Shown here piece after piece: positions 1 through 64,000 of a DNA stretch of 64,000 nucleotides. The notes under the pieces were generated by a model, which ran no database searches, was not told the origin of the DNA, and was given only the letters and a program-made list of their open reading frames with translations. The position numbers were made by a program, and so were the translations under genes. The DNA comes from Branchiostoma lanceolatum (Eukaryota > Chordata > Leptocardii > Amphioxiformes > Branchiostomatidae). Position 1 is the first letter of the stretch. Every line of letters starts with the position of its first letter. Location of the stretch: NCBI RefSeq assembly GCF_035083965.1, contig NC_089724.1:11402910-11466909 (forward strand). Reading direction: 5' to 3'.

Positions 1-87
1 CATAGCGGTGTCCAAAATATGATATCAAGACCTTGTTAACAATAGAGGCGTGCATTCATGCACGGTTGTGTTACCAGGGCGTGGTGG

Positions 88-94
88 TATAAAT
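88..94 (+). promoter_or_regulatory. TATA box of first Ly6 gene
   Basis: A TATAAAT motif lies about 90 bases before the start codon of the first three-finger gene. Transcription would be expected to start near position 118. Assignment rests on spacing and motif only. Confidence 0.5.
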
Positions 95-178
95 TTGGAC
101 GGTCCGTTGTCAACAACATTGTACACATTTGAGCAGGTTGAACCGGCTGTTCTGAGTAAAGCTGACTAAAGCAACGCC

Positions 179-2225
179 ATGAACAGCAGGGTCGTTCTCG
201 TTTTGCTGGGGACTCTTGTCGCATCAGGTAAGTATAGAGAAAGTTTGCTGAGTCATATGAAATATTTCTAATGGTTTCCTCCGTGTGTTTGATCTGTACA
301 CACACTCACACTTGCGAAAATGTAAGAAATTTATGCAGAATACTTTAAACGTGTCTAAAGTTGTATCCCTTGTATACCAGGGTACCGCACTCTGCAGGTA
401 TTATCAATATTCCTTTTAAGAATGGCGACGTAATGAAAGAAAATAAGTTTAAGAGGAGAGGAGAAGAAGAAGCCTAAACATTCCATCAACAACGTGGTGA
501 TCTGCCGGCTACTGTAGTCGTAGCTAAGACAACATTTTGAAAACAGGATTTCAGAGTCTGAGGTAGAAGAGAAGTTTACTCCATCACCGTAATGTGATAT
601 TTCATTGTGCTATGTCACACGTCTAACATGAACTCCTCAAACCGCAGGCTCGGCCCTGGTGTGTTACAGTTGTTCCGGTACCGGCGATGCCTGTGTGAAG
701 AATTTCAAGACCATTGCTAACAACACGGAGACCTGTTCCGGCTCTCTGAACACTAGATGTGCCGTAAGTAAATTTTGTTTTCTCAACCGTCGACGTACAG
801 TGAGTTATGAGCTGCATACTGTAATTCTCGTTCGCGTGCGGACCAAAATTTGCCGACCACAGGGGAGGCTCTAATACAGCCCACACATGGGGAGAATAGG
901 GCATAACTATTGGCCTTCTCTTAGCTAGAGGAAGACAAGGTAATCGTCAAATCTACATTGTAATTGTAATATTTAAGATTGTTTTTTTTTCATGGACGCA
1001 ATAATAGCAGTAGGGCAAGAACTGCCAGCTGTAGCCCTACTATCAAATTGTTTTGTAATGGGACAATTCTAGACACTGCTTAATATTCACTTTTTCCCGG
1101 GGGTACTTCAAATTGCACGGTTGGGAAAAATTTCACATTTGTGAAAAGTAGGAAAGGTACTAGAAATTACAAATGCATTTTCTAAGGTGTGGTCCTAGCA
1201 TCTATGATCATCAACTTAACATTGTGCGCGATGGCAACGGCCTAGCAACAGAGACAACATAGACTTTATTACCACACTGTCAACAAAGGGACGTACATGT
1301 ATCTAAATCGCGTTGATTCCAAATAGAACGTAGAACGCCAAAGGCAGATCCGTTCTCTAAACTTGAGTGATACAGGGCTAGCTGAAAAATGGCGAGTATA
1401 TCTCAAGTAGCGAGCTAAAAGAGGGGATGATTTCATTCTTTTTCTGCACAGCATCTTTCTAAATGATTGACAATAATGTCATAGATAACGCATGAAAACG
1501 AACCACGCCTCGCATCTCGCCTTTCTGTTGGTAGGTGACCTCGACAGGTCATTGTGACATGTCATTGTAACACACTCTGCGCATGAGTAGAAGAAGGTTT
1601 GCGTAATAGAGACATTGTGTATGTGACGGGATGCCTTGTCCTGTAAATGACACAGTGTAAGTTTATGAAGGCTAGTCAAACAACACAACTCCTGAGATGA
1701 CCGTATCTCTCTACTTTATGAATATCTGGGTGTAGTAATGACTTTATCTGCAAAAAGCCCAGGGTAGTATATAGAAGTAATGCGAAGACTCTATTCTTTG
1801 ACAGGTCACCTACAGCAAGCTCAGTGGTGACTATGTAACCTTCAGCCGGAGTTGTGCAAGTAGCGTCGGATGCGTCTGCCCGACTATTGGAGGTGAGTCA
1901 TTCTGAAATCTCTCTCTCCCCCAGTCCGGTCTCCTCCATGACCACTAGATTTCCGTATCTCTAGTTTATGAGATTTGATTGAAAGAAACCATGGTATGAT
2001 ATTCTTTTCGGGAAAACGCGGTTATTACAATAAAGACCAGTCGAATTTCTGAAATATGCCCACCAGTCAATGCCAACTGTTGTCATTGCAGACACTGGAG
2101 CCTGTAAGAGATGCTGCAGCACTGACAGGTGCAATACCAGCGGCGCCTCTCCTGCGCAGGCCCAGACCATAGTCGCCCTGCTCGCAGCAGCCGTCTTGTC
2201 GATGCTTGTCGCCGGGAAGCAGTGA
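179..2225 (+). CDS. Ly6/uPAR three-finger protein, probably GPI-anchored (copy 1)
   Basis: Four exons: 179-227, 648-763, 1805-1892 and 2092-2225, all with GT-AG introns (donors GTAAGT, GTAAGT, GTGAGT) and consistent phases 1, 0, 1. The product is about 128 residues. Residues 1-17 form a signal peptide (MNSRVVLVLLGTLVASG). The mature part opens with a CYSC motif and ends with CCSTDRCN, the CCxxxxCN signature that closes a Ly6/uPAR (LU) domain; about a dozen cysteines lie between. A final hydrophobic run (TIVALLAAAVLSMLVAG) preceded by small residues fits a GPI-attachment signal, so the protein is probably tethered outside the cell. The exon layout (signal, first finger, middle, terminal CC motif plus tail) is usual for the family. 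LU proteins act as receptors, receptor modulators or adhesion factors; which role applies here cannot be told. A second, related gene follows on the same strand. Confidence 0.87.
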
Positions 2226-3504
2226 GGCAGCTGATTGGTCAAGAGTAAAACGAATGGTAGGGCGCCAGTCAGTAATTGTCTAATGGACAGGGAATAGTAG
2301 TAAGCTGGCATTCCCAGCGTGCCTTATAAATAGTAGTTAATCCCTACCTAGTCTGTCTCTATACCGCTATAAGTATAGCTCACAATCTCCAGATAGAATG
2401 AACCGATTGATAAAAATACTGAAATATGCTATCCGTAAATTTGATAAGCAGTTATGCTTTTCTGAACAACCCTTTAAACGTCAGAAATAGTCTTTAATCG
2501 TAGATTCGTAGTATATGTATACTTTGCAACTCTGCTTCACATGATCAATGTTTGGAAAACCTATGTAGGCAAATGAGCATGATGCATGAATTCATAAGGT
2601 GTCTGTGTATGCTTTGAGTACGACTGAATGTAACAACTTAACGAGCTGTATCTGAGAGATAAAACTCTCACGCGGTGTGCCGAATCGCTTGTACGTGTCA
2701 TCAAAGATTGACTCATAGAGCGCCAATATCAGTTAGGCTTGTCCTATAGCATGTAAACATATATCACAGATTGTCAGATCCCTGTCCGTGAATTGAAGTC
2801 AGTAATAAAAAGCTTCTCGTGACGCCTCGATCGAGAATGAAAAAAAGAAAGAATTTGTCGTGTCAATCTCTTGTGATATGAGTGAAACACCACTCTGGTA
2901 CAAACTATGTAATTTGTGCGATGGCCCATAGGACGGTGATTAACTGTTACGACCATATCGCTGTTAGTAACGCAAAAGATACAATAGACCTCAGACGAAG
3001 GTCAACATTAAAAATGCAGTAGGGTAGGACCCTATTACGACGGTACCAAATACTTACGTGGTTTATTTTTCCCTATACTGAATGAATAAGTCTGGTGACT
3101 GTGGAAGCTAGTTTTGCGTTGCGTCCAGCATGAATGTGCGTATGTAAGTGAGTCGATCTGTTTCAGTGATACGGACAATCAGCAATACGAGCAATACGGC
3201 AACGGCATATTGCCGCTATTGTTACCTTCTTTGTTCGTCTGGAGGCCATAGGTTTGGCTCCGAGATGGCGTGACAATATCCAATGAACGTTTGATTAACG
3301 AACGCCACTAAAACCGTCTTAACAACTGTTGTAGAATGTTTTGTTAACAGCCACGCCTTAGATAAAAAGACCCATTCAAAAATTGTTTGGGCACGCAAAA
3401 GCACCATTAGGGGCGGAAACCTAAGATAAATCACAAACTGACATTTTGTAAGAATAAAGAAAATACCAAAGCACACACAGATAGAATACCAGCCGACCTA
3501 CAAC
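2226..3504. other. Intergenic spacer between the two Ly6 genes
   Basis: No supported gene. An AATAAA at 2804-2809 could be a distant polyadenylation signal for the upstream gene. No repeat was recognised. Confidence 0.5.
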
Positions 3505-5823
3505 ATGTTCAGTACCAGGGGAGACAGGAGGAGGGACAGAAGGAAGAACACCTCATTAATGTCACGCACAGGTGTCAGCAGAGGAGGCGCTGTGGCCATC
3601 CTATTGATAAGCCTTTTATGCATGGCAGGTGAGTTGACAGGATAATTACATTTACAAACGAGTTGACATTATGGACAAGTACCGTAAAGCGTATATTACC
3701 ACTAAATTTTTAAAGTATAAGAAAATAATAGCGACATCTTAAGTAAAATTCTTTAAGAGTTCATACCATGTACAGCATTTTAGGAATCAACCTTATAAAT
3801 GATGTTATGGACTCAATGGAGGCACTGGCACGTGCAAACTGTTCGTTGTCAAATTTTGGACTTTGGCGGTTAGTTCTGGCAAGACCCAGAATGATGGGCA
3901 TGGAGATTATTTGTACTGTATCATCTTCATGCTGCTTCCACGTAAAGCAATACGTTAATGGTGTTGTTTGTAACATCGGAGTGTGGATCGTTTCGTATTG
4001 GAGAAAACTGAGGACACACCCTGTGTCATCATTATTTGTAGCATTTTCATTTCAAATTGGTCATCGGTGCCTACAACGTTCCAAATGAAAGCCTTTCTTT
4101 CACCTAGAGCTACGTTCTCCCGCTGTATGATCATGGCCAGTTTTAAACATGTGCTTCCATGTGGGCTTACACGGCCTTCATCATAAAAAAGCAAGGTTAA
4201 ATTAAGAATTCAAGCTGACATATGATGTAAATATTCGCCGCTAGTCATTGCATGATCACGCCGCCGGAGTGCTCTTTGATAAATGATAAAAGTCAGCCAA
4301 GCAGAAAATGAGGGCAACAGAATTTTTTTGTTCAATCTGGTAGATGTTTCGTTTGTATAAGAGCGCTGTTCAAGTCTTGAACATGCACCTCCGATTATGC
4401 CTCCAGATCCCACAGACGCACTTCGCTGTTACTCCTGCTCCGGCATTGGGGGCGCTTGCCAGAACAATCCCACAATCCTCCCTGCCAACACCTCTCGGAC
4501 GGACTGCACTTCAGGCCTGGATCGCTGTGCGGTGAGCGTGGTCTAGAGAACTAGTAGCCCAGCGCATGACGTACAATTAGCTAACAGTATCGGTATATAT
4601 ATCCTCCTTGGTACAGTTAACCATTTTGTATTTTTTTGACGCGTATATGTATTTAGACAACAAATTTGGAAACGTTAAGACAACAAATTTCGAAACGATT
4701 GGTTGGAAAATATTTTCTGTTTACCGGAAAATTGCGGCCTCCTACTAATGTTCGTCCCTTTGTATCTGAAACCGTCAGCGTTGATTGTTGGAAATGTCCT
4801 CAAGGTTGCGCCGTGGCAACGGCATTAATAATGTATGTACCGCTCCCAAGTGACAACGAACAATGGCGATTAGTCATTCTGTATGGGCACAGGTACCTTT
4901 ATGGAGAACACATATGTATGCATTCTGAGTGCAAGTAACTATTTATTTTTTAACTTGTGTTCCTTTGAGTGTGTAAATAGAATTGATCGTTTTTCTTGTT
5001 GAAAGATATTCTGAATTACTTGAGTGCCAAGGAGAAACTTACTGAAACATTTTTTTCGTAAACGTACAGACTTCCTATTTTATGGCGGATGGCAACATCA
5101 CAAGTTACAGCCGAAGTTGCGCCCTCTCTACCGGCTGCCGGTGGAAGACGGTTAGTCCGGGAAATCTCTTCTGCACCATATGTCCTCCAGTCAATACATG
5201 TATTCTAACAAATGATGTTGTATGACGTGAACGTAAACGCCCGATTTTATTCTGGCACTTGCTGTAATTCCCACAGGGGGTCTAACTAAGCATGTATTTC
5301 TCAGGGGAAAATTAACAGCATTGTAAGGGAAATACTAAGACTACTTCGTTCCAATACGTTTCTAGACGACGCTGCACGTTTTACTGACGCGTTTGTCAGT
5401 TAGACCACATGCCGGGGTACTAAAAGGTACGATCCAGAGATCCCTTGGTCATAGATAGATATGAGACATAAGGAAAGAGAATCGCGAGTGATCTCGTAAT
5501 GGGCAAATTCATGGACATCGTGCTGTTAAAAGATCTTGAAAATGATGAATTTGCTATCATCGTTCCATTAATATTAGATCAAGCGTTGAGTTATACGATG
5601 CTGTTCAATGTGGTTATCACCAAATAACCCATGGAATGCACCTCAAAAGATGATTATAAACTCGAATGCAAACAACGCCTTTGTGTCGACAGGTACCGGA
5701 GTCTGTGTCCTCTGTTGTAAAGGAGACCTTTGTCTGACAAGTGCAAGTTCGTCTCTCACCGATGTTCCAAGTGCCCCGTGGATCATCTGTCTTGCCTGGT
5801 TCATCTACATTTCTAACGTTTAG
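3505..5823 (+). CDS. Ly6/uPAR three-finger protein (copy 2), splice model uncertain
   Basis: Exons run 3505-3628, 4407 or 4416 to 4531 (two in-frame acceptors), 5070 to about 5154, and 5693-5823. The first exon encodes a basic N-terminus followed by AVAILLISLLCMAG; an internal Met at 3559 may be the true start, giving a more ordinary signal peptide. Exon 2 opens the LU domain with LRCYSCSG, paralleling copy 1. Exon 3 carries SYSRSCALSTGC, against FSRSCASSVGC in copy 1. Exon 4 carries CVLCCKGDLC and a hydrophobic tail fit for a GPI anchor. The closing motif lacks the usual final Asn. The obvious donor at 5151 (GTTAGT) leaves phase 0, while the last exon needs phase 1; a weak GT at 5155 would restore the frame. 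Either a poor donor is used or the gene is decaying. Tandem position and matching layout suggest a local duplication. Confidence 0.72.
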
Positions 5824-6706
5824 AGCGACTCGAGCTCCACACATGGTGTAATTGAGAGGGAGGCAACTCCACATAAACAAGTCTTAATGTCAGACTAAAG
5901 AGAAGACTTCATTGCACAGCTGTCACTGCTGATGATGTAAGAGGAGGACATGTGGATTTCTTCTACCATTTTCCTCGTCTGTTGAAATTTTTGTATGAAA
6001 TGAAGGATTTCTTGGACAACCATTTCGGTAAAGATAAATATTTGAAGAAAACATTAACAATATTTGTACAAAGGGAAATCAAGTATTCAATTGTCGCTCT
6101 TGATATCTTTTACTGATTAATATACATTATGATATGTGCTTGACGGCACAAATGTTGCAATCTGTGATGTTCAGATCGATGATTTTTATGTTTGACCGTT
6201 GGGATTACTGTGCCTATATATAAAGCAAATTGCACAACCAAAAGATAAAGAATTTTACAAGTAATCAGCATCCATTGTTGGAAAAAATTCAGTCCCTTTC
6301 CATAGTGTGAAATGTCGACTTAAATACCACCTTTTGCCACCTAGTATCGATATTTCGGAATTTTAAACGATAAGGTTAGGCCGCAAAGTACAATCACTCC
6401 GATAAGTGTACAATGGGGTCACTCAGGTAATGTAATATTCCTACCGGTAGAGGGGGCGACATCGTGACAGCTGGTACTGAACAGTGGTTAAGGGAATCAG
6501 GCACTGCATTGACCGGGCTTGGTGTCTTTGAATAGAACGCTCAGTGTCAGAACATGACCAATTTTTCTCCAGGTGTTCGTTATTTCTAATTTAACTTTCA
6601 TTCCGTTACTTTAGACTGATAATCTTGACATTTTGGATTATTGTTGGAGGGAACGTCTGCTTAATTCACCATTGGCGTGTCCACAGATTTTTGTTTATCC
6701 TGAAGT
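5824..6706. other. Intergenic DNA, no gene seen
   Basis: AT-rich sequence after the second Ly6 gene. No coding signal or RNA gene was recognised. Confidence 0.4.
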
Positions 6707-6941
6707 CCCTGTCACACTTGTGCGTACATACAAGTCCGCAGGAGTTGCGTGTTAACATGTTTTTGGTTTAGGTGAAGTTCGCAGCCAAATAAGTAATTTC
6801 TTTGGTTCGATAACCAAGCTGCACAGCGGTAGGTCAAAGTAGAAAACATATTTCCCCCCTCAAACTTTACTTAAGCTTTAACCAAAGAAATGTTGATGCG
6901 CAACTCATACGTACTTGAATATACGCACAAGTGTGACAGGG
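6707..6941. mobile_element. Small DNA transposon (MITE) with long terminal inverted repeats
   Basis: The left end (CCCTGTCACACTTGTGCGTA) is repeated in reverse complement at the right end. Similarity continues inward for roughly 80 bases on each side with scattered mismatches, leaving a unique core of about 65 bases. There is no open frame. No target-site duplication is obvious, so the superfamily is undetermined. Confidence 0.75.
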
Positions 6942-7625
6942 CCCTAAGAGTAAATCATCATGAGGTACATGTAGTAGTCAAGACGTTTAGGTACCACTAC
7001 AGGACGGTAGACGTAACTTAGGGAGAACACTGAAGCTGGTGAACTACATCTCAGCGTAAGCAGCATTAACCAGTACACACATCATTTTCATGAGCATGAT
7101 TTTTATTCAAAGCTACGACCATTGCTTTTTTTCTTTCACATGGATGGTATCTATGACCGTATTTACAACCTCAGCCAAGGTTTATTTCTATACTTATGAC
7201 AATCCTGGGTGGAGGATAGTTGTGTTTTCACATCGATCGACATGAGAGGCAACAGAGTTTGTACCAAGAAGACTATCATTACTTGAAGATGATTTGGGCA
7301 TACGAGAAGTCCAACATGAATCGAAACCATCTGCGCAGATTATACTATATACTATGTATAACATAATGTTATAATCCAGTCTTAGATGCGTTCTTGCTAG
7401 AGTGCCAACATGTTGAAGTGACAAGCTATAACTATTTGAATTTGTGACCGATTACAAGCGATCCTTTCCCGATATGCATGGACTTTTGTTCACAGTAAGG
7501 TGTGCACCATGTCCCCATGGATAGAGATGCCTTCCTTACAAAGGGTCAGTTATCTTTAAGAAGATGAAAGCTTTTGTCTTTTTTATACGAGTTATCCTGT
7601 AAACTAGGGTTTTCTACCCTTTAAC
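6942..7625. other. 3' flank of calcitonin-type gene A
   Basis: No coding sequence. On the minus strand an AATAAA (plus-strand TTTATT at 7181-7186) lies about 440 bases after the stop codon of gene A and is a candidate polyadenylation signal. Confidence 0.35.
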
Positions 7626-8476
7626 CTATGACGTATCTCTGCGCTTGCGCCCTGGTGCACCGACTCCGGTGTCGGTAGGGTTGTCCAGACTGCTCAGGTT
7701 GTGCGAGAGGCGGTTGTTCATACACCATGCGGTCTTACAGGCTATCTTCCCGCGTTTGTAGGCAGGTCCCTGGGGTAGACCGTCCAAACTGTGAATGATA
7801 AAAGAAAAAGTGACCATACCACTGCTAGTTCTGTAGACTTATTCCAGTTCGTACCTGTACTTTTATAGACCGTGAGTTGTATTGATTTAAAGGAGCATTC
7901 AGCACTACGGACATGTACAGTACTGGGAAAATATAATTCTGTACCAGTAGTTGTGGTATTCCCATGAACACGTTTAATGTATAGAGAGGAATGTTCAACT
8001 GAAGATCATTCAGCACCAAGGACATGGACCATGCTGTAAGTATGAAAGAAGATCCGTAGAAAGTTTCTCACAGGAACGTCTAAGTCTCGGTGGTGATATT
8101 ACCATTTTTGCGGTTTTAATTTCAATCCTGGAATACATTTTTATTACTTTCATTTACTAGTATTTCTTTGCATCAAGCACAGGGCCCATATTAAAAACAA
8201 CAAAGACAATATACAGATATTTACATATTACACAAACATTGTATATATGACTATGCTTAACAGAATCTGAGTGTTCAACAAAACCCCAAAACACACATTA
8301 GAAGATAGGACAGAGGAACGGCCATTATTACTCACCCGTAGCCAAACTCACTGGGCTGCACGAGTTTGTTGACGTTCTCGTTCACGATCTGCAGCACCTC
8401 TCGCGCCATGGCGCTCACCACACGGCCAACGTCTTCCTCGGACAGACGGAAGTTGGTGTCTGCCCGTTCGTCCCTT
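7626..8476 (-). CDS. CTFP: Calcitonin-family peptide precursor A (propeptide and mature-peptide exons; signal exon not found)
   Basis: Two coding exons on the minus strand: 8476-8336 and 7788-7626, joined by a GTGAGT/CAG intron in phase 2. The first encodes an acidic propeptide with RLSEEDVGRVVSAMAREVLQ, resembling the LSEDEARLLLAALVQDY stretch of vertebrate procalcitonin. The second encodes a Lys-Arg cleavage site, then ACKTAWCMNNRLS, giving the six-residue Cys ring of CGRP and calcitonin. It ends with TDTGVGAP-G-RKRR: a proline-amide donor glycine followed by a basic site, as in calcitonin. The predicted hormone has 33 residues with a Cys5-Cys10 bridge and amidated Pro33. The family signals through class B calcitonin-type receptors. 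The propeptide exon begins in phase 2, so a signal-peptide exon ending in phase 2 must lie upstream between 8.5 and 15.6 kb; I could not identify it. The family call is firm; the 5' half is incomplete. Confidence 0.9.
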
Positions 8477-11400
8477 CTGTGGAACGAAATCTTATGGTTA
8501 TTAATCATAGCACGACTGTGTCTCATGGCGCCATGATGATAAGCATATTTGATGAAGTGGTAGGATGTTGTTGAAACATGTGATATATAGAACTAATTTG
8601 CAGACAGTTCTGAAATGTTGTCACCTCTAACTATTACAACCAAACATTCATTTACTTCTTATATTAACATAGCCAAACTTAGAAATAAAATAAATCAATA
8701 TCTGAATCTCAAAACAACCATATACGAATTTCTTTCAAAAGGATTATTTGGGTTTTTGCAAATGTCAATGACATTCAAGAATATGCAAAGCGGGCGACTG
8801 AAACGTTGAAAAAATTTACTGCTTTGAATTGGAATTCAGGAACAATAAGGGTATTGTTTCCCGTACTCACGCTGTGGGGGCCGCTGTGCAGGTTGTCAGT
8901 AGAACAGAAAAGGTCACGCATGCGCAGAGAAGAAACCTTCCCACCTCTGTAGTCATCATTTTGCACCTGAGAGGAAGTAATGCGTCTGTGTTTATGGATC
9001 AATGGTTTCAATAGAAACATCGCTTATTGCCGTCAGCTTATTACAATCAACAGCTTCATGTGAATGTCCTGATACCATTTTTGTTTCCCAAACGGAATTT
9101 TGACTTTGGAATTACTTGACCAGGTCTGTGTTTTTCTTGTTCGAAGTTGTAACATCGCTGGAAATCCTTTTGATTGGCAATTTCAGACATGTGATACCTA
9201 GAAGACAAATTAACATGAATTGTTGCTTTCTACTCTTTTCCCAAAAGCATTTTTCACAAAATAATATATTCTGCGGTCAGTTTGGATTTGCTTCACTTTG
9301 ATGAAATTGTAAACATATTGTGACAGTTAATGTCCTTAAATGTAGGTGTAGAGAATATGGAAGATTTCATCTCAGAGAAGTTGAACAGTCTGTAGCCTGT
9401 AGACTTCTTCGAAATACCATGAATACACACTGGTGTGTGCTGAAAGCTACCAAAATGACTACAAAAAGTTTTCTTTTTCAAGTAGTTAACAACAAAAAAC
9501 GTCAGACAGGTGGATCTCTTCATCTTGCATTCAGATGACGCAATATTCAGAACTGAGCTTGACATCGTAAGTAATCCAATGTAATCATGAACATTTGAGA
9601 ATTTCAGGGATCACCAATCAGACAATGTCGCACTTATGCACTCATATAGTCTAGTCAAGAAGACTAGACCATGCTAAATTCTATAAATTCTGCCTAATTA
9701 ATTTATCTACGTTGGGAAATCCACATTGGATACTGTTGACACAATAAGAAGTATCATTGCCTGTTCTTTTTAATTTTCAAGTGACGACATGACGTTCATA
9801 GTAAGGACAAAAGATCATGGTAGACGTATAGCCTTAGCACAAGCTTGTCGAGATACCCTTGCCGGTGATCTACGCAGTCAGATTCAGCGACCTTCTTGCC
9901 TACAAGTGTTGAAATGCTTTGCAACCTTCCTTTACAGGAATGTTACAGATGAGCCATAAAATCATGGAGGAATATTGGGGATTTTTCTGGGCATCGATGG
10001 CCGTTAATGATACCGGTCCCAGATAAGTCAGTAAAATGGGGCGTCTGTGTTCAGGGCATACTTCAAGTGAGCATTATTCAATGACCATTCGTTAAGGCTC
10101 ACTTGTGCAAATGGATGAATTACCCCCTACGCTCAGCCATCAAGTTAATCATCACATGTGTGGGGCATCACGGCACTAGTAGAATTCACAATGGGTACCA
10201 ATAGGTCATGTTTGAACCAAAAGCATTAGGGACTTCGGTACAGGTAAAGCAGTCAAAGGTACACATTGATTATAAATCTATTGAATAGAGGGCCAATAAG
10301 GGGAAGGTGATTTTGTATTCCGCCATGAAAAACTAGAGATGCAGAATAGGCATATTTTAGGAAGAAGGACACAAAAGGGCATACTGGTGTCAAATGCTGC
10401 AGAGAACTGTATTCATAGCGGTGAGTTCTGTGCACCTTAAGGTTAAATAAGTATCGATCTTCACGTCTGGTGTCCACTGGGGACGGACCCTTTCGTGTGG
10501 CGGACTGAATGTGTTAAATAACAGTCGAATGGCACAAAGTCTCTATTATGCCTCTAAGCTGTGCACTTTTAGTTCCAAGGCTTGCGTTGTTTCCTGTGGC
10601 TATAAAGAGTCGATGGGCAACACTTCTATGGCAATACAGTATGTCTAGCTCAGCATTAGAATGCGTGCTTGGTGACGTCTAATCAAGAATCTCCGTAATG
10701 CTTAAGTAGCCATCGTGATCTGGCTGTAGTTTGCATAGATTGGAGTTGCAATTACCTCCTTATCTCCGCTAGGTAATGAGGGGTGGGAGGCGCATACAAT
10801 CAGTCAGAATCACCCCCAACATCACGCTAACTCCGGCACTGTTACTTTAATGACAATGCTTCTACCAAAGTAGTGGAATAAGGAACGAAATTATCTAGAC
10901 CCAGACAGGAAAGGGCGAAGAAGCAATTGTCTAGTGGAAAGTAAAACTTGTTCTCCCAGAGTTGCGTTGGAAAAGACGCCAGTACTCTTGGAACGAGATC
11001 GTAAATATTTACAAGGTTCTGCTCGGTATGGTATCCCTGAGCCGCCTAATTGATATGGACTCTTCAATCAACCAGGTAATTCCCAACAACCATGGAAGCG
11101 TGATGTCGTTCTCTCCGGCACCAACTCAACTGGTCTGGTGCCCATACAGAGGAAATCCTTAACATTACCAGGGTGAAAAGTTGTTTTTTTTAGGCAACTC
11201 ATAGAGAACAGATTCATGGCATCTTCCTTTTTAGAATGCACACTTGTCCGGCACAATCTCCATCCCTGGTCCTTTTTATGACACTAGCTTTTCTATGCAG
11301 ATAAGTCATCTCAGAGGGTCAAATACCGTAACCATATTTTCCTGTCCTCATTTTAGTCGGTACTGTGTCAAAAGGGAACGATTAGCGATGACGAAGCTGT

Positions 11401-14400
11401 GTGGAAGCAAGCTCCTGAGAAACGCTGTACCCTTTCGGCACCAGGACAAAACAAAACAAGCTGAAATTCAACATCCCAAAGGCAAACACTCTGCGATCCA
11501 ACGACTCTTCGAAACCCTATGTGAATCTTGAATCTTGATATACTCGAGCTCCCGTAATGTTTTCCCTTCGCTCACCGTAGCCTTCAGTATAGTCCATACA
11601 ACCAGTCACGACAGCGATGATAGCCAGATTACTATCATTTGGCGAAAGTACACTTTGGAAACATATCTACACCCTTATCAAACTTAAGGTAAGTAATAAC
11701 AAGGTTATTCTGATTCTTTGCTTGGTCTTTTGAGTTTGTGGTGGTGGAACCAATACGTTATAACGGGCACCATGAAAAGTCCACGTGTCATGTAGTCAAT
11801 TAAAGACGCCTAGTTGCATGCTAGGGAATGGAGGGCATGCGATGGTGCACCTCTTGACGGCCTTGTACATGTTCTACAGTAGATGAAGCTTAAGTATCAA
11901 ATAGATGAATGCAGCGTCTTAATATCCCAACGCGGGCACATAAAATACCATAAAGAGCATCATCGCATTTTCCCAATCATTGTGCACCGCGATATTGGAC
12001 AGTCTATCAGGAGGTTTAACACATGTTTTATCCTTCTTTACAAGCACATAAAGTGCGACTTCATCAAAATTGCACGACTGGTCGTGTTTGACGCTGTACG
12101 TTGTTTGTCTCAATATTCAGCAATAAAACGCTGATTTACGCAGAGAACTGATTCTCATAACTGCGTCACAAAAAGGTAATAATGGCGATGGTTTTAAGTT
12201 AATTTTACTGGAACGAATTGGACATGGGTCAATACCAAGACTTTGAATCCAGCACTGACCGTTTTTTCTGATAGATAGTATAATTACACACACCTCCTCC
12301 CAGAAACGAAGGTGGAAATGTTGAGTCAAATAAAACGTGTCCTATATTTCTATCAATATTCCTGGAGCTAAAACCCGCAAAAACCGAACGGCGCCAGTCT
12401 CCATGGTTAGAAGTGAGTAAATCAAGGCCTCATTTACATTATTCATGATGAGGAAATGGTACAATATTTTATTTGCTTAGATAAAGCTTTCATAACTTGT
12501 GTTATCCCGGTGGCGAAGATGATCAACAGATATGACTAATGCAAATAATTGCCTTATTTGCATTATCAAACTTTGAGAAGCATTCATAATGCGTCATTCG
12601 AAAAGGTTAACATCATTTAACGAAGGTATGAGATCTAGCCTTCTTGTGTACTAGCACTCATCATCAGGCGCTGAGAGCTACCATAGTTCTCGACCCTCAA
12701 ACTGAGCATGCGAAGGTGAAACACTCATCAAGTGATTAACTACTTGTTTTTCCCATCATGAACATGTTTCTAATGGCGTGTCTTGCCTTGTGTGTCCTCA
12801 TCAACCGGAAGAACGAACATACTGGCTAGGAAAGTGGTTAGTGATGAGTTTTTGCAGACGGACTACCACCACCTTGGTTCACTAATCATTTTGGCTCCAT
12901 TTCAGCAATGGTTAATTGCACCCTGCCCAAAGCAATATTCTTCAAAAAGCCTCAATTTTACTTGAGCCAAAAGGTATAATGCCGATTGAATCGATCGACG
13001 GATCTAGTTGGTGCAGAACGGCGCTGCTTTAGAGATTACGTTTTGGTAGTCAGTTTGAATAGAACTGAGAGGTGGTCAAGGAAAACATGAGGTTAATCTG
13101 ATAATCTATGAAAGGTAGGAAATAGAAACGTTACAATCCAGTGTAGACAGGGCGATCAATCAAACTGAATTGAGTTTGTGTTCCTGTGCTAACTATAGTC
13201 ACCTGCCATGCACTGCAACACTCAGAAACATCAAAAGACCTTTTCTTCATGGACAACGGAGGCTCTGTATGTCGCTAACTCCCATGACTTAATGCAGCGC
13301 AAAGAACGTCGCTACGATAACACTATCTTCGTCCACCAAGTATATGCTAGGTATTATCAACACTTAACCGTCTTATTCCATACCACGGGTCTTAAGCTTG
13401 CTTTAATGTTGATCTCAACATCTCCCCTCTCTGGGATGGTAATGTGCTTTAATGTATGTCTTTATCGAGTAACTTTGTCTATGCGCATGGATTTTATTTT
13501 ACCGTGCCTCATATCTGCAGACCAATGGTCTTCGATTCAATTTTGTGAATAACGCACCGTGAACATACCTGTATAAAACATCGATGCCGTTCAGAACTAT
13601 GACAGTTGTTTATGGCTGGCCAGAGGCATAGAAAAGTTATCGATTTGATTTGCATCAATCCATAGATGCTCTCTCTTTTTTTTGTAAGTCTATGGCGTAT
13701 TGACCGTTAACGAAAGAAAGAATGTTAAAAAATGAACGGTACCTCATTCATGATCAGTCATGTTTCCGTCTCGGGTAACTTCAAATTCGTTCTAGCCTCT
13801 TACGAGACGGCCAAAAGACAACTCTGGGATCTGAGTGTACCGGGGCCCGGTCAAATTACTTTGTATCATCTGATGAGACTTGAAATAGAACTGTATGTAA
13901 CTATGTCTCCAAATATGCTCCCAGACTTCTTTTTTTTGCGATATCAATTCTACCAATCCACCGTTCTCAAAGTTAGTAACCGTCCTAACCAGTATCTCGG
14001 TAAAACTTTTTTCTTTCTTCTGGGCTTTACTTGAGCCCCAATCAGCAGTTAGCGTTCCTTTCTATCTAGATCTTAAGATTGAGAAGAAAATAATAGAGGG
14101 GATTTAAGGAAGGTCATGGGTGCTGATACTAGAATGGTGCTCTTTAGACCGTGAAAAATTGGCGATAACAATTGGTCAATCAAGACAGGACCACCTGGTT
14201 TCGTTCATAACCCTATCATCCGACTACTTACAGCTGATGTTCCAGATATAGGCTGATGTACTGAGGTTCGGAGTTCGTAATGGGAGACATAAGAACGCTT
14301 GTCTGGCGCGTCAGAAAACGCTCAATCAACCTTAAAACGAAAGTCCAGGGATACATTCAGTGGTCACGGGTCCATGGCCAAAGCCATAAACTCTATAGTG

Positions 14401-15571
14401 CACTAGAAAAACGCTATTCAATCTAGAAAGACGTATAAATAAGTCATGTCTTAAAGCACAATTAAGGACAGTTGTGTCTAAACGTCTAAATTAAATTAGT
14501 TCCGATAAGCACTCCGATTCAAACAGGAACATAATCGGGGATTTTTTGTGTATCTCCCATTCGTAGAAAATTGCAAATGTTATCGGGAAAGGTATGCAAC
14601 ATACGTGTCGCCTGTTTGCCATGCGATGGACTGCATCGCCCTCACGGCATGAAATTATCTGCTTTGCCGCATGACCACAATAATACACGGTGTTTTACCG
14701 CTCTACTGACTTTCAATTAGTTCGGGGTGCGGAATTTTACAGGTGTAGAACTTCATACAATGTAGGTATAACATTTAACATCAGTCATTTTCTGAGAGGA
14801 TGGCGCGTTCTGATCTGGCAGCTTTAGTGAAGTCAAGGTTTTGTTGGCATATTATGGGTCGTACGGACGGAAGACATCAAAGGAAACAGCGGGTGGTTAT
14901 AAAAGATCACGTACATACTGTACTGTGCAATATCTGGTCTACACCCCTGATGTTTTAATGTGAATTAAACGGATGTAAGTTTCCGTCAGTGTCAAACTGT
15001 TATGGAATCATAACAGGGCGAGAAGCCAGGCGATCTGAATTTCAATTATCAAAGATTAATGCCTGAGTCTAGCAAACTTCAAATGGAATATCGATTGCTG
15101 AACACTGCAGTAATCCAGGAATACAAAATGTAATAAAATAATTTGCGGGAAGACTGTATTCAATTAGCCACACGTCTGCACATTCCATATGTACATAACA
15201 CTTCCTATATCAAATCAAGTAAGCTTAAGGTTTCTATCCGTATGACATGACATACAGATATCCCATATGGACTATCAGATTGAAATACACCGTATTGATG
15301 GTTTGACAAATGTCGGATGAGTCCATATTTTTACATTTTCCAACACTAACATGTTATAGTTACGCCTCGCTTTTATAAATCCGTTGATATGACATACATC
15401 GATCTAATAAAAACAGTCCCAAAACCTTTTCCTAGAAAATGGCAGCGAGGTAGAATATACCGCACTTGTTAATCAACTTTCGGTCTACAGCATTTCTGTA
15501 GAGATTTAAGTAAATCAATACCATGGAGCAAGACTTATACCAATGGACAGAAACATGTATACAGAACGTAC
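8477..15571. other. Large intronic region of calcitonin-type gene A
   Basis: About 7 kb between the propeptide exon and the presumed non-coding first exon on the minus strand. It should hold the signal-peptide exon, but no minus-strand Met-plus-hydrophobic stretch with a phase-2 donor was convincing. No repeat or other gene was recognised. Several short open frames occur on both strands and look like chance. Confidence 0.4.
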
Positions 15572-15662
15572 CTCCTGTTCTGTCGGGTCGTCTGGTTCGC
15601 TGTAGTCGGAGGTTGTGTCCTCTGGGTCCGGCTGGCTGCAGGAAGGTGTCACGGCGCTGACT
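15572..15662 (-). other. Probable non-coding first exon of calcitonin-type gene A
   Basis: GC-richer block ending in GAACAGGAG followed by the strong donor GTACGT. It begins about 30 bases downstream of a TATA-like motif on the minus strand. No frame gives a Met plus signal peptide in the required phase, so a 5' UTR exon is the simplest reading. Gene B has the same arrangement (TATA, short exon, GTACGT donor). Confidence 0.5.
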
Positions 15663-15688
15663 GATCAATACACGGACAACTTTTCCTA

Positions 15689-15694
15689 CTTATA
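15689..15694 (-). promoter_or_regulatory. TATA-like box of calcitonin-type gene A
   Basis: TATAAG on the minus strand, about 30 bases before the predicted start of the first exon. A CACGTG E-box lies just upstream, within GACCACGTGACC at about 15706-15717. Confidence 0.45.
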
Positions 15695-15719
15695 TTGTGT
15701 GCGTGACCACGTGACCCCG

Positions 15720-18700
15720 GCTCATAACCTACGTGCTTGCGCAAGAAGAAAAATTAATGCACCCACAAAGAGCGGAAATGTCCCTCGATTAAGGAGGATA
15801 TATGCATTTACGTTGCAAGCTTAATCCTGGAAAAATCCACAAAGCTTCTGAGAAGGCCTGCTGATTTGTTTGGGAATGACAAAGGTTGTTGCCATTAAGG
15901 TCTTCATCAATCTCACTGGGAGACCTGGTAGCTACTGTCCGTCTGTTTTAATTTCTCACCCGGCAAATTAAATCAGCAGGCTGTAATTTCCCAAAGCGAT
16001 CATTACGCTTCCCTGGGCGGTGCGCCGCTCGCGCTCAGAGAGAAGGCGGAGAGTGGGAGGAGGCAGACAGCAGCCTTCATTATCCCGTCTGATTGACATA
16101 AATCTTCATTTCCGCTCTTTCACGGTTATACTGAAGGGCGACAGGGTTCTTCATGTCGTTAAATACACACATTTGAAGCAATTTTCCATTCATAGTTGGC
16201 ATCATATTTTGCTGAGTAAACGCCATTTACTGTTATTATCATTTCCAGGTATAGCACACGCTGTCGCTACAGTGGGATGGGGCGAGTCTGGCAAGAGATA
16301 ATTGCTACATTGGAGTTGTTGAGTCAGACAATGGACAAGTGCACAATGTAGTCTTTATGTCTACACCTGTTGAGAGAGGAATAGTAGCGGACCAGTGGAC
16401 CATGAGCTACCGTGGTGGACTCACGGCATGCAGCTAAATGGACAACACGGACGCTCATACCAATGTCTCTCTAAAACTTTTGACAAAATATTCTGCACTC
16501 TCATGTATGGCTCAGTAGAATATAGAAAAACATTTGGGTAATTGCATTGCCTTATAAAGCAATAGATGGAAATGCTTGAATGGGGAGATTGCCGCGCATC
16601 AATAGATTCACGAGAATGCAGCGTATTCACAGATTCAAATTGTCATCGAAATCAGACTGTGTTTGAATGTGAAAGTGTCTTTGAAAATGTTTCTTGTGAA
16701 TTTAAAATATTTTCTTGGATTTTTTAAAATGATTTTCAGCTGCTACCGTGACGATTCCTGCACAGGCTTGAATGTTGCTTGAATGACGGACCATGGCTGG
16801 GTTGGGACTTCCATGGTATGTTTTATGTTGCTATAATCACATAGTCCTGCGTGTTCGGATTACCTCAACTTGGCTCTGACGTATGGCGTGGTAATGAGAT
16901 TGTCAAATCCGGCTGAGTAATTGCTTGAAAACAAGGGAAGGGAAATCACTTATGACTTTGAATATTCCTGGATGGATAAAGAGTCTTGGAAATCATTGCC
17001 GTTCCAGGCAGATATGTTGTGTCAGACGATGGTACATGGTTCAGAGCTACCAATGCCCCGTGTACTGCAGCTTGCATGTCTATGTGTGTGTTACAGCGCA
17101 AGGCACCATTTATGTCGAGCAAGTCGGTTCAACCGGTCACAAGTCACCATTGCCGGGAGTTTTGACCTGTATGATCAGACTGGTGCAACTGCTAAAGCAA
17201 TCGGTCTGTCGTAAGGTGTTGGTGTCTATTAGCTTTCTCATATTCTTGTGAGGTGCTGAAGTATTAAGAAATTAAATCATAATGTATTATTGCTTTAACT
17301 GTATCTCAAGCTTTCACAGATAACTAAATTATGACATTAAATACAACAGGGTTACCATCGGGAATGTACGGATTCAACGTAAAAAAATATGAATATGTGA
17401 ACGTGAATAAAGTAGACCTGTACATGAGTTTTGTCTTTTTGTAGTATCAAACCTTATATCTAGCCTTAATCTTATGACAAAACATTATTATGTTCGCATA
17501 TAGTAGCTGCCATATCATTTCACCGTTCAAAGTGCCTGATTCCGTCTCTGATCGGTATGATAGGAGCACCATTAAACATAGAACATATATGCCTTAACTT
17601 ATTGATATGCATGATAATATACATGATGTGTAATACATCTGTGTGCTTTGTTAAACGTCTTCATTATTTTTAGTCAAGTGACTACAATACAGATGGCATG
17701 TTTTCCATAATTCATTCATGACTTTTTCAATACTTCTCCGGAGTTGGTACACGCATTAAAGAAGTATTTTATTATCTTTATCCCATCAACATTTTTATCC
17801 AACAAAATGCCAGCATATTAATTGCCAATAAGCACAGTGTAATCACACGTCAATCATACATACATTTAGCAATAAAAACGTGTATTTTCATATATCTATT
17901 TCTTGCATTCATTAAGCCATTGCGATTTCCCACTTATTTGAACATCAGAGTTTGCATGTCATCAGTTTTTCCAAAACACCTGTCATTTTGGATTACCATT
18001 ACGGATGGTTAGGGCGTTAAGCCAATTGGGAGGTCATATTAGCCGGAGCAAAGAGTCATTTGTTTGCTCTTTGATCGACTAATCGAAGAGTGAGCACGCA
18101 GCTAGCTATTCAGCGTGGAATGATGCGCACCGCGCGTGACCATTTGAGATGAAACGTTTTATAGACGTTCCAGTCTGGGCATCAGTTACGCTCCAAGAAT
18201 CTGCGGACCAATCAGACTTTGGCACTGGCACTGGCCGCTGCTGTCTTTGCAGGAAGTACAACAAAACTGAATTTACTTACAAAATCAAGGTACTTTTGAC
18301 ATCTTTGTAGGTCTCTTATGTCAAGTACATGATATGGAATACTGTAGACCAACATGTGTGCTGTCGTTAGACTAAGGAGACGTATTTAATGAGAAAGAAA
18401 CATAAAGGCTCTCTCTTTTCTCACTGGACTACGTTTCATGGCGAAATCAATACCAATGTGATTGACCCCAACCACCATGTAATTTACAAGACAATGATAA
18501 ACTTAAAGGGTCAAAGACCGAGTCTCTAAGGAATATCTTATTCGAAGGCTCTTCAATAGTCACAGATTAGATTTCCATTACATTAATTTTCGGCTGGTAT
18601 TGTTTATACATCTATTGATTTTAGTGAAACGATCACTTAATCACAAACTCAGGCGCTTGTGTGGTTTACTTGTTCTCCTGTAGGGTTGTCGATCATTGGC

Positions 18701-19495
18701 GTCACTTTAGGTAGTCTTTGAAAAAGGCTTTTAAGTCCCTCGAAGACACCAGATCAGAGTCCAAAAGACGTCATTAGTAATAATTGATACTGTACTCTAC
18801 TAATGCTATGTAGTGGGTAGTTATTCAGTATACTCATATCAATGATCTCCGAGCGCCGGTCAATAGGGCTGTGTGAGTGGCTAGATGCAAATATCACAAC
18901 TACTTTTTATAACTCTGTCGATCGATTGAACTAATTGAAAGTAATCGCACGCCTTTAGAAATGACTGTTAAGAGTTCTACTAAAACAAAACAATAAAAAA
19001 AGTTATACTCAAAACACCACGGATAGAAGACCGAGTCATTCCTCATCACACAACACGGCTTTGGTGATGATTAGGACTTCTAATGGAATAGAGATCAGTT
19101 GGTCCTGAACAAGAGAGTCCCTAATTTAGCCTGACCTATTTCCGAAAATGACAATCCATCTTCTCACCAGCTAAAAACAACTGCAATGCCTTAATAGCTT
19201 TGGAGTTATCCCTGTTCGTTTAGAATTGTTGATTGCCAAATTATTTGATCTCCCTTTCAGAATGTTTAATAGCTGGATGCATTTGGATGATGCCCGCAGT
19301 TTTGTCTATATGCCTTATTACCTGTCTCTTGCAACGTTGCGATTTTAGTAGCATGCGAGCAGTCAGGAACTGAGGATTGTTGGGATTATTTACCAATAAA
19401 AAGCGTCCTCGAAACAATCCATGCTGACGTCAGTACTTCACATGATATCCCACTTAGCATACATCCATAAGCTATTGCGTTTTGATAATACGGTC
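15720..19495. other. Intergenic DNA, no gene seen
   Basis: No supported coding exon on either strand. A 12-bp inverted repeat (GCCTGCTGATTT and its complement, about 15857 and 15972) is present but short. Confidence 0.4.
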
Positions 19496-19670
19496 GTTTG
19501 CACCCTTTTTTTTAAATTTTTTTTTATTGCAACAAATACATACATGACATGATGACGACAGACTCAAGCTTACAGCTTATTTTCATGTCGTCATCGACAG
19601 GATACATTACAGAAGAAGAAAACAAATATTACAAATACTGAAAATGAAAACAACAGATGTTTGCACCCTT
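19496..19670 (-). mobile_element. Short 5'-truncated retroposon with target-site duplication
   Basis: About 150 bases that read, on the minus strand, as a 3' tail ending in GTTGCAATAAAAAAAA and an A-rich run. It is flanked by direct repeats GTTTGCACCC at 19496-19505 and 19659-19668. Tail plus duplication are the marks of target-primed reverse transcription. The parent LINE family is not identified. Confidence 0.7.
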
Positions 19671-20255
19671 AGGTACCCACTCTTCGTTCTGACTTGAGTA
19701 TCCCTTTGTATGGACATTTTAGACAAAGTTTGCCACGAAAATGACAAAACTACTCTCATGGCCAGCTCTCTAGAAGTTAGTACTACCCAAGGACTGCAGA
19801 TAGCATTGCGGTAAGGACGTTCCTAATAAAACGAAGACGAAGACGCCTATCTCATTAATCGTGAGGTGGGAATAAATGACCTAATCGCGTCAGTAGTTAT
19901 AGCCGTCACTTTAGACCCGTCGGCTCCTAAGGGTAATTGACCGAAATGGCCCCTGCGGTGTGTACGTGACAAACAAGTGTGGAAATACGTGCTTCCCTGT
20001 GCATAGACTTGATCTATCAGCTATCCTAGCGCCAACTCGGCACAGGCAGAATTGGCATCGCTACACAGAAAACATGTAGGAATATAAGATTGGTAAAAAC
20101 AAGTGGTCCCACGCGTACATGTATGTAGAGGAACTCGTTTGAGACTCAGAAGATGCTTGCGTTATATCTGATGGACAAAAAGGATTGTACATCGGAAAAA
20201 CAGCAATCATTAGAACCATTTGCATGTGCATGCATATTTGCTGCTACGGGTAGTA

Positions 20256-20940
20256 TTAGTAATCAACTCTCGACACAGAACGAACAGATAGCAGATACAT
20301 GTACATGTAACTAAGAATCGACAAAATGTCAACTTTATAAAACAGTACGATCTTATTTCTTAAACCATTCTGTATCCAGAGCCCCACTGCAAAGCAGTGG
20401 TCACACCACTGGTTTGGGCCACCCTGGTTATGCATACTAGAAACAATCATTTTTGAGAAATATTCCTGTTTAAGTAATGCAGAAACTATCACCATAACTT
20501 TGTCTGTTGTAAAGTTATATGATATTTCCATATATATGTAAGCTATGATTACTACTTCTGACTTAAGAAAGAAGGGAACTTTTAGACCAAAACTCTGTTC
20601 TGGTGGTAAGGTGAGATCAGCTGGTGATGAAGCGGAACTGATGAAACCCTCTGCACGATGTGGTGTGCTCGTGTGTGCAGGTGGAGGCTGCCGTACAGGG
20701 AAAACTTTGAAATTGAACTGAAATGGCTTCTTTTCTTTTAACGAGGTTGTTCGCCGAAAATCATTTGGAGTAAATGAGAGGGATGTGTTTGGAGCAGCGT
20801 TATACATAGTAAATGGTTAGCAAAGGTTTGGGAATACTCTTCTTTCCATTTGGTTACATCAGGAGATAGCGTCTCAGTTTGCCAGTGGTAGTGGAGAATA
20901 GCATCTCTTTCCAGAGACACTTAGGCTGTGTTGTGAAGAA
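20256..20940 (-). other. Coding-like region of unknown identity
   Basis: Two overlapping minus-strand open frames occur here. One, at 20738-20920, reads with protein-like composition (includes LSPDVTKWKEEY). The other, at 20256-20807, includes a Pro/Ser/Thr-rich stretch (VRQPPPAHTSTPHRAEG) and runs 183 codons. I do not recognise either. They may be an exon, part of a decayed element or chance. No donor or acceptor makes a clear gene model. Confidence 0.2.
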
Positions 20941-21025
20941 AAGTAGACATTTCTATATATCAGAACACGTTCGGTGTAATGATGCAATTTCTTCCTGCCA
21001 TGGTTTGGGAATAAGATATCTTGTG

Positions 21026-21042
21026 CCCCCCCCCCCCCCCCC
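21026..21042. repeat. Poly-C run
   Basis: Seventeen consecutive cytosines. Length may be unreliable in the assembly. Confidence 0.9.
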
Positions 21043-21140
21043 GTCCCCTACTACTTCTGTTTGATCATCATGGTCTAGATGAATACGATGAACGTGACAT
21101 CATTTCATGGAATCACGCACATTTAAACACACATGCACAT

Positions 21141-21144
<4 letters not shown>

Positions 21145-21201
<57 letters not shown>

Positions 21202-21213
21202 AACAAACAAAAC
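21145..21213. repeat. (AC)n microsatellite followed by (CAAA)n
   Basis: Roughly 26 AC units from 21145 to 21197, followed by several CAAA units to about 21213. Confidence 0.95.
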
Positions 21214-22466
21214 TATAAAAACAAACCTACACACAATCATATCAAGAATTTAAAAAACAACATATTGATATCTTTTCCTTTCGAATGAAAGCTCATCTGT
21301 GTTGGTAGAATACATAATTGTGCGATTTGAGCTTAACTGAAGGTCGGCGAGATCGACCAAAAATTCATGGTGAGTTTCTTTCTTTGTGTTGGATCAAAGC
21401 TCAAATCGCACAAGTATCTTTTTCTCATGGTCAAAACATTTTCAGTAATATGTCACAGCACGATTGCTACACGTTGAGTGATTCGTTACTAAAAGTTTTA
21501 TCTTCAATGTGCTATTCAATAAAAACACACGTGTATCATATCATTCTTGCAATTTTACACACTTTTGTCTACTTTTGATCGTTCATGTCGCCCGCTTGTC
21601 CTCCAATCATTTATGGCAGACCGTATTTGGGACATATAAAGGGCTAATGTTGCAATCAAATGACTCACTACAAGGTTGGCGGATAAGTGGCCATGTCCGA
21701 GAGGTAGCCTTAATTTGATGTCAGGATACATCACTAAGCTCACCTGTCTTCGTCCCAAGGCTCATGGGAAGTGTAGCGAAGGTTCGTGTCGTTACGGAAG
21801 TTTCCAGTGTTGGAAACTAAATTGCACGACGCCCAATATTCAAATTGAAATACAACATGGTGAATGATCCACATCAATGGGAACTTTTAACCCCATGCCA
21901 ATCATTTTTAACGTCGAAGAGGCTTATATCAAAGTTCATGCAGTGATATCTTTAGTGTCAGCCATTGAGAAGGAATTTGTATGCCCCCTCAGACATTCCG
22001 TCCAAGGCTTCCAAGGTCCAATGCCCCGCGGAAGGCCACAGAGCCATGGCTGGCCTCTTACGTAGGGGGAGGGGGTGTTCAATAATGATTCAAGCATCAG
22101 CAGTAACTTTTACTGGTAAGAAAAGACAAACGCCTTTGGTAGAACACATTGCATTTCTTAATACTGTGCCTGACAACGTCGTGATAAAAGATAGGACGCC
22201 ATCGTATAATTAGTTTTTCTGGTGCAATTGTCACGAAACAAATAAAAAGATTATACCGTTAGTTCTGAATATGTTTGTCGTAGATTTGTCATTTGATGTA
22301 AGAATTATTCAAAAGAGGTTAAAAGACCTCCAGCGGTCCGATAACTGACTCTTATCAAAGTGAAAGGAACGCAAAGTATCCAGTCTGCGTATCTCAGTAC
22401 CCCATGCGCGGTGAAATGATTCAAACTAGACGCGTGCCTCTTTAATTTAGACACACCATACTGAAC

Positions 22467-25165
22467 ATGGACGAGAGTTACTACGATTACAGTTGGTACG
22501 AGCAACTGTTCTTGTTAGAAGATGATCACGAAAGCCATCTTCAGAACCTCTCTATTCCCGCGGTGCCTTTGTCTAACGTTTCTAACAACTCCACTACATT
22601 TGAGGACAGAGACGTTCCTGTCACGGCGAAAGTGATGGTCGGCATCATCTATGTTCTGACGGGAGTCCTGTGTGGGTTCGTGAATCTGGTGCTAGTTTTC
22701 TCTGTGGCGTACTACAAGAAGATGCAGTCGGTGACCAACATTCTGATCGCGAACCTGGCCCTGTCTGACTTTGGTTTAGCTGTCATAAGTTTGCCATTTT
22801 CTCTGGATTATTATATTGTCCACACGCGGCTGTGGCGTCACGGGAAAGCTGCCTGTGCCGCCGTCAACTTCATGCAGATGGCGTCACTCTACGTGTCCAC
22901 ATATTCTCTTGTCGTCATCACCATAGACAGGTAACATTTCAAGTTATTATGTGTTCGGCACATTTGATTCTTTCTGATTCTATGGAAACTCTTCTGCAAA
23001 TCAACTCGTTGATTATACACGTATAATTGCACATTTATAGGAGTTTTTTTTTTGAATATTACGAAAAATCCTATTATCTAAGATGGCTTGAAGATTTGAC
23101 ACAGAATTACACAGGAATGAAAAAAAAAAACCCTGATATCATATGCATCGATTCCCTTACAGACAGTAGATGATAGTGGCCTTGAAAACCGCAATCGCAT
23201 GGTGCAAATGCCAAGATGTAGTTTGTGGGACATAGACATGTACATGTATGTGATACGACGAAGAGAGTGATGTGCTGTCCTTGTGACGATGCTTGTTTTG
23301 GCCTTGGAGATACGAACTTGGCCTTTTCTTGCATTAAGAGCACTGCTAGATTTCCACACGTACACGCGGATTCTATTTACAGTTGAACTAACATCTCCGA
23401 ATGCTGAAGTCGGAGAAATGTTGAATAATGTAAAGTTTCTCAGTCCATAGTAAATTCGCATCCTCTCTTTGAAGGAAATATATTAGTACTTGGACTAAAA
23501 TAATACTAGTGATCCTCCAATGACTCAGATACCTTGTGATCATACACCCCCGCCTTCCGCGAATGAGACGGAAGGGCTTCTGCGCAGTAGCGGGTCTGAC
23601 GTGGATGACGTCAGTGCTCTTGGCTGTTCCCGCGGCGCTGTACTCTCGCGTGATCCCGTACTCGTCACGTGATGGCTCTTACTGCGGGCAGCTGTGGCCA
23701 GTCGGACAGCGTGCGTCGTGAGTAGTAGGAGTAAAAAGTTTGCCTTGCAGGTGGTTCTGGAGAAAGAGAGGCACACATATTTTGAATTCCTGGCGATGAT
23801 TTTGATATAGAATTCAAATAAATTGTTTGACTTCCTGTCCGAGCCATACCTACAGACTTGTTTCATTGACCTTTGGTCTTTGCTTTCCTAGAAGTTTGTA
23901 ACGTTACAGACAGTTGTAGTTTTATCACAAAATTATTCATAGTAAGGCAATTTAGCCTGACCTATTACCTGTAACCATTGTTTGCTTCAAACATTGCAAT
24001 ATACGTCTGGTCGTCTTTGTGTAGTTAGGATCACCTTCTTTGACTCCAAGTGCTCATGTGTCTAAAATTACGTTACCATGTTTGCAGGTACCGGGCTTAC
24101 TACATTGCCGTGTTCGTTGCTGAGTTCGCTCTGCCGGTAGTTGTGATGTGGTACTGCTACCTAAGGATTCTCGTGAGGGTTTGTAACCGCAGAGTTCCGG
24201 GACAACATACCGCGACACAGGTAAGCGGACATGTACTCCTCACGGTACTTTGGTCACGTATTCATTGCAGTAAAGCAAATCAATGGAGATACTGAAAAGA
24301 GCATAAGGTTATCTCTGCAATGTTGGTATTTGAATAAAGAATTGAATTGAATAAGGATGGTCCTTGCGATAGTTTTATGAGTTGCTGTCCATAGCCGTTC
24401 AAAGCTTGAGAATAAGTGCCAGAGACAGACAGACTGGGAGAGACAGAGGCGGGTGGAATATGCCACGAGACAGCTTCTCGGTGAAACTGTACTTGGTGCC
24501 GGAAATTTTCTTGAATTAAAAAGATGATAATAAGACTTCACCCTCAATCTGTAAAAGTTCCTTGGTGCACTTTGTGAAATGTCGAGACTCTCTGCAATCA
24601 GGATGAGGGAACTGTCAGAAGACAGGGCAAGACAAGACATGTACTTTGTAAGGTTAAGACGATGTTGCGTGTGTCTTGCTTGGGGTACAGAATCAAATTT
24701 TGACACATTCAGGTGATTTCTGTCATGATATTCACGTTTCTACATGTCTCCTTATTGTCCATTTGTTCACAGACTGACCAGTTAGCCAGGTCCAGGTTGA
24801 GGACAGTGCGCATGCTCATCTTGTTGACCACGACCCACATGCTGTGCTGGGCTCCGTATCACGTGGTGTCACTCATCCGGGACTTTTATCCTGACCTTCT
24901 CAACAGCTTTCTGTTGAACAACACAACCATGTACATTGCCGAAGGGCTGGCAATGGGCAACAGTATGATGAACACAATTCTATACATTGTGATCAACCCC
25001 AACATCAGGTCTTATCTTAAAGCGGCACCGCGCGACTTCTACCGGTATTGCACCAACAGAAAGGTGAAAGGTAGATCAGTTCGTCGTCCGTTCCGATTGT
25101 CCTCACTGAGCTTGGGCAGCTACAAAGGAAGCAGCAAACGGCAAGCGTCTGTGGAAAGGGCCTAG
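22467..25165 (+). CDS. PROKR: Prokineticin-receptor-like class A GPCR
   Basis: Four coding exons: 22467-22930, 23529-23717, 24088-24220 and 24773-25165. All introns are GT-AG, with phases 2, 2, 0, giving a 392-residue product, close to vertebrate prokineticin receptors. The N-terminus is Tyr/Asp-rich with N-glycosylation sequons near residues 27, 37 and 40. TM1 holds the conserved Asn (GFVNLVLVF) and TM2 holds NLALSD. The extracellular Cys before TM3 is residue 130. The first intron cuts the Arg codon of DRY. The second extracellular loop contains YCGQLWPVGQ, matching FCGQIWPVDQ of prokineticin receptors; TM6 has LCWAPYH, followed by IRDFYP and MGNSMMNTILY, matching VRDFFP and MSNSMINT. TM7 has NPNI in place of NPxxY. 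Vertebrate family members couple prokineticins to Gq-type signalling at the plasma membrane. The gene looks intact. Orthology versus a lancelet-specific paralogue needs a tree. Confidence 0.88.
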
Positions 25166-27732
25166 CGCATGATATCAACCAAGCTTTGATGTGAATATTC
25201 AATATTCCAACACGTAAATCACAAGGAATAACTATGATTGCTATACAATGCACCTCTCTCCTTGTGAAAAGCACATTGGATATTTAATTTTTCCCCATTT
25301 TGTCGTGGGAAAATAGCAGATAAGGGGAGTCATTTGGCAATTCCTAAGAAGAATGTTTGGCGATTTGCTACTACAGTTTCCCCTTTCAACAAAACATCAA
25401 GCATGTAGCATTAGATTTTATTTATGTGCATGTACAATGTATTTGGGGGTGGCTGATGCGTGAACCAGTATGATCCTTGAGGTCTCCACGGGGGAGAGAT
25501 GTGCGATATGATTAAAACAAACTTTAGACATATTGCTTTTGCTAACAAATAGAGACATTGTTAATTGCGAAGGCTTCTCTCGGCCATTTATCAACCCCCG
25601 CTGCTGTCTGGGCTTCTTACTTAAAACTTCCCTTCCTCCAGACTTTGAAGTAAGTTCAGTATTTTGCCATACTGACGCCTGCTATCTGTTTGAATTTTCA
25701 CTCAACATGTAAACGAAAATAGGCTCTGTGCAGAGCGCTCTTACAGTCACTATGAATGGTGTATTTACTTTAACCAAGGCAAGGGAGACATAATGTAACT
25801 ATGTACACCTTTTAGTACTATAGCTGCTGTATATGCTGTTTTAGTGTACGCTGCCATTGGTGTCGTATATAACAATCTGTGCCATGGTACTCTGTCCTAT
25901 GGTCCGCTTTACCTTAAAACAAGGTCCTCTCAAAGAAAACGAGCATGCAATAGATAACTTAAGATCATTGGCACCGTCCTGTCTGGAAAAGGTGTCTCAT
26001 TACAAAGACTGTTCATTAGTAACCCGTGGTTCCATCAGGCCCATTGTAGTGCCACATAAACCACATCAGTCCTGAACAACAGCTACAACGATGCGCATTT
26101 ATCTTCCTTTATCACCCATTCGGTGAGAAGACAAACTGGCCATTCAACGGTGCTACGTGCGGTCATATTACCCCTGGGATGTTGTAACGCCCGCTCGTGT
26201 GGGTGAGGTTCAACTGACAATGTCACCGCTATAACCGACTAATAGAACTGCATAAACCACGCAGATGAGCTGATGAAGTCAACTATTACAATAACTGTGC
26301 TTCGTCTTAAATCGTGAGAAGTTGCAAGAAAATCAAGCAGTGAGTTAAAGTAGAGGTGCTGCGGTTCCAACAATAGGCACATAACGGCGTTAAACATATA
26401 CTCTTATGAAAATACATTGCAACCGCCCTGTAAACTTTCAAGACATTAGGACAATATGACCAGATGAAACGAAATTTCAAAATCTTGCCCGTCTAAGTTT
26501 TGTGTCTCTTTTATCTGTCCAGACTCTGATTGCCAGTCTTGGCGGGGCATTTTGCACGAAATATTTGGCAGCCTACTGACGTCTAAAATTATAGAAACAC
26601 ACTGACGTCATCATCATCATTGATATCATAAGTCCGTTTGAAGAAAGAGACTTGAAAAGACTTACAATCAGGCTAATGGTATGTAAAAGAGTTCAGGTTG
26701 GCAAGATTTTGAAACTTTGCTTCATTTTGTCCCGATGCCTTGAAAGTTTATACGGCCGTTGCACTGCATTTTCATTAAAACCTTTGTTTAACATTGCCAT
26801 TTATATAAAACACCAGGTTTCCCTTCCCAGACATCATTATCTGCCTCCGGTACTCTTTTATCGCCAGTTTGTTAACCACCCTTTGACAAGTTTCCGACGC
26901 ACTGCTAGGAGATTGCCATGATGAAAAGCATTCAGTGCATTCAAAAGGAAGGAATATTATTCGTAAGAGCCTATTGATGCCTCGTTTGAACCAGCGATGA
27001 TATTTCATGAGTATTGCGAGTATAATTGCTCCACAGGGACGTTAAACTCACGTCGTTTCTCCACAATAGCTGACGTGTGAAGCAGGCCTGCGCCCTTTCA
27101 TCATGTTGTTTTTGCAGCTCCATCAAACACTTGTTGGACGTCATACATAATGCTACAGTGGGTATTAAATGGTCTCTACGTATTGCTATCAAATGCGGTA
27201 CTACAGAAATAATTTCTCCGATGATTGAGCAACATTGTCAGACAAGTCATGTACGCTACCGGATTTGTTTGTACTATTCCGTTTGTACCATTTTAACCTT
27301 ACCCAGATTGAAAAATTTCAAGCTACAATACATTTTGTGACACGTTGGTGAATGCGTTAAATCTGCAGCTGTGACGCAAAATAATCTGATTTTTGGTATA
27401 TATTTTGAAAAGACCAACGTCAAGTCAACTAGAGTTCCACGAACACAATATCTTCACCAAATAATCAAGGCTTATTGTGAAGAGTGATTAATATTTACAT
27501 GCTATCACCTCCTGCAAATTTGATCATACACCATACCGTTTGGAAGTTATGGGGGGGGGGGTAGAATGAGTCCAGTCTAGATAGGGATAAAAAACATTTG
27601 CTGGTACAGGACTAGTATCCGGTACCAGCAACCCTCTGGGTCAAAGCACTACAGGACGAGCGCAATTCCTACCATTGTTGAACTGCTCAATGAACTCTAA
27701 ACAAACATGACTCTATTCACACTGTTGTTGTA
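25166..27732. other. Intergenic DNA, no gene seen
   Basis: No supported exon. Contains an 11-base poly-G run at 27551-27561. Confidence 0.4.
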
Positions 27733-27752
27733 ATATATATATATATATATAT
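27733..27752. repeat. (TA)n microsatellite
   Basis: About ten TA units. Confidence 0.9.
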
Positions 27753-28616
27753 AAACTTTTGGATGTACTCATGATATGAACTCTAGAAAACATTGTAATG
27801 TTCTATACCGACCGCGCCCTGCTTGTTCGGAGTCAAACTCTAATTGAATGATTGTGCAATATTTCAAATAGACTTTTCAATTGTTTTAACTGATATTCAC
27901 GGAAACTTTCAATCGTTGCCTAATTTGTAACACGCAATGCCCTATGTTGTATTTAGCCTCGCAATTCAGCCTTTTACCGGCTGCCATGAGGCCTGTCTGT
28001 CAGATGATGACGAATAAACCAGTCTACTACTACTACTACATACGATGCTAGGTTCTCTCTGAGCAGAAGAGTGGTCCGGCTGGTTATTCACATGTTTTAG
28101 GTGTTTTGTAAGGCTTTCTATTTTGTTCCCTTTCCGTTATGTCTCCAACCGTGTGTTGGACAAAAATGCCGAAACTGAACACTTTTAAAACCAACCGGAC
28201 CCACACATCTGCTTGAATTGTAGTGAGACTGCCCCATTTGTTTATCTATGTACCCCATCTGTTTATTTATACTTCTTGGCAAGGCCTTCTGCTGGCCTGT
28301 TTCGGGAACGCTGTCACATGGAATGTAATTTACAATTATCCTTACTAATTCTGCAGATTAGCTCCTGTTTTCTTTAATTAGACATCGATTGTGTAAAGCA
28401 CCATCTGAGCTCTCTACATACAAAACTTCACGACAGTCTGTTTACCCCTTTTCAAGTAATACTTGACCGAATGTCAAAACAAAAACACCCACTGCAGTTT
28501 TAAACAAGCCGCTAGGGGGCCCAAACTTACAGAACTTACTTCTTGTGGCATGAACTATCTACCACACAACTATCATGACCATGGCACTTTCAGAAAATAT
28601 GACACTAAATTTTGAA

Positions 28617-29134
28617 GCTCCGCTGCAGTACCTTAGGTACCCGCTAGAAGGCCCATTATCGAACTTGACCTTCCTTTCTATAAACCCTACCCATCCAATA
28701 AATATCATACAGATCCATCTACAGCTTCTTGAGTTATGTTGTCCACAAGAAATACACGTCCGCACAAAGCCCGCTGCAGTACCGACGGAAAATGCCTGGA
28801 GAACCATTTTTGAACTTGACCTCCGTTTTCACAACATCTACACACCTGCAAAAAATCATGAAGATCCATCAACGTTTCCGTCACTTTTTTTGCCAACATA
28901 CAAACGCACAAAAATTAAAAGTCCGCTGCAGTACTGTTGAAAAACGCAAGGTAAACTATTTTTGAACTTGACCTTCCTTTGCACAACCACTACACACCTA
29001 CCAAAAATCATAAAGATTCATCAAAGGTTTCTTGAGTTATGCTCTTGACATACATACATACAGACCCACCAAACAGCTGGCTCAACCGAAAACATAATCT
29101 TCCCCGAGTACTATAGTACACGGCGAAGATAATA
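28617..29134 (+). repeat. 151-bp tandem repeat with non-repeated tail
   Basis: Three diverged units begin with CCGCTGCAGTAC at about 28620, 28771 and 28923. Each contains GAACTTGACCTTCCTTT and a segment like ATCATGAAGATCCATCAAC. The last unit runs into a tail with CCCCGAGTACTATAGTACACGG ending in GAAGATAATAA. Short open frames on both strands follow the repeat and are not genes. Confidence 0.8.
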
Positions 29135-29489
29135 ACGCTGAATCTAATCATCAGAAATACTTCATTTGATGATATAAACGAGGACAAGTCTGTTGGATGG
29201 TTTCCTGTCATGGCAGCAGGTCGGAGATAAAGTGAGATCCAGAATGTTCGAGGCCATGGCCATCGCTCGTAATCGGAATGTTTCCCGGCGAGGCAGACCA
29301 AGGTCGGCTGCACAGAGGCTTGTTACAGCACATCTGGACTGATGCGTGGCAATGGTCACATTCCTTTAGCTCAACGCCTCTGAAATGAACTACCACTGTG
29401 GGACAGCAGACTGCCTCTTCCAATCCAAACACAAGACTGGCGGGTGGGGCCGGTTTACCATTACGTGATACTATAATTTCTCGGTATGA

Positions 29490-29605
29490 ATGTCCCTGTA
29501 CTTCAGTTGAGCTCCTGGTTCCAATTCTTTTAATCGGTAACTGGGAGACTCTGGTTGAAATCCTGGAACAGTACATCTCGATTGGGCTCCATGTTCGGGG
29601 AGGTG
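29490..29605 (+). mobile_element. SINE-like element, copy 1
   Basis: Contains GTTGAGCTCCTGGTTCCAAT and related sequence matching, in the same order, the reverse complement of 59955-60140. That other copy keeps tRNA-like Pol III boxes better. This copy is diverged, with a degraded B-box (GGTTGAAATCC). Confidence 0.55.
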
Positions 29606-29639
29606 CCTCAAGCACGTTAAGGGAGAAGCTCTAGCGACA

Positions 29640-31890
29640 CCTCCCTTTAAAAATATATCGTGCTACTGAAACAGCAAGGCAACTTTCTGCCCTATATGCC
29701 GAACGAACGAACAAATGAACATGTCAAATTGGTAAGCCATCTCGCCGCAAGGTGTCAACTGCTGACAAAGTGAACAATGAGAACCGAAGACAGTATACGT
29801 GGGCAGTCGCCAGTAGCTTGAATAGTCTGAAACGTACAGTCATGGAGCCAAAGTAACAAGTTGATAGAAGAATAGAGGGGCAGATAAGACTGCTCTCAGT
29901 TCACCAGCAATTATGGAGTCTTCGCTCCCCGTGACCTTCAATGAGCTTCCACTACCGTAACTTTCTATTGAAGTAAAGCAACATGTTATTTTAATCATAT
30001 TGAGAACCGACAATACATAATGCAAAGCAGAGTTTACCGACGCGAACTTCGTCCAGACACTATTGAAGCCTGGTTTCCCTTTCACAGGCGAGATCATAGT
30101 CAGCCATCACTGCGAAAACAAAGAAGAAACACTCTAAACCCAATACGCCAGCCAGGCCAATGCTAGTCTGAACCCTGGAAGACTTGTATCAAGGGGCGGG
30201 ACATACAGACTGTCTGTAACCTCCTAGAGTGCTTCCTCGTGTTACATCTAATCAAATCGTGGAAAATCACTCGCTGGCGGGGCAACCTTCACTGGATGGT
30301 CCTTTGATCCATAAACTGTACCTCGTATATGAAAACTTATTTCGGTTTTAGCTGATTGAATTTGCAAGAATTTGCGATAAACTTACCTGTTATGGAGAAC
30401 TAGACCAATGCAGCTGTATATTCACGTTTACTAAGAATATAGCAAAACAAACAGGAGACTACAGAAGCTGACATAATTGTTTGATGTGTCAAACGCTCCT
30501 TCTTATCCCACCTCCCCTCAAGCAATGGAGAAGTACATATATGCTTTGGTGCGTTTATAACAAAGCATAAAGACCTCCTTCTGTACCACGTGGTAACGTC
30601 CCGCAGTGTCACATTCGCCAGTCGACTACTGAGGTCGCTTCCTCATGGAGATAATAGAACTGCTACTGTAATTCGTGTTTCTTTCACGGTAACTTTGTGG
30701 TCACGGTTTTCACGGTCACTTCTGTACCGTGAACTTATCATCACCGGCGTAAAAAAGAAATCGTCTTTCACCCCCCTCCCCATCTCTCTACAACAACTAG
30801 CGCTTAGTATAAGATACTAGTACCAAGGAGGTCGCTAGTACCTACTTCTCCTCATCCTTCCCCACAAGGGAAGTGCACGTGCCACCACCGTGAAGTTAGA
30901 GTTCAGTGAAAATGTCCAATGTGAAATTTTGCTACCGTGAAGATAAGGTGAATTACTTCCTGTTTCCACCACAATGTACAATGCACAGCAACCTTTGTAG
31001 TAAATTCGCTACATATTCGTAATGCTAATAGATTGAGATATAAAAGGCAATTATTGCAATCACTCTTGGTTTCATCACTTTATAACCCATTTAAATGAGG
31101 TAGAAGAGACTTCTTGCAGCTTTATTCTAATTGGCTCACTGAATAATAGTTATATTGTATTATATTCTTATGGCAGTTACTATAACATTGCAGACGTTTT
31201 TGTCTATATGTCTGCTATTCTATAGTTTAACAATATGACTGATACAAACACTCATAATTCAGAGGTAATGTAACTGTTGGGCCTATTCTAAAGACATCTC
31301 TTGATCGCTTAAGATCATTATAGATAATATTCATTTATTTCAAATACCAATCTACAACAACTCTATCTTTTAGCAAAAAGTATATTCTTAAACCAGTGTG
31401 ACGTCTTTATCACTCTACCAATAGAAGTTCACAGTGGTAGACCTCTTCTGTATTTATAGATTGGCAACATTTATGTTCTCGCAATAGAAAGATTCTTAGG
31501 TTAAAGCGTTTCAGCATTTTTTTATATTCTTATTGTGAAATGTTAACTACATCACATCTTTCACAATTTATAGAACGCAGACCATGTCATTAAGGAAGAC
31601 ATGATTTCATACATCCTACGCCTATAATAGCTTAAACTGCATTATTTACAAGATGTTTCCGTAATGCAACTAATACAACAGATATTGCTTCAATTTTGCT
31701 TGTCTGTCAGCTAGATATGCCAGAAAGTGACTGATGATATGAAATCTTTATCAATGACCTTGTTGAGAATGTTTATTGTTGGGTTGAACTTCTACATATC
31801 TAGTTATAACTGTATTAAACACTAGCAAGCAATAGTCACACGTGCTGCACTTTGCTGCGTTTTCGAACACATGCACGTGTTGATAAGCGG
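29640..31890. other. Intergenic DNA, no gene seen
   Basis: No coding signal. The stretch 30990-31810 is notably AT-rich and without recognisable repeats. Confidence 0.4.
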
Positions 31891-31897
31891 GATATTG

Positions 31898-32004
31898 GTA
31901 TAAATATCAGCACCCGAGCAGTGATAACAGCATTCCGACCCGGACAGCCAGCTGGAGACGTCTGTACGTATACGATATGAAGACATGTGGAGAGAACACA
32001 AAGG
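31898..32004 (+). promoter_or_regulatory. Candidate promoter and first exon of an unidentified transcript
   Basis: TATAAATA near 31898 is followed, about 75 bases on, by an ATG with a nine-codon open stretch (MKTCGENTK) running into the donor GTACGT. The layout copies the promoter-exon units of the two calcitonin-type genes. No matching downstream coding exon was found. It could be an alternative first exon of gene B or chance. Confidence 0.25.
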
Positions 32005-32454
32005 TACGTGAAAAAGTATTGCCAATCTTCATACAATGATTTTTTAAAAAGCGAACAGGGAATCCACATGTATTACGGATGTGGAGATTGTAATGAATCT
32101 GTAATATACATGGACTCATTTTGCCCTTGGGTAAAATGGGGCACTACTTATCGCGCAGTAACCTGTCATAAAAAGTTGACACAAAATTCCACGATGACTG
32201 ATTTGGCGCTTATCCATGTTGAACTCGGTCACGTACAACTAGGTTACAAGTAAATAATGCAACTTCTTGGCGACGCAGAGGCTGGGGGTATGCTATTGTT
32301 TTACCCTTAAAGAAAACGGGACACTACATAATTGTCGTATATGTCCTCCGCTAGAACGTTTTCGAAGAGCGCATATTTTTCTGTAGGTGTTTTTTTTTAG
32401 TAATCCGATGCACTAATCGGTTGTTTTTGGATTAACATGGACATTTAGTTGTGG

Positions 32455-32968
32455 TTTTTTTTTTTTTTTTATTCAAACAGTTAAACAGAAATACAGAGTG
32501 ACAAAAGGGGGCGCACTCAAGTGCAAGACTTATTTTGACGCTACCCCTTACATAAAAAAAACATACATATTTTACAGAGAGAAATCAAGTACAAGTGAAA
32601 AGCAAAGGAAAATCACATCAGACAGAAAATAATACATTGTACTTAATATTACAAGAAAGGATAAGCGCAAGTCCAGTTTCCCACCCACTGATGAAATAGT
32701 TGGACACATTACAAAAAAATGCCAGGACAACTGTGTTTTAAAAACGCTTAGTTGTAGTGATGAAGTTTTGGGTTGTTAATAGAATATTGGAGTTAACAAC
32801 AGATGAATGTGAAGGACTACCACGGAGTAAAACGGAAACTTTAGCGTTGTCCGATAATGATGGGAAGTTAAGGGTGTGTCCTAAGAGCCTGGAGAGTTTG
32901 CCGAGGAGGGTTGAGCGTTGGGCATTGTACATAGGGCAGTGGAGTAAATAATGTGGTTGTTGGGCCAA
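32455..32968 (-). mobile_element. LINE 3' fragment (end of reverse-transcriptase ORF, 3' UTR, poly-A)
   Basis: On the minus strand an open frame of about 75 codons carries HYLLHCPMYNAQRSTLL, the Cys/His motif found after the reverse transcriptase of many LINEs. It ends in FITTTKRF and a stop at 32738. A 3' UTR follows and ends in a 16-base A run (plus-strand T run 32455-32470). The copy is 5'-truncated. The clade was not determined. Confidence 0.75.
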
Positions 32969-33356
32969 TATACATCAGATCAATATTCATCAAATGCACT
33001 TTTTTGATAAAACCGATACCATAAAAATGTTTGTCAATGTGAAAAGATCTGACTGACGGTTGTGCTGATATTTCCCCTATAGCATCGTCGCACCTGTATT
33101 TGACTTCATTATGCCATATAACGATTCCACAGAAGAACATTCAAAAGTATAAGGCTATTTCCAGCCGTATGTACACAGTCGGGCTCATTAGACAATTTTG
33201 ATTCACTTTCCATATATATCTTTTGATTGCTACCAATTACCGTGTGCATTGGCCCATATTGGTACAAAGGTACAGCGACTTTCGTAAGGTCTTAACATGC
33301 AAACAACAAAAAATGGGATACACAAAGATTAATTTACGTACAAGTATATGAATAAT

Positions 33357-33700
33357 TCAACATGTCGAGTTTAACCTATCACTAACACTACTAGTTCTAA
33401 GATCTAAACATTCTTTGATATATTTACCTATTTGTACACAGTAAGGGTTGTCTCCTTCTAGAATGTATTTCAATTTATCTATAGCAAATTCTGTTGAGCA
33501 AGCGGAAAGAAGGTTGAACAGCTTTGAGTGTTTATCATGATATCGTGTATCAGTACAATGTTCACCAATGCTTTTGCAGCAGACACAACTTTTCATAGAA
33601 AAGAAACCATTAACTTGCGACTGAGGAGAAGAGAGCATTTCAAGCAGGTGACCCTTCTCAATATAATGAATGACATCCAGATTGGGTTTCTTGTATTTCC
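33357..33700 (-). mobile_element. Probable LINE ORF C-terminal remnant
   Basis: A minus-strand frame contains CVCC, a His/Asp stretch and then FAIDKLKYILEGDNP followed by GKYIKECLDLR. This order resembles the tail of L1-like ORF2 proteins after the reverse transcriptase. It is diverged; I cannot exclude a host exon. Confidence 0.45.
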
Positions 33701-33734
33701 CCAGTGTGGAGTAAACGTTATGATTAGGGCTTAA

Positions 33735-34637
33735 TCATTTGCTCTTTTTCCGATCTTTCAAATGCTTGAAACGTAATGCACTCTCTCCATATGTCTCTGA
33801 CATTGTCTAGCCTTTGACATAAAGCACTAATATTGATAATGCAATCTGGATTAGATCTGGTTAGGAAATCAGATTTGCCATTCACAGTCGGTCGACATGG
33901 GTCAAGGAGCTATAAAAACGGAATTTGGAAGCCCTTCCCAGACCCCTTGTTCCTAGAATTCCTTGAATTGTTGTCGAAGCTTTGAAAACGTTCTTCCCGT
34001 GAAGGGCCAGACCAATTAGGTAATTACTTAATAGGGTGAAATTAGCTCTTCTTGCGGGTACGTGCCGGTATATCCATGTGCCATGGACACAGGCTTATCC
34101 ACGGCGTGCTTGGTCCAAGTTAGAGTCCAACGTTTGCAGCGTTTGCGTAAAACTTTAAGCTTTAAGTCTAAAAAATTATTGCGGAAACTTGAACAAAGTT
34201 GTTGTTGAGGGGAATCTCCACCATCTCCTTTAAGTAAAAAAATAAGAGCGATGGGTGAAATCTAAACATCGATCTGAAGACAACGAGTCAAGTTGATTCT
34301 CAGTCTTCCGTGCAGGTTTAATCTTAAGAAAGATAACGATGTAGAATATCTATGTAATGTCATATCTGACCGTGCCAGGAATCTATTCCTGTCATGTTTT
34401 CTTTGATTGGTCATCCGTTACCCGTGACTGACATGATATGGGAAGGGCCTGATCATGTGGCGAACTTTTTCGAAATATACGGCTGAACTTGACAACTTCC
34501 AAAACTCCTGCGCTCCCATTTGGGACAATCCAGGAGGACACTTTCAGCCTGTGGTCTTGATGTCAAAGTTTCTCTAGATCTTTATTTCTGTATCCATTCA
34601 TAGATATGTCACCAACATGGCAGGAACACTTGTAGTC
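33735..34637. other. Intergenic DNA, no gene seen
   Basis: No supported feature. Confidence 0.4.
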
Positions 34638-34915
34638 GCATTTATGCTTCGGCCCCAATTGGGAAAAGGAGCCCCACCGGGTAGTTCACGGGCTGTGTTT
34701 AAGCTCTTTCGGGCGTGACCTCTACGTGGCCCCGTCGGACACCCTGCGGTTGCCGGGCTATTCTTGGGCCCGGGCGGGATCCCGAATGAATTCAACTCAG
34801 ACTTAAATTGAACGCGGGACCCGGTAACAAATAGACACGTTGCTGAACCCCCGCCCCCGTACCCGGCAGTCTGACTGGCACTGGCGCAATTGGGCCAAGG
34901 CATTAGTGGGTTATA
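34638..34915. repeat. GC-rich block, probable repeat element
   Basis: A sharply bounded GC-rich stretch in AT-rich DNA. It has GGCCCCAATTGGG near the left edge and CGCAATTGGGCC near the right edge, which are partly inverted copies of each other. The 101-codon minus-strand frame across it is Gly/Pro-rich and has no recognised domain. A non-autonomous transposon is the likeliest reading. Confidence 0.4.
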
Positions 34916-34919
34916 TTGG

Positions 34920-37040
34920 TAAATACGAAACTGTTACAACACAGCCTCGGCCAGCATCAAAGAGCGCTCTCCTGCTGTAGTAGTGCACCTTCAGTATGTC
35001 ATGATGTCCAGCAGATACGGTACTATGCATGTTTTGTCTTTTTATAGTCTCTGTCCATAACGCGGACAGCATGTCCATTCTATTATTCGTCTTAAAAGAA
35101 TTTGACTCGCAATGTATCTACGTTTCATTGACCAGGATGACCGACACATTAGTGTTGTTGTTTCACTGGGAGTTGCATGCAACAGAAGCTAGATATAACT
35201 TTTACTACAAGAATATTGATAGTACCCAAACCATATTGTGGATAACATACTCTTTCAAGTGTGGCTATAATATCACAAGCGATTTAACGTTTGGAAAGGA
35301 ATAGATTTAGAAATCTTTTTTTCGTACCCCGAAGGCCTCGATTTGCATTTGTTCAATCAAGCATATTTGTTTTGAAGATTACGTTCAAGGTGAAGGTTAG
35401 ATAAAAACAATATTGCAGCTCTTGCTCACATCTCGACTATGTGGAAGAACTATCTATTTGACTGTTTTAGGAGATTGTGATAAGTAGCAAAGTAAAACAT
35501 AATTAAAACGCAACTTTAAACGCCATGAAATGACGTGAGTCATATATTTAGTATCTTATAATGAGGAACATCACAGCGACTTTGAATCGTTTTTGGGGAG
35601 GGGGTGATATTGTAAAGGTAAATGGTTTTAACTGTACGCAGTACACTACATGGGCATCCCGCAATTATATCGTGAATTCACAGCAAAACTCACCAACCAA
35701 ACTGCTTTAAAATCAAACATCTCCTCTCATAAGGGTCAATAACAACCATTAAAGGTTATGTTTTATTTATTTCATCAAAATACATCAACATCATTGTTGG
35801 CAAAAGTTTTGAAAATAGGCATACTTTTACTTCATAAATCTTCAAGAGATCGTTGCAACAATGACTCGGCAAAAACCTGCTTCTGCAATGTTGCCTATGC
35901 ATAAATGTTTATTTTAGTCTCATTTTACTGACATAGAGAGAACATGTGAAACACATTCTCAGAAAAGGCATCCCGGAAGTGTAAATGAAAGGATGTGGAG
36001 AGGAATATGCAGTAGATTTAAATGAGGTTTTGTTTAGGGAACGTTAGAATCAAGAAAGGTACACAAAAATCCTAAAATCCATCCTGTAATATACCAACTC
36101 TCATGATCATCCTGCAAGACTGGCGTCATCGTTTGAATAATGATGAGCGATGCAAGTCTATTGCTTATTTAAAAAAGATCCACATTAATAGAGCCCTTCC
36201 ACTGGAGTAATTGGCCTGCCCAATCCAGCTGTTGTTGATTGCCATAACTACGTGACACATGCCAGCAATGGGGCCGCACTCGTCCTGGCCCCACGCAGTG
36301 AATGACGAACCGCTTGGAGCATTGATGAGCCGCTGCCAACTAAGGAATTCAAATTTCGTTATTTTTTCTTTAAGACAAGCCTAAGGGCAGAACATGACGA
36401 ATGGTCCCTCTTGTTCCCATGACTACTAGTACCACTGCCTAGAGTTAACGACCCGCCCAAGTGTTTCAGTGTTTTGTTGGCTTTGGAAAGGTTAGGATGG
36501 GACAAGTTGGATGAGAACTACAAGTCATGAAACTGCCAACACAGGTCTATATAATGGAGAGTAATAATAAGAAGGCCACTGTTTTTCATGCCGATCATTT
36601 TGCTTAGTCACTTTGCCACGTCATCGCAATAGGACAGGTCTGTCACGTAGCCGCTGGAGTCTCGGTCCAAAGAGTTATTCTGTGGTGGACTCTTGTAGTA
36701 AAGGCAATCAGGCGCATGTCTCCAGCGGTATGGCTACACACGTGCATGTATGGAGGAGTGACTCCGAACATCCGTTTACTTCTGTGTTGTTTCCAAGGAG
36801 ATTGACGAGGCATCTTCCCGCTGACATTGTCACCTTACATTAGCCGGGCGCCTTTATACCAAAGGGACCGATGATCAACAGCTCGACTACGCCACGCACA
36901 CTGTCTCCGTCGACTTGTGGATCCAGTCTCAAAACACTTTGTGCGTAGGGCAGACGTACAGGAAGTTGCAAAAGCGCAAGGCATGATTGATGGCAAGCGT
37001 ACGTCATTTCCGGTCTCACCACGAATGGGAGTGTTAGCTA
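34920..37040. other. Intergenic DNA, no gene seen
   Basis: A plus-strand frame at 35029-35304 follows an acceptor-like pyrimidine tract but has no domain or donor and is taken as chance. Confidence 0.35.
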
Positions 37041-37042
37041 GG

Positions 37043-37158
37043 TATAAATGCCGCGGTTATTGGACCATAGCTAGACGATAAGACCAGGTGTACGGCAGAC
37101 GAACTGCAGCGGAGGCTGCTGAGAGGATTGAGAAAAGCAGTGCGCCACTCTTCAACAG
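37043..37158 (+). promoter_or_regulatory. TATA box and non-coding first exon of calcitonin-type gene B
   Basis: TATAAAT at 37043-37049 precedes a GC-richer exon (about 37072-37158) ending in TTCAACAG with donor GTACGT. The coding exon at 42717 has a good acceptor 15 bases before its ATG, so an upstream non-coding exon is required. This unit is the best candidate. Confidence 0.5.
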
Positions 37159-38950
37159 GTACGTGTCGACTACCGGACGGTTTTACAATCTTCTCAAGCT
37201 ACATCTACTATTAGCAGTGTCTATTTCTACCAAGTCTTTCGTTGTTTCATTGAATTTCCTTGGTGAACATCATCTTCCTCTGAAAAATGTCGTAGTCCTG
37301 TTAATCCAGTGCTGTCGGAATGGAGAATTGTCTTCTTTTCTTTTCTCTCCCAGGAACTTCTCTCCTAAATCCGTGTCGAAGACCCCATTCTTTAAACATT
37401 ATTTCATACGATTCAAACGATTTGGCATTTTGAGCCAATGTCCTTGTCTACTGGCCTTTTGAGTAAAACATGTGCATATGATGTCCCCGCCCCGTGTTTG
37501 AACGTCTATCTTAAAAGGACACTGACGTGACGATTAGCTTCAGAGCCTGCGGGGATCGGACGCAGATGAGAAAGTCTGTTTTCTTCAACGAGTTTGTTAA
37601 AAGTAAAGGGCTTTCTTCATCTTTAAACAAGCTATGCGGCTGTGTGTTGCAAAATGCTGACCAGGTCCATGTTTTCCGGGCCGCGCGGCGCCGTACCGGT
37701 TGCAAAGCCGGAGGTACAGACACACGCAGATGTCACAACGCAAGTTTGCTGCTTAGATTGGAGCTGTCGCTGCCTTGTGAGGTTTCCTCGTAGTGACTGT
37801 ATAGTGTCTACAGAAATGTCCAAGAACGATTTTACTAATGCATTCTTATTTGCCCTGCCATTTCTAAACCAATGGGGTCCCTCTGTACCAAAACGCCGGT
37901 GAGTCTTCATCCTCTTGGCTAGCTGTAACGAGGTAACGCAATAAGAAAACAAGAGGCTGGAAGGTAGATAACATTCATTATATCATTATCATTATCAAAG
38001 ACACTTGATTGAATAATGTCTGTTTTCTGCACATTCTGGGTAGATAAATTGTTAGCATCTCTGGACGCCTCTCAAAATTGCTTACCGAATCGGGGTGTGG
38101 AGAAGCATTTCACAAAGCTACCATTGCCTTTTAATTGATGCAAGTCATATCGTGTTATCTCGATCATTCCTACGGCTACGTAGAAGCAAGGAACCTAATT
38201 TCGCTAAGTGAAACTGTGTGACCATTAAGTACATTTTGCTTTGTATAACTTCTATTTTTGCGTTCACGATATTATCCTGCACGGCGGGCGTCGATGGACA
38301 TCATGTGGCGACCAATAGCTGCAAAGTTGCTAAATATGGTGATGTGCTCAGAAAAGAATCTTCTGATGTTAATCTGCCGGTAAACTGATCTAATCGTTTC
38401 ACCATATCTTGAAGTCAATCATTATCAAATCCAAAATAGATCTGCCTAAAGACACCGTGTTTTGAGGTTTTATCAAACTTCCTTTTCGGGAACTACACCG
38501 AGTTTCATTTTCATTAGGATAACTCTGAGTCGTTTCCAGATGAGTTTTTGCTGATGCACAGTTACATGCTGCGGTTCATCTTTTATCTTAACTACATGTA
38601 CATCTATATCTATTTCAATTAAATGTCGAACTCGATTGTAAATAGACATTACAATATGAATAACCCTCGAGACAGTGAGATGCATATGGAATATAATACG
38701 GTGGTTTTTCGCACCGCACTCTGAAATCCTTCTGGCACTTTTTGTCAGGCAGTTACAGTTATTTCCGTTCCTATCAATGGGCGTCGCCTTATGATTTACT
38801 TCTTGGCTGGATGGAAGCATTTAATTTTCACGCAAGTCATTTGTCACTGTACGATCGTAGCTCATGATGACCTTTCATTTAACATTATATGCTGATTGCT
38901 CCCGTTCAGGTGTTCCCACATGGCACTATCCACCCAACTATAGATGTAAC

Positions 38951-39230
38951 CGTGTTTGTTTGTTAGTTTGTTTGTTTGTTTGTTTTGCATAACCACTATA
39001 CCGCCTACATTGTACCCCGCCGCTACCCTTATCTTAATATCGTTGAGTGTTGTTGGTACTTTAACCTGCTCGAGGTGTGGCTCTCCTGAATCATGAAACC
39101 TCCGGCTTTAACTCCCATCGGAGGGACTATAGCCCCCATCAGTACTATACAAATCGGTGTGTTAAGTCGGAATCGAACCCTCGACCTTGTAACATAGATG
39201 GAACTGCTACCAACTGAGCCACATCACGCT
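38951..39230 (-). mobile_element. tRNA-derived SINE with (AAAC)n tail
   Basis: On the minus strand the head reads GTGGCTCAGTTGGTAGCAG, a Pol III A-box region, then GGGTTCGATTCC, a B-box, about 30 bases apart. A body of roughly 180 bases follows, ending in repeated CAAA (plus-strand GTTT units at 38952-38987). It is not a functional tRNA: the acceptor stem does not close. Confidence 0.75.
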
Positions 39231-42200
39231 ATATGAGGCATAAGCGAAGGTAACATTCAGATTTTCTATCCTGAGCCACTGGCAATGATCGCAGTTTCTG
39301 AAACGCGGCATCTGAGGTAGAAAAACAACAACAACAGAGAGCTGTTTCCCTTTTCATCTAAGATCATACCCGTGTCTATTCGTTCCCTCACGGGGACAAC
39401 ATTGAGAAATTCAGGTTTCTTGGCAGAGTCGTAAGTGGCAGCCAAAGTTAGCTATAGCTATATATAGGGGACCATGGAAATACACTCTCTCCTGGGTTCA
39501 ACCATGTTTCTTGTCCTCCTTCCTGCAAATTTCCCAATCCTTCGCAAATTTAACGATCCTTCATCAGCCGAGTGTTTACCACCCTGGAGCATTTGGCAGG
39601 TAGCCTGTCGGCTGATGGTGAATTCCCGCTTCTCTGTACAATTTGAGACTAGTTTATTGGCCATTAAGTCCCCGGTACTGGATTCTTGGCCACATGGTAT
39701 CGGTGGTTTCCTATTTGCGCTCACATAAAGTGGTTTCGTTAACTTCCGCGAACTTTATGCATTTCCGAACTTTCCTCAAGGTGGATCCTACCCATCTACA
39801 CAGTTAATCCTACCCTTTTAAACTATTGTATTTTCTTTAATCCCCAGGAGAACTTGAACATGTGAAGTGAGGAATTACTCATGGCAGTAATATTTGTCTC
39901 AGCACTGTAAAAGAAATGGCAGCAAACCAGGAGTGGTTCGTCTTTTTACAGTCTTATTCTTACATCTTACATTGCGACTCAGGCTCATGGTTAATCTTCA
40001 AAATAACTACTCAATACACATATGTTGATGTGCATGCTACGTAGCTAGCATGCGATTAAAAAATAATGATAATGGTGACTATTTCCCGATCTTCACTGGC
40101 TTCTGTCGATCTAAACATGGTCCATAATGTCTTCCGCTCTCGGAGAATTGGATTTCAGTTTAACCTTCATGGCAATTTTGAGATTGTTTCAACAGCCTTA
40201 TTAGATTCTCCAAACAGGTTAAATCAGCGCGTTTGTCTGCAAGATCAAGGGTTTGCCGCACCGCTCCGTTGTCAGCTTCACGTCTGATGTCACCAGGCAA
40301 CATGACAGCTCACAAGCCGTGACATAATCACGATGATAATAACCATAGGTTTATTTTCACAGATCACAGACTTTTCAGATAATTAAGCCCAGAGGGAACC
40401 AATTGACGCCCGAGCACCAAAGCAGATATAATAACTCTAGCTTCTTTGCCTGAAGATACAATTTGATTTGTACGTAGGAGAAGGAATACACCATAATGGA
40501 GCGTGGTTGGTGGGAATTAAATACCACGAAATAGTAACGGGAGATTTAAAAAGGAGAGTTTACAGTAAAAGATGCTTGGAAAAAAATCATCTGCATCGTG
40601 CCGTGCTGTGCACAGCAGTGCCTAGATACTAGAATAACTGTATTTCAAACATCTTCTGATATAGTTACAGGTAAAAATCCATTCTAATGAATGAAATCAT
40701 GTAGTTGTAACGACCTTCCCATCCATAGAAAGGTTCCAGCAAAATTGCGAACACAAAGTTCATCATATTCTTGGCCAACGCCCAAAAACCTGCGTGTATT
40801 GAAGACGGCGAAACAGAACATCCAGAAGAATCCTCTGGGTCCGTCAGCAGCCGCGGTATCTGTGCCCCCACGTTGAGCAATAATCAGGCAATTAGAGATC
40901 GAGGAAGGCGCTGAAGCGTTTAAAATCAGGTGCTTGTTAGAAAATAGCTAATGACAGGAAGACTCCGTCTCTGCTTTATTAAATCTGTGTAAATAGCGTT
41001 CGAAAACATCTGCGAGGTTCTGTTTATCGATTGTTAAACTGCAAAACTTGATGGTATATTTCAACTTCTTCTGTGCAACAGAGAAGGTTACGATATAGCC
41101 AATAGAACGGTACAGTACGTTTTAAGTTTTAAAGGTCGCCAGCAATAAAACATAAGGCTCCGCGCTATCCAGGCAAGGGAATAGCATGATGCATGGTAAA
41201 ACGTGTCGTCGATGATCTTTTTTGTTCTGGAAAAAATTATTAACAATCTTATAGCAGAAAATAGTCGTCCCATTTTCGTCGATTGAAGTGCGACATGTAT
41301 GTAGTTTGAGTCTGCCTGGCAAACTCTATACACTCAAATGTCAGGAATGCAAGAATTGGACCTGCCGACGCCGGATTTCAATGCGTGCGTGCTGTTTCAC
41401 TTCTTCCTCTGGTGACGTAACAAAAGTAATGGTTCTGTCCAAAAGAGTTTTGAGTCCACTACTGGTGATCACGCCCATTTTCAGTTGGGTTGATATCCGT
41501 CTGCTCTGCCAGAAGGAGCAACCTTGCACCCCCTCCCCTGCTGATCTCCCTCTCCTGTCGGCCCTTCATATCGGAAACGTTAAACCATTTCTGTTGAACT
41601 AACTCTCGGTTGGCAACGTTACTCTTCTTACCAGCTTAAACTTAAGTGTTTGGAATTAAATTCCCGCAGGTCTTTCGGACGCCGGAAATGAAAGTAGCTA
41701 CATGGTGCTGATCAGCAGGTGGATCGCTCATTAGGGTAGATTAAACTGCAAACTCTGCAGCTGCACCAGATTCCGGGACATGCGCACTACCCCACTGAGC
41801 AAAAATCTTGCGTAGCAGAAATTTGAGCTACTTGGTAAGGGTGATTTTCTCACCTAAAATACAACCAACAACAACAAATTACACAAACCTATATAATACC
41901 TCAATTTTGCATGGAGGTAATTAGTCATTAAAGTGAAACAACGGTTGTCATAAGCCCTAATTAGGTTGACCCACAGGCCTTAATTACCCAGAGAACGCTT
42001 GTCATGAAGTGACTTGGGGCCCACAAAAGCCCCAGGTACTGGTAAGTTAGCTGGGCACGATTTGATTAGGCTGGTGGGAATATAGATATACATATACATG
42101 GCATGGAAGTGTAATGTTCAGTGTTTTTCCCTTGATACACTGTTCATTCGCGTTTACGTTCAAAATACATCTTCATCCTCAGCCTTTTCTGGTAGCCTCT

Positions 42201-42716
42201 ACCAGGCCTCTGGAAAGGCTAGAAATTGGCCATGTAGACAACATACATATGCCAGGAGATAGTCCGCTATAGGAGTGCAGTTTGCCGCTCTGCAGTACAG
42301 CAGTGCAGTGCATGCCACAGTGTCGTGCGACTTTGTGTGAAAGTTCGTAGGTATGCGGTGGAGTGACACTGCTGGGTCCTCTCATGTGTTGGTTTCTGGC
42401 AGTTCAGGCTCCACACAGTCACAGGCAGTTTTAATTCTCATTCCTATATCCAGCCCCTGACGTACTGCGGTATGAACATGATCAGATGAGCCATGTCTCA
42501 CTTGCTCATGGTCAAAGAGAGTCTTTCAGGCTTTGTTTAAGCTTTTGTGGTGTTGTCTGAAGGTGATTGGTCCACATTACCATACTTCCATAATCAGACC
42601 TGGTGGTAAATGTTCTACATGGGCTGAATGCATGATGTAATGACTGATCATCAAGCAACACTCTTTTATCAACTATATGATATTTTCCTTGCTCTTTTCA
42701 GATCACAGCAATCGAC

Positions 42717-45700
42717 ATGCGGCCTTGCTGCGCTTTGCTAGTCCTCGCTTTCTTCGTCCTTGTACACACCAACCAACTCACCGCTTCTGTAATAAGGAGG
42801 TAAGTTAAGGAAATCCTGTTGCCATACACCTTTCAGAACTTTCTATCCTTTCAGCTCGTCTTGTATACGTAAGCTTAAGACTACTTTGACATTTGCTGCC
42901 ATCACGATTCTTCGACTGACAAAATTCACATGTCATGTTTCAACCTTCAAAATCACCAAAAGCAATTACAGAAACCAAATGTGCTAGGCGTGTTGATACC
43001 TTCACCCGATAAACGGATTTGATCAATCTGTTGTGAATTATACTCAACAGTGAATGCCCCATTACAGTAAGATCATAACATAGATGACTCATTTCAAAGG
43101 GTATTGCGAAACTGCAAGATGTAATGCTATGGGACAGCGTGGGCTATACTTGTTAACACGAGTAAACAGCAATTCCTAGATTTCTTCCATGCGAATAAGC
43201 ATGTTCAATATATTTCCTGTTTTAATACATTTCTCAGGTTCAATATATGTGTACCCAAAGAAGTGTCAACAAAAATGTACTTGCTTCTGAATGAAGGCAA
43301 ATGTCACCATGAGTGTAAGGTGGGCTTGAGTAAATATCAGCGTTGGCTCAAAGAATGGAAGGAGAGATTGTTTTATCGGGTAGTTCAGAAATAGTACTGA
43401 CTAAACAATGTAAATGATGAATGAAGATGGATGAAGGGCCCTTTAGGTCTATCCTTTGTGGACAGTGATAGAAAACATTTGTCCATAGCGTCCATTATCA
43501 ACATCATAGAATTTTGCACTTCACCTACGCATATACGTCACGTCTGTCAACCAACGACATCGTACACCTAGAAGAGTACAGTAGAGTTAGAGATAAAGTG
43601 TACCCGGCACCATGATGGGTAAGGTGTGGGAGAGTTACAGTGATTAATTGCTGTCGTGACAAAAGTTAAACTTTCAGCTTGAAGGGAATGTTTTGTGGAT
43701 GGCTGCTGACTGGTAGTTACGATTTCTCCACAAAAGTGCATACATATCTGTATACACTGGCTTTTCGGTCAAGATATATATACGTAACGTCTACTCATCA
43801 ATAAGTTGCTGGTTATCTCACAATGCCATGTACTGGAAGACTCACAATAATGATGCCACCTGACGAGGCTGACTCCACCGTCCTCTCCATTACACCCATA
43901 AATTCGTCCACCCACATAGACCACGCCGGATGGGAAACAGGCATATCCAGAACAAGTACCACATCAGTATTCTTAGTCTATCCTCGGGTGAACTGCTCAA
44001 GTCCATGTCAAGGAAGGATAATTCGAGATTGGTTTCACATTTTCTAAGGATAAAAATACTATGATGTTGGCTTTAGAATGGCAAGGCGTGATTTATGAGA
44101 CAGATTTGTGACGTTCATACAATATGCTATGGCAAGACTCCTCGACGAATCTGGCATCTCATCAATGATGATTCCATTGTAGGTCCACATGGACTCAACA
44201 CTAGTCTCTTACAACCAACATATCATACATCATTGGATACGTTGGTGGGAGTTGCATTTAGACGTGATGCTGTAAAGTGGTTCAGAGCACAATACTGTAT
44301 GCTATTTGACGCACTGATTCCAGATTACTCACCACTAATCCATAGTTTTAAATCTTATTTGTCAAAAGCGGGCACAATTCAACATCTCGACTGTCTGATA
44401 TTGAATGATCTATCTCTTTTCATTGACAAAATACCACCAAAAAATTACAAGGGGCACAAGTCCAAGAACATAGTGGTAGATTCTACATTAGCTGAGGTAT
44501 TAGCGACTACGCAAGTCGACCATGCAGCGCATCCATTTGGACAAAATCCTACACGCGTCAGTCCCGAAGTGGGGGAGAACTCGTCACGAATCATCGAACA
44601 AAAGTGCCACATAAGTGCCTCTCTATCCCATACATACTGTAAAAGCCTGTTCTCTAGGAACATTTTAAGAATACCATAAAACCTTTTATGTTAGAATGCT
44701 GCGGAGAAAATAAAACCCTTTTATGTTCGACTGTAAGTCTCGGCAAGGTCATAGAAAGACACAGACCACGGTTGACATCACCCTCCGCCTCTTAAGTTCG
44801 CAAAGGGCTTTGATCTGACTGTGGCTTGTTACAGGTGGTATTCAGAAGAATTACCATGAATGGACAATAAAGCATTTTGTCTGCCAAGGCTGGCGAAGAT
44901 GTATAGTGGCACCTTGGCGCCCTGCAAATCAAAACAACAATGACGAAAAAAGCTAAACGTGGATGAACAAAAACAAGACATTTCACAAAAATGATATGAT
45001 AACAGTTCGATGACAGATCCGTACCACCAATGTAGGATGTGGATGTTATTATACGTGTACTTGGTATATAACAATGCTTTGGTAAGATAAAAAAAGATAG
45101 CATCCTCAACACTCAAATCTACATGAGATCTTCCAGCTCAAACTATTTGAAAAGCCTAGCTAATAGTGAATCCAAATCAAGTATTAGCTGACAGCCTGTA
45201 GTGTTCCTGCTGCAGCTTGCTTTTTTGACTGCTAGAGCTGTTTTCACCAACACGACTATCCTCCGCCTCAGGTACGATGACGACATCTATGACTACGATG
45301 GCGACGTGGAGCCGCTGTTGGCGCTGCTGGGGCAGCAGGCGGGCAGGGTGTACCACGGGCTGACCAGAGAGCTGCTGGACAACATAGAGGAAGACACGGA
45401 CAGACAGGACAACAGGTCTGCGTTTGGCAGCGGTTCGTCAGTTCAGAGAGAAAGGATATTAGTTGACAATTTGAAGATCGCTTAACCAAGCAAAGAGATG
45501 TAAATAACGCGATATTTCAGCCAAATGTAAAACGTACCAAATTTGGAATCATAGAACATTAAAAAGATGTGCAAGCCTCATATGTGTTTTGATGGCTGGA
45601 GTTGCCGCGAATGCTTCATACAACAGGCTGGAGAAAGTCATAAAGTAGCGTGTAGAGAACAGAAAGGCTATAATTCAGACTCGAGTGGTTTATGGGAAAG

Positions 45701-46641
45701 GTTATACGTTTGACTGAGGATGTGATGTCGTCCTAAAAGCTTTGATATAGCACAACCAATTCCCCATGAACATGTTTACATCAGCCATCCCAATGGTTTC
45801 TACTGGATGTTACATTTGTACATACAGGACGACCTTGACTACATAAAAACATGATGTACTATGAAAATACCACTTTGCTTGAGGCAAGGGTTGTGTAAAG
45901 TAGTTTATGATACAATAGGACATGCTTAGTGTTGTATGGCACGCATTTGGAATGTACTTTGTTTGGGTGATTATTCGTCACGGTTAAGAAACCCAAACAG
46001 ATAACATAGCAGATATATTGAGCGGACTAAACCGTTGACCCAACCATCATCTTTTGTGCCGCAGTCATCCCTCAGTATCTAAGGAATTGCCAAAATTGAG
46101 GAGAGACTGCGGTGCGAGACAAGGTGGTCGACTTGAGGGATCAGTCCGCTCTGAAAAAGCATTCCCTGATAACGCTTCACATGGATCAGCAAACCAAATG
46201 CCATGCCATATGATGAGTTTTAAGAGAGTTTCTTACGTTTATGTCGTTTCTGGTAGTACTCTTTTAAAGACATTTTACAGCTTTTGCCAGTCCGTATATA
46301 TCATCAGTATTTGTTTTCTTCTGAGGACCGAATTGCCAAAGCTAACGATATTTCTAGAACATGATGTTTGGCCTTCACTAATTTGCAACGTAATTGTCTG
46401 AATGTCGGAGTGTTCATCAATACCTCTGCCCTGTAGATTCTCACGCAACTACGAGGACATGATTGGGCCCATGGCCATGAGAGTGCGGAGAAAGTGCGAG
46501 GCAGCCACCTGTGCACAGATGCACCTGGGAGACCGACTGCGGCTCCTGGGCACCGGCATGTTCACCAACACCGGTCCCGAGAGTCCCGGCCGCAAGAAAC
46601 GTTCCCTGGGAGCTTCACGCCGCTCAGCGAGCCGCCTGTAG
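42717..46641 (+). CDS. CTFP: Calcitonin-family peptide precursor B
   Basis: Three coding exons: 42717-42799, 45272-45415 and 46437-46641, both introns in phase 2. Exon 1 encodes a signal peptide (MRPCCALLVLAFFVLVHT); its acceptor at 42701 implies an upstream non-coding exon. Exon 2 encodes an acidic, leucine-rich propeptide (YDDDIYDYDGDVEPLL) ending at a weak donor, GTCTGC. Exon 3 encodes RVRR, then KCEAATCAQMHLGDRLRLL, then FTNTGPESP-G-RKKR. Cleavage after RVRR and amidation at the Gly give a 32-residue peptide with a Cys2-Cys7 ring and amidated Pro32, the same length and C-terminus as vertebrate calcitonin. The CxxxxC spacing and the arginine-leucine-rich helix fit the calcitonin/CGRP family, secreted and acting on class B receptors. 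After the stop, a possible splice (GTTAAG/GTAATA to an acceptor at 46936) could remove part of the 3' UTR. Complete precursor; function inferred from family. Confidence 0.92.
44095..44679 (+). other. 194-codon open frame in an intron of gene B, unrecognised
   Basis: An uninterrupted plus-strand frame within the intron between the signal and propeptide exons of calcitonin-type gene B. It contains YHTSLDTLVGVAFRRDAVKW and a leucine-rich middle (CLILNDLSLFIDKIPP). No signal peptide, membrane segment, zinc motif or known catalytic motif is visible. A shorter frame at 43823-44047 precedes it in another phase. It could be a remnant of a transposon-encoded protein, a nested gene or a chance frame. 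Confidence 0.25.
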
Positions 46642-46936
46642 GAACGGCGTCTCCTGGGAACTCGTTAAGGTAATATTCCGGATCTAAGTGATGGCACGTC
46701 ACGCCCATGTGTGGACCCGGCCGGCTGTTGTGATGAGAATGAAGGGTCGCTGATGACCGCAGGGACACGGGCGTGGGTAACTTGGAAAGTGTTGAATAGA
46801 TGCCAACAGAAAAACGGAATCTAAACTCACATGTATGATGCACGTATTTTCAAAACAGGGGGGCTGATTCAGACCGTCAATACCTCGGAAGAAATGCAAT
46901 ACAGACTGCAGTGACATGTCTTTCCTTTCCTTACAG

Positions 46937-47100
46937 AAATGAAGAGTTGATGACAGTGAAGGAACTAGAGCCCATCTCCGACTCCCAAGTGGAACACAAG
47001 AGAACATCAGAAGTGGAAAGGCAATTGGATTTTTTGTCGAATATATTTATATCTTTGCTCACGGCAAGGTTTACTATTTAAAGATTTGAAAATAGGAGAT
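46937..47100 (+). other. Possible spliced 3' UTR exon of gene B
   Basis: The acceptor CTTTCCTTACAG at 46925-46936 opens an exon-like stretch after the stop codon, and the donor GTTAAG/GTAATA lies shortly after the stop at about 46669. An AATAAA occurs further on, near 47431. Weak evidence, no coding content. Confidence 0.25.
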
Positions 47101-47439
47101 AAAAGGTACTGTTTAGCACAGATTTGCATTCTGTGCCTCCGTACATTGTATTTTGTGACGTTTCAGAATACTACAGTAAAACACCCAAAAAATCATGACA
47201 GCTGTTTAAAGACGTCATAGGAATTAGATAATCATAGACACGGATTATAGCCAGCTGAGCTAGTGGTTTAGTGCAAGAAAAAACTTCATTGTTTGTAGTA
47301 AATTTGAACGAACATAGTCGATATAGTACCAGGTGGATGCAATACAAAGCAGATTGAATTACTTGCATCACAACAAAATATTTATGAAATGGTATCATTG
47401 CCTTTGTATGTCATTAAGGCAGGTTCACATAATAAAAAA

Positions 47440-48200
47440 AGGTCTCCTTCACTGCAGTTGAAGCGTGGTTATGTGTCGTTATTGGCGGAAATCTAACATC
47501 AAATTAGACTTATTCATATTCAATTCGCACAATTTTCAGTATTCATCTGCCTTTTCAGCATCCGCGAAATGTGTCACCAAGTTTTGTACCATTTCGAAAA
47601 TATCTTATGATCCTACTGAGAGTTTGAGAAGGGAGGACCAAAATTACAGAGCTTACATTTGTTTCACGTAATAGAATGTTTATCCTCCTCTCTTTCCCCC
47701 ATTGTATCCCAAGAATATCCCCGGTGTGGAGCCAAATTTCTGCTCCGCCAGATTTTTGCTCTGTAGGGTAGTGTGTGTGCATGGAGTTAGGGTTAGGGCT
47801 AGAGTTAGTTAGAGCTAGCTTCTACAGCGGGATCCCTCCTCCCAAAACTCGCTCTGAGCAGACTTCTGCTTGAAACTTACCATGCCCCACAAGTGTGGAA
47901 ACCCCCAAGCAGTGTCGGGGAAATATTTCACAGGGGGCCCCAGTGTATCCACGTTAGACAAATGTGTGTTCTGCTGGGTTGGCGGAAAAACCTGTCCAGT
48001 CTGGTCAGCGGGAAAACCTGTCCAGTATGAAAAGAGGGTCGGCATGAGGGTTCCTGGCAACGCTTTATGATCCTTAATGCTAAATTCAGGAGCGCCGATG
48101 ATGCTTAACGGTAAATTGATGCAGATTCCTATGTGATTGGCAGCATCACGAATGGTCCAAGGGTGCAACCAATGTAGGAGGCCGGGGGCATGCTCACCCA
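47440..48200. other. Intergenic DNA, no gene seen
   Basis: Only short frames. Two TTAGGG-like units near 47790 are too few to call telomeric. Confidence 0.35.
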
Positions 48201-48207
48201 GAAAATC

Positions 48208-49192
48208 TTAAATGACACACCCTACTAATAGCTGAATCCTACCCTTTATCATTTGAATGACACACCCTGCTAATAGCTGAATCTTACCCTGTATCATTTA
48301 AATGATACACCCTACTAATAGCTGAATCTTACCCTTTATCATTTGAATGACACACCCTACTAATAGCTGAATCTTACCCTGTACCATTTAAATAAAATCC
48401 ATAGAAATGGCTGAATCTTACCATCTTTTTTTTAATGACACACCTTAGAAATAGCCGAAACAAAAAAACAAAAAAATAAATTCGCAAAAAAACGATATTT
48501 CAAAATATACTCGTAGGCACGCGTCTTACTATCATGTAAATTCCTGCAAAGTTATATTGATAAACATCAAAGCACAAGCCATAGAGAGCGTTTTACTAAA
48601 AAAGGGGCGTGGCCTTATAAATCTTGATGACGTAATCATGACATCGTACTAATTTGCATAAATTATCACCTTGCTATAAGGTACTACCTGAAAAAAAATT
48701 AAGGTTAAGGAAGGTTTGTAAAGCTTAAGAGAGGGTTTTCTCAAAAACATCCCAAAATTCCTCAGCCACCCTTCAACAATACCTTAACCTGTATCTTTTT
48801 AATGACACACTCTACAAATAGCTTTTTTGTAGGTTGTGTCATTCAAATGATTCAGTGTAATATTTGGCTATTTGTATGGTGTTTCATTCAAAGGATCCAG
48901 GGTGAGATTTAGCTATTTGTAAGGTGTGCCATTCAAATGATACAGGGTGAGATTCAGCTATTTATAGGGTATGTCTCTTAAATAATAGAGGTGCATGATT
49001 CACCTATTTGTAGGGTGTGTCAATCAATTGATACAGGATCAGTTTCAGCTATATGTCAGGCGTGTCATTTAAATGATACATGGTAAGATTCCGACATTTC
49101 TAGGTGTGTCAATCAATTGATACAAGGTCAAGGTAAGATCTACATGTAGTCATTTGTGTGTTCAGGGTGTTTTATTTAAATGATACAGGGTG
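48208..49192. repeat. Fold-back structure: 45-bp tandem array and its inverted counterpart
   Basis: The left part (48208-48463) holds about six units of a 45-bp repeat with AATGACACACCCTACTAATA and GCTGAATCTTACCCT. After an AT-rich spacer, one more unit in the same orientation meets an inverted unit at about 48822 (ACACTCTACAAATAG then TTTGTAGGTTGTGT). Diverged inverted units then continue to about 49192. No gene inside. The form resembles fold-back transposons with tandem-repeat inverted ends. Confidence 0.85.
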
Positions 49193-49341
49193 TGCACCAG
49201 ATGGGGAATTGTGGAAATCAGAAAAAACACATTGAAAATTCATTGAAAAAAAAGGGAAAAAGGTAACTATTCATATTTTTTACAACAGTTACTGTAACGT
49301 ATTGAAGCAGATTTTCAGCAATTGGATATCAATTCTAATTT

Positions 49342-49347
49342 TTTATT
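49342..49347 (-). terminator. Candidate polyadenylation signal of the thioesterase gene
   Basis: AATAAA on the minus strand about 325 bases after the stop codon of the acyl-CoA thioesterase gene. Confidence 0.3.
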
Positions 49348-49669
49348 TTGTTAAAACCTGAAACGGACGCTACAGATGGGGATACAGATGCTACAGATGC
49401 TACATTTTGATGTTGATGGTGCTATACTGGGCAGAGTTTTAGATGTATGATAACAACGGTTTGAAGGGTGTTCTGTTATGTGGCAATAGAGGCCTCTTAT
49501 AGAGCAGGTTTGTCTTTGTCTTTCGCAAACAGGCACAGCCCAGTGAGATACCTGCTTAAACTACTGTGAAATTGGTGCAAAAACACTATTTCAGCAGAAA
49601 GAAGGTTAAAACTCTTCGTCAATCTGCAGCATGGAAATGCATTTTTGAAGTTAACGAAATGCACAGTCA

Positions 49670-52600
49670 TTAGAGTTTACTTCTTGCTTCAGGTCTGTCT
49701 ATGTTTTTCCTCAAAAAGCCCAGAATCTTGGACCAGGAGTCCTCTTGAGCAGTAGCGTGTCCTTTTGGTTCCCCACCAGCATATACGTAAACACCTGCAA
49801 CATGACGGAGATTATGGGGGTTTATTTTCATTTTCTCTTCTAGTTATTCAACATACTTCATTTAGCCCTTCTGGGCAAGAATGTTGTCATTGTCTTCACT
49901 AGATACAACCACTAATATTGACTACTAAGAAACTGATTTTTGCTTTGTCATACCTTTTTTAGTTTGTATTGTCCAACACGCATGTAGAGGGGTAGGACCT
50001 GATTATTCTTCCAACATTACTTGCAAAACGTCGGCTTGGCAGGCCGGCACGCGGCGCAGCAGTGGCTGGTTATATCTAACTCAATGACCTGTCACACCTA
50101 GCCTTTGCACATCTGACTGCAAGTGTTCTTTAAAACTATCTAGTGAGGATGCTCCTACAGTATTTGATGACAATGAGTTCCATTCTATTATAGTTGTCAG
50201 AAAATACAAATTTTTAAACACATCAATCCTACCCCTAGGTTGGTATTCAAGTCAACCTTTAGGCCTGATCATCAGCTCGATCCAAATACATGTCTTTTGA
50301 CTCTATCTACACATCCCTGTGGTGCAAGCAGTCACCTGAACCACACTGCTTAGCCACATAGAGATCAAATCCGTGTATCCAGGGGGTGGGGTTTGATTCC
50401 CACTTGAGCACATGTGAGGGGTTCTATTTGTCACTTGAGGGAGCTTCAGGAGTTAGCCTCTGGCATTTATCCTCTGCATGCAAAATAACCATGTGTTCTT
50501 GACAAAAAACATGAGCTGTAGCAAAGCAACAAGTTGCGCTACAAGCTGACATACAATAGGATAACTGTTCGAGGTCATACCAAAGTGACTATCAAAATTG
50601 TAACACATTTCAGTTAAATATCAGTGTTGCTTACGGAAGGCCCCATGGAAGTAGAAGCCACAGTGAGGGGTGTACGGTGGCTCGATCAGGTGACCTGTCC
50701 CAGGGTACTTCAGCAGGGTGTAGTTAGTCTTCCCATGGGCCTTCATTCTATCAATGGCCTGCAGGGTAGATATAGTCATTATCTCCCTGAGGAGGATGGC
50801 AGACAGTCCACCAAAACATCAGCAGATAAATCCACACTGGTTGTGTCCAAAAGCAACTCTATCAAAGTCAGGATCTACAACAACTTACCTTGTTGGCATG
50901 GAAGACAGATGGAATGTTGATGTCGTCTTCCCCTGCCACAAACAGGATGGGGCAATGAGATTTCTCCACCTAAAACAGTGAACAACAACATACTACTATC
51001 ATAATAGCAAACATGCATGCATGATTGGTAACATATGGACATATGGAGTATCTCTAGATATACATGCGGAATGCATCCTAGACGACACACAGTCAAGAGA
51101 CTGGCAAAATGACCTGGAAGAGACAGTCATGCGGGACTGAGAAGAGTTGTGTTACACCTGAAAGAGAGTGATAAAGCATAAAAGCATAAGCACTGGATAG
51201 AAGAGAATGGCAGGCCGTGGTGGTTCACATAGGCACTAGAGAACAATTTCTTAGTATTCAGTAAGCAGTAATCCAGAAAAAGAGAAACAGAAGTCATTTC
51301 TGACCTGAATGCAGGCATGAATCCCGGGTTCTGTAGTGATGTCCTCCAGTTGGTTTTCTACATTTGCGAATCTATCTTCAGTGAACACGATCTGATCTGC
51401 CATCCACCTGCACATGGTAAATAAACAATGGCTCATCTCTGTCTGCAGTATTGCTATACATCTTAATGAACTACAAAAAGACTCCATAACAGAACCCAGA
51501 AAAAAACGTCAATTCTAAGCTTAAACTTGATTTCCACCTATCTGTAAGTGCAGCTATATTTTCCAAGAATGGGAGTTCTTTTTCCTGGAGCTCTATCCCA
51601 TATTCCCCTACAGTTTTTCCACATGTAGAACAGGCAACTCGAAAGTAGATTTGAAAAAAAAAAATTCCTTCAGGCTTTTAACAAAAGACATGTTACAGGG
51701 TGTTTGCACTCATATGACATGAACTTTGACATTGAGTATTGTCCTCCATGCTCGATGACTAAACCTGGAAGTTGCCAATAAATTTGAATGTTATTACTGT
51801 GAAGTAATTTTGATAATACCATGCAGATTAGTCTCATTCTTCCAGGTTGAACCAACCAATATGGTGGCTGTATGGTCACTGCAAAGAGTTGTAAGAGACC
51901 TCAAGTATGCTAAGAGTTACATTTCTTTCCATCACAATGTCTGAATTCAAATACTTATATAACAAGAACTAACAAGAACTGTGTTTTAATCTTTTTGGAC
52001 ATAGCCCAAACAAGAACTAAGGCCAGCATACAAAACATTAAAAAGCTTTGCAAATAAAGCAGTCAAATCTGTCCAAGAAGACCACTCAGGTGACCAGCTA
52101 TAATCTGGTCTATGTGGACAGGTGGTTACTATAGACAGGATTCTTTATTCTTATATCAATGGCCGGGACAAATCAATGGACCAATGAAAGTGTTTACATT
52201 GGCCAGGTGTTCCTTATGTACAGGTAGGTCACTAGTGCAGGTCTGACTGTAATCTGAAAATCAGATAAAAAGAATGAAATTAACAGACAGCAAACAGAGT
52301 TGTTCTATGATAGTGCTGAGGATGGACAAACAGCCTGAGTAAAGTATGAAGGATTACAAACACTCTCACCAGGTGGGAGGAACAAAGCCCCCCGTAGACG
52401 ACCTTCCTTCAACGGTATCCTCTTGACGCCTTTCCCGAGGTACCATCTTTCCAGACGTGTTGTCACCAGCACTGCAGGGTTCTGTTGCTCCATCACGTCT
52501 AAGTGTCCGTCATGCACACTTAGGTCTACCAGGAACGGTGTTGAGACGTCTTTCTTCCTGAGACGGAGTCCAGGTTTCTGACCAGGTGAGGGCTGCATGC

Positions 52601-54012
52601 TCCAGAACAGACCCATCTGATCAACACCTGTACACGACCAAGGGGAGATTTTGTGCATCATCTCAAGTTAGTCAAGACATATAATACTTTGATACAGACC
52701 AAAGATGCTCCTAACATGCACGCTGTACGCTGGGACGCCATGATAGTGCAAAGAAATTATATCTTATTGACATATAGGAACACGGCCTTTGCCATAAAAC
52801 ATTGCAAAAAAATACCTTTATACAGCCCTCCCAGCGAAGGCTGTTTGGCCACAACAACCCTTCCCATGTCATCAGCCCTGTAGTGTGCGTATGACTGGAA
52901 GCGGGTGGTACCCTCCACCAGCCGTGCATGTAAGGTGACCGGTTGTCTGGGAGCCAGTCTCTCCACGGTGATGTCCACCTTGTCATCAACCAGGGCTTTG
53001 GCTGGAGTCACCAACAGCTGCACCTGGCTGCTCAGTTTTCTATAAAAAAAAACAATGACAAATTGGAGGCATTTTCTAAAGAATGGCATGTTGGATTTTT
53101 GGTGAGCTACAAAGGCATTATCTTTTCAAATATACCCAAAGATTATTTGAATCTGAAACGAATCTGTAACTCTATTTGTGCTGATCAGCTCAGGCCAAAC
53201 CCTCATGCATAGCTTTCGAGCCCAGGAAGGGTAGCCTGCTGAGGTAGCCCACCCCACTAGCCTAGCCCACCTTTTCCAGATATCCCTGATCAACTCCATG
53301 CATAACTGTTAAATGACTACAATTATGCAACTTTGGGATTAAGACACCATGCTTAAATCAAGTTATACAGGTAGCGTTACACCGTGTTTTAATAAGTGTA
53401 GCCTGGATATTTTCTTCTCTATAAATCACAATATTCATTAAGCATAGTGGCACCAATGAGAAAACTTAATCAATAATGTATGCATAAATGTATATAATAT
53501 CATAGTAGCCTACTAGTACTGTGGTCTACTATTTTAATGTAAGCGCAAATACGCAATCCCATAGTCGCCACTTACACAGCTAGCGATATTAATGTAACAC
53601 CGTTTAGTATATATATCCGTCAACGTTACGTAATGACATTTGTTACCGCCATTGTTCTGACCCTGAGAAACAGCCATATCTTATGTTGTTGTTGTTGTCC
53701 TTGCTTCAAGTTCAACGTCTATTTCATCGCTAGACGTGGTCTCTTAATAGCTTAGCTTGGTGCTGGGTTTCACTTGATTCAGTTACGAGTCAACTGCTTT
53801 ATGCATATGTAAACTGGATGTGAAGGTCCAAAATGGATGTAAAGCATCCTACCTGACTGTAGACTCTACTCTACTCTACTCATTATACATAGTGGATTTT
53901 TGTGTGACTACCAGGTGGAAAAATAGACACTAAACAGGGACGACAACAACAACAACAACATGTACATATTGAGACACCTTTACCTGTATTGCATTCTGGC
54001 CATATGAAGCAT
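49670..54012 (-). CDS. ACOT: Peroxisomal type I acyl-CoA thioesterase (BAAT/ACOT family), catalytic exon not found
   Basis: Minus-strand exons: 54012-53984 (start, MLHMARMQY), 53039-52816, 52627-52370, 51407-51305, 50969-50889, 50758-50635 and 49794-49670. The first three join in phase (2, then 1) and give the N-terminal thioesterase/bile-acid transferase domain: [33 protein letters not shown] and LRGALFLPP. The last four also join in phase and give ILFVAGEDD (acidic-residue region), [10 protein letters not shown] (catalytic His), AGGEPKGHA and a terminal Ser-Lys-Leu, a type 1 peroxisomal signal. Such enzymes hydrolyse acyl-CoAs to free acid and CoA. Between 52369 and 51408 about 100 residues are expected, including the nucleophile elbow (GxSxG-like), but no coding stretch is visible. 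The flanking phases (1 and 2) also do not match. Either an exon was lost, making a pseudogene, or the assembly or allele lacks it. Confidence 0.85.
50081..50239 (-). mobile_element. LINE 3' end of ORF2, inside a thioesterase intron
   Basis: The minus-strand frame reads [20 protein letters not shown], then LDSFKEHLQ and a stop. This pattern (FF.RTI.EWN....SLDSFK) closes the reverse-transcriptase ORF of many CR1/Jockey-like LINEs. A GC-richer 3' stretch follows to about 49975. Confidence 0.65.
53203..53300 (+). repeat. Dispersed repeat, copy 1
   Basis: Contains GGGTAGCCTGCTGAGGTAGC and CCCACCCCACTAGC, matching 55773-55872 in the same orientation. The family is unknown. Confidence 0.65.
53684..53961. 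mobile_element. MITE-like element with (GTT)n inverted ends
   Basis: The left end reads TGTTGTTGTTGTTGTCCTTG and continues to GTCTATT. The right end, in reverse complement, reads TTGTTGTTGTTGTTGTCGTC and continues to GTCTATT. The ends are thus inverted copies. The element lies only about 20 bases downstream of the thioesterase start exon, in its first intron. Confidence 0.55.
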
Positions 54013-54261
54013 GGTCACAAGATCCGTTTGCTGTCACGAGACAAACTACATGCTGATGTTCATAAATTTATCTCGCCCTCCCAAGCGCCAAGCGAAAAGT
54101 TCACGGTGACCCTTGACCTCTGACCTTATGTATCCTGATTATAAAAGTAATGTACTCATATATTTGTTCATAGCTTGCATGGAGAAAATATTACTACATG
54201 TATTATAATCATCATTCACCAGTTTGTATTATTGCAGCCAGTAGGTAACATCTGTAATCAG

Positions 54262-54412
54262 TATTGTTGTAGTTGTTGTTGTTGTCCTTGTTTAACGTCT
54301 ATTACTTATCGCTAGACGCGTACGTGATCTCTGACGTCATCTCTTGGTGCTGGGTTTCACCAAGGTCCTTGGTTTCACTTGGTTCAGTTACGAGTCTCTC
54401 TAGGTATTTAGC
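54262..54412. mobile_element. Second, partial copy of the (GTT)n-ended element
   Basis: Shares GTTGTTGTTGTCCTTG, ATCGCTAGACG, TTGGTGCTGGGTTTCAC and TTCAGTTACGAGTC with 53684-53830 in direct orientation. No right end was seen. Confidence 0.55.
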
Positions 54413-55377
54413 ACTTGGTGACTTTTATTTGCGTGTTGCAGTAATAGATTCTATGAGAGTGCATCAAGTCTGTGCTGATTCTCGATGTACCGAGAGAAAG
54501 CTGAATATATCAGATGTTGTTTGTCAGTCAGGAAGGTCTTCTCTCATCCGGGCGGCAAGAGTGACGATATCCGTGTCCCTGCTTTCCTCTGTAAAATGAA
54601 GCTGTTGTAATGTGCTCGAGACACCGCCTCCACACGGGACCCCCATTTTACATCTTTTCTGAAAGATGGTGTAGCCCCGACTAGGATACCCGGATGATAT
54701 TGGTGTGTTCTTTGTCTTTCAGTAAGGTCCGATAGTACCATCCGCATAAATGTTCACCTCTACCACACCTCAACGATATCGCAGCGTTTTAGCAAACACC
54801 CTCGTCATTTTTCAACTATTTTAGTGAATATGGGCTGCAATGTTATATAGATAGAAATGTTCAACACATATCGTTGGCCCTGTTCCGTCTTAATTGGATA
54901 GTTAAGATAAGGTATTGGGAGCAGAAGTGGTGTATAGTGTACAATCAACAACAAAATGACACTCGTACGCAATCTTATCTAAATCATAATATTCTTTGCT
55001 GCAAAGGAATTCGGTCTGCCTTTTTCAATGTGAAGTTTGTGTGAACTAATTCGGAGTTTTGTGATGGCTGTTTGAATGTTTGTAGTTTTTAGATGTGTCT
55101 CTTCGTAGTAAGCATTTTAAAGTAAATATGCTCGTATTATGATGTTACTACGCATTTCTGTTGTTATACATAGCAAGAAATTGGACATAGAACAACAAGG
55201 CACATATTAGAATCTTACAGAAAATCTTACATCGGATAAAATTGTACCCAAGGGGATTCATCGTTTTGTGTCATTACTTGGTTAGATTAAGCTTATGCAA
55301 CCTTTTATTCTAAACCTTCAATTGTAGATTGCTCACTGGGTTTTGCTTATATACCATAACTTGGCATAAGCAAGCAG

Positions 55378-55665
55378 GCTCCTGGAAAAAACGAAGGCTT
55401 GGCTTTTTTTTTAAATCATACATCTTACGGTAACGTGTCCTTAGCGTTTTTCAAATCTTTCATCTTACAGACACAGGTCATTAACTACTATGGTAAATTG
55501 ACAAGGTTGTGACAATCTTTGATTAATTGGGCTCTGCTTCTTACTCATGAGCATAGAGTGTTCTGAAAAAACGAAGTTTCTTTCCTCCAAATCTTACATC
55601 TTAAACTACAAGGTTCCTGGAAAAACGAAGGCTTTCTCCAAATCTTGCATCTTACATCTTGCAGA
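55378..55665 (+). repeat. Diverged tandem repeat
   Basis: Three units pair a segment like TCCTGGAAAAACGAAGGCTT with AAATCTTACATCTTA, near 55378, 55556 and 55614. Spacing is uneven. Confidence 0.6.
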
Positions 55666-55772
55666 CATGGGTTATCAAACAGTGTGTGAGTGTGGGTTGG
55701 AATGCATTCCCTCCAGCCCACCCACAGATTAACATATATTTTCCTCAAGGAAATTCCATTAGATACCAAACC

Positions 55773-55872
55773 ACCATGAATAGCCTTGGGGCCCAGAAAG
55801 GGTAGAATGCTGAGGTAGCCCACCCCACTAGCCCACCCCACCATTTCCGCGAACCCCATAAAGATCAACCTG
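55773..55872 (+). repeat. Dispersed repeat, copy 2
   Basis: Direct-orientation match to 53203-53300, about 2.6 kb away. Confidence 0.65.
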
Positions 55873-56781
55873 TACGTGTTTTTCAGCATCATTGTATGAA
55901 AACAAAAGAGTCAAATATGTTGGTAACGTGTAGGGTACACATGTCACATTGACTCGTGAACGATGGTCCCTTGCATTTTATTTGTTGACGTTAAAAATCC
56001 TTAACACATTGGGTTTTTTCTTATCATTACCATTACAGGTCTTCTGCTTGTCATATGTCTTATAGCCAGAAAAACACGGCCATTTCTTCCTTCTTCTAAG
56101 TAATTGTACCCTCTTCCTGATGTATAAGTCGTTACTCAGTTAAGGCAAAATAATTCGACCGGGTACAACAATAGGTGCAAAACGAGAACAATCAATCTAT
56201 CATTTACAACCACGTGCTTTGGCTTCCGTGTGCGAAGACGCTTGCTGGATAAAACCCCACAATATGCTGTGGACCTTAACAGCTCTTCAAAAACCTTTTC
56301 ATTTATGTGTAGAATTGTCTTGTTTCGCTGGCTAGGTTTTCAGCCAATCCCCAAGCTGGGACCTGTATGCAAAGACAGTACATATTCAACGTTCAGTACT
56401 ACATTAATGGTTAAAACACCAGCATCATTGAAGCAGCCACAACAATATTAGGCCTTTTACGAACACTCATCTTAAAAGATACAGATTTCTGTAATGGTTA
56501 TGTTATAATTTTCTGATCCCCAATAATAAGCCTCTTGTTGTCCGCAAAATACAGTGAACCTAGGGTAACAGCGGATGCCTTCATTACAATATAGGTACAC
56601 AGTTTTCAAATAAACATCATTCATGAAGCCACACATGGAAAGTCAACCTGCGTACAACAGTTAGTTTGGGAAGGGGAGTAGGGAAAGAAATGATTAAGTA
56701 TAATTGATCAAGGGTAAAGAAATAAGAGACCACAAAGCAATAAAACAAGAAGAAGTATGAACAAACGACCCACATGTTTTG
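55873..56781. other. Intergenic DNA, no gene seen
   Basis: No supported exon, and no minus-strand AATAAA close to the stop of the peptide precursor at 56782. Confidence 0.35.
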
Positions 56782-58063
56782 TCAGCGTCGGCCACTCATG
56801 AGCAGCTCGTTGGAGTTGATAGGGTTGGGTCCACGTGCAGTGGAGTAGTACTGGTTCAGTCGGTCTAGTACCGTTCCCACAAGCCCAGTACTTAGTCTGG
56901 CATCTGAGAAAATAAAAGTTAGTCAGCTATCGGCACCAAACAAAAGGTAGTGTTGTTTTTTTCCTTCAAGTTAGTCATCCAGCGTGTACGAAGGTTTTCA
57001 TGTTTTTTGTTATCAACGGTTAATCGCTCGCTCACGGCTTCAAACATCACACTTCAATAAGTTAAACGTTGGCTGTTAACGTGGATATTCATGATGTCCG
57101 ACTGACATGTGTCACGATCACGCTAAAGGGCGGCTTTACCAGTGGGATATATAGGGCTGACACCATATGAAAATGGTATAGTTAATAAAACTGGAAAGAA
57201 AAAAGGTGGTTAACCAGCTCAAATTTCTTATTTAATATTGCAAACAAATAGCCTGGGTGCCATCCTAATTTCTACCGGGGCTCCTACACTCGCTACCCTC
57301 GGGTAGCGAGTGTAGGAGCCCCTGTAGAAATTAGGATGGCACCCAGGCTAGCAAACAAAGCCTACTTTTGACCTCAATTACTGCTATCCATCCGCGCTGT
57401 GAATACAAGACAACAGATCTCTCCTTACGTCAAAACAAACGGTGAACTGAACAAATTATCGTTGACCCTACATGTTCCGTCTAACATAGAAAAAGTCTCC
57501 AATGCCAAACTGGACCAACATTTTCAAGAAATTTTAGAAAAGAAATATTGTGAAGGAAGTCAAGCAGGCACTACAATCTTGCAAAGCAACTGTGACGTCT
57601 GCCCTATACAGAAGTAAGTAGATACTACTATATATACAGTCAATATGACGTCATTTGCAACACGTTGGATTACAGTGTAGGTCTGTTTAAGCGCCAAAAT
57701 GCTGCTGCTGTAATCCAATTAACCGCCAATATGGTCGCCGAGGATTTAAAGTATAATTGCAAACCGTTATGACGTCAATGAAAAGCATCGATTTCGAATC
57801 TGTAAGACCCGTAGCTCACCACCTGTCCGTTTGTCGAACCCCTCCGTTTCGTCCCTGCTGGTGTCGTAGAACTTTCTCCGGATGAGACTTCTGATCTCAT
57901 CCACGCTGTAGCGGGTATCGCCCTCGGTCTTCCTGATGCCGTGGTCCTGTGGGCCGTTACCGAGGTCCAGGAGAACGGTCCGGCAGCTCGTGACGTCAGC
58001 ATACAGCAGCAAGATGGCCGATAGGACCAGGATGCACTGTGGCGATTGGAACAGTTGCTTCAT
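56782..58063 (-). CDS. Precursor of a 39-residue amidated peptide, family unresolved
   Basis: Two minus-strand coding exons: 58063-57820 and 56903-56782, joined in phase 1 (donor GTGAGC; a second GT three bases earlier is also in phase). A good acceptor (TTTTCTGCAG) just before the ATG implies an upstream non-coding exon. Residues 1-27 form a signal peptide (hydrophobic core CILVLSAILLLYADVTSC). A charged propeptide (RYSVDEIRSLIRRKFYDTSR) ends at a Lys-Arg site. The predicted hormone starts TGDARLSTGLVGTVL, has an amphipathic middle (DRLNQYY) and ends NELLMS-G-RR, so the C-terminus would be Ser-amide. It has no cysteines. Length, helix and amide suggest a class B GPCR ligand: the C-terminus faintly recalls CRF/urocortin (xNxxLMxxxG) and the N-terminus faintly recalls secretin/GHRH (xxDAxxT). 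Neither match is strong. The gene looks intact. Confidence 0.75.
57249..57350. mobile_element. Palindromic MITE with 9-bp target-site duplication
   Basis: An almost perfect inverted repeat with arms of about 50 bases, from TAGCCTGGGTGCCATCC to its complement, and almost no loop. It is flanked on both sides by GCAAACAAA (57240-57248 and 57351-57359). It lies in the intron of the amidated-peptide precursor gene. A 9-bp duplication suits Mutator-like mobilisation; 8 bp (hAT) is also possible. Confidence 0.88.
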
Positions 58064-58718
58064 CTCCTACTTGCTGCAGAAAAGATTTGTTGGTAATCAT
58101 AAGTGTCGACGCTCCAAAAAATTAATAACTTGGGATTTAATAACTTTGTAAACCGTTATCAGCCCATAGCTTCGTGATAGTAACCTACTAGACGCCCCTC
58201 CTTAAAAACAAAGTTCACATTTGGTGCGTGTATAACGCGATCGGTGGTCAAAGAAAATATTGCCACAACTGCGAGGGCACCTGAGAGACATCTCCATATA
58301 GCACGTAGAAATTCTGGAACTTGGTACAAATTCCGCTAGAGAGCGCAGTACTGTTGGATATTAGCAACCACCATTAACCCAGCAAACATGGTCGCTCTCA
58401 ATCATTGAGCAAGCTATTTTCATGTAATCCTCTGTACGGACTTCATCATCTTCACACGCCAGGGCTATTTGCTTTAATGCTTAACGTAGCAATCGGTACT
58501 GACAAGGTTATGATATGTGCTGTGGTAAGCTACAAATGAAACACGTATCATATCATAAACGGTCAAACTACGTAGTGACAGACAAAAGTCTGAAACGTCG
58601 ATCTGAAACGTCTGAACGTTTACGAAACTTATCTAGTTGCTTGGGTAACTTTTGTATTGTGTATCTTATCACCTTCATCGACGCACGAACCGTATTATTG
58701 TGGCACATCAAGTACATT

Positions 58719-59262
58719 AGGCCACAGCAAGTTAATTTTATGGATGACATCCTCCGCAGACTCCAAAACTAATGAGATAGGGCCAAAAAAACAAGATTCC
58801 TTTATTTTCAAATTTGAGATCATAAATTATGTTAAACAAGAATTGAGGCGACAAAATATGATATCACGACCAACAGGTCTTTCATTCCTGTATTCAGCCA
58901 ATGAGGTTTCATATATGATATAAAACCTCATTGATTCAACAGTAAACATGTCCCTGTAAATGTGTATACATCTCAATAGACTAACTACAACAAATGCAGA
59001 AAAGAACTTGCGCAATTGTTGTACCATCATCTGAAGCAACTGCACTGGGTATTCATATGCGATGAAACACCTTGTGTGTACATCTTAATTAACTACAACC
59101 AAGGACATTATATAATGCAAGGCATATTTGCCAATTTTTGGCATGTTGACCACCGTCGGAGGGCAATGAAATTTCTTGTTTTTTTTTAGAAATCAGGCGA
59201 AAATTACTGAGCGCGCTGATGTCATCCATAAAAATGACTTGCTGTGGCCTTACGGTACACCG
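58719..59262. mobile_element. Pair of inverted repeats, possible non-autonomous transposon
   Basis: AGGCCACAGCAAGT followed by TTTTATGGATGACATC at about 58719-58755 recurs inverted at about 59225-59262. Similarity continues inward for about 75 bases to a run like AAAAAAACAAG. The inner region of about 380 bases has no gene. It could be one element with inverted ends or two copies inserted in opposite orientation. Confidence 0.6.
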
Positions 59263-59267
59263 GGCCC

Positions 59268-59282
59268 GGGGGGGGGGGGGGG
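59268..59282. repeat. Poly-G run
   Basis: Fifteen consecutive guanines; length may be unreliable. Confidence 0.9.
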
Positions 59283-59299
59283 TAAACGTATGACTACTC

Positions 59300-59950
59300 A
59301 GACTGCAGTGACGACAGTAGTCGATATGTGACGCTGTTGACATGCAGATGACAAAAGCACAAACAGCAACCCCTCCAACATATACAATACATGTACATCA
59401 ATGTACTTATCATATCATTATGGTTTGTTTGACTTGAATTGACTATAAACACACGTCCTATGTAGACCCCGATCTCCTGACAGATTGTATAAATGCCACT
59501 TTTCCCTGCACAATAATGAAATATTCATCGCTACCAAAATTTCAATAAAAATGATAGGATTATGTGTATAGATAAGAACATGAGCATATGGACAATTGAG
59601 CTGGCTGTGTGATGAAGATTAGCGATTGCAGGACAAAGGAACAGACACTGCATTAAACTTGTATGTACTATATCAAACTAAATCTGAATACTGGATTGTT
59701 GCCTCGTGACGAGCTCTTCAGTAAAGGTCGTCTGACAGTAAAGGTTCATCGCCTGATGTCCAGACCTGATTAGCTTGCTTTTTAATGCGGTTAATGAGCT
59801 GAACTCAGAGCTCCACTGATGCTGATGTTAAAGATGCAAAAGTGACATCGCAACGAGCAAACGAAGTGTGACAAAGAATACAGAATGCCCTGGTCCCCCC
59901 TGAACCTTTGAGTGCAACATGCCACAGATCCAGATACGAGTAGGTGTGTT
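59300..59950. other. Intergenic DNA, no gene seen
   Basis: No supported exon or RNA gene. Confidence 0.35.
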
Positions 59951-59954
59951 TTAA

Positions 59955-60140
59955 AAAGTCAACAGGTCGAAATTTTGGATGGTTTCAAAGGAAGAACTTC
60001 CATCCCTTACGGCCCTTGCGAAAGACGGGTTCAGTCCCAACAGAGATGTCCTGTCCCGGGATTGAACCGGGGTCTCCAAGTACCCAACAAGGATTGGAAC
60101 CAGCAGCTCAACTGTGAGGCTGCTACCAGTTAAACTACAG
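59955..60140 (-). mobile_element. tRNA-derived SINE, copy 2
   Basis: On the minus strand TAGTTTAACTGGTAGCAGC (A-box-like) is followed by GGTTCAATCCC (B-box), then a body with GACAGGACATCTCTGTTGGG. It matches 29490-29605. The inter-box region is longer than in a functional tRNA. Confidence 0.6.
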
Positions 60141-61719
60141 GTACATCCATGGGCAGATATGTTAACCCGCATTTGCTGATTAACGTTACAGCAGGCTGTG
60201 CAATGTAAAAATGACGACCTTTCGTACTGGAAATGCCATTTGCTCTCTAACGCATTTGATACATACATGTCACATTGCCAAAGGGTACAGCAGATGCATT
60301 TTCTGTAGTTAAGGTGAGGTGGTGCTATATTTGACTGGCTCCTGCACACGTGCACGGTGGAAATCAATGGCGGAAGAACATTATGCCGGAAGTCTTAAAC
60401 GACAGTTTTTATTTACTGAAAATACAGTATTGTGTGCTAGACCCCATTGTGATGTTAAAATTAGCTTCAAACAGATTTCCAAGAACTTACGGGAGCAGCA
60501 TTTGAATGTGTAACAGACGTCAAAGATCCTATCACCTGTAGACATGGATAGTTGCTCGTGACACAGTCTGTTTACAGGCCCTGCAGAAACGCCCTGATCT
60601 CCCGGGAGACTCCGGGATAATTTAGCGCGAAGTAATCTGTTCTGATCTGCTGTTTAATTGCTTGTGTAACTCTTGCCTGTGTAACGAGACACCAACATGC
60701 CAGTGGGCACGGTGACTGCCATTTGATGAACACTGTCGATATCTGTCCTCAGAAGAACCGTTATGTTACCGTGGACAGCATTAATGTTTAACTGGTAAAA
60801 CAAGCAAACTTCGGGCAGTAACAATCTCTATACTAAACGCAGGAGCTACATATCTTTATGTTTAGTTTTGATTAGTGCTGAAAACCATACCATCAAAATG
60901 ATCAAAGACTGTTTCATAAGCGTTGTCTTGAGGGATTAATCTTTCCAGAAGGTTTGTAACCGTATAAGAATCGATTGGTTTTCTGTCATTAAACATTTCC
61001 ACGTTAGAACTGATATAGTTTATCATTTTACTACCGTTCTTGTTGTTCACCACGCATTATTAGTCATGAGATAGAGCATTTTATATCTATTTTTACATAG
61101 AAATAAACAATACAACTCATATGTGTCATAACTATACCTCCAGTCTCGAAAGGTTTGTACTAACGTTACACATTAAGCTTATCTTAAAGAGCTACATGTA
61201 GATTTATCTGAGAATGCCAGGTTGTCATTTTGTATCCGACCGATCGTACCTCTGCCAATCAGCAATACCTAGCTTTTAGCGTATTCTGATCTGCTCCAAC
61301 TGATGCATTTCAGTCCCGTTTGAAAACTTCAGCATGATACATTTGTGCGTATTCTCCAAGCAGAGTTTTCGATCGGAGACCAGAAGTGGTCGCGATTTTT
61401 AACGTTTCTTTCCTCGGAGAATGATTTTCGTGTGCTTCTTGTTTGCTTTGTTTTGACATGGTTCTCTCGTCGTTACGAAAATCGATGGTCTGTTTGATAG
61501 CGGAAAGGTAGTTCACTAGATAAGTAGGACAGGGCCGCGTAATGCGATATTAATTGATGACATAATCCCGACTACGAGACTCCATGTAACTACCCGTTTT
61601 CAGTAACGATTTTACCATTCAGGATGCTATTAATGCTTGTTTTGTTGTGACCTGTACTTAGCCCAGTGTGGTAAAAATGTGCAATAAATGTCTTCATTCA
61701 TAAATTAATTTGAATCTCT
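60141..61719. other. Intergenic DNA, no gene seen
   Basis: No supported exon. The stretch GTGCAATAAATGTCTTCATTC at about 61679 resembles a LINE 3' terminus but is too short to assign. Confidence 0.35.
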
Positions 61720-63260
61720 GCACTGTCTGTATAAACCCCGAGGATTAAATTGAGTCTTCCGCATATTGGGAAACTTTAATTTCGGGGCCATACATCATTA
61801 GTCCCTTTATAGTTCTGTTAGACCTAATTTTCCTAGCTAATAATTCTACACATAATATAAACAAGTGTGGTGAGAGCGGACATCCCTGGCGAACACCACG
61901 GGATAACGGAAAAGGGGTTCAAATAAACCCATTATTTATCACTTTGCTTGTAATATTCCTATAAAGGACGGAACTTCATAAACGATACAACAAATCCAAA
62001 ATACTTCAAGGTTTTTAGCATGTAGTCCCATCTAAGCTTGTCAAACGCTTTTTCAAAATCAGCTTTAAAAATCATTCCGGATCCGGGTATATTTTTGTTA
62101 TCATAGTATTGAATTATTTCAAGAATTTGAGGGATATTTCCTCCAATAAATCTATTCTTTAAGAACCCACTTGGATCTTTATCAATCAAATCACCAATTA
62201 CATTTCTTATGCTAAGTAACATAACTTTTGACAAAATGAGTACATCACAGCACAATAGCGATAACGGACGCCAGTTGGTAAGAAAGGTCGGATCTTTATA
62301 CTGGCCGTCTTCATTTTGTTTTTAGCAATAAAGTAAGAAGTCTTTCTCTCTGTGATCCAGATAACTCGCCTTTTTCATATGCATTGTGATTGTGCTTGAG
62401 GCATCTGTTCCGTCTACAATACGGTTTTGGATTTCTTTGCGTTTTCTTGAGACGAATGTAATCACATGTCCCAGGAAACAACATTTAAACGTATCCCATA
62501 TTGTCATCGGGTGAATTGAGCCATTGTTGAATTCATCTATAAACCTTTCGGTAGTATCAATGAATGTTTTGTCTTTCAGAAGTGATTGGTTAAATTTCCA
62601 AGAATATTTGCCGCGAGAGAAGTTTGCAGTTTGAATTGAGATAGAAATAAAGCTATGGTCTGATTTGAATCTACTTGCAATTTTTGCACTCGAAACAAGA
62701 ATAGGAAGCGGGAAAAGACCAAAAAGTAGTCCATACGACTGGCTTGTTGTCGTCTCCGCCATGTAAATCTTGCTGTCTCTGCATGTTTAAAACTCCAAAC
62801 ATCAACCAAGTCAGGTGCTGCTGACATTTCGGAAATTCTTTGTTGGGTACGTGGATTGTAGGTTCTCGGGTTACTGCCCGCCCTGTCAAGTCTAACATTT
62901 CGTACTGTATCAAAATTCCCTACAAGAATAATGTTGTCTCGACCGTCTCCCAAGTTTTTAATTGAATTTTCTACGTCATCAAAGAAAGTCGGACTGTCAG
63001 AATTCGGAGCATTCACATTTGCTCAGATACAGAACCTTGACTCATTTATGGTGATATCAACTGTTAACAGACGACCAGTCATATCCTTTTCAAAGTTATG
63101 GACATTATATTTCACCTTTTATTAAAAAATGTCATAACCCCTTTCTTATCACTTTCCCCATGGTTGAAAATGATAGAACCTCCCCATTCCTTAGCCCACA
63201 ACTCCTTGTCTTTAGGAGTTGAGTGTGTTTCTTGCATGCATATTTTGTCAAGGATTGTTA
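61720..63260 (-). mobile_element. Defective L1/Tx1-type LINE
   Basis: Minus-strand order: an endonuclease start (KICMQETHSTPKDKELW, about 63250-63140), endonuclease end motifs (FTWRRRQQASRMDYFLVF), a linker, then reverse-transcriptase motifs NWRPLSLL, GFLKNRFIGGNI and FEKAFDKLRWDYML. Further on come GVRQGCPLSPHLFIL and QYAEDS, where the usual YADD is YAED. Frame breaks, an internal deletion near 62300 and the missing C-terminal part and 3' UTR show it is dead. Endonuclease plus this reverse transcriptase fits the L1/Tx1 group. Confidence 0.85.
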
Positions 63261-64000
63261 AAACCTAAAGTCAGATGTTCTTGCATAACCTACATACACC
63301 AGTAGATGGACTTGTATTTGGTCATGTACTACATGTACCTCTCCCCGCTAATGCCAAACATACCCACTGTTTGTTAAGGAAAGTATAAGTTATCGTTATT
63401 ACTGTTGACGGCTGAATTTCTCTCACTCATAACCTTAAACTCACATTTAACATCTAATTTCAGTTTTCGTTTATGCTTGTCCTGGTTCCTTCGCTGGATA
63501 GAGTTACATTTACAACGACAATTTGGTCACTTAATCAACAGCACAACATTTATTTCGGCAGTTTCGCATCAATAATGCATCATGATAGATACTTTTTATT
63601 GGCCAATATAGTCGTTGACACAGGACGTTGCAGAGCTGTTGAGAAATTTCTCATTGGAAAACTGCAACGCTTTTATTGAGCCTTTACCAGGACCACTACT
63701 GCATCTTCCGATTAGTAGGAGAGGAAACGAAGGCACACCTTGTAACAGGTGTCGATTGAGGTACAGATCTGAAGACAAAAATGTTTTAAAAGTACAAACT
63801 GGACGGAATAATCCTGTTAGGGAGTAACGTCGCAAATATCGGTAAGCTTGGTCCCCAGAGAAGTGGCCAAATTTAGGTGCTAAGCAGATTAAGAACACGA
63901 TTTACTGGAGAGGACGTCATGGCTTAAGGATTAATGGATTAGACGCAGACGGATATCATCACTGACTATAGGTTTTGAGGCGTACGTCTTTCTTCATTGT
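63261..64000. other. Intergenic DNA to the window end, no gene seen
   Basis: Overlapping short frames at 63473-63898 on both strands have no recognisable domain. Confidence 0.35.

Follow-up and report, generated by a model that had tools for sequence, protein, structure and literature searches.

A putative amidated peptide hormone gene beside calcitonin-family genes of a lancelet, and its possible action on class B1 receptors

In short peptide hormones, sequence likeness fades quickly, which leaves few tracers of their origin; gene neighbourhood and exon layout are two of them. The gene described here, located on the minus strand of a 64-kb stretch of lancelet DNA (the window, i.e., the whole stretch that was analysed), raises the question of which hormone family its product belongs to, and it can help to test whether neighbouring genes gave rise to the calcitonin-type and PTH-type ligands. 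On the sequence, we consider the chances evenly balanced that it encodes a secreted amidated peptide hormone acting most likely on a class B1 receptor. The type of peptide is itself ordinary; its genomic context is what makes the origin of class B1 ligands open to testing.

The coding sequence extends from an ATG at 58063-58061 to a stop codon at 56782-56784, and these coordinates are exact. Coding exon 1 (57820..58063) carries the leader, the propeptide, a Lys-Arg cleavage site (57827..57832, read from the translation), the first two mature residues (T and G), and one base of the codon that follows. A phase-1 GT...AG intron of 916 nt (56904..57819) separates it from coding exon 2 (56782..56903), which contains the remaining mature peptide, a Gly-Arg-Arg amidation and cleavage signal (56785..56793, also read from the translation), and the stop. 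The predicted signal peptide (57986..58063) was called from hydrophobicity alone, by its hydrophobic core and otherwise by eye, and its cleavage point after ~26 residues is approximate. With the higher-scoring donor, after 57820, the precursor has 121 residues and the mature peptide 39; a weaker alternative donor after 57823 gives a precursor of 120 and a peptide of 38 residues. Scored with simple consensus tables, the donor was among the best 1.2% of GT dinucleotides on the minus strand, and the acceptor was among the best 0.9% of AG dinucleotides there. The GC content was 0.58 in exon 1 and 0.55 in exon 2 vs. 0.41 in both the intron and the window, and the third-codon GC was 0.70, a figure that takes in the stop and one codon past it.

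Both strands of the window were searched for a structure consisting of a signal, one intron, a dibasic site, and G[KR][KR]-stop, and the only candidate was this gene. The same structure was held by 1 of 40 Markov-3 null windows (0.025 per window); since the thresholds were fixed after the gene had been seen, this rarity should be read as a guide rather than as a strict p-value. Because of the exon GC, third-position GC, splice-site ranks, and rarity of the structure, we take the gene, as far as can be judged from its letters, to be almost certainly a real peptide precursor. The initial annotation had predicted a clean two-exon gene with a signal peptide, Lys-Arg, Gly-Arg-Arg, and a 39-residue Ser-amide product, which was borne out by the exact coordinates, splice sites, GC content, and rarity search. 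Its reading of the gene as an amidated neuropeptide precursor is upheld by the gene structure and by the cleavage and amidation motifs; an N-terminal signal, a dibasic site, and a C-terminal Gly with basic residues, the general features of amidated neuropeptide and peptide hormone precursors, are all present.

Three copies of the CRE palindrome TGACGTCA occur within ~350 bp at the gene (57646, 57770, and 57991; span 57646..57998), the first two intronic and the third within exon 1. The window contains seven such palindromes, and 20 Markov-2 null windows averaged 1.75. The trio would suit cAMP-driven expression of the peptide gene. Also in the intron, at 57249-57350, there is a 50-nt near-perfect inverted repeat with a 2-nt spacer and arms that are 98% complementary, which looks like a small mobile-element hairpin.

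Judging by the motifs, the leader would direct the precursor to the secretory pathway, and a prohormone convertase would cleave it after Lys-Arg; trimming of the C-terminal Arg-Arg and conversion of the Gly to an amide would then give the predicted product TGDARLSTGLVGTVLDRLNQYYSTARGPNPINSNELLMS-NH2. This peptide has 39 residues and no Cys, and it ends in NELLMS-amide, i.e., in a Ser-amide. It may be released from neural or gut endocrine cells and would raise cAMP through a G-protein-coupled receptor that most likely belongs to class B1; this class is suggested by the size of the peptide, the helix predicted for it, and the calcitonin-family genes near its own gene. A single-sequence AlphaFold2 model (no alignment) of the 37-residue peptide of exon 2 had a mean pLDDT of 74.1, with block means of 87 and 89 across the first 20 residues. 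It predicted a helix at residues 2-23 and, beyond it, a loose tail in which residues 31-34 form a second, short helix. The predicted shape is an amphipathic helix over approximately the first two thirds of the peptide, then a Gly-Pro-Asn-Pro break and a short tail. The peak helical moment was 0.46; salmon calcitonin reached 0.47 and CRF 0.57. A central alpha helix, as seen in this model, belongs to the features of calcitonin/CGRP peptides but is not family-specific. The Gly-Pro-Asn-Pro break is unusual in a class B1 ligand binding as a single long helix, and class A receptors, too, accept peptides of similar length.

Two calcitonin/CGRP-family genes were found in the window. CT-A on the plus strand (exons 42717-42799, 45272-45415, and 46437-46641) and CT-B on the minus strand (exons 8959-8871, 8476-8336, and 7788-7626) both have phase-2 introns, a Cx4C ring, and a Pro-amide. 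They scored 25.3 and 31.7 bits, respectively, with Pfam PF00214 (cut-off 22.3); their splice joins were set by us, and the CT-B join in the Pfam test was short of two residues. The CT-A peptide has 31 residues (after Arg-Arg-Lys) and the CT-B peptide 33. The peptide gene lies ~10 kb beyond CT-A, with a BAAT/acyl-CoA thioesterase-like gene between them (50624-53125, minus strand; Pfam BAAT_C and Bile_Hydr_Trans in two separate open frames). A third calcitonin-type exon was looked for as a Cys pair before G[KR][KR] and rejected: among six rows with this pattern, four were not calcitonin-type by eye, and the two remaining were CT-A and CT-B. In B. floridae, three genes, Bf-CTFP1-3 (BAU51800-51802), are reported in tandem on one scaffold as the author's unpublished data, with peptides of 31, 33, and 33 residues, all with a Pro-amide and an N-terminal ring (PMC6283891), whereas another source states a single calcitonin-type precursor gene for this species (PMC6002491). 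The two genes in our window are consistent with the former description rather than with the latter. Probably, CT-A and CT-B either belong to Bf-CTFP1-3 or are orthologous to two of these genes, and the window is very probably a lancelet calcitonin-family cluster, since the lengths of the two peptides fit the description.

Profile searches against known families, which the initial annotation had proposed as a check, gave no match in Pfam or NCBIfam. In Pfam, neither the precursor nor the mature peptide gave a family at E up to 10, a range in which the HMMER filters remove most matches above ~0.1. The mature peptide also had 0 matches among PDB sequences at E up to 10. PF00473 (CRF/urocortin/DH44) matched control sequences (CRF, UCN3, and Manduca DH) and did not match here; the same negative result was obtained with PF00123 (secretin/PACAP/glucagon) and, for the precursor, with PF00214, with which CT-A and CT-B are above the cut-off. 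Among HMMs built from eight small sets, seven were between -2.7 and 0.4 bits (one unreported), and the NPY-family HMM was the highest, with 5.5 bits and 14 of 5000 shuffles as good.

A family score was calculated as the summed local alignment against six families, with 2000 shuffles. For the peptide, it gave p = 0.40 with CRF, 0.52 with secretin, 0.41 with PTH, 0.048 with calcitonin, 0.023 with NPY, and 0.098 with DH31. Control peptides were mostly recovered in their own families, with p = 0.0005 and 0.001 for two insect DH44 peptides (CRF) and 0.0005 each for the CT-A and CT-B peptides (calcitonin), tick DH31 (DH31), and GLP-2 (secretin). TIP39 was recovered weakly in PTH (0.0135), and an adrenomedullin fragment was missed in calcitonin (0.12). 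Values of 0.02-0.1 mean little, because controls also gave false low values, namely orexin-B in secretin (0.001), TIP39 in NPY (0.002), and CT-B and GLP-2 in PTH (0.0145 and 0.017). A weak likeness to CRF/urocortin and to secretin/GHRH, split between the two ends of the peptide, had been noted before; the weakness was confirmed, but the support for either family dissolved, both p-values being at the level of shuffles. Membership in the CRF family (p = 0.40, no PF00473 match) and in the secretin family (p = 0.52, no PF00123 match) was rejected by these tests. A PDF-type reading and kinship of the propeptide to CT-A, CT-B, human CALCA, or PTH were also rejected, as the likeness was at the chance level.

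When 30 peptides were compared singly, human calcitonin was the best match (p = 0.0007), with LST-x-x-x-GT ungapped against its LSTCMLGT, and PYY was the second (p = 0.0023). In the same pairwise comparison, salmon calcitonin gave p = 0.07, the neighbouring lancelet CT peptides 0.64 and 0.71, and CGRP/IAPP 0.99 and 0.63. The best local scores were p = 0.0035 for NPY and 0.0097 for calcitonin. With registers that were fixed once the alignments had been inspected, the same columns matched for calcitonin (p = 0.0015) and for DH31 (p = 0.0045), and CGRP/IAPP and CRF gave p = 0.0075 and 0.0085 at other registers. An extended test took in lancelet, CGRP, IAPP, and Ciona members and left out the Cys columns. 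The best calcitonin register then shifted (p = 0.047; 1 of 29 control peptides as high), DH31 gave p = 0.07 (4 of 29 as high), and CRF gave p = 0.043 as the best over 11 offsets, with five of the 29 controls as high, three of them true members. We treat these single resemblances in the letters as hints, not as family assignments.

Calcitonin-, PTH-, and CRF-type readings are all sub-readings of the class B1 proposal. In the first of them, the peptide would be a strongly diverged, Cys-less member of the calcitonin/DH31 superfamily, an extra copy in the tandem cluster that acts on the calcitonin-type receptor or on its RAMP complexes, which is conceivable but rather unlikely. The closeness of CT-A, the presence of CT-B in the same window, and the three tandem genes of B. 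floridae (unpublished data of the author of PMC6283891) are in line with it, as are the ungapped match to human calcitonin, the common columns of the calcitonin and DH31 registers, and the predicted single helix with a loose tail; however, human calcitonin was the best pick from 30 peptides tried, salmon calcitonin, CGRP/IAPP, and the neighbours themselves were not alike, the family scores were 0.048 and 0.098, and the best register moved once the Cys columns were dropped from the extended set. The peptide has neither the N-terminal Cys pair nor the Pro-amide in which calcitonin/CGRP members end, CGRPs excepted (PMC12638048, PMC6002491), and PF00214, which finds both neighbours, does not find it. 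Like Bf-CTFP1-3, it is amidated and has a central helix (predicted here), and two genes fitting the Bf-CTFP description are in the window; unlike them (ring, Pro-amide, 31-33 residues; PMC6283891), it is Cys-less, has a Ser-amide, and is 39 residues long. One phase-1 intron interrupts its gene vs. two phase-2 introns in CT-A and CT-B. The absence of Cys is common to the peptide and insect DH31, together with D3, L6, S7, G9, and G12 in an alignment that starts for both at the residue following Lys-Arg, but the peptide does not end in Gly-Pro-amide, is eight residues longer, and has no significant family score with DH31. The gene may instead encode a lancelet PTH-type ligand, or one among them, beside calcitonin genes as in vertebrates, where PTH is linked with CALCA, PTHLH with IAPP, and PTH2 with ADM5. 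We consider this improbable: although the peptide is 39 residues long, as is TIP39, no sequence likeness to PTH, PTH-L, or TIP39 was detected (p = 0.41, in a test that is weak even for TIP39), and the peptide is amidated, which PTH peptides are not known to be. The exon layout of the gene is nearly that of Xenopus and chicken PTH, where one coding exon carries the prepro part and the following one the mature part (PMC3009671), except that the intron here falls two codons inside the mature part. In vertebrates, ARNTL and BTBD10 are among the genes that neighbour PTH (PMC3009671). PTH-like peptides are cited from amphioxi (PMC4354418, PMC5640766), with low homology to vertebrate PTH (PMC4354418).

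Less probable still is a lancelet CRF/CRH-type peptide, perhaps from the one CRH-like gene on record for B. floridae (PMC7406891; GI:260786674 in PMC4772807). In common with CRF/urocortin/DH44, the peptide has LS near its N-end and SN..LM near its C-end, ungapped at the vertebrate CRF spacing (fixed-offset p = 0.0085; 0.043 as the best over 11 offsets), but the family score (0.40 vs. 0.0005 and 0.001 for the insect DH44 peptides) and PF00473 give no support, the peptide ends in a Ser-amide, and its helix is broken by Gly-Pro-Asn-Pro. In addition, the gene has two coding exons vs. one in the CRF-type precursors described from vertebrates and Ciona (PMC7406891). Outside class B1, there is a substantial possibility, if short of an even one, that the gene encodes an unrelated peptide hormone, e.g., a class A ligand, located near calcitonin genes by chance. 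The Gly-Pro-Asn-Pro break, class A ligands of like length, and the rankings of PYY and the NPY HMM speak against the class B1 part of our proposal in the same way, and the intron pattern differs from that of the calcitonin neighbours. NPY-family peptides have the C-end R-x-R-F/Y amide. This end is absent here (NELLMS-amide), and the low NPY values (PYY 0.0023, local 0.0035, 14/5000 for the HMM, and family score 0.023) are matched by decoys, with non-members scoring alike (TIP39 against NPY 0.002; orexin-B against secretin 0.001); an NPY-type peptide was rejected on these grounds. Chance closeness of a neuropeptide gene would presumably also be uncommon.

On balance, we lean slightly toward a class B1 ligand. 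The proposal of a class B1-acting amidated hormone is based on the gene structure, composition, rarity, predicted helix, helical moment, the two calcitonin/CGRP genes, and the three CRE palindromes; against it are the lack of a profile or PDB match and a sequence and intron phases unlike those of the calcitonin neighbours. The initial annotation had suggested a divergent class B ligand or an undescribed family. Its argument from CRF/secretin likeness has fallen away, and the class B1 case now draws on two observations absent from that first reading, the calcitonin genes in the window (cf. PMC6283891) and the near-PTH exon layout (cf. PMC3009671). By these tests alone, the peptide is not placed in a family. 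The lancelet CRH- and PTH-like precursors in print were compared by description, not by letters, and the peptide may be identical to one of them; a PACAP/glucagon-type precursor is also described in B. floridae (PMC7251081). A literature search by words, covering running text, did not find the peptide.

With an extra gene for a Cys-less amidated peptide at the calcitonin cluster, there is a specific candidate that can be assayed as a ligand of lancelet class B1 receptors. We tentatively propose, as an unlikely but informative case, that class B1 ligand genes survive in the lancelet cluster as a relict tandem array, in which this gene encodes a Cys-less calcitonin-type peptide, the chordate counterpart of protostome DH31, or is a pre-vertebrate PTH-type gene next to calcitonin genes. 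If true, calcitonin-type and PTH-type families arose or stayed adjacent before the vertebrate genome doublings.

Several other features were observed in the window. A class A peptide-type G-protein-coupled receptor gene with several exons is located at 22446-25165 on the plus strand; Pfam 7tm_1 was obtained for the first of them, and the best PDB matches, with a query joined from fragments, were the prolactin-releasing peptide receptor and tachykinin receptors. Open frames at 2034-4551 (plus strand) resemble by eye a Ly6/CD59-type GPI-anchored protein (Pfam CD59, E 0.14), and those at 61959-63022 (minus strand) resemble, also by eye, a LINE reverse transcriptase.
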